The notes below the pieces were generated by a model. The model had not been told where the DNA came from. It searched no databases and worked only from the letters and a program-made list of their open reading frames with translations. From Hexactinellida sp. DTS-2022 (Eukaryota > Porifera > Hexactinellida), in NCBI GenBank assembly GCA_028753945.1, contig JAPNXP010000002.1, positions 5,580,001-5,644,000 on the forward strand: a stretch of DNA of 64,000 bases. Reading direction: 5' to 3'. Each line of letters starts with the position of its first letter. Position 1 is the first letter of the stretch. Below are positions 1 to 64,000 of the stretch, piece after piece. Position numbers and translations under genes: made by a program.

Positions 1-580
1 GAATGTTCAAAATTGGAAATATTGAAATACCGTCCGATAGCTTGAATAACTTTTTACTTTAGCTCGAAATATATATTTGGGCGCCTTTGGGCGGCCGTAT
101 AAATGATTAAAATCGATTCAAAGATAAATATACTAAATATAAACGCAAACAATTCAGCTCGCAATTGTTTGCATTCTAAGATCGGACAGTTGGAATATTT
201 GCCACAATGCAGGAAGTTATTAATAAAATAGTCCGAAAAGAAAATACATAAAAAATAATAACCTTGTTAGTTGAGTTTGAAAACTAGTTAAAATCTATCA
301 AATGATGTATGAGAATATACAAATATGTTTTGAATTAACAAAGAATCAAGCATAATTAAATATAGCAAGGTTGGCTAACAATAGATATTTGTGGTTTTTC
401 AGAAATTTAATTTTCAAATTTTATTGCATAACTTTGACACTTTGTGTAGGCATGATATATTTAACCAGGTAAATGACAATAACATTTTTCTTTTCGTTCA
501 ACATTATAGAATCGAATGTACGCATTTAAATTAGCATTTGGATATGTCAAATTTTTACCTATTACCCCATAGTTCCACAC
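1..580. other. AT-rich DNA, no gene seen
   Basis: No reading frame, RNA gene or recognisable repeat end was found on either strand. The stretch is AT-rich with many stops in all frames. Confidence 0.5.
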
Positions 581-911
581 TGTGTACACCCTCGTTAATT
601 TGAACGGAGGTGTTCCGATTCAAAGGTTTTCTGTTCCGATTAGTAAATTCGTTCGGATTAGTGAACTAATGCATTTTCTATGGGCATCTATAAATGAGAA
701 TCTCAATAATCAGAAACAAACTTGTACAAACCTTGTTAATCCGCACTAAACATCTAGTGTACTACTTGAAATACATTCCTGAGACTTATTTTTTATTCTT
801 CCATTGCAATTTACAATTTTTTCAACATTTGTTAGAAGAATATTTTAGTTTCTCCTGTTCGGATTAGCGAGGGTTCGGATTAGCGGGGGTCGAATCAGCT
901 AGGGTGTACTG
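581..911. mobile_element. pogo/Tigger-type short element
   Basis: The right end, read on the minus strand, begins CAGTACACCCTAG followed by repeated 'CTAATCCGAAC' motifs and is followed by TA, as expected for the pogo branch of Tc1/mariner. The left end (TGTACACCCTCGTTAAT) is related but less exact. About 170 bp of the right half (741-911) is shared with 37662-37838 and, less fully, with 44039-44156. There is no transposase. The family assignment rests on the terminal sequence and TA flank. Confidence 0.6.
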
Positions 912-1327
912 TACTTGGATATGATGTCGACTTTCAAATGAAAGTTTTCCTGATCCAAAACCCTGAATCACATAAACTATTCAAAATAGAATAAATCGCT
1001 CCACTGATAAGTTGTATCTAAACGAGATCTATCCGAAACCGTTGAGCTTTTGATTCCGCGAGCCAAATTGACAAAATGACATCCCCCGCAAGTCTGAAAA
1101 CGTTAGTTTTGACATATAGGCTTTTGAAAAAACTTTTTTGAATTTTTTACTAGATTGACTTGACTAAAGTGTCTTAAACTGGAAAATCACTAGGAATTCT
1201 TTTTAGAATTCTATTGAGAGTGCACATCGGTATTCATACAATCCAAAGATGCAATAAAAGCGAAATAGACAATAGTTGGGATTTTATTTAAATTTTGGAA
1301 TATCTAGAGTATAACTGAACCTGAACC
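912..1327 (+). mobile_element. Truncated TTAA-type 0.7-kb element
   Basis: This stretch matches, with many substitutions, the 3' 60% of the 0.7-kb elements at 10601, 20272 and 24842, ending with a degraded form of the terminal 'GTATACCTGAACC'. The 5' part is missing. It is the oldest-looking copy of that family in the window. Confidence 0.6.
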
Positions 1328-2223
1328 ATTTGTGAAAATTCTAATTTTCTTCGTTCACATTTGTTTAGCCCAATTTAGTTACTTTTCGATATATTTCTTG
1401 ACTCAAGTGAAAACGGCAACCTGATATCCTGACATTAAAGACAAATATTATTTTTGTGACACTGTCATAGTATACTATACTATGAAAGTTGATATATTTT
1501 ATTGCACCTTTGGCTGTTTGTCTGCAGTGCGAAGACTCACAGAAAATTTCAAGTCATGATGTTCAGTAGTTTTGGTATAAGAGACCCCTACCGGACTCAC
1601 CCCTTAAGAATAAATACTCATTAACATATGGATATGTTGGAAAGGGTTCAGACTGAATTTCAAGATTATTCACAAAAACATTCCAAACATTGCAAAGGAG
1701 TTGAGCATCTACCAGTGTTTAGATAAATTTCCCATGAACAATGAGGAAATTTGGAAAATCCCATAGCTTCATCTTATGCTGGTATTGGACAAAGGTTATA
1801 CGGCAGAATTGTTCCATCAATGTTAGTAGACAATCTAATCATAACAACCTTCTCAAAAACAGGAATCCATTAAAGCGAGTATTTTCGAAATGCGCAAGAA
1901 GTTTACGCGGGGAACAACTTCTAATAACATGACTCTTTAAGCACTGAATACACTGATATACGAATATGGTATGTTTATTAATACGAAGTACCAAAGGTGC
2001 TAGGTGAACGCTGATAAGTGTGTAGGAATTCTTCGATACCAAATAATCATTTAAATTACACAATGTTCAAGTAAGTTAAATAATTTAGTTTATTTTAAAG
2101 TGTCTCAAAAATTACTGCCTCGCATTGGGGATACAGAACCAGTTGATTAAGACTGCGAATGTTGGCAATTATAAAGATGTTGGAATTCAGACTATAGGAA
2201 CAGACAAAGTTTATCTTAAGCAT
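1328..2223. other. AT-rich DNA, no gene seen
   Basis: Only short open frames without recognisable motifs are present. Nothing else could be assigned. Confidence 0.4.
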
Positions 2224-3135
2224 TTAACGGTGATTCCAATCGTGATTAATTGACATTTCCGGGAAATCGGTTTCTGTTGTACGAAAAATTTTTTTTGCAG
2301 ATTATTATACCTTTATATTATAATTTCTAAAATTCAATCAAAATTTGGTGGAAAAATTCTAGGAACACCGATATTACGTAATTTCACACCTCCATATATG
2401 GTATCTTCTGGATTACATAGCAAATTTCTGCGAAAATTATTTGTAATATGTGCATAAAAGTAAAGCTAATATAATTTTTAATGTAAATACAGCGGGGATA
2501 TTACAAAACACGTAAGATTACATAATAAAGTCATAAGGTGGAGTATTACGGGAAATATTCACCTAACATTCAAATGGTTGTATCTCAAAATAATAAAACA
2601 GGCATTTTGATCATACAGAAACCTTAGTTTTGGGATTTTGAAATAATATAGATGAAAAATTGGAACTGCATTCTTTTCAATATACTTAGAGGAACAAAAA
2701 ATCGGAAGTAGAATATGCAATTAGGGATTTGAAAAAATTTAATGATTGAAAATTAACGAAAAAATGCACTTTATTGAAGAAAACTAGACATAATTTCGTA
2801 AAATGTAAAGCAAGCGGAAAAGAAAAATTAAATTCAATGTTATCGCTCGTTTAGAATATTCAAAAGTAATTCAATTTGATAAATAACCATTAGATAGAAG
2901 TTGGGAAGAACTCCTACTAAGTTAACTTAAGCATATTATACTGTGTTATAGTCTATGGGAAGCCATTTATAGAATTCTCTTATTATTTTAGTTTCATAAT
3001 GAAAATTGATTTTTTTTAAATCTAGTTATTCTTAGAAATGCATATAAAGATGCTGTTAAAAATCTTAGGCTGTTACGCTGAAGCAATAAAAAGTTACTAT
3101 ATTAAATTTCAAATCGCGATTGGAATCACCCTTAA
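2224..3135. mobile_element. 0.9-kb TTAA-flanked non-autonomous element, copy 1
   Basis: The unit starts TTAACGGTGATTCCAATCG and ends with the inverted form CGATTGGAATCACCCTTAA, giving inverted repeats of about 24 bp bounded by TTAA on both sides, the target used by piggyBac transposases. No transposase is present. Interior sequence (for example the 'TAGAAGTTGGGAAG' stretch near 2895 and 'CACCTCCATATATGG' near 2389) is shared with 12076-12979, although the outer termini of the two copies differ. Confidence 0.65.
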
Positions 3136-3309
3136 CGAAGTGTTTATTGTTCCAGCTCGCGAGTTTTCACTCACTTATTAAAAGCAGTAATTCGTTGGTA
3201 TATTATGGAATTTTCGAATATGTATATCCTCTTCGAAATTGTAAAATGTAAAAGTTTGGTGTGAGTCAGTAATTTTGAGACACCTTAGTTGCAATAGAAA
3301 TTAGCTACT

Positions 3310-4474
3310 GATTCATTTCTTCCTCTGTAGTTACATCTGCAGCAATCTCTTCGGGGATACTAAAGTGTTCCAATCCTTGAACAGGCTCCCTGCAGAAGAG
3401 AATTCTGAAGGTGTATTGTTCTGTAATTTGGAATGAGGACTAGTATTTATAGAGTATTGGGCAACGTTAACGTACTTTCCCAGCACGGATCATTTGTTTT
3501 GCGCATAAGAGATCCTAATACCTTTTTAATTTCTCTATTAACTCGTTCAACAGAGCATGAGATTGGGGATGTCTTGCTTTCCCATGAATTATTTTACACT
3601 CGTCAGTTACTTCTACAGCAGACTTGTTTCGCAATGGACGGAGGATAACAAATTTGGTCAGGTGATCTTGATAGACCATTAAAAAATTGTAAGGGCGGTT
3701 GATTTCAGGAGTGTTTTGGAAATCAATTAGATCAATTTGACCTCTTGAGGCAAAGTTTGATGATCTTATGGGTTTAGTTACAGTACTTTTCAATTGTTTT
3801 TTACATTTTTGTAGTTGGCACTCGTTACACGAGTTCAAAAAGACTTGGATTAAATCCTTAGAAAACCCGGAATACTTTGCTTTAGCACAGCAAATAGTCG
3901 GTCTCTTCCAAGGTGTTTCCCTCCTTCTGTATGGATATTCTCCAACAAATCAAAGAGTTACTCTTTGGTTACGACTCTTAACAAGATTTGTGAGTTTGCT
4001 ACAACTTCATATAGATATTTGCAGGAGTTAGACTCTTTTACTGAATATCTGTTCTTAATTATGTAGAATCTCTGGCGGTCAGCTCCTTTATTAGATGGAC
4101 AAGGTCCACAGTGAATGTTGATGATCTCTGATATCTCATCAGAGGAGATGACCGACTTCGTACATTGACTAGATTGAAGATAGTCGTTGAACTTTTCACG
4201 GCGTGACAACGTCTCAACAACACAGAGTTTCGTTTTTGAAAAGAGCGATGAGTTCTAGATTCACTTCTTCGAAAAGACCATTGTAGTCTCGTTATATGGG
4301 CTGGTTGAGTTGTTTATTTAAGAGCCTATTATGCTCATTGACTTCAATCAAAAGACGAATTCGAATTTCAGCTGTTCCAATTTCATAACAAGATTTGCAG
4401 ATCAAGATTTCAGCTTTGTAGTAATGCATTAATTTATGTTTAGTTACGAATTGATTTAGAGGAAAATATAGCAT
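3310..4474 (-). pseudogene. Broken KRBA2/Ginger-like integrase
   Basis: Reading on the minus strand, several frames give pieces of a DDE integrase. In order they are an N-terminal part, an H2C2 zinc module (IHTEGGKH ... CNECQ, near 3800-3960), the start of the catalytic core (QIDLIDFQ, then YQDHLTKFVILRPL), a jump straight to KIIHGKARHPQS, and a C-terminal tail (FCREPVQGL, near 3390). The first catalytic Asp is present, but about 30 residues including the second Asp are missing, which points to an internal deletion. There are in-frame stops near 4294 and 3984 and several frameshifts. This protein type occurs in Ginger DNA transposons and the vertebrate KRBA2 relatives; a Ty3-like retroelement is the main alternative. 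It cannot be functional. Confidence 0.7.
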
Positions 4475-5689
4475 ATTTATATTAAATTTTTTAATTCATT
4501 TGCAAATCTATGGTGTTAATAATTGTAATTCAAATGGTAAACCACTTTTTGCTCAGATTAATTTAATTTAAGCTAATTTAATTACGTAATTTATTTATTT
4601 ATAGTGAAACTTATTAATACATATCCATGATAAATAAATAATAATGGAAACGTGTTTGGACTGCAACATATTCACTGAAATAATTTTCAGAGTATTAAGG
4701 AGCGCGCTCCATTTTTCAGGAGCGCAAGGTGGAGCGCGCTCCAATTATATTTAAGAAGCGGGAGTGGAGTGCGCCTTAAAATATTACAATTTACTAAATC
4801 GTTACCTTACACGTATAATTACATTATTTATACTAGGGCACATGTAATATGGTAATAAATAAGTATCATGATGTTTCCTCCGTTTTTAAGCGAAAGTCAG
4901 AGTTAGTTAAATAGAGAAATATCGTTGTTTATATGACACATTTTGGTACATAAGAAATGAAGGAGGGAAAAGTGAGCGCGATCCAATTTTTCAGGAGCGG
5001 GAGTGCGCTCCTTTTTTCGGAGGACCGAAAGCAAGAGCGCCGCTCCTTTTTATGGAAAGGAGGCGGGAGCGGGCTCCAAAAAATTTAGAGCGCTTAATGT
5101 TCTAAAATTTTAAATAATGTCACAAATTATAGAAAAATGTGGAGCCCCATTGGCGCCCCCAGGTCACCAAGGCTGGCGCCGCCCCTGCAACTCAGTAAAA
5201 GTTCCCTGATCTCTGTTTTCTAGGAATAAAGTTTATATAATTATGAGGCATGATCTAGTAGTAACTACCTGCTAGTAAACATAATTCTCAAATATAATTA
5301 TTACCATTGCCTCTTCAGTAATATCTTGAAGAAAACTGAATATGAGTGTTTGGCACGTACTCATGATATCTTTGGAGCTTATTGTGCAATTCTTCATGGA
5401 GTGGTGTCATAAAGGTGTTTTCCTGTACATTTCGTCATAGGATTACCATTAAGGGAGATAAAATTATTAATTGGTGTCGCAAATAGTGTAAAACACCGAA
5501 TTGTGAGTATGCTTTGAAGTCGATTGAACAATTGTTTACAGTAAAGATTACGAAACGGTAAGTGTATTAAATACCTTGAATTCATCAAGTTTTGAAAGTA
5601 TTACTTGCCTCGAGAACCCAAACAGTTGTGTTTATCCTAAAAGGAGATAATATATTATTCGTCAAACTAGTAGTCATCACATTTAAATC
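4475..5689. other. Intergenic, with GAGCGCGCTCC-type motifs
   Basis: Between about 4700 and 5100 the motif GAGCGCGCTCC and variants recur irregularly, giving short GC-rich palindromes in otherwise AT-rich DNA. At 5171-5186 the sequence GGCGCCGCCCCTG looks like one terminus of a hAT-type short element similar to that at 37355, but the matching left end was not found. No gene is seen. Confidence 0.4.
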
Positions 5690-6660
5690 CTACACTAAAT
5701 CTAAATACCATTTGTGGCTTCTTGATTGCTGGCTGATCCTTAGAAACTTCTGACTTTCTTTACGTGATGTAGTAGTTCGACTCAAGGTATTCTCGCGTTG
5801 ATGGTAGGGTCGAACTAGATCGATCGGAATTTTCTTGTCCTTTTTCAATCCTTTGGTGTTTGGAATGAAGGCATGGCTATCTGTTAGCCGTGAGACAGTA
5901 AATGGACCGAAATATTTCTCCTGTTGATTAGTATTAGGCATTTTCTTTAATTTGGGCATGTTAGTATACAGAATTTCATCACCCTCGTGTATCTCAGATC
6001 TATATAATTACAATCAAGTCAAGTTAATTAACACCTAGCAGTGAACTAAATTTAGTATTGTACTTTGATCGAAATTGATCGAATGTATCTATTTTTCCGA
6101 ACTACATTTCAGATACTTGGTGAATGAACAAGCCAAATTATTACAATCAAATGAATACATTTTGAAACATTTTCTTCAGAAATTCCCTTTATTACATACG
6201 TAAAAGAAGCAAATATTGATTGCTAACAAACCTATTTTGAGTCACTTTTTTATCATACTGCCTCCTTTGCTAAAGTTGCTCAGTCATAATATTTTCACCA
6301 GCAAGTTGCACGTGGTATCAAGAAATTTCGTCAGTGCAGCAATGAAATCATCTGGGCTGGGTGTTCAGTTGGGGGAGAGAAAATGACTTCCTCATCTTTT
6401 TCAGCAAGAAAGTCGCATAGAGAAAAGATAGCTTCTTCTTCATCAACATCCTCCTCTGCAGACACTGATACACTGCTGACGGATGGGACTAGTTCTTCAT
6501 ACCGAGAATCTTTACCCTACATAATTCTGAATGGTGTAGTGCTATCACTGCCATGAGACTTTTTGAACGTTGAGTTCATGCAAAGCACAGCGGATTTTAG
6601 GAGTTGAGTCCAATCCTTCCCACACTGAAAGTGCATCTTGTTCAACTTACTAGGGAAATA
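5690..6660 (-). pseudogene. Integrase C-terminal fragment (Ty3- or Ginger-like)
   Basis: Two minus-strand blocks belong to one decayed polyprotein. The upstream block (about 6330-6660) reads GKDWTQLLKSAVLCMN ... TTPFRIM, then an in-frame TAG, then GKDSRYEEL and an acidic tail. This is the usual end of an integrase core ('MxGRDSRY' type), with the TAG probably replacing one codon. The downstream block (about 5690-6005) reads EIHEGDEILYTN, then FGPFTVSRLTDSHAF and KIPIDLVRPYH, the small C-terminal domain that follows such integrases. The 6006-6330 gap has no matching frame and may be an insertion. The first two catalytic residues are absent. Its relation to the integrase at 3310-4474 is unclear. 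Confidence 0.6.
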
Positions 6661-6886
6661 ATTAGTATTGCAGTGGAAGCTGCTTAATTGGGACACCTCG
6701 GGAGCATACTTTTTCTCCCAGTTAAGATGTGGAGTCCCAATTAACGACAGGATGAACCAAAATATTCTTCTAATAAATGTGGGAAAAAATCGTAGATTGC
6801 AATGGAAGTATAAAATACGTCTCAGGTAAGTATTTTATTGAGTACACTAGATGATTTAGTCCGGATTAATTAACAGCAAAAGTAGA
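6661..6886. mobile_element. pogo-type terminal fragment
   Basis: The segment begins CAGTGGAAGCTGCTTAATTGGGA and continues into the same internal sequence ('CCAAAATATTCTTCTAATAAATGTGGG' type) that follows the termini at 37662 and 44039. It is a relative with a different terminal sequence. It is flanked by a remnant (6888-6990) resembling the 3' end of the 1.56-kb TTAA element. Confidence 0.45.
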
Positions 6887-7164
6887 GTTCAGATTCACTT
6901 GAAATTTTCAATGTATCTATACTCTACTGTGTACTATACGAAAACAGTCTAATCTCAATTACCAAATTAACCAAAGAGGGGCCTTAATCATTAACAGGAA
7001 AAAACCTATCCGTTTCGCAAAATACGATTATATAGAAAAAACAAATTTCACTGAGTTACCTAGATCGAATATTATTGCATTTTTGACATCTAGAAGATGA
7101 AGTAAATCCCCTGTAAAAAATTTAATTAATTCGGGTAAATATATTTGGTAGGAGTGCTCTAGAG

Positions 7165-9468
7165 CAGGGGTTTCCAACCTACGGCCCGCGGGCCAGAGTC
7201 CGGCCCGCCAAATGTTTCTGTCCGGCCCGCCTGTCGTTATAACGAACGTAAGTCATACGGCCAAAACACTTTGTATTGATCAATCTTAAATGTTACCAGT
7301 TTGAACTGAGTTTTGCCGAAACACCTCGCGGAATCTCTATAAAATTTCACGAATGTTGCTATCTCAAAACTGTTATTATTTAATATTCGAACACTCGTTT
7401 ATATGATTTCAAAACATATCTCATTTAAACATAAATGCACTATCGTAATATCTGTTTCATTCATGAATTATTAAAATTTTCCGTGAGTAAATTTATTAAC
7501 CTTACTGAAACCAAAGATGGCCACTCCGATGACTGCTGTCAAGAAAAGGAAAATTGATGGAGAATGTCGAATTTTCAAAGGCTCTTGGACTAATGATTTT
7601 TTTGTAATTGAGCACAATGAGGTCCTAGTATGCCTGATATGTCAAGAAAAGATAGCTGTTTTCAAGGAATACAATATCAAGCGACATTACTCTACGAAAC
7701 ACGCTAGCAAATTCGACATGTTGAAGGGTCAGTTGAGAATCGATCGGGCGAACTCGCTAAAACAGAACATGATCGGTCAACAATCTTTATTCAAAGCTGC
7801 AAGAAATAGTTCTGAGGCAGCTACCAAGGTGAGCTTTTTGATATCAGAAGCAATAGCGAAGAGAGGGAAACCATTATCTGATGGAGAATTTGTGAAAGAC
7901 TGCTTGGGCATATTTACATCTCTGGTATGTCCTGACAAAAACTCGATGGTAGAGAAAACCAGCCTTTCATCTCAGACCGTTGCTAGAAGAGTGGATGACC
8001 TCGCAAACAATATTCAAAACATTCTGCTGAACAGACTTAGTGTCTGTCAATTTTATAGTTTAGCCATCGATGAAAGCACAGATGTGTGTGATACAGCTCA
8101 ACTTGCAATATTTATAAGAGGAGTTACAAAAGGTTTTGAAGTCATTGAAGAACTACTCGATCTATGTCCGATGAAAGGCACAACAACTGGACAAGACATT
8201 TTCGACGAAGTGAAACATATAATGATGAAATTCAATTTAAGTGAGGACAAACTTTGTGGCATAACAACTGATGGAGCCCCTGCGATGATAGGAAAGCATA
8301 AAGGATTTACTTCTCTAATGCTTAAATCTATATTCCATGAAGTTATTACACATCACTGCATCATTCACCAGCAACAACTATGTGCAAAAACCCTGGAGAT
8401 GAAACATGTAATGGAAAAGGTTGTTTCTACAGTCAACTTCATAAGATCCAAGGGACTCAATCATAGGCAGTTCCAGGCCTTTCTTACAGAGGTCGGATCA
8501 GACCAAGACGATGTCATTTATTTCAGCCATGTTCGCTGGCTCAGCAGAGCGGCCACTCTTGACAGATTCTATTCCCTACTTGAAGAAATAAAATCCTTCA
8601 TGAAAAGCAAAGAAAGAGATGTAAGCTTTATGGAAGATGATGATTGGTTGAATGACTTGGCATTTCTAGTCGATATTACCAAGTATCTTGCGGAACTTAA
8701 TGTGAAACTACAAGGAAAGGAACAATATGTCAACAAACTGTATGAGCATGTTCAATCATTCATTCGGAAATTAGAATTGATTCAGAAACAGTTTATTAAC
8801 AAGAAATTTTTGCATTTCACAACACTATCTACAAGGGATGGAAGAACAGTGAGGTATGAAAAGTATTCTGCACTCATCGGAATTCTAATTAATGAATTTG
8901 AACAAAGGTTTGCGGATTTCAGGAAACACTGTGAAGAAATAAAACTGTTTTCAGATCCATTTAGAATTGATGTCAATGAAGCTCCTGCCATGTTCCAATT
9001 GGAATTAATTGACATTCAAAGTGACAGTGATTTAAAGAGGGCTTTCGCTGAACATGATCTTCTGACATTTTATCGTCAATATTTAAACTTAGTATCCTAT
9101 CCAAATCTCTCGCAACATGCACTTCGATTTATTGCACTGTTTGGCAGTACGTATTGCTGCGAACAGTTTTTTTCAAGAATGAAAAACGTTAAAACACATA
9201 CGAGATCAAGATTGACAGACGAACATCTTACCGGAATACTCCGTGTCGCTACATCAAGTGTACCAGCAGACATTGACTTTTTATGCAAGCAAAAACAATG
9301 CCAGACATCTCATTAAAGTTCAATAGTAAAGTAATATACGTATAGCTATAATTAGACATAAATTTGATTAATTGCTAATAAACTATCAATTCAACATTTA
9401 TTCATTGGACCTTTATGTGAAATATAGTTGGAATGTGGCCCCTAGCTATAAAAGGTTGGAAGCCCCTG
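7165..9468 (+). mobile_element. Complete autonomous-looking hAT transposon
   Basis: The termini are CAGGGGTTTCCAACCT and its inverse AGGTTGGAAGCCCCTG (15 of 16 match). The flanks at 7157-7164 and 9469-9476 are both CTCTAGAG, a perfect 8-bp target duplication with TA at its centre. The 2,304-bp element carries one uninterrupted transposase gene and an AATAAA signal at 9377-9382. The lack of stops or frameshifts suggests recent activity. Confidence 0.95.
7517..9316 (+). CDS. hAT transposase, GTF2IRD2-like, intact
   Basis: This 599-residue protein excises and inserts the surrounding transposon. A BED-type zinc finger lies at about residues 22-65 (CLICQEK ... HYSTKH). The RNase-H-like core shows the first acidic residue in LAIDESTD (about residue 185), a second in TTDGAPAM (about 252), the hAT-specific CxxH in HHCIIHQ, and VRWLSRA near 340. 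The C-terminal dimerisation region (about 510-585) contains FGSTYCCEQFFS with the final Glu near 549, then RSRLTDEHL. Length and order match GTF2IRD2-like hAT proteins of the Charlie8 type. The ATG sits in AAAGATGG and nothing upstream in frame is homologous. The TA-centred target duplication agrees with the Buster/Charlie side of hAT. All key residues are present, so activity is plausible but not shown. Confidence 0.95.
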   Translation: MATPMTAVKKRKIDGECRIFKGSWTNDFFVIEHNEVLVCLICQEKIAVFKEYNIKRHYSTKHASKFDMLKGQLRIDRANSLKQNMIGQQSLFKAARNSSEAATKVSFLISEAIAKRGKPLSDGEFVKDCLGIFTSLVCPDKNSMVEKTSLSSQTVARRVDDLANNIQNILLNRLSVCQFYSLAIDESTDVCDTAQLAIFIRGVTKGFEVIEELLDLCPMKGTTTGQDIFDEVKHIMMKFNLSEDKLCGITTDGAPAMIGKHKGFTSLMLKSIFHEVITHHCIIHQQQLCAKTLEMKHVMEKVVSTVNFIRSKGLNHRQFQAFLTEVGSDQDDVIYFSHVRWLSRAATLDRFYSLLEEIKSFMKSKERDVSFMEDDDWLNDLAFLVDITKYLAELNVKLQGKEQYVNKLYEHVQSFIRKLELIQKQFINKKFLHFTTLSTRDGRTVRYEKYSALIGILINEFEQRFADFRKHCEEIKLFSDPFRIDVNEAPAMFQLELIDIQSDSDLKRAFAEHDLLTFYRQYLNLVSYPNLSQHALRFIALFGSTYCCEQFFSRMKNVKTHTRSRLTDEHLTGILRVATSSVPADIDFLCKQKQCQTSH

Positions 9469-9715
9469 CTCTAGAGTATACCTGAACCTTAACAAGATAT
9501 ATTTTCTTTTGCTTGAAGTTTTCATGAATCACATGACAGGAAATATAAACACCCTTCTCAATTTGTCTATGAAATCGTGTTTATAGCATATAACAACCGA
9601 ATTCAACAAAATATATTTAGGTCAATTTTCAAGAATCAATAACCCACGTGACAGGAAGTTCATGTAATCTTCTCAATTCTGTTATGAAATCGTGACTTTC
9701 CGATCTGGAATGAAA

Positions 9716-9732
9716 GTGTTATATAAAGAGAA
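9716..9732 (+). promoter_or_regulatory. TATA box of the small gene, copy A
   Basis: The sequence GTTATATAAAGAGAATATTC is conserved at the same relative place in copy B (41874-41893) and lies about 190 bp before the start codon. A core promoter is inferred from the motif and its conservation. Confidence 0.5.
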
Positions 9733-9908
9733 TATTCTAACCTTTTTCATAATACCTTTCCACCTTCTACACAACAGTACCTTTCCACCTTCTACACAAC
9801 ACTACCTTTCCACCTTCTACAGAACACCACCTTCCACAACAACAACACCTTCCACAATAACACCACCTTCCACACACCTCCCACAACAACAACACCTTCC
9901 ACCTTCTA

Positions 9909-10105
9909 ATGTCATTTGCATCTCGTCTATATTCTTCAGAAGTAGAGGCAAATCGGGTGGAACACACAGAGATTAGAAAAGTATATTTCATCATCCGCGC
10001 CAACTCGATGAAAATAATGAGCAAATATTCAATTATCGACTGCGCATAGAATCTTTGGATTTCTTTCAAAAAAAAGATTTTGCTATTGTTTGCTTTGTTG
10101 TTTAA
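9909..10105 (+). pseudogene. Small conserved protein, copy A, one frameshift
   Basis: The frame starts MSFASRLYSSEVEANRVE and aligns codon by codon with the intact protein at 41956-42159. A one-base deletion near 10000 shifts the frame; beyond it the next frame (QLDENNEQIFNYRLRIESL, ending TAA at 10103-10105) continues the alignment. Of roughly 55 aligned codons, by hand count 18 differ only silently and 23 change the residue, a high silent share for two copies this diverged. This suggests selection on the protein before the deletion. An AATAAA signal follows at about 10136. The family is not recognised. Confidence 0.6.
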
Positions 10106-10343
10106 CCTATTGTGATTTTTGTATCTTTTATTTTAAATAAACTCCCTTATATTTATCCTAGAGTATCACACACATTTACTACTTTTAGGTTTACCTGGAA
10201 ACAAGGGGCAAATATGTGATATCATATCATATAATATCATATTATTTGGGAAAATTCCAAAAATACTCAGTTTTTACAAAGTTTCATAATACACTGAGCA
10301 ATATTCTACTGATTTGTAAATATACTCCAGTTTTATTGGATTA

Positions 10344-10520
10344 CAGTCGAAATCGGGGTTTTTTTCCACCCTAAATGCATGGAAAAAGAGGCAAATAGAC
10401 CCGATATGTAAAAACCCCGTTTTAACATTATACAGTGCTATGAGGTTATAGAGAAACAAGGAGGCAAAATAACCCGATAAGTTAAAAAAGTCCGTTGCAA
10501 AAAACCCCCGATTTCGACTG
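10344..10520. mobile_element. 177-bp TA-flanked inverted-repeat element
   Basis: The termini are CAGTCGAAATCGGGG and the inverse CCCCGATTTCGACTG, each flanked by TA. It interrupts the tandem 'TTTTATTGGATTATTGCAAA' units, whose uninterrupted form in the same repeat at 42350-42450 supplies the empty site. It is a Tc1/pogo-type non-autonomous element by its ends and TA duplication. Confidence 0.85.
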
Positions 10521-10600
10521 TATTGCAAATATACTCCAGTTTTAATGGATTATTGCAAATATACTCCAGTTAGATTGAATTATTGCAAATAAACTCAAGG

Positions 10601-11307
10601 TTAAGGTTCAGGTATACTCTACAAATTTCGAATATTTAGATAAAATCGAAATCATTGTATATTTCTCTTTTATTGCATTTTGGGATTGTATTGATACCAA
10701 TGAGTACTCTCAAGAGATTTCTAAGAAAGATTCCTATTATTTTTCCAGTTTGACACACTTTGGTCACCTCAATTTAGGAATAATTGCTGTAAATTATTTT
10801 TTTCAAAAGCCGCTATCTCAAAACTAACATTTTCAGAATTGCGGAAGAAGTCATTTTGTCAATTTTGGTCGTAGAATCAGAAACTCAATGGTTTCGGAGA
10901 GATCTCGTAAAGATACAACTTTTCAGTGCTGCGATTTACCCTAATATGAATAGTTCATCTGTTTTTTGGATTTTGGATAAGGAAAATCTTCATTTGAAAA
11001 TCGACATCACATAAAAGTATCTGAAATCCAGAAAAATGTAGATATTCACAATTCCTGTACTCAAAAGTTATATTACATCCAGCTAAACACATTTTATCAA
11101 TAATATTCTTGGTATTGTTTATCTTTTCTGATTGATCTATTCCGCAAAAATGGCAAAATTTAAAAAAAGATTTTTCCTCTATTAGTTTATTTGCCAATAT
11201 TATTGTATTTTTGGCAACCTGAGGATGAATTAAATCCGTTGTAAAAATTTAATTCATTCGGGTGAATAGTTATGGTAGAAGTACTCTAGAGGATACCTGA
11301 ACTTTAA
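10601..11307 (-). mobile_element. TTAA-type 0.7-kb non-autonomous element
   Basis: This copy begins TTAAGGTTCAGGTATACTC and ends with the inverted GATACCTGAACTTTAA, in opposite orientation to the copies at 20272 and 24842. TTAA at both edges and no transposase fit a piggyBac-type non-autonomous element. On the minus strand it carries an 80-residue frame (10955-11197) also open in the 20272 copy. Confidence 0.8.
10955..11197 (-). CDS. 80-residue frame inside the 0.7-kb TTAA element
   Basis: The frame reads MANKLIEEKSFFKFCHFCG ... MCLAGCNITFEYRNCEY and is also open at 20383-20625; the 24842 copy has one stop. The reading frame extends upstream in all three to a 'TTTTTTTACAG' tract followed by a frame reading DLLDPQDAKN or similar, so an exon-like segment is possible. 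Six cysteines are visible. No family is recognised, and the copies are too similar to tell selection from recent descent. Confidence 0.25.
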   Translation of the reverse strand: MANKLIEEKSFFKFCHFCGIDQSEKINNTKNIIDKMCLAGCNITFEYRNCEYLHFSGFQILLCDVDFQMKIFLIQNPKNR

Positions 11308-11440
11308 TGGATTATTCCAAATATGCTCAAGTTTTATTGGATTATTGAAACTAGTTTGGAGATCCCAACGACAAATATTTATTAGTAAAGCTGCTCGTCT
11401 GCTCTACCCGCGTCCTTACAACTTGTACTCGGGCCTGCTG

Positions 11441-12075
11441 CCTACAGTGGTCTAAAACCAAAGAATAGGGAAAAAATAGAATTCGTTTCTAAGAGATTCA
11501 ATTGATTACTTATTGTTTGAATAAAGCTCATTTCAAATTTCTAAGCAATTGAGTGCCTAGAAGCAATACAATTGCACTCCAAATATGCATGATCATTTTA
11601 GCTGAAATTGTAGTTCTAGATAATTCTAAATTTAGCTTCACTTCAAATACAAGCGAGAACATTTCATAACTATCCATTACGACAAATTAAGTTTAGTTTA
11701 TACATTTCAAGTATGCTGAAACCGAATAACCTGTTTTCATTAATGTATTTTCAATATTTCGTTTGAGAAAACAAATTCGATATATGTTGTTACATTAGCA
11801 TCAAATTTTAATTGATAAAACTCAAAAGTGCACGTAAAAGAAACTTCTCAAAACGTCAATTAGATATTGATCAAGATATCCTTAACTATCCTAAATTCAT
11901 AGTTTAAACTGACACGCCCCGAAACAGTGCCAACTTTAAATATTCAAGCGAATTCCATTGTCAGTTTGTGTTGCTATGAAAATGCTAAAACTAAATATTC
12001 GCTACTATTCAGTAGTATATCTTATTTGGTTACCCAAATGTATGTAAATATTGTATATTAAGAACAACTGAGCAC
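11441..12075. other. AT-rich DNA, no gene seen
   Basis: No assignable frame or repeat end was found. Confidence 0.4.
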
Positions 12076-12979
12076 TTAACGGTATCCGGACAGGGCTAAT
12101 TACAGAAATTCTTTTATTCCACCGGAATTTTTTTAAAAAATAAATATACACTCAATGACATAAATATTTTTCCTCCAATCTTAATTTTGATTGTGTCATT
12201 CATAAGTGTCACAATATGACGTTGCAACACCTCCATATATGGTAAAGATTACAAATTTTGCCGATATCATTGAAATTTTACAGTAGAGTATGAGTAATAG
12301 TAGACATTATCTTGTTTTTTCTAGAAGTAATATATTGGGGGGGAATACTAAGACACTTTAGAATCAAAATGAAATGTTAGTAAGTGACTATATTGAGAAA
12401 TTAGAACAAATAAACACTTAATTTTCAAATGCTTGTTTCAAAGAATAATAAAATTGATTTAGAAAGCTTAGTTTTGATGAAATGGATTGAGTTATCTTTA
12501 CAAACTCAACTGCATTGTCAATAACATAACTATATCGAAAAAAAATAGTAAGTAGAATGAGTAATTTATGATTTGGGATTGAATATAGGAACAGAATGTG
12601 TGAAATTTCCCAATAAATTGAAGAAATGTGGACTTTGAATCGAAAACTGTAAAAAAATCGAGGAGAATAAATTAAATTCATTGTTATCGCTAGTTCGATA
12701 GGTTTCTAAGAAACTCAATTTCTTATACAACATCTAGTTAGAAGTTGGGAAGTGCTTCTACAAAAGATTATAGACTATTAGACTATGTTACGGTCAATTA
12801 GAAGCCATTTTTAGAAATTCTATTTATAATTTCCTACATTTTGAAATTTGAATTTTTAAAAGTGCAGTTATTCTTAGAAATGCCTTCGAAGATACTTGTT
12901 ATGAATCACAAGTAGTTATGAAGAAGCAATACAAATTTACCATTGTAATTTGTCTGAATCCCTGTCCGGACACCGTTAA
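12076..12979. mobile_element. 0.9-kb TTAA-flanked non-autonomous element, copy 2
   Basis: The termini are TTAACGGTATCCGGACAGGG and the inverse CCCTGTCCGGACACCGTTAA, bounded by TTAA. Interior segments align with 2224-3135, but the terminal 20 bp beyond TTAACGGT differ, so the two copies are subfamilies with exchanged or diverged ends. No coding sequence is visible. Confidence 0.7.
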
Positions 12980-14044
12980 GTACAATTTCATCAATGAGAG
13001 CAGCGAACTATGAACTCATATTGGGATTTTGATATTGAAGGAAGTTAGTTTTGCACAATTCGGAGGTTATTTAGTGTGATGCACAAGTGACAGCTATGCT
13101 AGAAAAAGTCATCTAGGGTTTATATGAGTTCTAATACACATTACAATTACATTCAATAACCATCTACCCCCTTACATGAGTGTACAAATCCTTATATCCT
13201 TTGGGGGCCGGACTTTTATGAATTATTCCCCATGTTCAAGATATTTGAATTATAACTGTGGGTGAGTATTAAAAGATTGTTAACAAACCAAAAGTTTTGT
13301 GTTTCATTGATTTACAACAAATCGCCCAGAACTAAACTTACAAGAGTGAATACATCACTTTTGATGATGCCACTAAATTCGCAGCTAGGGATCGACCGGG
13401 GGCAGAATTCTGCCGGGGCGGGGCCGGGTCCGGGCTGGAATATTTTTTGCCGGGACCGGTCCGGGACCGAGGTTAGTCTTGATACTCAATAAAGAAAAAC
13501 TTTGTAGTTGTTGCGTAGTTATTGCGTTTCCAAAGTAATAATATACATACACATGGTCGGCAGAAGCTGTTATAAAGTTGTCAGGCCATGGCTTGACGGG
13601 CCTAAATAAAGACGTAAGAGTAGTGAGGCTATTGGCCTGACACTTGATAAAAGTGCCTGACCGCTTACTCCGGCACTGAGACATACTTATCAAATTGCTG
13701 CTTTTATGCATTTACAAATCCCTCCTGCCAAGTTTATTCAAATACATACTGTTATTAGGTGAATTATTAAGAAATACATTAATTTAAATATTATTTATCC
13801 CGGTTTCTCCGATTAAACGATACATTTTTATTCTGCCGGGTGTTTGAAATGTTAACATATAAAATTCTTACACAATGCAGCTATAATCAGAAGGGATTAC
13901 TTATCTGTTAAATAATAAAAACCTCTACATCTAATGTACAAGTTTTATAAAAGACCCATTATCTAAACTTCTATTTAGTGTTTCAATTAAAGTTTTCCTA
14001 ATCTGAATTTTTTATATTTCCCTACCAACTTCATATTATAATAG
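12980..14044. other. Intergenic, one GC-rich patch
   Basis: At 13385-13470 there is a GC-rich patch with repeated CCGGG/CCGGTCC motifs. It may be one end of the hAT element whose gene follows, but no matching inverted end was found. The rest is AT-rich without a gene. Confidence 0.35.
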
Positions 14045-17000
14045 ATGGCAAAAAGGTGCGCTTCTGGGGCCTGGAATTTTTATAATGTCGATTGTGCAGA
14101 TGAGTAAATTGCCAATTGCAACATTCCCGTTTGTTCCGGAAAAACTAGAAAGATACGACGCGGTCCTCATGGAGGGTCAAAAAAGTCTTTTTCAACTAAG
14201 TCACTTTGGAGTCATTTAGAATCGTATCATCCTATGGAGTACAAGCAGGCAATGATAATTCGAAAAGCTGATGAAACTAAAAGGTGCAAGATCGATGAGG
14301 AGAAATCGAAGCTACAATCCATCTACGTTTTGGCTAAACAAGAATCCCAAACTCAATTGAGTCTCGAAGAAACTTTTGAGCTGAAAAACAAGTGGTTGTC
14401 TGATCATCCTGACCAAATTAGTGCAACATATTTTCTGGCTGAATGGATATGTGTTTCACTTCTACCTTACACTATAGTTGAAAACAAAAGATTCAACGTT
14501 TTTGTAAATAAGTTAAATCACAAATTCGATGTTCCAAGTGAAAAAGTCCTCCGCCAAAGGATTATTCCGGATATTTACAGACGTGTACAATACAAAATCA
14601 TGGAACTGCTTCACAATAGTCTAGGCGATTCTTGCAGTGCAACCACAGATATTTGGACTTCAAAGAGTCAGCACGCTTTTATTAGCTTCACACTGCATTT
14701 CATCAACAAAGGGGGAGAGCGAAAGGCAGTTGTGTTGCGTTGTTTTCCATATGATGTGTCACATACTTCTGAATCAATTGGCAAGACGTTACGCATGATC
14801 GTTTCTGATTGGAAATTGGAATGAAAAATCCACTTAAGGCCAAACTATACTCAAGAATGATATTGAGATTCTGATCTTTTTGGATAGTACCCCATAAAAT
14901 AAACCAGCATTTAAAATTTCAGCTGTTTGTGACTCATACTTTCGAAGTTGTGACCTTTTTAGAGCTTAGGAATGTATGCATCATCATCAAAAGCACAGTT
15001 TTCAAATGGACGATCATAACTTTTGGTCTAGATTTCACAGATTTGGTTCAATATGCTTGAAACCAAGTTTAAATGAATGAATACATATGTTCCTTTATAG
15101 AAATACGTTTTTTAACACTTCCGAATAAAACTTTCAGAGTTACAGCACTTTGAAGTAAGATTTCTACCGCCAACCTAAACATTTCGATGTTTGGCAGTCA
15201 AAGACTGACTTCAATGGGCTGTTACTCTGAAAGTTTTTGTCGGAAGTGTTAAAAACGTATTTCTATAATGGAACATATGTATTCATTCATTCAAACTTGG
15301 TTTCGAACATATTGAACCAAATTTGTGGAATCTAGACCAAAAGTTATAATGGTAGGTTTTTACATACACCACTATTTTGACTCAAATCAAGTGAATTCAT
15401 AAGTTTATAACTATTTTGCAAATGCTTTCATCCGTTTTTCATATGAGTTGGTAATAGTACATAGATGTGAATACAAAGTTAGTGCTAAGCTCTAGAGTTT
15501 ATAGTTTTCGAGAAAAATATTTGAAAATCATCAAAAATGGGCACACTTTATGCCCATATATGGTCATTTGGAAAAATTGTGCGAGTTAGGGTCTCAAAAT
15601 GTATTATTGAGGGATAGTAAACCGGGTATTGGGATCATTTTGCACTCAAAATTTTATTTATTGGTCTACGGGTTACTGAGATTCAAAATAGAAAAGTGAA
15701 AGGACCACCCAATGAGTTGAAAGGTCAGAAAGTTTTAATTGCTTGAGCTTCACAGTTTTTATCCTAATTGTTTGAAACCAAGTGTAAACTAATGAATATA
15801 TATTCAATTTGGGAATGACCCTTGATCTAAACTCTACAATGCGAACTTTCAGAGTTCCAGCCCTTTGAAGTCTGACTTGGCACATTGACAATCCAAATCT
15901 GACTTTAAATGACTATAAATCAGAATTTTTCGATTAGAATGTTGAAAATTTTGGTTTAGATCCTAAGTATATATGCAAAGATACTATTGGATGAATAACA
16001 ACGAATTTGATAGTAAATTATGGCAGTGCGAGCCTACAAACTTTTTAACCCATTTGAAAAAGTCACCCTCCATGATGTCCATCACATTCCAGGATCTTAT
16101 AAAGGTCGCTACAGCAAAACTATGGGTCAGATTCACCTGAAATTTGAAATGTAGGTATACTTTACAGGGTACTATCCAAAAACAATCGAATCTCAATTTA
16201 TCTGACGAGCATTGTGGGGCCGTAATTTAAATCTTCGTCCGAAATTGGCTATATAACAGGGAATTCCTGGGTCACAGAGACCTACTGACTTCAAATCTAC
16301 TCAGAATTCAAAAAAATTTTGCCAGATTATTTAACAGTGTGAAACAAACAGGAAAACGAATTAAACTCATTTTCCCATTTGCAGTATAGTTTGGCCTTAA
16401 TTATGCGAGATAATGCCATAAATATGGTGCGTGCGATGGCTGACCACAACTTCTCTAATGCAGGTTGTTTTTTACATACGATCCATCTAGTGGTCATGAA
16501 TTCCATTTTTGAACAAAGTGGCGTACAATCAATGATGGGGCGTGCCAGTAAATTGATTTCTTTTTTTCGGAAGAGTCCGAAGGCGATGGGCGTGCTCAGA
16601 CATCATCAACTGGATCTCAATGGGGTTCCACAATGCACTTTAATTTTAGGCGAAAAAACACGTTGGAATTCTTATTATGATATGTTAGTTCGGCTATTGC
16701 AGCAGAAACGTGCCATTCGTTGTGCAGAAGATGATATCAATATGAATATAGATTATCAACTAACTCCAAATGACTGGATGCTTATTGCCAAAGTAATCAA
16801 ACTATTAAAACCATTCGCTGATGCAACATTGGATGTAGAATACGAAAATGCTTGCATTTCTGATACAATTCCATTGATCAAAAAAATATATTATGAGTTG
16901 AATGCGATTCATGAAATGGGAATCGGTACAATGAAAAGAGAATTGGTCGTACTTATGAACCGATATTTCAGGGGAGAAGATCCGCGAGTGCATTTGTTGA

Positions 17001-17559
17001 CGTTGAAGTTAGCGAAGTGCATGCGCTGGCTACTCTACTTGATCCTAGATATAAAACGAGTGGTTTTATGGTCAAGGCAAAAGCAGAAGTTGCGAAGGAA
17101 AAATTGGCAATCTTTGCATCCAATATCATTGAAGGGTGTTCAACAGAAAACAGTTTCCAAAATGACTCCAGTTCCAATGTGAACAGTTGCTGGGATGCTA
17201 TTTTAAGTGATTCAGATAATGAATTTGATTCGGTTGATCAATATACTACTAGTGATGGACGAGACTCGATAAACGAAAAAGTAAGGAAGGAAATATTCCT
17301 CTATTTTGCTGAAAAGCGAATTAACAGAGAGGTAGATTCATTGTGCTACTGGCGCATGAACTTGAGTTTGTACCCAAAGTTGTCTATACTGGCATTTAGA
17401 TATTTGAGCCCACCCTGTGGTTCAGTTCCAAGTGAACGAGAATTCAAAATTGCGAGTAAGATTTCGGAAGGGGATAGATTCCGTTTGCAACCTCCTAATA
17501 TAGAGAAGCTCTTATTCCTCAAGTATAACCTCCGAGCTATTGGTTTTGCATCATTATAA
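14045..17559 (+). pseudogene. hAT transposase (ZBED-like), split by an insertion
   Basis: The frame begins at 14045 with a BED-like region (W-F-Y, then HLESYH). A TAA interrupts it near 14105. The main N-terminal part follows (14234-14824) with the first catalytic motif in SATTDIWTS. A TGA at 14822 ends it twelve bases before the TTAA element at 14834-16400. Beyond the insertion the same frame resumes with LIMRDNAINM, where RDNA carries the second Asp, followed by AGCFLHTIHL and TRWNSYYDML. A frameshift lies near 17000. The last part has LLDPRYK and the dimerisation motif CGSVPSEREFKIA. Removing the 1.56-kb element and one TTAA leaves the frame continuous apart from the stop. It is dead through two stops, one frameshift and one insertion. 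Confidence 0.85.
14834..16400. mobile_element. 1.56-kb TTAA-flanked non-autonomous element, copy 1
   Basis: The element runs from GGCCAAACTATACT (14838) to AGTATAGTTTGGCC (16396), a perfect 14-bp inverted repeat, with TTAA at 14834-14837 and 16397-16400. It sits inside the hAT gene, and the second copy (39335-40904) is about 95% identical by eye. Subterminal inverted blocks ('GAATGAATACATATGTTCC' near 15073 and its inverse near 15275) make a large internal foldback. TTAA duplication and precise gene disruption point to a piggyBac-type transposase acting in trans. The small frame at 15673-15891 recurs in both copies but looks non-coding. Confidence 0.92.
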
Positions 17560-17974
17560 AATACCACAACCACCACTTGAAGTAGTTCTTCCGAACCAAA
17601 ACGTCGAACTGAAACAAAGTAATGGAGACGATGAAGTTTCTCATCAAATTGAGTAGAATATTATTAGTTTAATGAGTGATCATGTATTAGATATTCACAT
17701 TAGCTAATCGAAACATATTAGTTGTAATTGAATCAGAAGCTATTTCTTGGTAATCCAGGTTTAATTATTTCGTACACAGTCATAGGCGTAGAATTTCTGT
17801 AAAATTTGTAAAATTCTGAGGGGGCGAGAATTCGTTAATATACATACAAAAGTTGAGTTTAATTATCAAAATTGTTGCCTAAATAAATGAACAAGACGAT
17901 GATAATATAAATAATATAATCTTATTCCATTAAGATATAATTAACTAAACACAAATAATATAAATTATAGATTC
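17560..17974. other. Intergenic, possible element edge
   Basis: CATAGGCGTAGAATTTC near 17782 followed by GAGGGGGCGAG resembles the outer end of a hAT-type element that could belong to the minus-strand gene at 17975-19105. No matching far end was found. Confidence 0.3.
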
Positions 17975-19105
17975 CTATTGGAGTGATTGTGATGGGCCAA
18001 ATATGTTTCTTCTCTGTGATGTAGCATCTACGAACTCATCGATTTGTTTTTCCATCTCCATCTCACGTACTATATCCTTATGTATGGTCAATATTGCGCA
18101 ATGATTCAACCTTTGTTGAGTCTGGCAATTGCGCAGGTAATTGTGTATTCTCCGTAACGTACTGAATGACCTTTCGGCCTCGCAGGTAGTTACAGGGAGG
18201 CACACATACACAACACATAGCATATGCAAATTTGGTATCATCCACTTGAGTGCAACTTCTTCTGCAAGAAAATTTCTCAAAGTCGTGATCGTAGACGGAA
18301 TTCCCATTCCTCTGCATCGAGAAAACCAGTTTTCCTCTCAAATATTAGACAATCCAATTATATATCACTGCCATAAAATTCAACTATTTTGTTAAGTTCT
18401 AAATCAGCAATTGTTCCTTCCTCAAGAGTCCTACGTAATAACTCAACAAATGTCAGGTCATTCTTTGAATAGCGCTTTAATAAAGAGTCTGCCGCAATTT
18501 TCATTACAGACGTATAGACATGTGAAATAGGTCTTTACCTGATCTTGGGAGTTCGCTTTAGTATGTGTACACTTTGGGGCACTACGTTTTGCCCTAGGCA
18601 ATGCAGGAAGGTCAAGTCTTAGATCCTGGATGGTGATTAATTTTACAGATTCAAATAGTGCTTCAGCATTGCTCGTATTTTCCCCTTCAGCTATGAGGGT
18701 TAGTGCAAGGGTGTTTACCCAGTCTCTAACATTGCCAGTAGTAGCTTTCTTCCCCTGGCATTGTGTATGAATAGGTTGAACAAATTGCAATAACTTTTGA
18801 ACAATTCGAAGGTTAAAGTAATTTTGGAAAGTCTCAAGCCCAATTAAATAAGATAATGCCTCATCCCTGTTCTTAACTGGTTCATATACATCGTCCTTGA
18901 TCGACTCAAGAAACCCTAGTATTGATTCATAATGAATTATGAAAGCATCAACAGCGGGAAGCCTCATAACCCAACGTGTTGGACAAAGCGGGCGTAACAA
19001 TTTCTGGTTTATGTGATTATTATTTAACTTAATATACAACCATAGCAGAATTATCGTAAAGTAACCTGTATAATTTACTATATGGAGCATTGTATAGGAA
19101 TCCAT
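17975..19105 (-). pseudogene. ZMYM1/TTF-type hAT protein, C-terminal half
   Basis: The minus strand reads from about 19105 through LCPTRWVMR (the conserved CPTRW motif), YLIGLETFQNYFN and LQFVQPIHTQCQGK. Shifted frames near 18480-18310 (LELNKIVEFYGSD) lead to the C-terminal dimerisation domain, LPVTTCEAERSFSTLRRI then LNHCAILTIHKD, ending at 17975. This order is that of TTF-type zinc-finger/ZMYM1-like hAT proteins. The N-terminal zinc-finger part is not upstream here; a piece of that type lies at 37784-38563 on the same strand but probably belongs to another copy. At least two frameshifts show it is decayed. Confidence 0.8.
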
Positions 19106-20271
19106 ATAGTGCTATTTTAGTAATTGTTGCTATGGGAAAAGTATGCACACGCAAGTTGAGTTTAGAATATTAATAGAATCATTATATGATGTAGTTTTAA
19201 AATAACAGTTAAAAACGAGTTCGCTCAGTGGGGACGGAGAGCCTTAAGGCTAATCAATCTCAGAAAATAAAATATATATTTATGATCCAAAATACACTCA
19301 TTTTCGAGTTTATTGCATTAAACCAGTGTTTCTCAACGTGGGCAATATCGCCCCCTAGTGGGCGATAAGAGAGACGAGGGGGGCGATAAAACGGTTTGGG
19401 GCGATTGGGGGCGACAAGACTGTAAGGGGGCGGTAGAGGGGCGGTTTGATTCACTTTAGGAGATAGAGGCGTGGATTTTCGACACCCGATGACCCCCAAA
19501 TATTATTTTATTTTTGAAAAGTGCTTGCAATTCTAAGGTAACTGATGCTCAGAATTTCTAAAATCGAAAAATTGGAATTAGAAATTCATAGTCGAAGTTT
19601 AGCCTAATAGTGAATCCATACTAGTAGTTATAAATTCTAACTATTTACTCTATTTGGCGCAAGTTCTATTATAGTGCAAGTTTAACTCTACCACATTAGT
19701 ACAAGGGATTATGCCACACAGAATTTTAGATATTGATTTGATTCTTTTTATCTATACATTTTCAAATAATCACTCGATTATATCAGAAATTTGGCATTAT
19801 AAAATAATTAACTCTAAACTTTGTATTAAAGTTGAAAATTGACACGGCAAAATCCCAAGAGCAAATGACAAGGATAATTTTTGAGTGTATATAGAATTTT
19901 TATCTAGGACTTATACATTTTGAGATATGCGAGGTATACAAAGGTCACTCCCCGGAAGAATCAAACGGAATGTATTTGTACAAAATGACAGTGATTTTGA
20001 CCTTTGGTGACGTAAAAGGTAAAAAAAATATCCGAATCAAATTTTTCTTTGGGATTTTGATATATACCATGTCAAAGTATAGCTAGGAGTGGTTATAATA
20101 AAATATAGTATCATTTTTCATTAATTTACAATTATTTACTACTATATGGCAGTAATATTTTATAAGACTATGATTTTGACCTTTGGTGACCTCAAATAGG
20201 TTAATAAATGTCCGAATCGAAATTTTCTTTCGGAATTCGATAGATAGTGTATCAAAGTATAGTTGGAAAGC

Positions 20272-20978
20272 TTAAGGTTCAGGTATACTCTAGAGTACTT
20301 CTACCATAAGTATTTACCCGAATGAATTAATTTTTTTACAGCGGATTTACTTGATCCTCAGGATGCCAAAAATACAATAATATTGGCAAATAAACTAATT
20401 GAGGAAAAATCTTTTTTTTTATTTTACGATTTTTGCGGAATTAATCAATCAGAAAAGATAAACAATACCAGGAATATTATTGATAAAATGTGTTTAGCTG
20501 GATGTAATATAACTTTTGAGTACAGGAATTGTGAATATCTACATTTTTCTGGATTTCAAATACTTTTATGTGATGTCGATTTTCAAATGAATATTTTCAT
20601 TATCCAAAATACAAAAAACAGATGAACTATTCATATTAGGGTAAATCGCAGCACTGAAAAGTTGTATCTTTACGAGATCTCTCCGAAACCGTTGAGTTTT
20701 TGATTCTACTACCAAAATTGACAAAATGACTGCTTCCGCAATTCTGAAAATGTTAGTTTTGAGATAGCGGCTTTTGAAAAAAAAATTTACAGCAATTATT
20801 CCTAAATTGAGGTGACCAAAGTGTGTCAAACTGGAAAAATAATAGGAATTTTTCTTAGAAATCTCTTGAGAGTACTCATTGGTATCAATACAATCCCAAA
20901 ATGCAATAAAAGAGAAATAGACAATGAATTGGATTTTATCAAAATATTCGAAATTTGTAGAGTATACCTGAACCTTAA
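20272..20978 (+). mobile_element. TTAA-type 0.7-kb non-autonomous element
   Basis: Bounded by TTAA (20272-20275, 20975-20978) with termini GGTTCAGGTATACTCTA and TAGAGTATACCTGAACC as a perfect inverted repeat. It carries the 80-residue frame (20383-20625) described for the copy at 10601. Confidence 0.85.
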
Positions 20979-21506
20979 ACAAGTAATTTGCATTATTTAG
21001 TAATATACATAAACCCATGCCTCTATCTCCTTTAGCTATGATCTAGAAAATTATATATTCATCATTTCGGCTATTCTTGCCATAATTAAACCCGATCTGA
21101 AAAATCTTGCACTGGGCACATTCAAGGGCCTCGATACTGAGGTATCCTCGACCCCCCGAAATCAATACATTAGTGCGAGAACCTCATTTATTTCCCCCGA
21201 TATTTGGTGCACCTCCTGCATGTAATTCCCCTGAAATCAATGATAAATTGTTGTCTTAAAATTGTTTAGTTATAATAAATTATATTTGATTTCTTCTTCT
21301 TCCCTAAAATTAATTCTCATTCGCTGCGCTCGCTCGTTTGTAAAATCTAGGTATTCTTAGATTAAGAAGAAATCAATTGGTAATTTAATACAACTAAATA
21401 CCTGTGCTTCGCCCCCCGGCCCAATCTGGTTTTTAAATCTACGCATCTGGGCACCATGCCAAACTTTCACACTAAACATGGTTGTCAAATGAAAATATAC
21501 CGATAA

Positions 21507-21760
21507 TACGGTATTTCCCCGAATAAGCGCCTCGGTGCTTATTGATTTCATGGTCAAAATTTTCGCTCATTTTTTCATGAAATTTCCATAAAATAATATT
21601 AAAGTGCAATATAATGTTACCCAGATTAAGCATCCTATAATTGCCTAAATCAAAACAATTCCATTGCAGTTATCATTATTGGGAATAATTTTAACATGCA
21701 GATAACATTTTTGTGAGCCGGCGCTTTTTTAAGCCCAGACGATTTTCGGGAAATACGGTT
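21507..21760. mobile_element. Short inverted-repeat element (CGGTATTTCCC ends)
   Basis: TACGGTATTTCCCCGAATAAGCGCC near 21507 is mirrored by GGCGC ... TTTCGGGAAATACGG near 21717-21758. The ends resemble those of the 258-bp elements at 30835 and 34200. It is nested in the hAT element at 19324. Confidence 0.6.
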
Positions 21761-23245
21761 TTAGAATATCTGTCTTAGTTGCTTGGTTCGTATTTTATGT
21801 TAAAATTGGAGGGGGGCGATAAGCACTGGCACTATCCGCTAAGGGGGCGATCGACTGAAAAAGGTTGAGAAACACTGCATTAAACACTACATCTATATAT
21901 GTAGTATTTAGATCCAGAAAAAAAAATACTAAAATCGGTCTATAACAGGGGTCTACAACCTTTTTCTTCCGAGAGTGAAATATTAGTTTTCAATTAATCT
22001 AGTGAGCCGCATTAAAAGCACAATTGTTGTCTGCTTTTGTCTGTGTTAGTCTAGAATTGTTAGGGAAAACAATATGCTCTAGAAAATACAAATTGGCATG
22101 CAAGGGTAATTTTAGACGTTCACAACGATGAATTGGTCTTAACGTCTTCCAAACAAAATATCGGCATTCTGAAGTCTTAAAAGCGCATAACATCAACCTT
22201 CCAAACGGGCACCCTTATTGATGATACTCAAACTAAACAAGTACTTATTACTATAATCACTTTTTAGTGATAAAAATATGGACAATATACTTTCTGAGAT
22301 GCGAGTAAATTCCCAGTTACGGGCACCCTTCGTTAAAAGTGCCCGGATATAGGAAGTTTAGTGTATTTAGGAATAAATAATTACTTTTCGTCCGAATCGC
22401 CACAATTTTAGATGACAAGGCAGGATAAAATGAAGCACACGTAGATTTATGGGATTATTGCCTCACGTAGGAAGTAATTTGAATTGACTCCTAGTATTTT
22501 GATTCAGACGACACAAATTTGTCACATTATAATATATATTGTATTGTATTTCTCTTCAAAATTTAACAATTTTCACTTTTAATCTGCGCAGATATTATGA
22601 AAAACGCACCTCCAACTGCTTCCTCATGGCTCAAATTGTGTTTTGTAGATTTAATCTTCCCCTACATTTTTCGGAGATTGCATACTTTGATTAATCCAGT
22701 TTGGCTTACATCAATTACTTCTATTGGTGATTTATTTTTGCTACGTCAATCACATAATTATGCATGATATTACTATCAAAGATGTTCAACGATTTACCCG
22801 CATATATCTTCTGCATTGTAAATGACATATTGATCCAACAATTTATTGTCTGGAGGAAAATCTTGATGTTAAATAGCATTTTAATTGATAAGTTGAATTG
22901 CCTTGACTCCCAAATTGTGACAAACTAATCTGAATAAAATAATATACGTGTAATTAACAATTCACAGGCATAACTCATTTTATTATGAGTGATTTCTTGA
23001 GGTTGGTAAGGTCGCGAAGCGTCCGTTAATTGTGTTTTATATTCAATCACCAACGAAAAAAGGACACGGTGCGACCTAGAGCGTAGAACTGGTTTATATT
23101 AATAGCAAATAATTAATAGTAATTATGGAATAAAATATGTTATTTCATTGTTTCTGCTTAAATATGTAAAGTAGTGACTATCATTGGAAAATTTAAAGAT
23201 ATAAAAATAGGCCCAATAAAAATAACAGCCCTGGCCCACAACACC

Positions 23246-24698
23246 CTAAATCCGGCACTGGGCATGTCGCGATGGAGACAATCCAAGGTTGTACATAATC
23301 CCGAAGTTTGGCAGCTCTCCCTCATTGAAACTCAGAACAGCGATGGCAGTGCTAATCCTGATAGATTGAGGAAAAACGTGTTTGTTCTTGGGGCAGAGGC
23401 ACCATATCATGTTGTGCAGGGATTCGTTTGCATTCTGTGTTAGACCTAGCGTCAGATGGCTGCAGAACTCAGTCGTGGCATATGTGTTGAAGGCCTCTCG
23501 TACCTTCTGGATTTCAATAGGTGTAAAGGTGGTCAAAGTAGCTGGTGTTGCGGAGCTTGATGGTTTATTCCAACGACACCATGTGTTATCTCCGGTAGGA
23601 CAGCCAGAATGAATTCCTGCTGCATGATTGAGGAGAATATGTAGATCTCGTGACAGCTTATCAGGTGTTGTCCCACGATTCTGTAAGATAACGGTAGAAT
23701 AGTTCGCGGCGATATAGTCAGCTTTCCATTCTGGGAGCTTATGTTGTATATAAGCTTTTGTTTCGTATTAGGCTTGATTTTCTTTAGGTTCTTCTTCAGA
23801 CGCTTGGCAACATGTGTCAGACATTCTCTTTTCACACTTTGACAAGAGGGTAAGGATCATGTGTTGTTACGTGCTGAAAGGCCTTAGAGTCTCCGTCACC
23901 AACAAATTCGGAATACACCAAGCTGTTCTTCTCCAAGCTGCGACCCCAGATCCTCTCGGAAGCTTTCGGCGCCATTGCTTGGGAAGAACCTGTGTAATGC
24001 CTGTTGCAGTTCGGCTTATGACGCTCTAGCCATTTCTCGTACTCAGATGGTTTATACTTCTGTTTCTCTTCCGTCCAGATAGAGCACTTCTCGCATAGTC
24101 GAATCAAGATCTCGTAGTCCAGTACTTTCTTGGTGGAGGTAGATATGGCAGCACCGAAACCTATATTGGAGTAGAAACCCCTGGTCTTCCAGAAGCTGTC
24201 GAAACTTATTGATACATTGATAGCATTAGCCTCGGGAGATGGCTCTGAATCTATCTTCTGATGTAGCTGATCAGCAGCTTCAGACATCGAAAGATTAACT
24301 GCTTTTTTTGTAACACCTTCAAGACGAATGGCATTATTGGCATATCGAGATGGTATCGATTGAACTGGTGGTGGCATATCAAATATTGTAGCAATTTTAT
24401 GTAAATCGTGCCATGACATACCGGTTGAATGTGTGGCCAGTACCGACCTCATTGTAACCTAATTCATGTCTCTGCTGGTAAACGGGACATTTATACAAGT
24501 ATGGTGGCTGGGCATGTCCAGAGAACGTGAGGAAGGGAAGGTTGCGTGTTCTGAATGGCACGTCTGGCACTTGACTCTAAAGAATGTCTGCCAGCCGTGC
24601 TGCCATCTTTCTTCGTACAAGACGAGAGGACCATTGCATATTTTGCATTGAAAGGTAGAGAATACCTCAGCTAAAATGCATACATCAAGAATCCTCAT
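23246..24698 (-). pseudogene. Mutator-like transposase, decayed
   Basis: The minus strand reads first through a Cys-rich N-terminal part (FQCKICNGPL ... VKCQTCHSEH). A single TAG follows near 24459, and then the same frame continues to 23832: HSTGMSWHDLHKIATIF, then SISFDSFWKTRGFYS (first catalytic Asp region), CEKCSIW, NCNRHYTGSSQAM and FVGDGDSKAF (second Asp region). After a frameshift come ECLTHVAKRLKKNLK and GCPTGDNTWCRWNK. The last frame has LTQNANESLHNMIW, with the probable Glu. This order matches the Mutator-like transposon proteins common in insects and cnidarians. One stop and at least two frameshifts make it inactive. Terminal inverted repeats of its own element were not found. Confidence 0.85.
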
Positions 24699-24841
24699 TC
24701 CAGTTGGTTTAAAAGCGGTCCTTAATTAAGATTAAGGAATTAACATAATCTATTTTTATACTAAATATATTATCCATGGCCGTAGGAGCAGGTTAGCCGC
24801 ACCAATATCTAGGTAGCCGCATCAATATTCAGGTACCATAA

Positions 24842-25546
24842 TTAAGGTTCAGGTATCCTCTAGAGTACTTCGAACATAACTATTCACCCGAATGAATTAA
24901 TTTTTTTACAGCGGATTTACTTCATCCTCAGGATGCCAAAAATACAATAATATTGGCAAATAAACTAATAGTGGAAAAATCTTTTTTTAAATTTTACAAT
25001 TTTTGCGGAATAGATCAATGAGAAAAGATAGACAATACCAAGAATATTATTGATAAAATGTGTTTAGCTGGATGTAATATAACTTTTGAGTACAGGAATT
25101 GTGAATATCTACATTTTTCTGGATTTCAAATACTTTTATGTGATGTCGATTTTCAAATGAAGATTTTGAATATCCAAAATCCAAAAAACAGATGAACTAT
25201 TCATATTAGGGTAAATCGCAGCACTGAAAAGTTGTATCTTTACGAGATCTCTCCGAAACCGTTGAGTTTTTGATTCTAAGACCAAAATTGACAAATGACT
25301 TCTTCCGCAATTCTGAAAATGTTAGTTTTGAGATAGCGGCTTTTGAAAAAGAATTTACAGCAATTATTCCTAAATTGAGGTGACCAAAGTGTGTCAAACT
25401 GGAAAAATATTAGGAATCTTTCTTAGAAATCTCTTGAGAGTACTCATTGGTATCAATACAATCCCAAAATGCAATAAAAGAGAAATAGACAATGATTTGG
25501 ATTTTATCTAAATATTCGAAATTTGTAGAGTATACCTGAACTTTAA
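24842..25546 (+). mobile_element. TTAA-type 0.7-kb non-autonomous element
   Basis: TTAA at 24842-24845 and 25543-25546 bounds termini GGTTCAGGTATCCTC and GTATACCTGAACT. It is the third near-full copy and has a stop in the 80-residue frame. Confidence 0.82.
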
Positions 25547-26377
25547 ATCATCACACTAACGTGACATCACTTCATGCACCAATAGTATTTGTCTTGCTAT
25601 GGGCCTGATATTATAATATTTGCAGGCTATAATTGTTTGATTGCTCTTTAAAAGACCACTAAGCTAGGTTTCATTTCAGTCTATGAAATAATACTAATAT
25701 TTTGTGCTGGTGATAATCAGTCATTTATTTGATCTTGATAATATTAGAATGCCTCAAAATTATAACTGCTTCCAAATAAGCAAGCTATCCTTCAATATTA
25801 TAAATGGCAGGATACAACCCAGCTACGCTAGCCTCCTTGAAGTCTGTCCTGCGATCTTTGTTGATAAATTGAAATGTTTGTCCAATCGTGCAGTATTTAC
25901 TACATTTAGTCCAGAAAATTTTAATTGGGGGAAATGCAATGCCTAATTATTGCTTAATTCATCGCTTATTTTTACATTTGAAAATGTGATCAAGCAGCGA
26001 ACGAGCGAAAATTCTTTGACGTTCGAACCCACAAGGAATATGTCCAGGGAAATGAATCAATGTCAATGGAGTTGTTGGCATGCGTCCAGGGATTTGTCTG
26101 GACAAAGTTGACAGATATGAAAGATGTGCATTAATCTCTAAGCTAGGTCGTTGATTATCTTCGAATCGATGTATTAAGATGGAGAATCAATGACTCATTT
26201 TCACAAATTGTCCTGCGAGCCGCACATCATGATGTTCAAGAGCCGCAAAAGGCTCGCGAGCCGCAGGTTGAAGACCCCTGGTCTATAGCTAAATTTTTTG
26301 GTATTTTTGCTTTTTAAAAAATATTAACCCCTATTATGACGAAATTTTTCAAAAAATGACCAAAAAGGACAAAGTGA

Positions 26378-26714
26378 GTTTGCGCCAACATTCACCCAGA
26401 GGTTAATATTCCAGACATCATGTTAAATCCTCTTCTCTCGTATCGTTTATGAGTAGATCTGTGATTTGTCGGGTTGTATAAGCTTTTCGATGCATTCTTC
26501 AGATTTTATGACCTAATCGTGACGAAATTCATTGTAAATCCAAAAAAAGAGGGGGTTATTGACCGATTTTTTTTTAATATAAAAAAAAATACTTCTAAAT
26601 TTGATAGAGCTTATACAACCCGACAAATCACAGATCTACTCATGAACAATACGATGGAATAACATTCAACTTGATATCCAGTATATACGCTTCTGTGGGA
26701 ATGTTGGCGCAAAC
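26378..26714. mobile_element. 337-bp foldback element
   Basis: GTTTGCGCCAACATTC at 26378 is mirrored at 26699-26714, and a 34-base block reading GAGTAGATCTGTGATTTG onward near 26450 is mirrored exactly near 26608-26641. The arms would form a long hairpin. No target duplication was recognised and no coding sequence is present. Confidence 0.7.
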
Positions 26715-27245
26715 CCTCTTGGGTATAGGATTTTAACACAACAATTACGACTTAGCATCTGTCGCGCTCTCATATGTTTGTCACTGAAAATTGTACCAAA
26801 AGATTTTCAAATAATTGTTTGGGATTAAAATATTGATATTTATAACATATGCAGTACAATAGGATTGATATTAATGGAAATTATTACAGGTGTGAAGGCA
26901 TTACAAATACAGGAGACTATTCTTACTATCAAAGTATTTATTTAACACTACTAATTGGCATGTTTTGTAATAAAAGAACAAATACCACAATAAAGTAAGT
27001 GTTAGAAATAAAGTGAAAAAATCAAATTGGGATAAAAATTTGTTTTGCGTACAAATAATTTTAATTAATGCATATTCTTAATGTAGAGATGCTACTCTAT
27101 CACACCTGATAGGTTTTGAACAAACTGTATTTTTTTGATCGATATGTGTATGTGAGCCACCTGTGAACTCAGCATATTTCATAGACGATAAATAAACTTT
27201 ATACTGAATTCTATTTTATTCTTATAAACACAAACATTAATTCTA
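26715..27245. other. AT-rich DNA, no gene seen
   Basis: Nothing assignable. Confidence 0.4.
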
Positions 27246-27545
27246 TAAACTCTCACAATGAATTCATTGACCTACATTTTCTACAGAAGTAATGTTCTGG
27301 TAGTTGTCCTTAATTCTTGATCCCTTCACAGCTATAGTGATACCAATCTTCACACATATGACAACAGTCCCACAGGTGTTACTTACTCCTGGTATTAATC
27401 GGGGATTCCCTCTGATGGCATTTGGCGCACACGCTGTCGGATTCGTTGCCGCTGGATTGCAGTCCCGCACCAAACTTGCCCGAAGAATAGATCGCCTTTT
27501 GCGACGCTTTCGTGACGAATCAGCTAATTTTGTATGGGCGATAAT
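27246..27545 (-). pseudogene. PHD-finger fragment with two stops
   Basis: One minus-strand frame, read through two TAA codons, gives VCAKCHQRE, then DCCHMCEDWYHYSCEGI, then YFCRKC. This is the Cys4-His-Cys3 spacing of a PHD finger, with the characteristic WYHxxC. PHD fingers bind histone H3 tails and also occur C-terminally in some transposon proteins. The first stop falls in AGTAAGTAA, which contains a donor-like GTAAGT, but no matching acceptor lies before the next cysteine pair, so decay is the simpler reading. Confidence 0.55.
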
Positions 27546-27599
27546 TTTCCTTCTCCGAAGTTTGTGAGTCTCGATAATCCTGCGAGACCTGGGCCCGTT

Positions 27600-28803
27600 T
27601 TCACTAAGATTACTTAGTACTTAAGTACTAAGTATATACTTAAGTACTAAGTACGTGCTTAGTTAAGTCACGGACTACTAGAATACCCGGACGGGCAACT
27701 CGCAAAGTGTTGAATAAAAGCTGGAGGCTGTGAGGCTCCAATTTAAAAATTGAAAAAGCATTAGGTTTCCGGTTTCCAAATGTGATTTTTGGCATATAGG
27801 TGTAACTTTTGGCACACGTCAACAATTTGAGGTTTTCACTCAAAATTTCTCACACCTCGACAAGTTATGACGTCATTGTCACATTTCGAGAACCCTGAAA
27901 TGTCACTTAATCGCACATAATTCGCGCACTCTAAGAGATAAAAATCTGAAAATTTAATAGAACATGCACATTAATGATGCGGACACTTTGGTCACACCAG
28001 ATTGCCAATATGCTTACTCATTATCACATGATGACGTAATTCACTAAAATTTCACATTTTTAAATTTGACTATTTAGGCCTTTTTACGCTTTATAATCAA
28101 TGTTAGAAGTGTATAAACCATACACCAACCGCGAAGCGGTTGGTGTGTGGTTGGGTTCTGCCGCGAAGCACACTAGTATCTATATAAATTGATGCTACAC
28201 TATATCTATATAGACAAGGGCGTCTCGCTTGCTAAGTCGCTTTGCGGCAGAACCCAACAACACACCAACCGCTTCGCGGTTGGTGTATGGTTTATATACT
28301 CCTAACATTGATTATAAAGCGTAAATAGGCCTAAATAGTCAAATTTAAAAATGTGAAATTTAGTGATTACGTCATCATGTGATAATGAGTAAGCATATTG
28401 GCAATCTGGTGTGACAAAAGTGTCCGCATCATTAATGTGCATGTTCTATTAAATTTTCAGATTTTTATCTCTTAGAGTGCGCGAATTATGTGCGATTAAG
28501 TGATTTTTCAGGGTTCTCGAAATGTGACAATGACGTCATAACTTGTCGAGGTGTGAGAAATTTTGAGTGAAAACCTCAAATTGTTTACGGGTGCCAAAAG
28601 TTACCCCTATATGCCGAAAATCACATTTGGAAACCGGAAACCTAATGCTTTTTCAATTTTTAAATTGGAGCCTCTCAGCCTCCAGCTTTTATTCAACACT
28701 TTGCGAGTTGCCCGTCCGGGTATTCTAGTAGTCCGTGGTTAAGTACATACTTAAGTCGTATTCACTAAGAAAAATTGTTGTACTTAAGTACATACTTAAC
28801 ATG
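27600..28803. repeat. 1.08-kb near-perfect hairpin (foldback)
   Basis: The arms run from about 27663 to 28164 and from about 28239 to 28744 and are nearly identical inverted copies of some 500 bp. The spacer is about 75 bp. Each arm ends inward in CCGCGAAGCGG-type small palindromes (ACCAACCGCGAAGCGGTTGGT near 28125). Outside are AAGTACTTAAG-type motifs on both sides. No coding capacity is seen. Transcription would give a long double-stranded RNA. Confidence 0.9.
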
Positions 28804-29270
28804 TAAGTAATCCTTTGTTTCTCAACTTGAACAATGACGACTATCTTATTAGTTATCAGATCTCAAATATTGATCAAATCCGATTCACTAAACGAAAGTT
28901 ACATCATTTTCAAAAAATCGACAAACTTGTTTTTTATGAACCATGGATTACGAAAAATGCAAATATTTGAGTTTTATCTATCACAACTCTATATTAATCA
29001 AACCAAATATACTAAATAGATATTATTTAGTCTAATATCTTCTATCGGGTATTTCTACTGTGAAATTATAACATTTAGAATTTACAAAAGCAAGTGACAG
29101 GCAAGTGGAGCAGTTCACTTTTATGCAACGTCATCATAACAATTTCTGAAATTTTTGATTTTTTGAATGAAATCGATAGAGAATACAAAACAATGTCTAA
29201 ATCCGAAATTACTTGAAATTTTAATCATTTGATCGACCTGTTTTCCTCCTGTTACTACGTGTATAATTTA
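28804..29270 (+). repeat. 0.47-kb repeat, copy 1
   Basis: Shared with 29564-30030 and 61995-62465 over the whole length, from 'TAAGTAATCCTTTG' to 'GTTTTCCTCCTGTT'. A frame reading DDYLISYQI and later FYEPWITK is open over the first ~50 codons in all three copies but has no known homology. A more diverged relative is at about 33170-33470. Confidence 0.75.
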
Positions 29271-29563
29271 GGCAGTCTTAAGTTAATTAAAGAGCTAAAC
29301 GAATTCTATATTAAGAAAGATTATGTTGAACTCCTAATCACTAGCAAAATATTAGCTTAACCGTACACTGCCGGGCTGATTATCTGAAAAATAGAATACC
29401 CTGTAGTTCTTTGTAATTTATATTTAGAACCAATTAATTTGAAATCCAACAAGAACACAATATTATTTCTATATGCTAGAATTTTTGAAAAAAATTACTC
29501 GATGATTTCGACAAAAAGCGGTGACACATACTTTCTCTTTAAATCGCTATAACGCCGTAAACA

Positions 29564-30030
29564 TGTATGTAATCCTTTGTATATAAACTTGAACAATGAC
29601 GACTATCTTATTAGTTATCAGATCTTAAAAATTGAACAATTCCGATTTACTAAACGAATGTTAGAAGATTTTTTAATAATTGACAAATTTGTTTTTGTTG
29701 AACCATGGATTACGAAAAAATACATATATTTGAGCTATATTTATCACAACTCCATATTAGTTCAACCAAATATCCTTAATTGGTATTTCTTAGTCTAATA
29801 TCAAATTACGGGTATTTCTACGGTGAAATTATAACATTTAGAATTTACAAAAGCAATTGGCAGGCAAGTGGAGCAGTTCACCTTTATTATACGTCATCAT
29901 AACAATTTCTGAAATTTTTGGATAAAATCGATAGAGGGTACAAAACAATATCTAAATCCGAATTTTTTCGAAATTTGCATAATTTTATCTACCTGTTTTC
30001 CATCTGACACAACGTGTATCAGTTAGGCAG
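29564..30030 (+). repeat. 0.47-kb repeat, copy 2
   Basis: Same unit as 28804-29270, direct orientation, 290 bp further on. The frame at 29577-29798 (73 residues) is the longest version. Confidence 0.75.
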
Positions 30031-30054
30031 CCTACAGTTAAAACAATGAAATTT

Positions 30055-30345
30055 TTCGATGGAATAAGATCTAAAATGAGTTTGGAATAAGACCTAAAAT
30101 GAAATATGTTGGAATAAGACCCAAAATGGGTTAAGTTGGAATAAGACCTAAATGAAATATGTTGGAATAATACCTAAAATGGGTTAAGTTGGAATAATAC
30201 CTAAATATTGTCCAAGTCGGAATAAGACCTAAAATGAAATATGTTGGAATAAGACCTAAAATGGGTTAAGTTGGAATAAGACCTAAAATATTGTCCAAGT
30301 TGGAATAAGACCTAAAATGAAATATGTTGGAATAATACCTAAATA
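30055..30345 (+). repeat. Tandem repeat, GTTGGAATAAGACCTAAAAT units
   Basis: About ten units of 25-30 bp, alternating between tails 'GAAATAT', 'GGGTTAA' and 'ATTGTCCAA'. The alternation shows a higher-order order of units. Confidence 0.85.
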
Positions 30346-30576
30346 ATTAGGGGTGAACTATCTGGAACTAAAACTTATCTTTATAGTAAACTCGTCAATA
30401 CCTGTCTTAATGTGCATTTGTCTTGTAGAGTATCGAGAATAATTATGAGTAGGACTAAATGGAAAATTTATTATGAATTGAATCAGTGTGTAGAAACTGT
30501 AATACATATCAAATTAGGAAAGAGAATGTGGAAAATTAAATAAATAAATGAAGTATTTTAATAATGGTAACAAAAC

Positions 30577-30745
30577 CTAGATTAACTTTATAGCAACAAT
30601 TTCTCCGCGGCATACTGGGCATTTCTGTTTCAACTCAATTAAAGTATTCGCACATCTCTCACAAAATCCTTCATGTGCTAAACCTTCGTGTAAAAGGGCA
30701 AAATCTTCACTTCGCCTTTCGAGACATACGTGGCATCGGGGCTTC
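30577..30745 (-). CDS. MDM2-type RING exon, reversed copy
   Basis: The minus strand has an acceptor-like TTTATAG followed by an open frame: CHVCLERRSED, LLHEGLAHEGFCERCA, QKCPVCRGEIVAIKLI and a stop. The metal ligands are spaced C-x2-C-x11-H-x4-H-x3-C-x2-C-x10-C-x2-C, which is the unusual C2H2C4 pattern of the MDM2 RING family; MDM2 itself has x10 in place of x11. Compared with the copy at 31584-31748 it has a few substitutions and no stops, so both copies remain open. MDM2-type RINGs act as ubiquitin ligases and often dimerise through the C-terminal tail, but partners here are unknown. The rest of the gene is missing on this side. Confidence 0.6.
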
Positions 30746-30834
30746 CTATAAATGACTGTTATACTATAACACTAATATTTCTATTCAATAAAATAGGTTA
30801 TCTGTTTGTTACTAACGCTTGAATTTACTATATA

Positions 30835-31092
30835 CCGTATTTCCTTGAATAGTAGCCCCCCTTGAATAATCGCCCCCCCTTGAATAATCGCTCCCCCAAA
30901 TAGGTCCTAATTATTTTTTGATACCGCCTAGAATACCTGTTGATATCAAATAATCGCCTCCCTACAATTATTGACTCTCTCAAATGATTATATTCCACAA
31001 ATATTCGCCATTCTCGAAAATCATAACATTTTCTTGGGCCTAAATGGGGCTTGAAATCAATAATCGCCCTGCTACTATTCAAGGCAATACGG
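30835..31092. mobile_element. 258-bp TA-flanked inverted-repeat element, copy 1
   Basis: Termini CCGTATTTCCTTGAATAGTAG and CTACTATTCAAGGCAATACGG, flanked by TA. It has the same length as the element at 34200-34457, with related ends and TAATCGCCCC-type motifs. It is Tc1/mariner-like and non-autonomous by its TA target. Confidence 0.85.
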
Positions 31093-31132
31093 TATGTACT
31101 GAACCACTATATGCTAGGTATTATCACATGTC

Positions 31133-31429
31133 TTGAATGGAATTTTCAATTGTAGAAGGGAAAAGAATAAATTCTTTAACTATACATCAGGTGGGTATCG
31201 CTATACCAAGTACCGCGAATCAAATGGAACAATTTACCTACGTTGCACTCTATTCAAGAAATCTGCGTGCCTTGGATTGGCCAAGATTTGTAACAATAGT
31301 AATTTATTAGATATTACTAAACCGCATAACCATTCAATTTCCTATTTTAAAGCTGATAGTATCGTTCTTGCTAATCAGATAAAGCGCGTTGCAGAATCAA
31401 CTACAGACAATATAAAACAAAGTATTTAA
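31133..31429 (+). CDS. FLYWCH zinc-finger exon
   Basis: The frame contains GGYRYTKYRESNGTIYLRC, then KKSACLGLAKI and KPHNHSIS. The aromatic residues, the two Cys and the HNH pair give the FLYWCH domain, a DNA-binding zinc fold common in metazoan transposon-derived proteins. It may begin as an exon at 31158, after TTTTCAATTGTAG, rather than at the ATG. The RING frame lies 150 bp downstream on the same strand in another phase and has no ATG of its own, so a FLYWCH-RING protein joined by a short intron is inferred. The donor could not be fixed: GTATTT at 31421 is in the wrong phase. Confidence 0.6.
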   Translation: MNGIFNCRREKNKFFNYTSGGYRYTKYRESNGTIYLRCTLFKKSACLGLAKICNNSNLLDITKPHNHSISYFKADSIVLANQIKRVAESTTDNIKQSI

Positions 31430-31498
31430 ATAAGGAGCATACGCCCATTGAATATATTAATCACATTTCGTCAACTATTGGAAAAGAAAACCTAATTT

Positions 31499-31748
31499 TC
31501 AGCCTATATCAACTGGACTGACCACTTCAGATGAAAATGGCACCTCAGAATTATCGAGTGATGAAGCCCCGATATCAACCAGATGCCACGTATGTCTCGA
31601 AAGGCGAAGTGAAAACTTTACCCTTTTACACGAAGGTTTAGCACATGGAGGATTTTGTGAGAGATGTGCGAATACTTTAATTGAGTTAAAACAGAAATGC
31701 CCAGTATGCCGCGAAGAAACTGTTGCTATAACGAGGCTCTTTCAGTAA
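31499..31748 (+). CDS. MDM2-type RING exon, forward copy
   Basis: After ATTTTCAG, an acceptor-like site, an open frame of about 80 codons runs through an acidic Ser/Thr-rich stretch (TSDENGTSELSSDEAP). It continues through the RING (CHVCLERR, LLHEGLAHGGFCERCA, QKCPVCREE) and ends ITRLFQ and TAA. The ligand spacing is the same C2H2C4 pattern as in the reversed copy. The acidic stretch just before the RING recalls MDM2-family layout. No in-frame ATG precedes it, so it must be a 3' exon, probably of the FLYWCH gene just upstream. Confidence 0.6.
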
Positions 31749-31959
31749 AGTTAATCTAGGCTTTGTTACCATTATTAAAATACTTCATTTATTTATTTAA
31801 TTTTCCACATTCTCTTTCCTCATTTAATATGTATTACACTTTCCACACACTGATTCAATTCATAATAAATTTTCCATTAGTCCTACACTTAATTATTCTC
31901 GATACTCTACAAGACAAATGCACATTAATGTGTTGTTCACAATAATAAATTATGCCAAA

Positions 31960-32115
31960 TTCATCAAAATACTTATATGTAGCTGAGTTACTGGTAACTG
32001 AAGTAGGTTTTTATTTACGTATAAATTTCATTTCTGAGCTTATGGGTTTTTTAGAATTGAAACACCTCCTTATATGGCAGTTCAGTTACCAGTAACTGAG
32101 CTCCATATAAGTAAT
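31960..32115. repeat. Short inverted repeat
   Basis: CTTATATGTAGCTGAGTTAC near 31972 is mirrored by GTAACTGAGCTCCATATAAG near 32093, and TTACTGGTAACTGAA is mirrored inside it. A hairpin-type element remnant without coding sequence. Confidence 0.6.
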
Positions 32116-32199
32116 CTGCAAATTCATCGCCTTACTATTGAATTGAAAGTTGATATAATTATTACAAGTTGAAACAATAGAAATAGATTTCACAGTTAT

Positions 32200-32950
32200 A
32201 CTGAAAGAGAACTTTATTATAAACTTAAGGTCAAATTACGGAAGATTCACCCAAAAAAACACATGAATTTAGTTTTGAAAGTGGGAGTTTGAATTTCAGA
32301 TATCGGATGGAAAACATTATTGCTAGATTCAAACTGAAAACGAAATAAAATTATCTTCTATAACCTCGATTTTATTGGGAGTGCAGTTTTATGCTAATAC
32401 CAAAGTCCCATAGGGTGGTTTCTTCATACTCCAACTGATATGTGTGTGGATTTCAAGATCATTATTAGCTAAAGACCTATGCTGTGTGATCTATCAGCTA
32501 GATCATCGTTATGGGCGGTTTGTGGGCGGTTTAGAATTTTGATAAGATCTAAATAAAATATATTGCGACCTTTTGAAACCAAAAAATGAATAAAAAGGTG
32601 ATCTTTTTCTGCGAAATTTGAATAAAATGTTTCTAAAAAAAAATTCCAAGTCATAATTCAAAAATGTAAACCGTATACCAACTCCGTACGCTTATAATCT
32701 TTAAATATTGATTCTGATAACAACCATTGATGGCCGCATTGCCAAATTACCGTATAATATCGACCACCACTTTTGGAAATCGCCCTATGGGAGATTTGTA
32801 TTAGCCGAATTTTGAAACCGACAAAAAATAAAAAGTATAATAGATAGAGACATTTTATTTCTGGTTTATTGCTTTATATCGTATAAGGATCTATTTCTCA
32901 CAACTAGAGATTAATACAAGAACTTTCATTCACGTGGGTTAATTTAAGGG
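32200..32950 (+). repeat. 0.75-kb dispersed repeat, copy 1
   Basis: Shared with 33480-34470 and, for the last ~270 bp, with 58405-58670: 'AGTCCCATAGGG', 'TTGATGGCCGCATT', 'TATCGACCACCAC' and 'AAGAACTTTCATTCAC' recur in order. No coding capacity was found. Confidence 0.75.
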
Positions 32951-33169
32951 TGTCCACGCATAGAAATAAATCGGAAATTACCTTAAAAATATAACATAAC
33001 CCGATTTTGTTGTTGTCGTGAAAGTATTTTTTCAAAAAATTACACTTCTCACATAATTTAATTAATGATATATCAGCTTCATTTCACAGAATAAATTCGC
33101 ATTTCATTTTTGTTCTAAAAACCCAAAATTTCACCCGAAGCATCCTTAATCTACATCAATATATTAGAA

Positions 33170-33470
33170 CCACTAAAGTTTGCTTTTTTGAACCATGTAT
33201 GACGAAAAAATGTCAGAAAATTCCGTTATGTCCCACAACTCTATAAATATACGAGTAAAACATTCAAAAAAGGGTCTATACATTGAATTCCATAACTAAC
33301 ATGTTTTGCACAGCCAAAGTTTACATTATATTATTTCTAATTGAGGTGGCATTCAAGTGGCAGATGACACTTTTATGCTATGTCATCAGCTTGAAATTTC
33401 TAAAAAAATTTATGATCGAAACCGATAGAGTAGATAAAAACACATTTAAATCGGAAATATTTTGAAAGGT
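33170..33470 (+). repeat. Diverged relative of the 0.47-kb repeat
   Basis: Scattered matches ('TTTTTTGAACCATG', 'CACAACTCTATA', 'CAAGTGGCAG', 'CTATGTCATCA') occur in the same order as in 28804-29270. It lies between the two copies of the 0.75-kb repeat, so the two repeat types may form one larger element. Confidence 0.4.
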
Positions 33471-33479
33471 GGAGTTTAT

Positions 33480-34470
33480 TTAATACGTTTTTTGGCTACG
33501 GTATAGGTTAAATTTCGGCAGATTCTTGCAAAAAAACACATAAATTTCGTTTTGGAGTTAGGTGTTTGATTTTCACATATATGATAGAATACATTATTGC
33601 TATATCGAAACTGAAATCGAAAACGAAAATCTTTTACAAATTCTAATTTTGGGGCGTGCAGTTTTATGGTAATACAAAAGTCCCATGGGGGGATGTGTTC
33701 AGACTCAACCTGATAAGTGTGTGGTTTGCAAGATCATTATTAGCTAAAGACATATTATGTGCGATATATCACATAGATCATCGTTATGGGCAGTTGGTGG
33801 TCGGTTTAGAATTTTGATTTGACCTAAATAAAAATAATTGCGACCTTTTGAACTCTCAAAAAATGATTAAAATTGTCATGTTTTTATGCGATATTTGATA
33901 AAATTTCTGAAAAAATAAATTCGGAGTCATAATTCAAAAATGTAAACCGTCTACCAATTCCGTACGCTTATAATCTTTAAAAATTGATTCTGATGGCAAA
34001 TATTGATGGCCGCATTTACAAAATACCGCATAATATCGACCACCACATATAGAAATCGCCCTATGGGAGATTTGTATTAGTCAAATTTTGAAACCGTCAA
34101 AAAATTATAAGTATGATAGATAGAGACATTTATATTTTTGGTTTATTGCTTTACATCGTATAAGGCTCTATTTCTCACAATTACAGATTAATCCAAGTAC
34201 CGTATTATTCGAATAGTAGCCTCTATTCAAATAATTGCCTACCTCCAATAATCGCCCCCCTAAAGTAGCAAATAAAAATTTATTACTGCTACCCGGAGTA
34301 AACATTTATATCTAATATAACTCACAATGCGATTATCAACCGATTATCATAAATAAATTGTAATAAAATGTGATATTCAAGAAAATTGCTCAAAATTAAT
34401 GGTCCAAAAATGGAGTAAAAACAATAATCGCCTAGGCTACTATTCGAGTAAATACGGTACTTTCATTCAC
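33480..34470 (+). repeat. 0.75-kb dispersed repeat, copy 2, with insertion
   Basis: Same order of motifs as 32200-32950. It is interrupted near its end by the 258-bp element at 34200-34457; the uninterrupted sequence in the other copies gives the empty site. Confidence 0.75.
34200..34457. mobile_element. 258-bp TA-flanked inverted-repeat element, copy 2
   Basis: Ends CCGTATTATTCGAATAGTAGCC and GGCTACTATTCGAGTAAATACGG, flanked by TA. Sister repeats read 'CAAGAACTTTCATTCAC' where this copy has the element inside 'CAAG-TA-TTTCATTCAC', consistent with a TA duplication. Confidence 0.88.
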
Positions 34471-34615
34471 CTGGGGTAATTTAAGATTTTAGTTCTTGCA
34501 AAAAATCTGAGGAAATATTCGCTGAAGATTGCACTATTTCAACTGTTGCATATCTCAGCAATAAAGCAGGTGATTGTATAGAAATATCCCAAAACGAGTG
34601 TCTCAAAAATAAAGC

Positions 34616-35090
34616 TTGCTAGATACTAATAGTTCTGATAGCGAGTATTTGGACGATTATACTGTTGGTAGGATGGGTTTAGATTGGGCTAATGCTTCAT
34701 TCGCTGATCTTGAAGAGTTTTGTGTTAGTTGGGACGCGGGAGGTTGCTACAAGGGCGTTTACATGTGTAACACCTGTAGTATTGATAACCTTCTAACTCT
34801 GATTAGCCTCCATCTAACCAATTACAAAGCCTTCTGAGTGGCTGGAACAGCGGTCTAAGATTACTTATGGAAAATTCTAGCTCATATTCACACGGTGAAG
34901 TTCGATTCGCTACGCTTTTGGCTAGATAGGAAATTGAATGTAGAAATGAAAATAATGAACTTAATTTCTTTGAGTCAGAATACAACATTGTTAACGCACT
35001 AGTTATTGTTGGATTAAGCATCCAGGAATATGGATGTACATTTAAGATTTCCAATTGCTGAGAGCTGTTTACCATCAAAGAACGCATCAA
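34616..35090 (+). pseudogene. Unrecognised coding remnant
   Basis: A 73-residue frame reads SDSEYLDDYTVGRMGLDWAN, then GCYKGVYMCNTCSIDNLLTL. Shifted frames downstream add ENSSSYSHGEVRFATLLA and FFESEYNIVNALVIVGL. The CNTCSIDNLL motif and composition look protein-coding, and resemble unnamed transposon-associated proteins of invertebrates, but I cannot name a family. Confidence 0.35.
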
Positions 35091-35538
35091 CTATTTCTCT
35101 ATTCTTTCCACAAATTTTCAAACAACTTCGAGTCTAAACTGATCCAGAAAAAGTGCAAATTATTCCAAAGGTAAGATATACATTGTGAAATAGTGTCAAG
35201 TAAATTTCCTCAACTTTGTCCTTAACTGTTTATTGAAGCAGGAAACTTGCAAGTCTTTGAGAAATTCATTGATCCCTAATTAAAACTGGGGCATGGGCAA
35301 GATATATTAACTTTCAGACACATGCTATACACTTATCTATGGCAATTAATTTCACACTAAATACATTCATAAAAGAACAGCTCGTGTCGTATGATGGGAT
35401 TAGAAACCCGAAAATTCAGATCGAACTTCCGTCAAAGTTCCCAGAATCCTCTAAAATCAATTTCGTCGCATACATGTTAGTGCTAGATTGATTATGCTTG
35501 CTGCTCAGTCATAAGTGTTTAGAATTAATAGTATTAAT
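35091..35538. other. AT-rich DNA, no gene seen
   Basis: Nothing assignable. Confidence 0.4.
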
Positions 35539-35685
35539 CAGTGGCGGCGTTAGCCGGCCGCCACTGGTGGGGCACAATGCGTCACAGGTGGGGCACAGGC
35601 TATTAAACTGGGGCACACCTACGTTAATGAGTTGGGGCACGCTAAATTCAAGTGGGGCACAGTGCTCACCCTCGCTTTGCCTCTG
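35539..35685. mobile_element. 147-bp hAT-type short element
   Basis: GTATTAAT is duplicated at 35531-35538 and 35686-35693. The left end is CAGTGGCGGCGTTAGC, as at 37355; the right end is ...TTTGCCTCTG. Inside, GTGGGGCAC-type units repeat four to five times. The 8-bp duplication supports a hAT origin. Confidence 0.8.
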
Positions 35686-35825
35686 GTATTAATTAGTTAT
35701 TAATAAGTGTTTAGTAATAATATTAATTAATTATTGTATTTATTGTTAACAAAAATCACATCTACTGTAAGTAATCAAGAAGCCATAGTATAATTATATA
35801 ATTGAAATTGAAGTCGAATACAACA

Positions 35826-35900
35826 TCTACCGCGGTAGATGTCAACATGTTCCGCGGTAGATGTTAACATGTTCCAAGTGTCAACATCTACCGTAGCATA
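35826..35900. repeat. ACATCTACCGCGGTAGATGT palindrome cluster
   Basis: A perfect 20-bp palindrome at 35826-35845 is followed by partial repeats of CCGCGGTAGATGT and ACATGTTCC. Its role is unknown. Confidence 0.6.
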
Positions 35901-35984
35901 TACATGAGTAGAACCTCTATTATAAGACGGTTATTACGAATTTTCCGGATAATATAAACGAATCCCTAATATGACAATTCAATG

Positions 35985-36080
35985 GGTATTACCATAGGCG
36001 TTGTAACCCGCCCGGGTGCCCGGAAATGTCCGGGCGGCCCGGAAGGGTTGCCTCTATGCTACTAATACTATACCCGGAGT
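35985..36080. repeat. GC-rich inverted-repeat patch
   Basis: CCATAGGCGTTGTAACCCGCC begins a patch in which GCCCGGGTGCCCGG and its partial inverse GTCCGGGCGGCCCGG form a hairpin, in AT-rich surroundings. It may be a short element like the CATAGGCGTAGCACG ones at 45119 and 56016. Confidence 0.4.
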
Positions 36081-36283
36081 GTACCCGGACATTACTATTA
36101 CTCCAGTCAATACGAACTCCGTAAAGCGAACAAATTTACCGTCAGTTGATGTTCGTATTTAATTCTGAGCAATTCATATCAAAAACTGAATAAAAGTTTT
36201 AGAGACCAATTTATATTGTGAGAATTCAAATTTTGTAATCTCGGAACCTATGTGACAAGTGTGAAGTTAGCAGCGAAATATGA

Positions 36284-36692
36284 GCACAACTTAACACTTA
36301 AAGAATCAGTCAATTTTCATTCAATTAGCATGACACTTCTTGTGGACCTTAATCTAGTTTGGGGCTTTTGCTATTTCCAAAAAATAACCCATATCACACT
36401 TACATTTGCCACAATCACATTGCAGATCTTCTAATACAAAATCTCCATAGTAGATTTGAACACAACTTAACACTTAATAAATCAGTCAATTTTCATTCAA
36501 TTAATATTAACATGACATTTCTTGAGGACCTTAATCTAGTTTGGAGCTTTTGCTATTTCCAAAAACTAACCCAATCAACGTACATTTGCCACAATCACAT
36601 TGCAAATCTTCTAATACAAAATCTCCATAGAGGATTTCGGTAACAACTTAACACTTAATAAATCAGTCAATTTTCATTCAATTAATATTAAA
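36284..36692 (+). repeat. ~178-bp tandem repeat, 2.3 copies
   Basis: CAACTTAACACTTAA and the following ~178 bp recur at about 36284, 36461 and 36643. Short open frames across it are a by-product of the period being near a multiple of three. Confidence 0.85.
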
Positions 36693-37346
36693 CAGGATAT
36701 AGGGGCACAAGAATTGTCCACAATATAAACTCCCATATACTATTAGGTTCCCATCGTTCCAGTTAAGTGGTACATAAGCTGCTTACAAAAAAGGATTTTT
36801 GGTAGGTCTTTGTGGTAGGGAAAGTTCCTAACATCAAATGTGAAAACGTCCCCCCCCCACTTTGTAGCATGGATTTACGCCCTTGTCCATTCGCTAATAG
36901 AATATTTCATATGTATAAAACTAACTAATATCGAGATTTTAACAATATTCCATATATGGAAAGGTGTGAAAATCGCATAACTTACATTCCACAAATATTT
37001 TCGATAAACCAACATTACCGTTGGACTCCTAAAATATGACTTCCTAAACGACAATAATACATTTCCTATGTCTAGCATTAGCGGATTACGGGATATCAAT
37101 AAGTAACAACACTGTTTTAGGATTACGCTAATTTACCGTCAAACGAAGTTTACAGTCCCTATATTAAAGAAGTCCCTGGCTACACTAAGGATGAATAAAG
37201 GAAAATCTAATAATTTCCGTGTAAGCGAAAGCAAAAGGCTTAAAGAAAAACGGGTAAAAGATTATTTAATAGTGTTAACAATATGGAGTTTCTATCTCTT
37301 GCATCTATTGATCGTTTTGGATTGACCCATGAGCCAATTTCGGATA
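36693..37346. other. Intergenic, no gene seen
   Basis: A short run of C at 36851-36860 and AT-rich sequence. Nothing assignable. Confidence 0.4.
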
Positions 37347-37838
37347 CAGTACACCAGTGGCGGCGTTAGGGGGGGAGAGGGGGGGCGGGAAATCTCTTGT
37401 CTGTTATTGGAGTACTTAATGTTAATGCGGAAATGCTATACGCCCTGGACAGGCAGTCCATAATTAGCTGTTTTGCTGAGATGCTCCACCGTATACTATT
37501 ATCCGACTGATTAATTATTTAACTAAGTTTGTCTTTAAAAATATCGATTTTGGTTTGAATGTGAATTTTGGAATGTTTACAACTTTTGGGTTTGCCCATC
37601 CAGTGCATTGGTCCGCCCCCCTTTCGCCCCCCCCAATGGGGTTGTGCTGGCGCCGCCCCTGCAGTACACCCTCGATAATCCGAACCCCGATAATCCGAAC
37701 CCTCTCTAATCCGAACAGGAGAAACCAAAATATGCTTCTTATAAATGTGGGAAAAATCGTAAATTGCAATGGAAGTATAAAAATTAAGTATCAGCCAAGT
37801 ATTTTAAGGAGTACACAAGATGTTTAGTGCGGATTAAA
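37347..37838 (+). mobile_element. pogo-type terminus carrying a nested hAT element
   Basis: After TA, CAGTACAC begins the same terminus as at 44039. It is interrupted by 37355-37661 and resumes at 37662 with CAGTACACCCTCGATAATCC, running to GTGCGGATTAA at 37838, where homology with 741-911 also ends. It cuts the TTF-type frame on the minus strand. The other terminus was not found. Confidence 0.75.
37355..37661. mobile_element. 307-bp hAT-type short element
   Basis: The ends CAGTGGCGGCG and CGCCGCCCCTG are flanked by the perfect 8-bp duplication CAGTACAC (37347-37354, 37662-37669). The duplicated bases are the tip of the pogo terminus, proving the nesting order. Confidence 0.92.
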
Positions 37839-38563
37839 ATCGACAATAATGCCTGCTTGTTGTGCTCCACTTTTTCCTTGTATGCTTTCGAAAGGCTTTC
37901 GGCAATACTGACTTGTTTCCTCTGACACACACTGATGAAAGATGTCTCCTGATATGCAGCAGTCAAATGAACTTGCGATTGAATATGAGATGTCAGTATC
38001 TTGGTACAATTACTCCAGTCTGTGATAGGTTTTTGAACAAGTCCACCAGTGCTATGAGAGAAAACTACACATACCGAGCAATAGAGACCATCTTTAGAAG
38101 GGCTGTAAGATATCGTGTGATACTGTTCATTAACAAATACTTCGTTGGGCACACGTCGTTTTTTCTTTCCAATCAGTCTCAGTGGTGCTTTCCATCCTCT
38201 CGGTGGTTTGAATTTCGATGATTTTAGGATGGACATTTTCAAAGAATCAGTTGCAGAATCAATATCAAATATTTTTACACTGCCAATGTCTACAAATTCG
38301 GAATTACTACTCGCCGAGACTGGTTCCGTTGGTATACACGTGCAAGCTCTTTCTTCGTTGCAAAAACGTTTACTAGAAATAGATGGCGTTTGGTCTGTAT
38401 GCGTTAGACTGGAAACTGTTTCGTGGCTGCAGCTGGGCCCAGGTTCAGGACCCTCGCTTGCCACTGCCACTGTTTGGACCTGTGCTTCATTGGTTCGTTT
38501 TGTTTTTTCAGGCAGTTTCTGTATCCAATTTTCCAAACTCATGAGTCTTGTGACTAATTTCAA
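37784..38563 (-). pseudogene. TTF-type zinc-finger N-terminal fragment
   Basis: This minus-strand frame of 259 residues begins MKLVTRLMSLENWIQKLPEK, passes through a Ser-rich linker and enters the TTF domain: FKPPRGWKAPLR, YHTISYSPSKDGLYCSVCVVF, VQKPITDWSNCTKILTSHI and SQVHLTAAY. This is the N-terminal zinc-binding region of ZMYM1-like/TTF-type hAT proteins. The last ~20 codons come from the pogo-type repeat at 37347-37838, so the gene is truncated by that insertion. The CPTRW and dimerisation parts are absent here; a decayed C-terminal half of the same protein type lies at 17975-19105. Confidence 0.8.
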
Positions 38564-38647
38564 AAAATCTTAGCACAAAAGAATGTTAAAATAAATTTAC
38601 AGATAAAATTTGCTATACGCACGTGCGTATAGTGCGTATGCCTGCGG

Positions 38648-41483
38648 GCGCCCCAGGTTGACGCCGTCAAACAATATACTAAGTGGACAGTCTACCCTCC
38701 CCCTGGCTGGTTGTGCCTGTTCAAGTGTGGTTCAATATTAGTCAAATATACATAATTTGAGTTAAACTAGGTCAACTACGTCAAATAATTACTAAGTGGA
38801 CTGGCTCCCCGTTCCCCTGGACTGATGTGTTTGTTGAAGTAAAGCTTAATATCAGAGAAATATATATAATTTGTTTCAAAATAAAGTTGACGCCGTCAAA
38901 AAATATACTAAGTGGACAGTCTACCCTCCCCCTGGCTGGTTGTGCCTGTTCAAGTGTGGTTCAATATTTGTCAAATATACCTAATTTGAGTTAAACTAGG
39001 TGAACTACGACAAATAATATACTAAGTGGACAGTCTACCACTCCCCCTGGCCGGTTGTGCCTGTTCAAGTGTGGTTCAATATTAGTCAAATATACATAAT
39101 TTGGGTTAAACTAGGTCAACTACGATAAATAATTACTAAGTGGACTGGCTCCCCCTTCCCCTGGACTGATGTGTTTGTTGAAGTGAAGCTTAATATCAGA
39201 GAAATATATATAATTTGTTTCAATACAAAGCTGACGCCGTCAAACAATATACTAAGTGGACAGTCTACCCTCCCCCTGGCTGGTTGTGCCTGTTCAAGTG
39301 TGGGTCAATATTAGTCAAATATACACAATTTGAGTTAAGGCCAAACTATACTCAAGAATGATATTGAGATTATGATCTTTTTGGATAGTACCCTATAAAA
39401 TAAACCAGCATTTAAAATTTCAGCTGTTTCTGACTCATACTTTCGAAGTTGCGACCTTTTTAGAGCTTAGGAATGTATGCATCATCATCAAAAGCTCAGT
39501 TTTCAAATGGACGATCATAACTTTTGGTCTAGATTTCACAGATTTGGTTCAATATGCTTGAAACCAAGTTTAAATGAATGAATACATATGTTCCTTTATA
39601 GAAATACGTTTTTTAACACTTCCGAAATAAACTTTCAGAGTTACAGCACTTTGAAGTCAGATTTCTACCGCCAACCTATAACATTTCGATGTTTGGCAGT
39701 CAAAGACTGACTTCAATGGGCTGTTACTCTGAAAGTTTTTGTCGGAAGTGTTAAAAAACGTATTTCTATAATGGAACATATGTATTCATTCATTCAAACT
39801 TGGTTTCGAACATATTGAACCAAATTTGTGGAATCTAGACCAAAAGTTATAATGGTAGGTTTTTACATACACCACTATTTTGACTCAAATCAAGTGAATT
39901 TATATGTTTATAACAATTTTGCAAATGCTTTCATCCGTTTTTCATATGAGTTGGTAATAGTACATAGATGTGAATACAAAGTTAGTGCTAAGCTCTAGAG
40001 TTTATAGTTTTCGAGAAAAATATTTGCTAAATCATAAAAATGGGCACACTTTATGCCCATATATGGTCATTTGGAAAAATTGTGCGAGTTAGGGTCTCAA
40101 AATGTATTATTGAGGGATAGTAAACCGGGTATTGGGATCATTTTGCACTCAAAATTTTATTTATTGGTCTACGGGTTACTGAGATTCAAAATAGAAAAGT
40201 GAAAGGACCACCCAATGAGTTGAAAGGTGAGAAAGTTTTAATTGCTTGAGCTTTCACAGTTTTTATCCTAATTGTTTGAAACCAAGTGTAAACTAATGAA
40301 TATATATTCAATTTGGGAATGACCCTTGATCTAAACTCTACAATGCGAACTTTCAGAGTTCCAGCCCTTTGAAGTCTGACTTGGCACATTGACAATCCAA
40401 ATCTGACTTTAAATGACTATAACTCAGAATTTTTTGATTAGAATGTTGAAATTTTTGGTTTAGAACCTAAGTATATATGCAAAGATACTATTGGATGAAT
40501 AACAACGAAATTGATAGTAAATTATGGCATTGCGAGCCTACAAACCATTTAACCCATTTGAAAAAGTCACCCTCCATGATGTCCATCACATTCCAGGATC
40601 TTATAAAGGTCGCTACAGCAAAACTATAGGTCAGATTCACCTGAAATTTGAAATGTAGTTATACTTTACAGGGTACTATCCAAAAACAATCGAATCTCAA
40701 TTTATCTGACGAGCATTGTGGGGCCGTAATTTAAATTTTCGTCCGAAATTGGCTATATAACAGGGAATTACTGGGTCACAGAGCCCTACTGACTTCAAAT
40801 CTACTCAGAATTCAAAAAAATTTTGCCAGATTATCTACCAGTGTGAAACAAACAGGAAAACGAATTAAACTCATTTTCCCATTTGCAGTATAGTTTGGCC
40901 TTAAACTAGGTGAACTACGACAAATAATATACTAAGTTGATGTCTCCACCTTCACCTGGACGGATATTTTTGTTGAAGTGAAGCTCAATATTAGAGAAAT
41001 ATACATAATTTGATTCAAAACAAAGTTGACCCCGTCAAACTATATACTAAGTGGACAGTCTACCCTCCCCCTGTCTGGTTGTGCCTGTTCAAGTGTGGGT
41101 CAATATTTGTCAAATATACATAATTTGAGTTAAACTAGGTGAACTACGACAAATAATATACTAAGTTGATGTCTCCCCCTTCCCCTGGCCGGATGTGTTT
41201 GTTGAAGTGAGGCTCAATATTAGTCAAATATACATAATTTGAGTTAAAATAGGTGAAATACTACAAATAATAGACTAAGTTGACTGTCTACCCCTTCCCC
41301 TGGACGTATGTGTTAGTTGAAGTGAAGCTCAATATCAGAGAAATATATATAATTTGTTTCAAAACAAAGTTGACGCCGTCAAACAATATACTAAGTGGAC
41401 AGTCTACCCTCCCCCTGTTTGGTTGTGCCTGTTCAAGTGTGGGTCAATATTAGTCAAATATACATAATTTGAGTTAAACTAGG
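38648..41483 (+). repeat. ~115-bp satellite with two-unit order
   Basis: Units contain 'ATACTAAGTGGACAGTCTACCCTCCCCCTGG' type and 'ATTACTAAGTGGACTGGCTCCCC' type sequences in alternation, so the higher-order period is about 230 bp. Landmarks are 'TGTGCCTGTTCAAGTGTGG', 'AATTTGAGTTAAACTAGG' and 'TGTGTTTGTTGAAGTGAAGC'. About eleven units are visible; the array is split by the TTAA element at 39335-40904. Confidence 0.9.
39335..40904. mobile_element. 1.56-kb TTAA-flanked non-autonomous element, copy 2
   Basis: Same termini as the copy at 14834 (GGCCAAACTATACT and inverse), 1,562 bp between TTAA sites. The insertion point is TTTGAG-TTAA-ACTAGG; neighbouring satellite units carry the uninterrupted TTTGAGTTAAACTAGG, a clean empty site with only TTAA duplicated. 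Confidence 0.95.
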
Positions 41484-41659
41484 TTAACAATAGATAATAC
41501 GAAGGGTATTATGGGACAAACTAACGTGTCCAAGTACTATTTAGATTTCCAGGGGACACTTAGCCTTCAACGGGTCAACGGGCTTATGGTGTAATCACCA
41601 TTACAATTCCATTTGTAATAATTATTGGAGCTTATAGCAAACGAAATCAACTAAAGATA

Positions 41660-42545
41660 TTACGTTTGCTTGAAATTTTCATGAATCTCATGACAGGAAA
41701 TATAAATTTTCTTCTCAATTCGGGAATTAATTCGTGATTAGTGTATATAACTACCGAATTCAACAGAAGATATTTAGGTTAATTTTCAAGAATCAATAAC
41801 CAGACGTGACAGGAAGTTATATAATCTTCTCAATTTGGCTATGAAATTGTGACTTTCCGATCTGGAATTAATATGTTATATAAAGAGAATATTCAAACCT
41901 TTTTCATAATACTTTTCCACCTTCTATACAACACCTTCCACACAACATATTCCAAATGTTTTATTCTGCACGCCAATATCCCGCCGAAGTCGAGGGAAAT
42001 AGGATTGAACGGACCGAAATCCGAAAGGAAATGTTCGTAATCAGAGACCAGCTGGATCGCAACAATAATAGAATATTTCATTATCGGAAGAGAATCCACA
42101 CCCTTGAGTTCTACCAGAACATTTTATTAGTAGTAGTTTTTTTGTATATCCCCTTGTAATATTTATTCTGTTTTATTATTTTAAATAAACTCGCATATAT
42201 TTATCATTGAGTTTCACACACATTTAGTACTTTTAGGTTTACCTGGAAACAAATTAAGTTGTTGGGAAAATATGTGATATCATATTATTATGGGAAAATT
42301 CCCAAAATACTCAAGTTTTTCAAAGTTTCCAAATATAGTCAACAATACTCCACTGATTTGTAAATATACTCCAGTTTTATTGGATTATGACAAATATACT
42401 CCAGTTTTATTGGATTATTGCAAATATACTCAAGTTTTATCGGATTATTGGAACTAGTTTGAGATCCCAACCACAAATATTTATTAGTACAAGCTGCTTG
42501 TCTTCTCTACGCGCGTCTTTACAACTTGTACTCGGGCCTGCGGCC
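41660..42545 (+). repeat. Small-gene repeat, copy B
   Basis: Matches 9540-10343 and 11308-11440 but lacks the two insertions. It has the two ~100-bp direct repeats upstream, TATA box at about 41876, the intact frame 41956-42159, AATAAA at 42184, then the 'ATACTCCAGTTTTATTGGATTAT' units and 'ACTTGTACTCGGGCCTGC'. No terminal inverted repeats or target duplication were recognised. Confidence 0.8.
41956..42159 (+). CDS. Small conserved protein, copy B, intact
   Basis: The 67-residue protein starts MFYSARQYPAEVEGNRIE, continues with a charged helical stretch (RTEIRKEMFVIRDQLDRN, then YRKRIHTLEFYQ) and ends in a hydrophobic tail (ILLVVVFLYIPL). The pattern suggests a short coiled coil or amphipathic helix with a C-terminal membrane anchor; that is inference. 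The codon alignment with copy A (9909-10105) shows 18 silent and 23 residue-changing codons by hand count, with matching length and stop position. A TATA box lies 80 bp and an AATAAA 25 bp from the frame, so it looks like a complete intronless gene. No family is recognised. It could be a transposon accessory gene or a host gene family spread by duplication. Confidence 0.6.
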   Translation: MFYSARQYPAEVEGNRIERTEIRKEMFVIRDQLDRNNNRIFHYRKRIHTLEFYQNILLVVVFLYIPL

Positions 42546-43682
42546 CTCGCTTATATTTCAAGCATGTTACTTTTCAAATTATATGACTTTCTTGATGGGT
42601 GACCCCTAGTTGTCTATTTATATCCGTAGATCCTAGTTATCGGTTTATATAAGGATAGATAATTAATTTAGATATTTATGCTAATTTGAACAGATTATTT
42701 TCTTGATATTAAAGCTTGCCCGTGTGTAATAATATACCAACTCCAAATATATAATTAAATATCACTAAGTAATTTACAAGTGGATCCCTAAATTTGGGAT
42801 GTGGAGAAGTTATTGTATTGTTTTATAATAATTTGATATCAAATAACACAATGGAATGCTGGAATGTATGGCTAGACAGACAGAACACAAATAACTAACA
42901 AGATGCCTGAACTTCAAATCTAGCAATTAGATTACAGTATTTCTATAATGCACACTTAAACATTTTACAGACACTAAAGCATTCAATTATGCTAATTGAA
43001 TGCTATCTGCTAATCAATACTGGGACAACCCTCGAATTTAATTGGCTAAAGTTTTGACACATTTTGTGATGGACTATGTGAATATTTTTTAAGATATTGA
43101 TATTGTTTGTACATACAGTATTTCCTACCAACTACAATATTTCAAGTCTGTAGCTTTCACCAGTTCCTCAATCAATTCTGAAAAACACACAAACAAACAA
43201 ACACAAAAACATTGCGATTTATATTTGATGTCGTATCTAGGAGAAAGTATCTACACGGTCAAATGTTCAAGCAGCGAGTGTAGCAATTGACCTAAGGGGG
43301 TTTTGAGAGTATACCCCCAGGATTTTTGCAGAGTTAATGTTAACTACTAATCTACCTGCAGGAAGCATAATTTGCTAACAATAACAAAATACCATTGATT
43401 TAGAATGTGTAGTCTGGAAACATTAGAGGATTGAAGGTATTGAGGGTGTTGAATAATATCAACATTAAACTGCCAACAATTCAAATGGCTAAATTAGGGT
43501 AGAGCAAGTGCCCTCCCCCTTCCCCTGAATCCCCTCCCTCCGCCTATAGCTCCGCGTACCACTAGAAGGAGCTCGCGTACACCAGTGGTATGCTTACCAC
43601 AGTTTGAGAACAACTTCTCTAAATATTAATTGTCAAGCCAAAGGTATGTTGTATTTATCATTTTCCTGCTCAAAGCCAAGAT
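42546..43682. other. AT-rich DNA, no gene seen
   Basis: Nothing assignable on either strand. Confidence 0.4.
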
Positions 43683-44030
43683 TTATCCATGATCAAAAGT
43701 AGTAGTTGCTTGAAGGATCTCTTCTGTACTTTGATCACATAAAAAGCCGCAAGAACATGTCTTTGTATTTGTACTACTTCTAGGCACGCTTGGACCGGCC
43801 ATAGTTCCATAGTGCAATGCACATGCTCCCCAATTGATTCGTCGTTGCGTCAGGCCAGTCTCTAGGGGGAGGCTCGCGGCTGGGTTAACTTTTGTGATAT
43901 ACCTGACATTTGGATTTGTTGTTGAATTGTATATTATTGGAGTTTCAATTTCCTGATGCTCACATTTTGTATTAATACCCTCGAATAATCTAGTATAGCA
44001 CTTGTATTGGGTTATTGAAATTTGGGTGAA
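43683..44030 (-). other. Possible coding exon, unrecognised
   Basis: A minus-strand frame of about 115 codons has a protein-like composition unusual for this AT-rich DNA: QYKCYTRLFEGINTKCEHQE, GACALHYGTMAGPSVPR, then TCSCGFLCDQS. An acceptor-like CTGTAG precedes it at the junction with the pogo-type terminus (44039). Cysteine-rich and possibly secreted, but no homology is recognised and no partner exon was found. Confidence 0.3.
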
Positions 44031-44038
44031 TAGTACTA

Positions 44039-44156
44039 CAGTACATCCTCGCAAATCCGAACCCCGATAATCCGAATCCTCGCTAATCCGAATAGGAGAA
44101 ACCAAAATATTCTTCTAATAAATGTGGGTGAAAATCGTAAATTGCAATGGAAGTAT
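44039..44156 (+). mobile_element. pogo-type terminal fragment
   Basis: After TA: CAGTACATCCTCGCAAATCC followed by two 'TAATCCGAA' units and 'TTCTTCTAATAAATGTGGG', as at 37662. It is truncated after about 118 bp. Confidence 0.75.
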
Positions 44157-44769
44157 TTAAGCCATAACCGAGGAAATATGAATTCGCAACTTCTAGTATT
44201 ATGGATATTTACTAGATAGTTATAGAGCAAATTAATGGCTATTTCAACTTTCTCAAATTCGAATGTTGAAAATTCACCAAGTGTCCCGCTTAATGACTAT
44301 ATAGGATCGACTTTTAAATCTTGTTTAATTGGAATCTGTATAATAAAATTTTGATAATTATCATTTAGATTATTCTAGATTATATTTCTTTCTGCTCCTC
44401 GCATCTCCAACTTATTGTAATGCACTGTCCCAACGGTATGAACATGTCTACTGTTAAATTCTATTATATTAAATATTGAAGCTATGTCGAATTAAATCTA
44501 TACTTCATATTGACCATTATGAGGAAAGATTATATACGATCCGATTAAATTAAAATAAATGTTGATTACTAAACCCAAACTCAAAACTAACATAACTATA
44601 TACGTACTATATCATATTTACTTATACATATATTTATAACAGGGTTTGCAATGTAAAATTAGTAGAAATGTTTACAAAATACACTATATTTATGATACAA
44701 TTTACAAAAGTATATACTAAATAAATGGCTAGAGGGAAGAATTATTAGTTAGCCTATAAATACACAGTC
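44157..44769. other. AT-rich DNA, no gene seen
   Basis: The stretch 44163-44280 ('ACCGAGGAAATATGAATTC', 'TTATGGATATTTACTAGA') recurs with changes at 61018-61130. No gene. Confidence 0.45.
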
Positions 44770-44772
44770 ACA

Positions 44773-45106
44773 GTTTAGACAGGACACATACAATACAACA
44801 GCTACACTATACCAGTACCGCTATATCCTAGCTGATAATACTCTCCTATCCCTAGCTGGTGGTGAATTCCAGATAGCAGGTACTCATATATAGCGTAGCT
44901 ATTGTAATTATAACACTAAACTATATAAACCAGACACATACAATACAACAGTTACACTATACCAGTACCGCTATAACCTAGCTGATAATATTACTCTCCT
45001 AACCCTAAGCTGGTGGTGAATTCCAGATAGCAGGTACTCATATAGCGTAACTATTGTGATTATAATACAAAACTATATAAACCAGACACATACAATACAA
45101 AACAGA
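44773..45106 (+). repeat. ~160-bp tandem duplication
   Basis: 'GACACATACAATACAACAG ... CCAGATAGCAGGTACTCATA' occurs twice in full and begins a third time, with 'AACTATATAAACCAGACAC' at each junction. TATATAAA in the junction could be a promoter element, but no gene follows. Confidence 0.85.
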
Positions 45107-45118
45107 TACATCAGCATA

Positions 45119-45279
45119 GGCGTAGCACGCGGTCCGGCAGTTCCGGCCATGGCCGGACCACTTTTCATTTATTCTACTATATTATATAGGAGGGTCCGGT
45201 TTTGGCCGGACCACTTTAACAGTTTGACCGGAGAGTTTTTAGAGCCGTGCGACGCCCGTGATCAGTCGATTCTGCTGAA
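45119..45279. mobile_element. Short inverted-repeat element (CATAGGCGTAGCACG ends)
   Basis: CATAGGCGTAGCACGCGGTCC is mirrored by GCCGTGCGACGCCCGTG, and GGCCGGACCACTTT occurs twice inside. Sister element at 56016-56150. The target duplication is unclear (ATCAG on both sides). Confidence 0.65.
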
Positions 45280-45340
45280 TTGGGTAAAACTATCCTCGGA
45301 TCATAGTTACACAATTAAGCGGAGTCGACTGTATTTAAAC

Positions 45341-46697
45341 TAGGGCTGAAACGAATATACCGAATATTCGAATATTCGTTCGAAATGATTCAACGAATAT
45401 TTGAATATTCGTTTGAAAGAATATTAAATTGATGGATATTTGTTAACAACTACTACTTTTCGTTAACAACATGACTTGTGTTTAGATTGGAGAGATCGTC
45501 AATATACACTCCTACCTAAACTAACCTTTGTAATTATTAACTGTATCTAATACTTTATTGCTAAGATTAACGGGGCTGACTGAATAGTGGAATATAGTGG
45601 AATATAGTGGAATCTAGTGGAATCTAGTAGAATCTAGTGGAACCTTGTGGAATCCAGTGGAATCTAGTGGAATCTAGTGGAATCTAGGGTGACTGAAAGG
45701 TGGAATCTAGGGTGACTGAAAGGTGGAATCTCGTGGAATCCAGTGGAATCTAGTGGAATCTAGTGGGATTATTAATTTAGTGGAATTGACTGAACGGTGG
45801 AATCGAGTGGATTTTCTAAAAACCGACTGAACAGTGGAATCGAGTGGAATTTGACTGAATAGTGGAATCGAGTGGAATTTGACTGAATAGTGGAATCGAG
45901 TGGAATCGAGTGGAATTTGACTGAATTGTGGAATCGAGTGGAATTTGATTAAATTGTTAAACACTACGTATATGCTATAAGCTACGTGTGTATCATATAA
46001 CGTTAATTTTCGCATGAAGTGAAGTGCATGAAGTGACACAATAGGATTATTAGTTAGGCTTTGTTACCATGTTATTTAGACACATCTTATTAACATTATT
46101 TATCAACAATTCCTTATCAAATCCAGTTGGTATTCATTGGGCAGTTCAATAGAGATGATTATTAAGAATAATAATATAGTATCATATTGTGCCACTTCAT
46201 GTACAACACTAGTTTAATCATTGCAAACAATTTACATGGGCGAAAATTAACGTAATATGATACACACGTGGCTTATAGCATATACGTAGTGTTTAACAAA
46301 TTAATCAAATTCCACTCGATTCCACCATTCAGTCAAATTCCACTAGATTCCACTCGATTCCACTATTCAGTCAAATTCCACTCGATTCCACTAGATTCCA
46401 CTATTCAGTCAAATTCCACTCGATTCCACTATTCAGTCAAAGATTCCACTCGATTCCACTGTTCAGTCGGTTTTTAGAAAATTCACTCGATTCCACCGTT
46501 CAGTCAATTCCACTAAAATTAAGTCACCCTAGATTCCACTAGATTCCACTAGGTTCCACTAGATTCCACTATACAGTCAGCCCCAAAATAACTATTATAA
46601 TTTAAATTTAGAGTCTTGAATTGATATAATTATTTATTATTGCTTAGCCATCAAAACGAATGAATATTTGAATATTCAAATATTCGTTTCAGCTCTA
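45341..46697. mobile_element. hAT-type foldback with satellite arms
   Basis: Ends TAGGGCTGAAACGAATAT and ATTCGTTTCAGCTCTA, flanked by ATTTAAAC and ATATAAAC (7 of 8 match). Inside, a block of 10-bp units TAGTGGAATC with interspersed TGACTGAA (about 45580-45960) is mirrored by an inverted block (46300-46580). A second inverted pair around 'CACTACGTATATGCTATAAG' lies between. The open frames here are repeat artefacts. Confidence 0.85.
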
Positions 46698-46809
46698 ATA
46701 TAAACAGACACTCACAAACTAAACAATTAATTAATTACAACTCAACTGATATTCTTTGTGTTTCGTCCCGGCTTGGACTCGTCAGTTGCGTTGCCTTTCC
46801 CGCAATACA

Positions 46810-46990
46810 CTTTAGATGGAGGAGTGTTGGCTGAGTGTTACTTGATAATTCGCCACTGGGGATGTGCCGTTGCAGGTCGCGTTTCCATTATCTGGGCTCA
46901 CCGTGATAGGGATTGCGTCGCCTGAATAACCTCGAGCAGAGGTCCCCACAAAGTTCGATGTACCTTGCCTTTGAGCGCTTTCGAAAATAA
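46810..46990 (-). other. Exon-like fragment, duplicated in inverse at 47.8 kb
   Basis: The minus strand has an open frame after CTCCAG: FESAQRQGTSNFVGTSARG, YSGDAIPITVSPDNGNAT, SPVANYQVTLSQ and a stop. The plus strand at 47780-47900 gives a diverged match with a frameshift (RYSGKAISIIVIPDNVNAT, then ISPVANT). The preserved residues suggest a coding origin, perhaps a beta-rich extracellular or capsid-like domain; no family is recognised. Confidence 0.35.
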
Positions 46991-47774
46991 CTGGAGGTGT
47001 TCGTGTGAGAACAATTTAAGCGATAGATAAAGACTTAATTGATTTTAATTGGTGTTGTATCGTGAAAGAAGAATGTTGGAGTTTGGCTATTAAGGAGACA
47101 TAAAGTTAAATATGGCCAGTTTCTATAGAACTACTCTACAAAGTTAATAGGAAATTCCCAAAAAAATTTAAATGAACCTAGAATCAAACTTCCAACAGTT
47201 ATTATAGGGATTAACGACGAAACTCTTTGAACTCGGGTGTTATGTGTTTGTGAATACATATTTTTATTTGTCGTTTATATATTGCGGTGAAAAATTTAAG
47301 AAAATATCCAAATGTTCATATGCTTTCAAACGAGTGTTGTTTACGCCAAAACCCCTCAAATTATACATTAAACGTTTTATTTTTTAACTGTTGTTTTTTG
47401 AAATGCGTTTGCTATCTATTTGAAGTGGTCTATTAAAGAAAATGAACATTAATTTACAAATTTATAGTTCTCCTAAGAGTATTGATTTCATATAAGGCAC
47501 ATCTACTAAAGGGGGTGCTCCATCCCTGCACCTGGCTGGCCAGATCCTGTGACCGGAAAATTATTCATTACTCGTGTGTAATAATAAGTCGGGTAACAAA
47601 CTACACCTAATTTTCGATTCATGCCTAACTATTTGTGGGATTCAAAATTTAGCTTCCATCTACGTATTATGATTTCAGAATGCTAGCTACTTTTACATTC
47701 TCGCTACTGTTAGCTCTTCTATTAACCTATTGAACGTTTTGTAGTTTACATACAGTTCCTCCTATATTAACGTG
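46991..47774. other. AT-rich DNA between inverted fragments
   Basis: No gene seen. It is the spacer between the inverted exon-like fragments. Confidence 0.4.
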
Positions 47775-47909
47775 TTTATTCAATTCGAAAGCGCTCAAAG
47801 GGAAGGTATTCAGGCAAAGCAATCTCTATCATTGTGATCCCAGATAATGTGAACGCGACCCACGGCATATCCCCAGTGGCAAATACGAGGTGCAACACTC
47901 AATGCTAAA

Positions 47910-48735
47910 CATGCGCGGCGCCAGGATTTTCGAACTGGGGGGCACAGGGGGGGCAACCAATTTTTCAGGGGGGCAGCATTTCCATCTACCAGAATATATC
48001 TTAAAACAATTGATTTTTTTGGATTGTTTTTTTGGATTGTTTCAATTGTTTTTGTTTAGCGTTATTACTTAGTGAAACACGATGTATACTATAGTTTATG
48101 GTCAAAAAGAAACATTCGATAAAAATCAAAAAAAATTCTTCAATTGCAATCCAATCGATAACAATGGAAGCAATCCAATCGACAATCCAATCGATGAAAA
48201 ATGCAGCAATCAATCGACAATCCAATTGGTAAAATCGAAGCAATCCAATTGACAATCCAATCGATGAAAAATGCAGCAACCAAATTGACAACACAATCGA
48301 TAAAAATCGAAGCATTCCAATCGACAATCCAATCGATGAAAAATGCAGCAATCGGCAATCGATAATCTTCTCGATTGGATTGGCAACCCTGATTACAAAT
48401 GATGTTATTTTGAAGAAAATATTATCACAAATACTGTTAATAAATTTTTATTAGCTACTTTTGGGTGCGGCGGTGCTACTATACGAAATATACAATAATA
48501 ATACTATGTATGTTTTTTGATGAAAATTGAGCGAGCGTAGCTAGCGAGCTAAAATTTTCAGACAATAGAGCCTCTAGAAATGTGTCCATGGGAATGAGCT
48601 TTGGGATTATCATGGGCGAATTTATCACATAATTTTAACTTGAGAATACACTAAATCCTGCCCCCCTACGGGGGGGCCGGATTTATACTAGGGGGGGCGG
48701 ATGCCCCCCCTACCTCCCCTTTGGCGCCGCGCCTG
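47910..48735. mobile_element. hAT-type short element with perfect 8-bp duplication
   Basis: ATGCTAAA is duplicated at 47902-47909 and 48736-48743. The ends are CATGCGCGGCGCCAGG and TTTGGCGCCGCGCCTG. G-runs (GGGGGGCAC, CCCCCCC) lie just inside. The inner part (about 48120-48390) is an array of AATCCAATCGAT/ATGAAAAATGCAGCAA units. No transposase. Confidence 0.9.
48120..48392 (-). repeat. AATCCAATCGAT array
   Basis: Irregular units of 20-37 bp built from AATCCAATCGAT, GCAGCAATC and AATCGAAGC, ending GGATTGGCAACCCTG. A shorter inverted version starts CAGGGTTGCCAATCC at about 52257. The terminus-like CAGGGTTGCCAATCC suggests both are ends of one element type. Confidence 0.7.
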
Positions 48736-48743
48736 ATGCTAAA

Positions 48744-50120
48744 TACAAATATAAATGCTCTACCAACACCCCTACCAATTTGGTACAGATTCGGTTAGAA
48801 AAGCGACGTAACTTATTCTTTCAAATCGGATGGAACGCTAATATGGTATCAAACTCGTGAGTTATCAACAACTGCAGTCATTAGCACCTTGCCCTACCAA
48901 CTATTTGTACACGTTTAATCTATTAATTTTTATCATCCTGTGAACAGCCTGATTGCCATGGGAATGGAATTAATGTCCATCCCATTCCCATAATAATTTT
49001 TGTGGGAATTCCCATAGGCTGAATTTATTTCCCGGTGAATCTACTATGGAAATTTCCATACCCACTGCAACACAGGCATCTCGTTCGCAACGAGTTATGA
49101 TTTGATACTAAACCTTGCATATTCATCACAATGATGAACATCATAGGTGTCGGTGCTTATTGCGCCCTGATCCATTTCGCGTAACTCGATTACATACTCG
49201 TGTAGTGAACGACAATTTATGTAATACAAATGTTGTTGTATTACATTAATTTGTGATTTACACACGAATTAGTTTGCGATTCAATGCTTACCAATTTCTG
49301 ACACGCCTAAGGCCCTAACCGTAGCCCGAGGCCAAAAACTAGTGCCGGCTCTGCTCGGCACTATAGGCGTCGATCCCCAATATTTGTTGCAAAGTTGTAT
49401 AATATTACGTGAATACTTTCCCCACGTATTACGTATAAACGTTGTATTACATTAGATCCTGCCTAAAAATGACACTCGCTGGGACAGAAAAATGTGTCGG
49501 ATTAAGGCGAATTCTGGTTTATTTGCGGTCGGATTAAGCAGGATCTACAGTATACAAAAAATCAAATGTTATATTAGACAAGCATACGAATTTTATAATA
49601 TTAATGCTAATTGTTATTATTTACAATATATATAAATCGAGATCACGTAGCGGTTGATTATCTGTCTACCTCAATTTTGTTGTTTGATCTTATTCTGAAT
49701 TAGAATTACAGTCGTTTCCTTAGATAGTATTAGTTATGTATATAGACGATTTACTTTATCATGATTCATGACCGTTTATTTACCTCTATTACTATAACCA
49801 TAATTAACATTGGGTAATTTCTATCCATGCCGGTTTACTTATCCGTATTTGCTATGGCTTTGTTTTGCAGAAATTGCCCCCACCCCCTACTTAATTGGTA
49901 TGGGGGGACTGATTTCTGCAAAACTAACATTTTGATGCAGAAATCCCCCCCCCCCCCCCCATTAGCAGAACATAAATATGGAGAACAGGATTCAATTAAG
50001 AAAAAGAGATATGCCAACGCTATAATATGAACAAAAACGTATAAATAACAAACATAAAGTAGAAAACTACTATTTAATATTTTAACTTTGATGATAGTCA
50101 TGGCTAAATTATTTATTTGT
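48744..50120. other. Intergenic, no gene seen
   Basis: Holds a GC-richer stretch with 'CCTAAGGCCCTAACC' and an inverted-like pair of C/G runs (49876-49960, 'GCAGAAATTGCCCCCACCCCC' and 'GCAGAAATCCCCCCCC'), perhaps ends of a short element. No gene. Confidence 0.4.
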
Positions 50121-50123
50121 CCA

Positions 50124-50179
50124 TATTCTCTAATAGTCCACCTGGGTCCTTTTTCCCACTAGTGGACTATTAGAGAGAA
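50124..50179. repeat. Short hairpin
   Basis: TTCTCTAATAGTCCAC and GTGGACTATTAGAGAGAA form a stem of 16 bp around a 20-base loop. Not followed by a gene end. Confidence 0.6.
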
Positions 50180-50254
50180 CAGAATGTATAGTCAATATAT
50201 TATGTTTATTACTTGCTACTGTTGTCATTTATTACCTATTGGACTTTACTATGT

Positions 50255-50487
50255 TATAGTCAATTTATTACTACTATTCTCAATTTATTACCTGTTATGT
50301 TTACCATAGTCAATTTATTACTACTATTCTCAATTTATTACCAGTAAACTGTTTACTCTAGACAATTTATTCCTACTATTCTCAATTTATTACCAGTAAA
50401 CTGTTTACTATAGTCAATTTATTACTACTATTCTCAATTTATTACAAGTAAACTGTTTACTATAGTCAATTTATTACTACTACTTAT
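50255..50487 (+). repeat. ~54-bp tandem repeat, about 4 copies
   Basis: Units read 'ACTATTCTCAATTTATTACCAGTAAACTGTTTACTATAGTCAATTTATTACT' with minor changes. Confidence 0.85.
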
Positions 50488-50645
50488 TACTACTTAATTA
50501 TGCTATTTGTTAATTAATTAAATCTTTACCTAAACGGTTGGTAAATACTTAAAGAGGAGGAAGCAAGCTTCTGGACAATACCTACAATAAAATGTTTTAG
50601 TCGTTCCTTGATTTGATTTGCAAATCAAGTTCTCAAACTTTTATA

Positions 50646-50912
50646 ATGGCAGAAAAACCTAACTTGCTCCATAATGGTTTCTCTCAATTCGAAAAATACA
50701 AAAGAAAAACAGAGGAAGAAGACATTACTTTTCTGACAGAGGATGTTAGGTGAGTGCATTTTGCAGAGGAACCTTTAATTAATTCAGATTAAAATGTCTC
50801 ATAAAGTAATTATTATATTTGTTGTGTTTTTTATAGCTTGCGACCAAAAGGAAAGATAACTCGCAATTTATTAATGAAATCGAACTTTCTACAATTGAAC
50901 AGTACTATATAA
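50646..50912 (+). CDS. Possible two-exon small gene
   Basis: Exon 1 (50646-50749) starts ATGGCAGAAAAACC and encodes MAEKPNLLHNGFSQFEKYK followed by an acidic stretch (RKTEEEDITFLTEDV). It ends AG before a consensus donor GTGAGT. An 87-bp intron closes with TTGTGTTTTTTATAG at 50836. Exon 2 continues in frame (SLRPKGKITRNLLMKSNF) to TAA at 50910-50912. The joined protein would be about 60 residues. Splice signals, phase and start context agree, but exon 2 runs directly into the 47-bp minisatellite at 50947, so the true 3' part may have been lost or the second exon may splice on. Family unknown. It could also be the 5' end of a larger displaced gene. Confidence 0.4.
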
Positions 50913-50946
50913 GAATCTTAATAGAGGAGTCTCAATTGTGTCAATT

Positions 50947-51318
50947 TCGCTCCACGGGACCCTTACACTGGGGGATACACGAACGCACAGAGATCGCTCC
51001 ACGGGTTCCTTACACTGGGGGTACACGGACGCACAGAGATCACTCCACGGGTCCCTTACACTGGGAGGTACACGGACGCACACAGATCGCTCCACGGGAA
51101 CCTTACACTGGGGGGTACAGGGACGCACAAAGATCGCTCCACGGGTCCCTTACACTGGGGGATACACGGACGCACAGAGATCGCTCCACGGGACCCTTAC
51201 ACTGGGGGATACACGGACGCACAGAGATCGCTCCACGGGTCCATTACACTGGGGAATACACGGACGCACAGAGATCGCTCCACGGGTCCCTTACACGGGG
51301 GGGTACACGGACTCGTAT
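50947..51318 (+). repeat. 47-bp minisatellite, 8 copies
   Basis: Units 'TCGCTCCACGGGTCCCTTACACTGGGGG...ACGCACAGAGA' of 46-47 bp. Because 47 is not a multiple of three, long open frames on both strands cycle through three phases of the same unit; they are judged non-coding. Confidence 0.92.
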
Positions 51319-51626
51319 TATTTAAACTAAATTATGTCTGTTTGTCTTAGTTTGTTTGTTTGTTTGTTTGATTGTTTTAATTATTACTCAAATGTTTTGG
51401 AAAGTTTGAACTCATTAAATTGAATTCAATTGATTAGAGCAATGAAATAGTTACAAAATGATTTACTTGGGGGGCATTTCCTCCTTGTGCACTCCCTTTA
51501 GTGACGTACCTCCTTCGCGACGGATCGGTGGTACGCCCCTCAAATTAGCCACCGCTATGCGGCCTTACTTATCGCTCTTTCTGCATACTCCTGTTTGGGA
51601 TTAATTATGCTATTTGTTAACTGTTT

Positions 51627-51958
51627 ATGTTGTAAATGAGCATCACTATGACCTTCGGGAGTAGTGTCCTTGGGAAAGGCACTAGGTGGCAGTACGGGCA
51701 GACTATGACTACGGGTCTTAGTTTTCACATGCCGGCAGTATGACTGGTAACCTACACTAGGTTGGCGCGAGCCGCTATAAGAGTGGTTGAGGGTTACCCC
51801 ACTCCTGATGAGTCCCTGCACTGGGACGAAACCACTGACATGATATCCCGATGAGTTGGGGGCCTATTGGACGATTAGTCTTCATACAAAGTCGTGGTCC
51901 CATCTCATATCAAGTATACCAATTAGTCTCGAGGGAAGAGATTCAGGGAAAGCACATT
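51627..51958 (+). repeat. Hammerhead-bearing repeat, copy 1
   Basis: About 330 bp shared with 56741-57073 at roughly 93% by eye, from 'TGTTGTAAATGAGCATCA' to 'CAGGGAAAGCACATT'. The minus strand has a frame with KTRSHSLPVLPPSAFPKD also present in the other copy. The ribozyme-like core lies at 51781-51899. Confidence 0.85.
51781..51899 (+). ncRNA. Hammerhead-ribozyme-like motif, permuted, copy 1
   Basis: The core CTGATGAG (51805-51812), stem II TCCC/GGGA with a 6-base loop, and CGAAAC (51827-51832) match the hammerhead consensus. A closed stem I is formed by GAGTGG (51781) and CCACTC (51799). Stem III could form between CCAC-T-GAC after the GAAA and GTCGTGG at 51891-51897, followed by UC, the expected bases before the cleavage point. 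In this arrangement the scissile strand is open: 51899 would be the 3' end and 51781 the 5' end of a cleaved or circularly permuted molecule. A standard contiguous cleavage site (UH directly before GAGTGG) is absent, since the genomic bases there are AA. Confidence 0.5.
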
Positions 51959-52025
51959 AAAAAAATTTGTAATGCGTGGTCCCTTTGAACAAGTACATTA
52001 ATGGTTAAAATCCATATAACAAAAA

Positions 52026-52256
52026 GTACACAGAGCATGCTCCTTGGATACACAGAGCATGCTCCTTGGGTACACAGAGCATGCTCCTTGGGTACACAGA
52101 GCATGCTCCTTGGGTACACAGAGCATGCTCAGTAGGTACACAGAGCATGCTCAGTAGATACACAGAGCATGCTCAGTAGGTACACAGAGCATGCTTAGTA
52201 GGTACACACAGCATGCTCCTTAGAAAGTACACAGAGCATGCTCCCTAGAAAGTACC
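52026..52256 (+). repeat. 22-bp minisatellite, 10 copies
   Basis: Units 'GTACACAGAGCATGCTCCTTGG' with later variants CAGTAG. Each unit contains the palindrome GAGCATGCTC. Confidence 0.92.
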
Positions 52257-52420
52257 AGGGTTGCCAATCCAATCCAATCGATAAGATTTTGATTGCCGAT
52301 TGCTGCATTTTTCATCGATTGGATTATCGGTTGGATTACTGCATTTTTCATCGATTGGATTGCTTCGATTTTTATCGATTGGATTGAAATCGATGAATTT
52401 TCATCCATTTTGGTCGATTG
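52257..52420 (+). repeat. CAGGGTTGCCAATCC terminus and ATCGATTGGATT array
   Basis: Inverse-orientation relative of 48120-48392. Units of TTTTTCATCGATTGGATT. Confidence 0.65.
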
Positions 52421-52485
52421 TTTGTTTTTTCTATTTCTAAATAATGCCAAATTTTATAATGCTCAATTGAGTTAAGTTACCCGTG

Positions 52486-52740
52486 TTATCGCTCTTTCTC
52501 CAAGGTAAATGGGAGAAAGCCACCATGGAGGATGTTATATACATCCCTTTCTACCAATTTCCATAGTTTTAACTTGTTTACCTAAAATAGCCGTTGAAAG
52601 CTAGCTTCTAGGTTGATTTTGAATATTTATCAATTTGTTTACCTATTTGTGTAAACAACAACAAATATTAACATTATAAATATTAAATGCGAGATTCGAA
52701 ATCAGTATACTTGTTTACCTATTATAACATTTTGGAAGTT
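52486..52740 (+). repeat. Left inverted flank of the 52.5-55.8 kb block
   Basis: 'CACCATGGAGGATGTTATATACATCC', 'AGCCGTTGAAAGCTAGCTTC' and 'TTTACCTATTTGTGTAAACAAC' occur in inverse order and orientation at 55560-55830. The two flanks enclose two minisatellites and a hairpin. Confidence 0.55.
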
Positions 52741-53589
52741 AGTTTATATCTCAACAATACACTTAAATGCTTTTTCTATTCCCCCATCACTTTAATGCCC
52801 TCTAATTTTCGGGGACCTTGATAAAACACGACTTTCTTCGGGGGGTCTAGGGGAAAAAATGCTAATTTTTAGGGAGTTTCCGAAAGAAATCTTAGAGGGA
52901 ACACTACCCTAATCCAACATGAGAAATGAATTCTAGAATACAGTGGATTCCGGTTATAAACACATCGTCGGGAACTGCACTTAATGTTGTTATAACCGCC
53001 ATGTTCTTATAACCAACATAAATTATATAGGGAATATGACAACCGATTTTCCAACATTGTGTTCTTAAGTTCTTATAACCGGTGTGTTCAGGGTTTCATC
53101 TAGGCGTGCGCGAGGCGCCTCCAGCTACGTAATTTTAGGAAAAAATTTCTAGGCGATCGAAACTCGAGAGATGCTACCATAGACGTAATACAAATTGAAT
53201 ATTTTAGGCTCGTGTGAGCGAGATCAAACTTGATCTAGGCGCGAAGAAATTTTGCCTGAATGAAAGCCTGGGTTTGTTTATATCCGACATCTACTGTACT
53301 AAGTATCTACTTATTATTGATTATAGAAAAAATATTATTGTTTATAGAAAAAAATCTGCTAAAGGTTTTTTATTGAAAAAACTTGAAGACTAGCTTACTA
53401 CAAGCTATACTATAAGCTATACTACAAAGCTATACTAGCTATAATTATATAACTAGTTATACTAGAGGGGGCGGGGTGGGGTGCCCCGGTGTAAACCATG
53501 ATGGGAACGACAAATATGGGGTAAATGGCAGGGTTTGTATATTGAGGTGGGGGCGCGGCGGCGCAACAGGAGTAGTGGCGGCGGAGACT
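52741..53589. other. Intergenic, no gene seen
   Basis: Around 52945-53095 'GGTTATAAACACATCG', 'GTTCTTATAACC' and 'TATAACCGGTGTGTTC' form inverted pairs suggestive of a short element. No gene. Confidence 0.4.
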
Positions 53590-53946
53590 AACAGCGAGGG
53601 TGGAGGGCAGGTGGAGGGTGGAGCGCGGATGGAAGGTGGAGGGCAGGTGGAGGGTGGAGCGCGGAGGAAGGTGGAGCGCAGTTGGAAGGTGGAGCGCGGA
53701 TGGAAGGTAGAGCGCGTGTGGAAGGTGGAGCGCGGATGGAAGGTGGAGCGCAGGTGGAAGGTGGAGCGCGGATGGAAGGTGGAGCGCAGGTGGAAGGTGG
53801 AGCGCGGGTGGAAGGTAGAGCGCGGGTGGAAGGTGGAGGGCAGGTGGAAGGTGGAGCGCGGGTGGAAGGTGGAGGGCAGGTGGAAGGGGAGCGCGGGTGG
53901 AAGGTGGAGCGCAGGTGGAAGGTGGAGCGCGGGTGGAAGGTGGAGT
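53590..53946 (+). repeat. 18-bp minisatellite, about 20 copies
   Basis: Units GTGGAAGGTGGAGCGCGG with CAGG variants. As 18 is a multiple of three, all frames stay open on both strands (repeated VEGGAR on the plus, PPALHL on the minus). No start context or flanking homology supports a gene. Confidence 0.9.
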
Positions 53947-54148
53947 AATTAGCAGCGATAATAAGGGACGATATGGGGTTTCAATGGACAATATATCCGC
54001 GGGGGACGGCAATCGCTGGAGGTGTGTGATTATCCGGCGAGGAGCCCATCGCTGGTGGGGCATCCGGTCGATTGAGGACCCGGTTGCGAGTGGGGCACTC
54101 GGGAGCGCAGGGATTGCCCGATGTGGGGATACCCGGGGTCGGGGGGGG

Positions 54149-54313
54149 CTCCTCTCTCGGTAGCCCAAACTGTTGCGGGGGGTCCCTCTCCCGGTAGCCC
54201 AACCTGTTGCGTGGGGAGCTCCTCTCCCGGTAGCCCAACCTGTTGCGAGGGGCTCCTCTCCCGGTAGCCCAACCTGTTGCGGGGGGGCTCCTCTCCCGGT
54301 AGCCCAACCTGTC
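54149..54313 (+). repeat. ~35-bp minisatellite, 5 copies
   Basis: Units 'CTCCTCTCCCGGTAGCCCAACCTGTTGCGGGG'. Confidence 0.9.
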
Positions 54314-54741
54314 GCAATTTTCCTTTAATTCTTCATTGCATACGAAGAGTGCCTAAAATAAATTTAATAGAAATTTTATAATTCTGTCATATTCTACATT
54401 TTAAACTTAAGTCTGAAATCGGGTAACCGTTGCTAATATCTGTTAACGGTTACAGATTTCAAAAACCAGTTAGCGGCTGCTCGACATAAGCAGTTTTATT
54501 GGGAATAATTGTAAAAAAATATTATAATTATTTGAATTTTTTTAGAATATCATAATCATGAATCCATTTCCCACCAACAACATAATTTCTAGAACAATAT
54601 TGTTCTAGGTCACCCTAAGTACGGCATGTATTAGTTAATAATCTATCTATCTATTTATCAATCAAGTTCAAAATCAAAAATTCAAAATCAACCTAAAAGT
54701 AGCTTTCACGGGTATTATAGATAAACAACTAACTAAGCTGA

Positions 54742-55483
54742 AGGCTTCGCGTCCCTGACATTATGGCCGCAGGACCCCTGGCAAAAATATTCTGTTTAAT
54801 ATTGATTAATCTAATTTAACATATTAGCTATCTTTATGTAACAGAGAGCTAGTCTCTAGCTATCCTACTTCTCTTATTTCAACAATTATTGTGTAATCGG
54901 AACCAAAAGGCTTCTATGAGAAAACAATATTGATTTCAAATCAGGCGATTAGTATAGATCAATGCACTATTTTTTGAAATGCGTTGATTTGAAGTTGATT
55001 TGAGCCTATACTAACTTAGTCCATATTAGTTTACATTGCGTGACAGACTCCCTTAGTTGAATTCATATTTACTTTCAATACTACGGGAGTGACTAGTTGG
55101 AATTTTATGATTATCATGACATTTCGAAATTACTCAAGGATTCCTATTGGTTTTAAATAATATATCGCTAATCGAAGTCTGTCACGCAATGTAAACTAAT
55201 ATGGACTAAGTTAGTATAGGCTCAAATCAACTTCAAATCAACGCATTTCAAAAAATAGTGCATTAATCTATATTAATCGCCTGATTTGAGTTCAATATTG
55301 TTTTTTCATAGAAGCCTTTTGGTTCCGATTACACAATAATTGTTGAAATAAGAAAAGTAGGATAGCTAGAGACTAGCTCTCTGTTACAATAAGATAGCTA
55401 ATATGTTAAATTAGATTAATCAATATTAAACAGAATATTTTTGCCAGGGGTCCTGCGTCCATAATCTCAGGGACGCGAAGCCT
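54742..55483. repeat. 0.74-kb hairpin with ~308-bp arms
   Basis: Left arm 54742-55050 and right arm 55176-55483 are inverted copies with few mismatches, beginning AGGCTTCGCGTCCCTGA and ending ACAGACT. The spacer is 125 bp. No coding capacity. Confidence 0.9.
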
Positions 55484-55559
55484 GAACACGAATTTCGAAT
55501 TTATAAATTTCTAATACGAATATTTATTGTTGTTGTTTTACACAAAATTATGTAAACAA

Positions 55560-55830
55560 ATTAATGAAAATTCAAAATCGACGTAGAAGTTAGCTTTCAA
55601 CGGGTAATATCGGTAAACAAGTATCCTGATTTCGAATTTCGAGTTCCTAAATTTATAATATGAATAAATGTTGTTATTGTTCACACAAATAGGTAAACGA
55701 ATTAATGAAATTCAATTTCATCCTAGAAGTTAGCTTCTAACGGCTATTATTGGTAAACATGTCAAAACAATGGAGAATAGTAAAAGGGTTGTATATAACA
55801 TCCTCTACCATTTTCCATGGTAGCAAGGGT
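55560..55830 (-). repeat. Right inverted flank of the 52.5-55.8 kb block
   Basis: Inverse of 52486-52740, itself internally duplicated ('AGAAGTTAGCTTTCAACGGGT' at about 55582 and 'AGAAGTTAGCTTCTAACGGCT' at about 55726). Confidence 0.55.
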
Positions 55831-56015
55831 GAGGAGTAAGGCCGCATAGTGGCCTTACTCTTCCTATAATTATCACTTCCTGGCTGCAGCTTTGTATAGT
55901 CTCCAATTTTCAAAATTTCTATTTTAGCATCCAATGCATTGATTCGTATATAACTGAAAATTATTGATACGAATTCAATTCATTGAATTATAAACTAAAT
56001 GCATGCCATTTATCA

Positions 56016-56152
56016 TAGGCGTAGCACGCGGTCCGTTGGTCCGGACATTGCCAGATCAGTTATCATTTTCCTAACTAAATTGTATAACCAGTTCTGGGCG
56101 CCACTTTAACTTTTGGCTGGACCACTTTCCCGAGTCGTGCTACGCCCCTTAT
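56016..56152. mobile_element. Short inverted-repeat element (CATAGGCGTAGCACG ends)
   Basis: CATAGGCGTAGCACGCGGTCC is mirrored by GTCGTGCTACGCCCC. Sister of 45119-45279. Confidence 0.65.
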
Positions 56153-56740
56153 ATATGAGCATGAGCTCACCCTCACGTATAACGCAAATTGCGTATTTAT
56201 AGGTACATATAATAATAGAACTTTAGAAAGCATGAACACTTACCTTTATCAATTTGAAGGATAATTGGGATTTCCTCTTATCCATTTTATGTGAAGATGT
56301 AAAATAATAAAAATAAAAATTCAAGCTGTGAATCATCACAACTAAGCTACTGATTCTACTCAACTAAATTACTAGTGCATTTATTGTGGTTACCTGCTAA
56401 TAACAATAAGATCGCTGCATTACATCACTCCCTTAAAATCTGAATCGTGATCAATAACAGTTTCATAAGTATATAGTTTTGATACTCTTTTTGCTTGAGA
56501 TTCCTTAATTAATTAATGGGGATGTCACGAAAAAATATTTGGTCCGGCGGACCAAATATATATTAAGCCGAACTAAATATTTCAGGCGTTTTTGGTCCTG
56601 CTATACATTTTGGTCCCCTCGGACGAATTATTATCCCTGACCAAATATTTCAGATGTTCTGGTCCGGTTTACATTTTGGTGCGGGTTTACATTTTCAACA
56701 TTGAGATTTGGCTTATTGGTAGTGACCGTCGTGTCAATAG
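56153..56740. other. Intergenic with GGTCC-rich inverted patch
   Basis: 56530-56690 repeats 'GACCAAATAT', 'TTTTGGTCC' and 'CATTTTGGT' in both orientations, perhaps a decayed short element. No gene. Confidence 0.35.
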
Positions 56741-57073
56741 TATGTTGTGAATGAGCATCACAATGACTTTCGGGAGTAGTGTCCTTGGGAAAGGCACTAG
56801 GTGGCAGTACGGGTACACTATGACTACGGGTCTTAGTATTCACATGCCGGCAGTATGACTGTAACCTACACTAGGTTGGCGCGAGGCGCTATAAGAGTGG
56901 TTGAGGGTTACCCCACTCCTGATGAGTCCCTGCAATGGAACGAAACCACGGACATGATAACCCTATGAGTTTGGGGGCCTATTGGACGATTAGTCTTCAT
57001 ACAAAGTCGTGGTCCCATCTCATATCAAGTATACCAATTAGTCTCGAGGGAAGAGATTCAGGGAAAGCACATT
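56741..57073 (+). repeat. Hammerhead-bearing repeat, copy 2
   Basis: Same unit as 51627-51958 and same orientation, about 5.1 kb downstream. Confidence 0.85.
56895..57014 (+). ncRNA. Hammerhead-ribozyme-like motif, permuted, copy 2
   Basis: GAGTGG/CCACTC stem I, CTGATGAG (56919-56926), CGAAAC (56941-56946), CCAC-G-GAC and GTCGTGGTC (57006-57014) are all kept. Stem II has one mismatch (TCCC against GGAA). Core and helices I and III are conserved while neighbouring bases differ. Confidence 0.45.
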
Positions 57074-57104
57074 TGTTCTTTCAAAGAGTTTGGATTGGGA
57101 TATT

Positions 57105-57300
57105 GATGTGATTAGATGGTTAGAGCTAAGCTCTAGAGAATATACTTTAGGAGAGAAGAAATTTGCTGTATCATCAAAAATGGGCACATTACATGCCCAT
57201 ATATGGAACATTTTGAAAACGGTGCGTGTTACGGTAACGAAAAGTATTATTGACGGATAGGAAGTTTAATATTGCGAGCATTTTGAGACGTATATAGTGA
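57105..57300 (+). mobile_element. Diverged remnant of the 1.56-kb TTAA element
   Basis: 'GAGCTAAGCTCTAGAG', 'ATCATCAAAAATGGGCACA', 'ATGCCCATATATGG' and 'TATTATTGACGGATAG' match 15485-15650 in order at clearly lower identity than the two intact copies share. Confidence 0.6.
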
Positions 57301-58404
57301 TTCTAGCACCTCGGGTGTCTGAGAAAGAAAATTGAGAACAATGCGTACCCTCGAATGTGATTATAGGCCATAAAAGTTTAAATATTCACTTTTTTAATTT
57401 TCTTTTTGATCAATTGTTAATTATTTTAGTCAGTGATTGCTTGGATAGAGTAATGATACTACCAATCCTACCATTGTTGAGGAATACAGTACTGATAATC
57501 GTTAAAAGTGGTGAAACCAGTGATCCGCTGTACAAAATAGCTGATTACTCTGAATATAAGCTTGGAAGAGATTCAAAACCATGTACATACGTTAGTTATC
57601 GTCCTTCTGCCATGCTTGGTCAATAAATAGTAAATTGAATTCAGTGTATTTTTATGGAAATTTCCCATTATTCTCCTTCCATGGACACCGTTATGTGACT
57701 GTATTCAAACTCACAAAAGAACAAGATTAATGGTATAATGAGAGTATACGTATTAATTTATTACAGTCGCTAGTTATTGAGGTAGCTGTATTGAGGTACC
57801 AAAATCCAATGTTAAAAACTATCATCGAGTATTATATTAGTTTATACTAAGGATACTATTACATAATACACCTTTGATTCGTGGGTATTAGCTAGAATAT
57901 CTCTTATAAACTTCAACCTTAATTTACTCAAAACCGGATCTTTTGACAAACCATGACTTTTTTAACATTGAAGTACTGAAGCAAATACTCCAAAAATTCC
58001 ATGCTAATATATATATCATCTGAACTTTCTTTTGCAAGCACTTTGAAAATAACAAACAATTGGTATATGTGCTCAATGGGGCAGAAGGTGAATAATGGCA
58101 TTTTTTGACCTTTTTTGACAATTTCTATTGCTTCAGATAAAATAATATGTTCTAAACATTTTACAGTTCTGAAGTGCTTGCAAAATCTAGTACTCGTGGT
58201 ATTGATTAATCACTGAAATTGAATAATGCATTGTTACTAACATAGGAAGCCAAAAATATAGTTATTCAATCACATGCCAAAAATAGATCTAAGTGATTTA
58301 TTGAAGTATGCTGATGATCTTAGTTGGCTAATTACAATTTATTTTTCAGGTATAACACTTCACTTTTACATTATTGGTGAAACTACCCATACCCCTAATA
58401 CACT
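57301..58404. other. AT-rich DNA, no gene seen
   Basis: A 89-residue frame at 57357-57626 has no recognisable motif. Nothing else. Confidence 0.4.
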
Positions 58405-58670
58405 TTCCGCGGCAAGCATCCTTAAATATTGATTCTGATAACAAATATTGATGGCCGCATTCCCAAAATACCGCATTATATCGACCACCACTTTAGGAAA
58501 TCTTCCTATGTAAGGTTTGTATTATCCAAATTTTGAAACCGACAAAAAATGAAAACTATAATAGATTGAGACATTTTATTTTTGGTTTATTGCTTTGTAT
58601 AGTATAAGGACCTATTTCTCACAATTACAGATTAGACAAGAACTTTCATTCACCTGGGATAATTTAACCT
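58405..58670 (+). repeat. 0.75-kb dispersed repeat, copy 3 (3' part)
   Basis: 'ATTGATTCTGATAACAAATATTGATGGCCGC' to 'AAGAACTTTCATTCACCTGGG' as in 32690-32950. Confidence 0.75.
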
Positions 58671-59462
58671 TAAATTCTGCTTTAATAACAGCTTGCAAGC
58701 AACACAATCTATGTGATAAATGTGTAAGAACTCGCACACCCACGACGTTGCGATTCCATAAATTCTGAAAGATAGACCCGAGAAACTATCCTCTTCGTAA
58801 AACTCACCACTCCTTCCCCAGCCCTCCCTCTGGCATTCAAACGAGTACATACTCAAGTGCAAATTTTCTGAAATCCCACACACAATCTTGGCACTTTTTG
58901 TTATGGGAGTCAGCACTCAGTGCCATCCCTGACTCCCTCCAAACTGACATCTAAACACAGCAGCGTTGAGAGCGCGAGCGGGCCTCGGATCATGATTTTG
59001 GGTTCGGGCTCCCTCTGATATTTAGGTCCGTTATCGTGAATGAATAAACCAAACCCAAACTATCGCATTCGTATTATATAGTATATATCTACTTTTTTAT
59101 AGAGCTAAGCTCTAAATTACTAATCACATTGATTTATCATTTCTAAATCATTGCAAAGTCAAAAATCAGTCAAAAACAAATGGTTACCTTGCTAATAATC
59201 TCGAATGCCCATATATGAAGTGTCATGTGACCATCAAAAGTGAGAAAATCCAAATTCCAAAGCTAACTGGAGCTTAGTTCTAACTTTCAGAAACTATCAG
59301 TGTTTGAATTCCAGGAAGATGGCTGATTTTAATTCCTTCCCGAATCAATATTATTCGCTGTAGACGTGTCAAAATCCTCTCTGCCACTTGAAAACCACCG
59401 TAACTAATTAAAGCATGCCACTATTTTCAAAGCTTAGTTTTGGGGAACTTTTTGAAGTTATA
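58671..59462. other. AT-rich DNA, no gene seen
   Basis: Around 59103-59220 a short match to the 1.56-kb TTAA element ('GAGCTAAGCTCTA', 'GCCCATATATG') may be another remnant. Confidence 0.35.
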
Positions 59463-60026
59463 CACTGGCCAGCCAAAAGTATTTGAACATTAGAGAGTTT
59501 AATGCACACACAATACTCGTATTGTAACTTATTAACGGCTATCTAAACTACTCTGAAATTACTATAAATATCTTATTATAGATATACATCACAAATTATT
59601 ATGATTTCAATTTAATTTAGAAAATATTCACGAAGTGGCACAAGTGTTTCTGCCACCTGCCACTTGTGGCATAAGTGGCACAAATGGAAATGTAGCTGTA
59701 TCACAGTAGAAAATAATCGGATTGATTTACAATTATGCACTTAGAGTGATCTAACCATGTGTAATTCAAATCTGCTATCAGAATTAATATATTAACATTG
59801 CATCTTAATGATCACAAATTAATTATTTAATTAGCTAATTATATATTTAATGAGTTCAACGCTTCCATAAAAATTTAAATTCGAAAATTTTCTTGTTTTA
59901 TTATACTTTACATATCTTATCATGTAAATAGCCATTTTGTTGCATCTACTAATGTTATCATGCTTGTATAACCTCAAATGTCTGAATACAAATTATTGCC
60001 GTTCAAATACTTTTGGCCGGTTAGTG
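59463..60026. mobile_element. Tc1/mariner-type non-autonomous element
   Basis: Ends CACTGGCCAGCCAAAAGTAT and ATACTTTTGGCCGGTTAGTG, with TA on each side (59461-59462, 60027-60028). 'GCCAAAAGTATTTGAAC' is typical of Tc1-like termini. No transposase in 564 bp. Confidence 0.88.
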
Positions 60027-60028
60027 TA

Positions 60029-61436
60029 TAGCTGAGATTTGGAATATAGTACTATATTAACCTTATTCCGTTAAAGTTCCGATTGTCCGATTTCGTACTT
60101 AATTAAAATCTAGACACCTTTGTAGCAAAAATGTGGCTCAAATGTGGAAAAACCGTCCGTTTTTCCAAGAATCGAGCAATTCCGAAGAAAATTTTGACTT
60201 TTTTGATATTAGCACCTACCCAGAGGACCTCAAGGGGATCTGATGGAATGGATTAGACCGATACACATTTTTGTAATCTTTATCAATTATTCAAAACTAA
60301 CCTTTTAGTACTATATTATTCTCTATGGGAGCTTAACAGCAAATAGTTAGCTGTCAACAGCAAACAGCTAAATTGGCTGTTAACAGCAGATTCACCACCC
60401 CTGGAAATATTTTAATTTCCAATATACAATAGATAAAGTCCGAAAATATGTCAAGAAAACGAATCCGAATTTTATATTTTTTATTTCACTTTTGACGTCA
60501 CTTTCGGGGGAAAAAATCATAAGATTTAAAAAAATTTAAAAAAATTTAACAAAAAATTTCTGCCACAATTGTTGTTGATTTTGATCATTCTGATTATTTT
60601 GGAAAAACTAATAAAATTTTCAAAATATTATAAGACACTTTTTCATTAATAACGGTGCAAGAAAACTAAAAATTTTTGAAAGGGACATACTTTGTAAAAA
60701 AGGCGTATAATTACATAAACTGATGTCTGTCCGGAATAGAATTTCAAATTTTATTAAGTTTTATTCAGCAAAAATTTTTTTAGTGCAAAATATATGCAAT
60801 TTTTCTACTAAATTACAAAAAATATAATATATTTAATTTAATTCTAAAACCAAAATTCTAAACCGGACATACATCGCTAATTAGTAAAATAGAGTAAGGA
60901 ACTTTTCATAATTGAGGTTACTATTCAAAATCATAATTCTAGATAGTCAATTGTCGATAATTGGCTAGTATGGATCAGTATGGATCAGTATAGTATAGAA
61001 ATTTGAATATGATATTACCGAGGATATATGAATTCTCAACTTCTAATATTATGGATATTTACTAGAGCAAATTAATGGCTATTTCAAATTTTTCAAATTC
61101 AATGTTTGAAAATTCACTAGAGTTTCCCTTAAAGGTGTTTAGAGCAGCTAGGCTTGTGAGAAAATTCATAGATTTCACCTAAAATTGACTCGAGCAGTCG
61201 AATGTTACTGATAGAGCATGTAGAGATAGAAATACCATCACCGGTATAAAATGCTTTAATAGACAAATCGAATTCAATTATCAAGTAAACATCGAACAAA
61301 ATATTTGAACAGTAAGTGAGTACGCATAAAATTTAGACTCTGCTATTCGGAAACCATAATGACCAATTAGGTAAAGAAATAAAAGTTAACTTCACTTTCA
61401 AATCCTGAAAAGTGTGTACCAAATACTTCTCCTTCT
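60029..61436. other. AT-rich DNA, no gene seen
   Basis: Contains small inverted motifs (GCTGTTAACAGC near 60377) and a match of 61018-61130 to 44163-44280. No gene. Confidence 0.4.
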
Positions 61437-61800
61437 CTTCAGTCTGTGATGCTTAAATCCTGCTGGAGTAGTTCACTTTCTTTCGAGTCAATGGAAAGAC
61501 GTCTGCGTTTTGTAGTAGACTGTGAAGAGTAGTAAGATGGACAACCTGGTAGGTAAACTGCTACTGTCCAATCTTTACCTTGGGATTTTTGCGTGGAAGC
61601 TTGTAGTAAGTTCCATCTTCGTTAAGTACTTTGTGGGTGCACTCAATATCCTCTTCTGAATATGTTTCACTCATACAAAAACAATATCAAGATTATCTAC
61701 ATCTTCCCTATGCAGAGCTCGAAGCCAAGACTCTCTTAGTTCAGCCGACTGTTGAGGCATTCTGAATACAGGAATACGATCTTCTGGATTATAGTTACTC
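61437..61800 (-). pseudogene. THAP-domain fragment
   Basis: The minus strand reads RIPVFRMPQQSAELRESWLR, ALHREDVDN and, after a frameshift and stop near 61674, SEEDIECTHKVLNEDG and YYKLPRKNPK. A second frame gives DWTVAVYLPGCPSYYSS, then KRRRLSIDSKESELL. The FRMP/ESWL/ALHRED run is the middle of a THAP zinc finger with its invariant Pro and Trp. The final Cys/His pair is damaged and the N-terminal CxxC lies outside the readable part. The 'PGCPSYxSS ... RLSxDSKE' tail is common in transposon-linked THAP proteins of invertebrates. Confidence 0.65.
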
Positions 61801-61994
61801 TTACATAATTACTAATTAGTATGGGAATGGGAATGTTGAAAAGTGATTATAAAAATTAGTATAAGAAACAAACAAATATAATTTGATGTTGGATATCATA
61901 TAATGCAACTCATTTTCAAATATTATGGTTTATTGTAAATGATTAAATCATGGCAGAATATTGTGGTCCCTTAAATCGATATAACGCCGTTAAC

Positions 61995-62465
61995 ATATAA
62001 GTAATTCTTTGTATCTAAACAAGAACAAATACGACTATCTTATTAGTTATCAGATCTCAAAATTTGAACAATTCTTCATCAGTAAACTAAAGTTACGTGA
62101 TTTTCAAAGAATTGATAAATCTGTATTTCATGAACCATGGAATACGAAAATATATATAAATTTAGTCATATCTATCACAACTCCATATTAGTCTTCCCAA
62201 TATCCTAAACAGATAATATTAGTCTAATATCTTCTCATGGGTATTCCCACGGTGAAATTTTCACTTTTATTATCTACAAAGGTAAGAGGGTGGCAAGTGG
62301 AGCAGTTCACATTTATACTACGTCATCATGACAAATTCTGAAATATTTATTTTTTTGATTGAAATCGATAGAGAATAGTAAACCATTTCTAAATCCGAAT
62401 TTTCACGAATTTGAATGATTAGATCGACATGTTTTCCTCCTGTTCCAACATTTATCAGTTAGGCA
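61995..62465 (+). repeat. 0.47-kb repeat, copy 3
   Basis: Third copy of the unit at 28804 and 29564, with the YLISYQI and EPW motifs of the shared frame still open (62009-62191). Confidence 0.75.
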
Positions 62466-62499
62466 GTATACACTACAGTTAAAGCAATTACAGACGCTG

Positions 62500-63690
62500 T
62501 GTAACATAGGCTAACTAAAATCAACTTCAACTTGTGTAAAGGTAGATTCATTATTTAGAATTCTTTTCTCATTATAATACCATTTTTTTAGGAATTGAGT
62601 AATTTCTACGTTAGTATGTCTCTTAAATAGCATCTCAGTAAGTGGTAATGGACTAATTTGGGCTTACGGATGTCTTACTACTAGGGCGTAATACATAATT
62701 TTTTTATGGAATTTGTCAATCTTTCTTACAACGGACCCAGTAGCATTAAATGCAACAACAATAAATTAGTTTGTAGTTTTCTAATGAGAAGTATCTGTCC
62801 CTCGCTGTGAACTACCACAGGGCATTGAGAAACACTTTGAATATAACCATCTATAACATTAACTTTAATATTGCTTTCATAAGTCTTTTTAGTAATGATA
62901 ATATCTTGCCACATGTCTTCGCTAAATCTGCACTTTGATTCATGTTCAGATTTGACTTTTCTAAGAAGCTCTTGAGATTTAAAAAAGTTAAGATTCCCAT
63001 GCTTAGCGACTTCTTAGCTTTTAGAACAAGCAAATTGGTCATAATAAATATTACTTGTTGAATTTTGGGCCAATTTCTCAGCAAGCATTTCCCTATCCAG
63101 TCCATTTAATTTCCGCGAATGCGAGATTTTATTATTAAAATGTTGTTCAGAAATAGTTCCCGTAACATTGACTTCAACAGAGAAATTTCTAACATCCAGA
63201 TGAGGAATATCGCGTATGAAAATTTAAGCCTGATACAATTCTTAAACTTACAAATTGCTTCCACTACAAGATATGGAAAGTTTCGAGTTGCAGTACTCTT
63301 GTTAATACGGTGATAGAGATATTGAATGACACAATATAGACGCACAACTGATATATTTTATTGAAAACATTTGTCCATTCCTTACTTAATCTATTTTCAT
63401 TGTAATGTGGAGATATAAGGCTCCATTCGTCTTGAGTTAATGAAAATTCAAAAGAAATCTAGATTCCAAATTGGACGCGTTTTGGACTTTAGCATAGTTC
63501 TTTGAGGAGACACTGTCAATAGAGGTATAATCCTCTAGTGGGTTAAAATTATGGGTGAAATTGGGTATAAGGTCAAGACATTGTTGGTTACGAGGAAGTG
63601 TGGTGATAGGATCAACTGAATTAGTATTATTAATATATTTGACATCATTGGAATGTATTATATTGTCTGACTGTTTGAATAATTTTCCTG
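62500..63690 (-). pseudogene. Decayed transposase of an unnamed 'DATGS' type
   Basis: Pieces in shifting minus-strand frames, in order, are RFLLNFHXLKTNGALYLHI, NFPYLVVEAICKFKNC, RDIPHLDVRNFSVEVNV, LNGLDREMLA, DMWQDIIITKKTYESN, GYIQSVSQCPVVVHSEGQ, FNATGSVVRKIDKF, KKIMYYALVVRHP and PLPLTEMLFKRHTN. This order is that of an uncharacterised metazoan transposase-like family whose core carries DATGS; here the Asp is Asn, which would remove a likely catalytic residue. Several frameshifts and stops confirm decay. The THAP fragment 0.7 kb further on, same strand, could belong to the same or another element. Confidence 0.6.
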
Positions 63691-63696
63691 GATAGT

Positions 63697-64000
63697 TTAA
63701 GGTTAAGGTATACTCTAGAGCACTGCTACCAAAAGTAATTACCCGAATTAATTAAATTTTTTACAGCGGATAGACTTCATCTTCAGGATGCCAAAAATAC
63801 AATAATATTGGCAAATATAATAAGAGAGGAAAATCTTTTTTTAATTTTACCATATTTGCGGAATAGATCAATCAGCAAAGATGAACAAGACAAATAATAT
63901 TATTGATAAATGTGTTTAGCTGGATGTAATATAACTTTTGAGTGCAGGAATTGTGAATATCTACATTTACTGGTTTTCAAATACTTTAATGTGATGTCGA
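63697..64000 (+). mobile_element. TTAA-type 0.7-kb element, cut by the window end
   Basis: Starts near TTAAGGTTAAGGTATACTC and follows the 20272 copy through 'CAGGATGCCAAAAATACAAT' to the last base. The 80-residue frame is broken by small deletions. Confidence 0.8.

Follow-up and report, generated by a model that had tools for sequence, protein, structure and literature searches.

Plant LTR retrozymes, described from Jatropha, citrus, and other plants, are among the closest known systems to the locus presented here. The available portions of PMC4918200 describe them as direct repeats of 300 to 400 bp that carry hammerhead ribozymes around a noncoding center of 300 to 600 bp, with 4-bp duplications, many solo LTRs, and Ty3/gypsy-like primer-binding site (PBS) and polypurine tract (PPT) boxes. 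Their circular RNA is proposed in the same portions as the source of solo, full, or multimeric copies. According to the excerpts of PMC7229834, the hammerheads of plant LTR retrozymes are of type III. Animal retrozymes appear in the excerpts of PMC7229834 and PMC7761336 as type I elements without LTR, PBS, or PPT, and the same excerpts place type III hammerheads and LTR retrozymes mostly in plants. A 2011 survey, in the portion of PMC3088659 available, assigns the hammerheads of eukaryotic repeats to type I in the vast majority of cases. Insects and bacteria have elements with type III hammerheads, and toads and termites have delta-virus-like circular RNAs with variants of this type (PMC7761336, in excerpt), so that a type III ribozyme alone would be no novelty in an animal. 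Searches of open-licence papers brought up no description of an animal LTR retrozyme, and the novelty of the present locus is the anatomy of an LTR retrozyme in an animal.

The window analyzed here, a stretch of 64,000 nucleotides from Hexactinellida sp. DTS-2022 (assembly GCA_028753945.1, contig JAPNXP010000002.1, positions 5,580,001 to 5,644,000), contains two solo LTRs, both decayed and on the forward (+) strand, from an animal family that resembles LTR retrozymes. The first is an element of 285 nt at positions 51628 to 51912, reading 5'-TGTTGTAAATGAG...CATCTCATATCA-3' with TG...CA ends and with boundaries taken from an alignment of 21 instances. Its flanks differ, with TTTA on the left and AGTA on the right, and form no matching duplication. 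The second copy, likewise of 285 nt, lies at positions 56743 to 57027 with AGTA on both sides and contains a decayed hammerhead with its core at 56919 to 56946. Judged from the genomic letters, the ribozyme motif of the first copy is very probably what remains of a type III hammerhead inside the solo LTR of a nonautonomous, noncoding LTR retroelement of the retrozyme kind, a reading that includes the proposed circular-RNA cycle.

The motif itself, though decayed, has the normal strand order of a type III hammerhead, with its open ends in stem III. Aligned end to end with the type III model RF00008 (Hammerhead_3), positions 51781 to 51837 (+) reach 40.2 bits (E = 2.3e-7 in a search of 501 bases) against a gathering score of 48.5 bits, and Rfam at gathering thresholds gives no match in the window. 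The copy resembles the model in fold, core, and strand order and departs from it in staying under the cutoff, in the T at the cleavage site, and in the broken stem I. The alignment places GAGTGGT as the 5' strand of stem III and stem I after the cleavage site; AGTGGT (51782 to 51787) pairs with ACCACT (51831 to 51836), which stands directly after CGAA. The cleavage-site base H17 is T at position 51788, and the predicted cut falls between 51788 and 51789. It is followed by a damaged stem I (51789 to 51804), which reads GAGGGTTACCCCACTC compared with GAGGGTTACCCTC in most aligned copies, a three-base insertion. Next come the conserved core CTGATGA (51805 to 51811), stem II with the sequence GTCCC-TGCACT-GGGAC (51812 to 51827), and the GAA core with the 3' strand of stem III (51828 to 51836), the last supported by the RF00008 alignment and by covariation across copies. 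In the fold of a 62-nt piece (z = -1.52), stems III and II form and stem I is weak. The window copy is probably dead, its cleavage presumably lost, because of the T at the cleavage site and the broken stem I. The ribozyme of the second window copy shows no folding advantage over shuffles (z = 0.00), and the type III fold is not its minimum-energy structure.

The preliminary description had interpreted positions 51781 to 51899 as a circularly permuted hammerhead, either a cleaved RNA copied into DNA or a unit working solely as a circle or dimer, with GAGTGG and CCACTC closing stem I as a local hairpin, with CCACTGAC (51832 to 51839) paired to GTCGTGG (51891 to 51897) as stem III, and with 51899 and 51781 as the outer ends to be joined. 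The derivation from a hammerhead is borne out by the RF00008 alignment and by normal-order relatives across the genome, and the exactness of stem II and CGAAAC is confirmed in the window letters. The other letters are present as well, namely CTGATGAG at 51805 to 51812, GAGTGG...CCACTC, and the complementarity of CCACTGAC to GTCGTGG with one T bulged, yet the two pairings do not hold as a structure conserved among copies. The permuted fold is the minimum-energy structure of the 119-nt piece, which speaks in its favor, but 73 of 200 shuffles are equally good (z = -0.21). The low probability of a chance occurrence applies to the core, since the window has two matches to CTGATGA-N(4-30)-CGAAAC compared with 0.04 expected by chance (51805 to 51832 and 56919 to 56946, both cores lying in copies of one repeat), and not to the arrangement proposed for it.

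The letters that suggested a permuted order can be traced in the relatives of the window copy. Related copies show GTGGTC, then GAGGG-TTA-CCCTC, followed by CTGATGAG...CGAAAC-CAC, with the predicted cut site at GTGGTC|GAGGG; the pairing of AGTGGT with ACCACT after CGAA had been overlooked in the first reading. An insertion of CCA, which changes CCCTC to CCCCACTC, is common to three local copies: those at 51628 and 56743 and another some 50 kb farther on. Both window copies have T for C17, and the third local copy keeps C and has a damaged core (CTAATGA). GAGTGG and CCACTC are therefore self-complementary by accident, through the change of CCCTC to CCCCACTC together with the change of C17 to T in the window copies. 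Three of the six columns of this hairpin are filled with letters in just 2 of 63 distinct rows of the family alignment, which are the two window copies; the third local copy, outside this alignment, also has CCACTC. GTCGTGG belongs to the conserved 3' region of the LTR and is unchanged in copies such as that at locus L007 despite an altered CCACxxxx partner (both by alignment by eye). The proposed outer ends both lie inside the element, whose own ends are 51628 and 51912. With the fold compared with shuffles, the 2 of 63 rows, and a normal type III order that suits the related copies with covariation in stems II and III, the permuted arrangement is ruled out as the structure of the family, and as an explanation of the locus it is very improbable. 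The part of the idea concerned with circles fares better, as the ribozyme family may well work via tandem or circular RNA by analogy with published retrozymes.

The family of type III hammerheads to which the window copies belong is spread over the host genome. With as many as 3 mismatches allowed, a 27-nt ribozyme pattern matches the 112.4-Mb genome at 342 places (169 forward and 173 reverse), and the reversed pattern matches it at 0. The RF00008 search of the genome gives 64 of 68 scored matches over 48.5 bits, the best at 64.3 (68 scored of 12,319 candidates), and responds in 0 of 14 control genomes. At least 64 places elsewhere thus retain a predicted ribozyme above the Rfam cutoff. In the alignment of 71 copies, which form 63 distinct rows, 94.5% of the pair cells of the type III structure are paired compared with 91.0% after shuffling, and sliding the 3' partners lowers the paired cells to 57.4% at most. 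Double-sided changes occur in 8 of 16 pairs (3 of 6 in stem III, 4 of 5 in stem II, and 1 of 5 in stem I) compared with 3.1 in shuffles that ignore relatedness, and none of 500 shuffles reaches this number; the outermost pair of stem III is paired in just 34 of 62 rows. At the cleavage site, 65 of the 71 copies have C, which follows the conserved U in 64 cases; the 2 window copies have T, 2 others have G, one has A, and one has a gap. Both G bases belong to a different ribozyme family at locus L070, where the alignment columns misfit. The type III fold is the minimum-energy structure of four copies with different stem III types (L011, L016, L021, and L013), whose folding beats shuffles modestly (z of -1.05 to -1.98). 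By the RF00008 cutoff and covariation the genomic family is assigned to the type III hammerheads, and self-cleavage is predicted. The preliminary description had looked to a covariance-model match and to compensatory changes among genomic copies as signs of a real ribozyme; the changes are present, and the match passes the cutoff for the family and not for the window copy.

Two hammerheads at L070, located at 1066 to 1121 and 7999 to 8056, are of type III as well and form a separate family with other stem sequences (39.8 and 36.2 bits, under the cutoff). In the viral contigs scanned, a 25-nt stretch of the ribozyme has 0 exact matches.

The ribozymes are carried by units with the ends of LTRs. 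In the alignment of 21 of 52 instances that defines the element boundaries, both ends are sharp, with TGTTGTGAATGAG or TGTGACG on the left and CATCTCATAACA (or -GACA, -ATCA, or -GATA) on the right. With end motifs picked after part of the same loci had been viewed, both ends are found automatically in 32 of 61 distinct instances with flanks. Exact 4-bp target duplications surround 10 of these 32 units, compared with a mean of 0.6 and a maximum of 4 in shuffles, and duplications of 5 to 7 bp are found in none of the 32. As a control, moving the left boundary 1 to 3 bases in either direction yields one 4-bp duplication in all. The remaining 22 units are without an exact 4-bp duplication, 4 of them matching in 3 of 4 bases, and some of the 32 lie inside arrays, where no duplication is expected.

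A third related solo LTR (C11:5686626-5686910) is 96% identical over 285 nt. It has both flanks in common with the 51628 copy and the right flank alone in common with the 56743 copy, and it is probably part of a duplicated chromosome stretch because of the flanks common with the 51628 copy. The last four bases of the LTR recur just after the ribozyme: they agree in 25 of the 35 copies, out of 71, in which both sites were found, compared with 9.5 (maximum 18) after shuffling, part of which relatedness may explain. The corresponding sites in the window are 51839 to 51845 and 51906 to 51912, and both window copies are among the 10 of 35 that differ.

Ten composite copies (L066, L084, L085, L086, L008, L026, L049, L087, L012, and L062) show how the units are combined, and exact 4-bp duplications surround the whole composite in 8 of the 10, being absent in L008 and L012. 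L066 is an array of LTRs in both orientations and includes two LTRs of 325 nt, identical at 324 of 325 positions (99.7%), around an internal part of 161 nt. L084 and L085 each have the form LTR-internal-LTR over 684 nt, with a first LTR that is without the 3' part of the second. A hammerhead inside direct LTRs flanking a noncoding part is thus found in L066, and in L084 and L085 with the first LTR incomplete. A polypurine tract stands before the 3' LTR in all three LTR-internal-LTR units looked at, as AAAGGGAAGGTGA directly before the second LTR of L066, AACAAGGGGGGTGA in L084, and AACAAGGGGGTTGA in L085. Complete internal parts of the L066 type number 3, all in one array, with 2 further partial matches, and those of the L084 type number 2, with 3 partial. 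L086 is a tandem LTR dimer with a period of 238 nt. L008, L026, L049, and L087 are palindromes, and L012 and L062 have inverted arms. The direct ribozyme pairs at L067, L068, and L069 were considered as LTR pairs as well; they share just about 50 to 58 nt and are therefore neighboring different elements.

These features match the plant LTR retrozymes, as far as the available portions of PMC4918200 describe them, in the hammerhead within a noncoding element with LTRs of about 300 to 400 bp, in the 4-bp duplications, the polypurine tract, the solo LTRs, and the dimers, and putatively in a Ty3/gypsy helper. The elements differ from the plant retrozymes of the same portions in the animal host, in the internal part of 161 nt in L066 compared with 300 to 600, in the palindromic copies with inverted LTRs, and in a hairpin located where plants have a tRNA-Met primer site. 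This junction hairpin of L066 is formed by the last bases of the LTR and the first internal bases (-31 kcal/mol, z = -6.2, with 0 of 200 shuffles as good) and occupies the place expected for a tRNA PBS. No tRNA-type primer site was noticed in an unsystematic look at the LTR units. LTR ends facing their own reverse complement across a short center are found in L026, L045, L049, L060 (weak), and L066; the automatic scan for such centers did not catch L008, L012, L062, and L087. Together, the hairpin and the palindromes suggest that reverse transcription could be primed by the hairpin. The simplest account of both is that the 3' arm of the hairpin would prime the copying of the LTR and would sometimes stay attached, yielding inverted LTRs.

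The LTR retrotransposon at L088 (1172 to 5895) may be of the kind of helper that such a nonautonomous element needs. One open frame contains reverse transcriptase, RNase H, and the zinc finger and core of an integrase, a domain order that is presumably that of Ty3/gypsy. Its LTRs of 177 nt are identical (100%), end in TGTTATA...ACAACA, contain no CTGATGA, and are accompanied by a 4-bp duplication (GTAG) and by GGAAGGGGGAATGA before the LTR. L088 has TGA|TGTTATA and the purine tract in common with L084 and L085, a comparison of one element out of 150 scored integrase matches, and resting on this one element its role as a helper is suggestive only. One base after the LTR, L088 contains an 11-nt stretch complementary to its own LTR, which 0 of 5,000 random internal 32-mers show. 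LTR retrotransposons of the Tf1/sushi type are self-primed, with a primer from the element's own RNA. The self-complement of L088 resembles this type, and the retrozyme elements differ from it in that their complement is part of a local hairpin immediately downstream and is not at the 5' end of the RNA.

In the cycle proposed for the retrozyme-like family, a transcript through two LTRs would be cut by both ribozymes, and the unit released would close to a circular RNA. Reverse transcriptase and integrase of a Ty3/gypsy element of the host genome would copy and insert this circle, as proposed for plants, with solo, full, or multimeric copies as the outcome. Less surely, priming might take place from the hairpin beginning at the 3' end of the LTR; a 3' arm kept joined to the cDNA could then give an inverted LTR-hairpin-LTR palindrome, which might insert through the 5' ends of its two LTRs. 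Whether these elements constitute an animal LTR retrozyme class of their own, with type III ribozymes in the LTRs, a Ty3/gypsy helper, priming by the junction hairpin and not by tRNA, and the palindromes as fossils of that priming, is evenly balanced. Covarying type III LTR retrozymes of several families in an animal would blur the division between plants and animals and prompt the question whether viroid-like circular RNAs were transferred horizontally or arose independently, and the junction hairpin with the palindromes offers a testable idea for the priming of such RNAs.

The palindromes are the reason why a DNA transposon with inverted repeats is kept as a rival. DNA transposons of the Ginger-like kind have TGT... 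ends and 4-bp duplications, and a miniature inverted-repeat form of them could have picked up the hammerhead by chance, the palindromes being its long terminal inverted repeats. The 4-bp duplications around the whole palindromes of L026, L049, and L087 and around L062, where the arms stand apart, agree with such an origin, as do the many integrase domains of the genome (706 candidates, of which 150 were scored and all 150 passed the cutoff). The same reading has to accommodate single units inserted with 4-bp duplications of their own, direct LTR-internal-LTR copies whose second LTR is preceded by a purine tract, and the tandem dimer L086, none of which has the form of a DNA transposon, and a ribozyme inside it would probably have no evident use. 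It is accordingly unlikely.

Penelope-like elements and metazoan non-LTR retrozymes are the usual animal hosts of hammerheads, and the animal genome would suit them, as would short units in tandem like those of L086 with its period of 238 nt. Like the metazoan non-LTR retrozymes in the excerpts of PMC7229834 and PMC7761336, the present elements are small noncoding animal repeats with hammerheads, often in tandem; unlike them, they have a type III ribozyme, LTR-like ends, a purine tract, and 4-bp duplications. The ribozymes of both kinds of host are type I in these excerpts, whereas the strand order here is that of type III, and the type I model RF00163 gives 0 matches in the genome (73 scored of 14,702 candidates, a search with no positive control). 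An origin from either is extremely improbable: the metazoan type I retrozyme was set aside on the strand order and the RF00163 result, and a SINE or Penelope reading was given up on the TG...CA ends, the 4-bp duplications, and the purine tract. The preferred reading remains the decayed type III hammerhead in the solo LTR of a retrozyme-like element.

The host genome shows a homeodomain with Msx-1 as the best solved relative and, by eye, an NK-like homeodomain, and these two support an animal host. An Antennapedia-type homeodomain query gives just 3 matches in this genome, at 45 to 46% identity. A search of the genome for the Wnt family, run with no positive control, gives 0 candidates, and no telomere repeat was seen by eye at contig ends in the 4 readable stretches out of 5.

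The window contains several further repeats. Two tandem arrays lie beside the first solo LTR, at 50947 to 51312 (47-nt units, 7.8 copies) and 52026 to 52244 (22-nt units, 9.8 copies), and a satellite of 115 nt forms two arrays at 38655 to 39338 and 40901 to 41488, about 1.6 kb apart. An 18-nt repeat at 53599 to 53945 (19.4 copies) is open in several frames and is probably not a gene. Long open frames at 7487 to 9316, 14108 to 14824, and 16343 to 17559 resemble, by eye, transposases of the hAT type.
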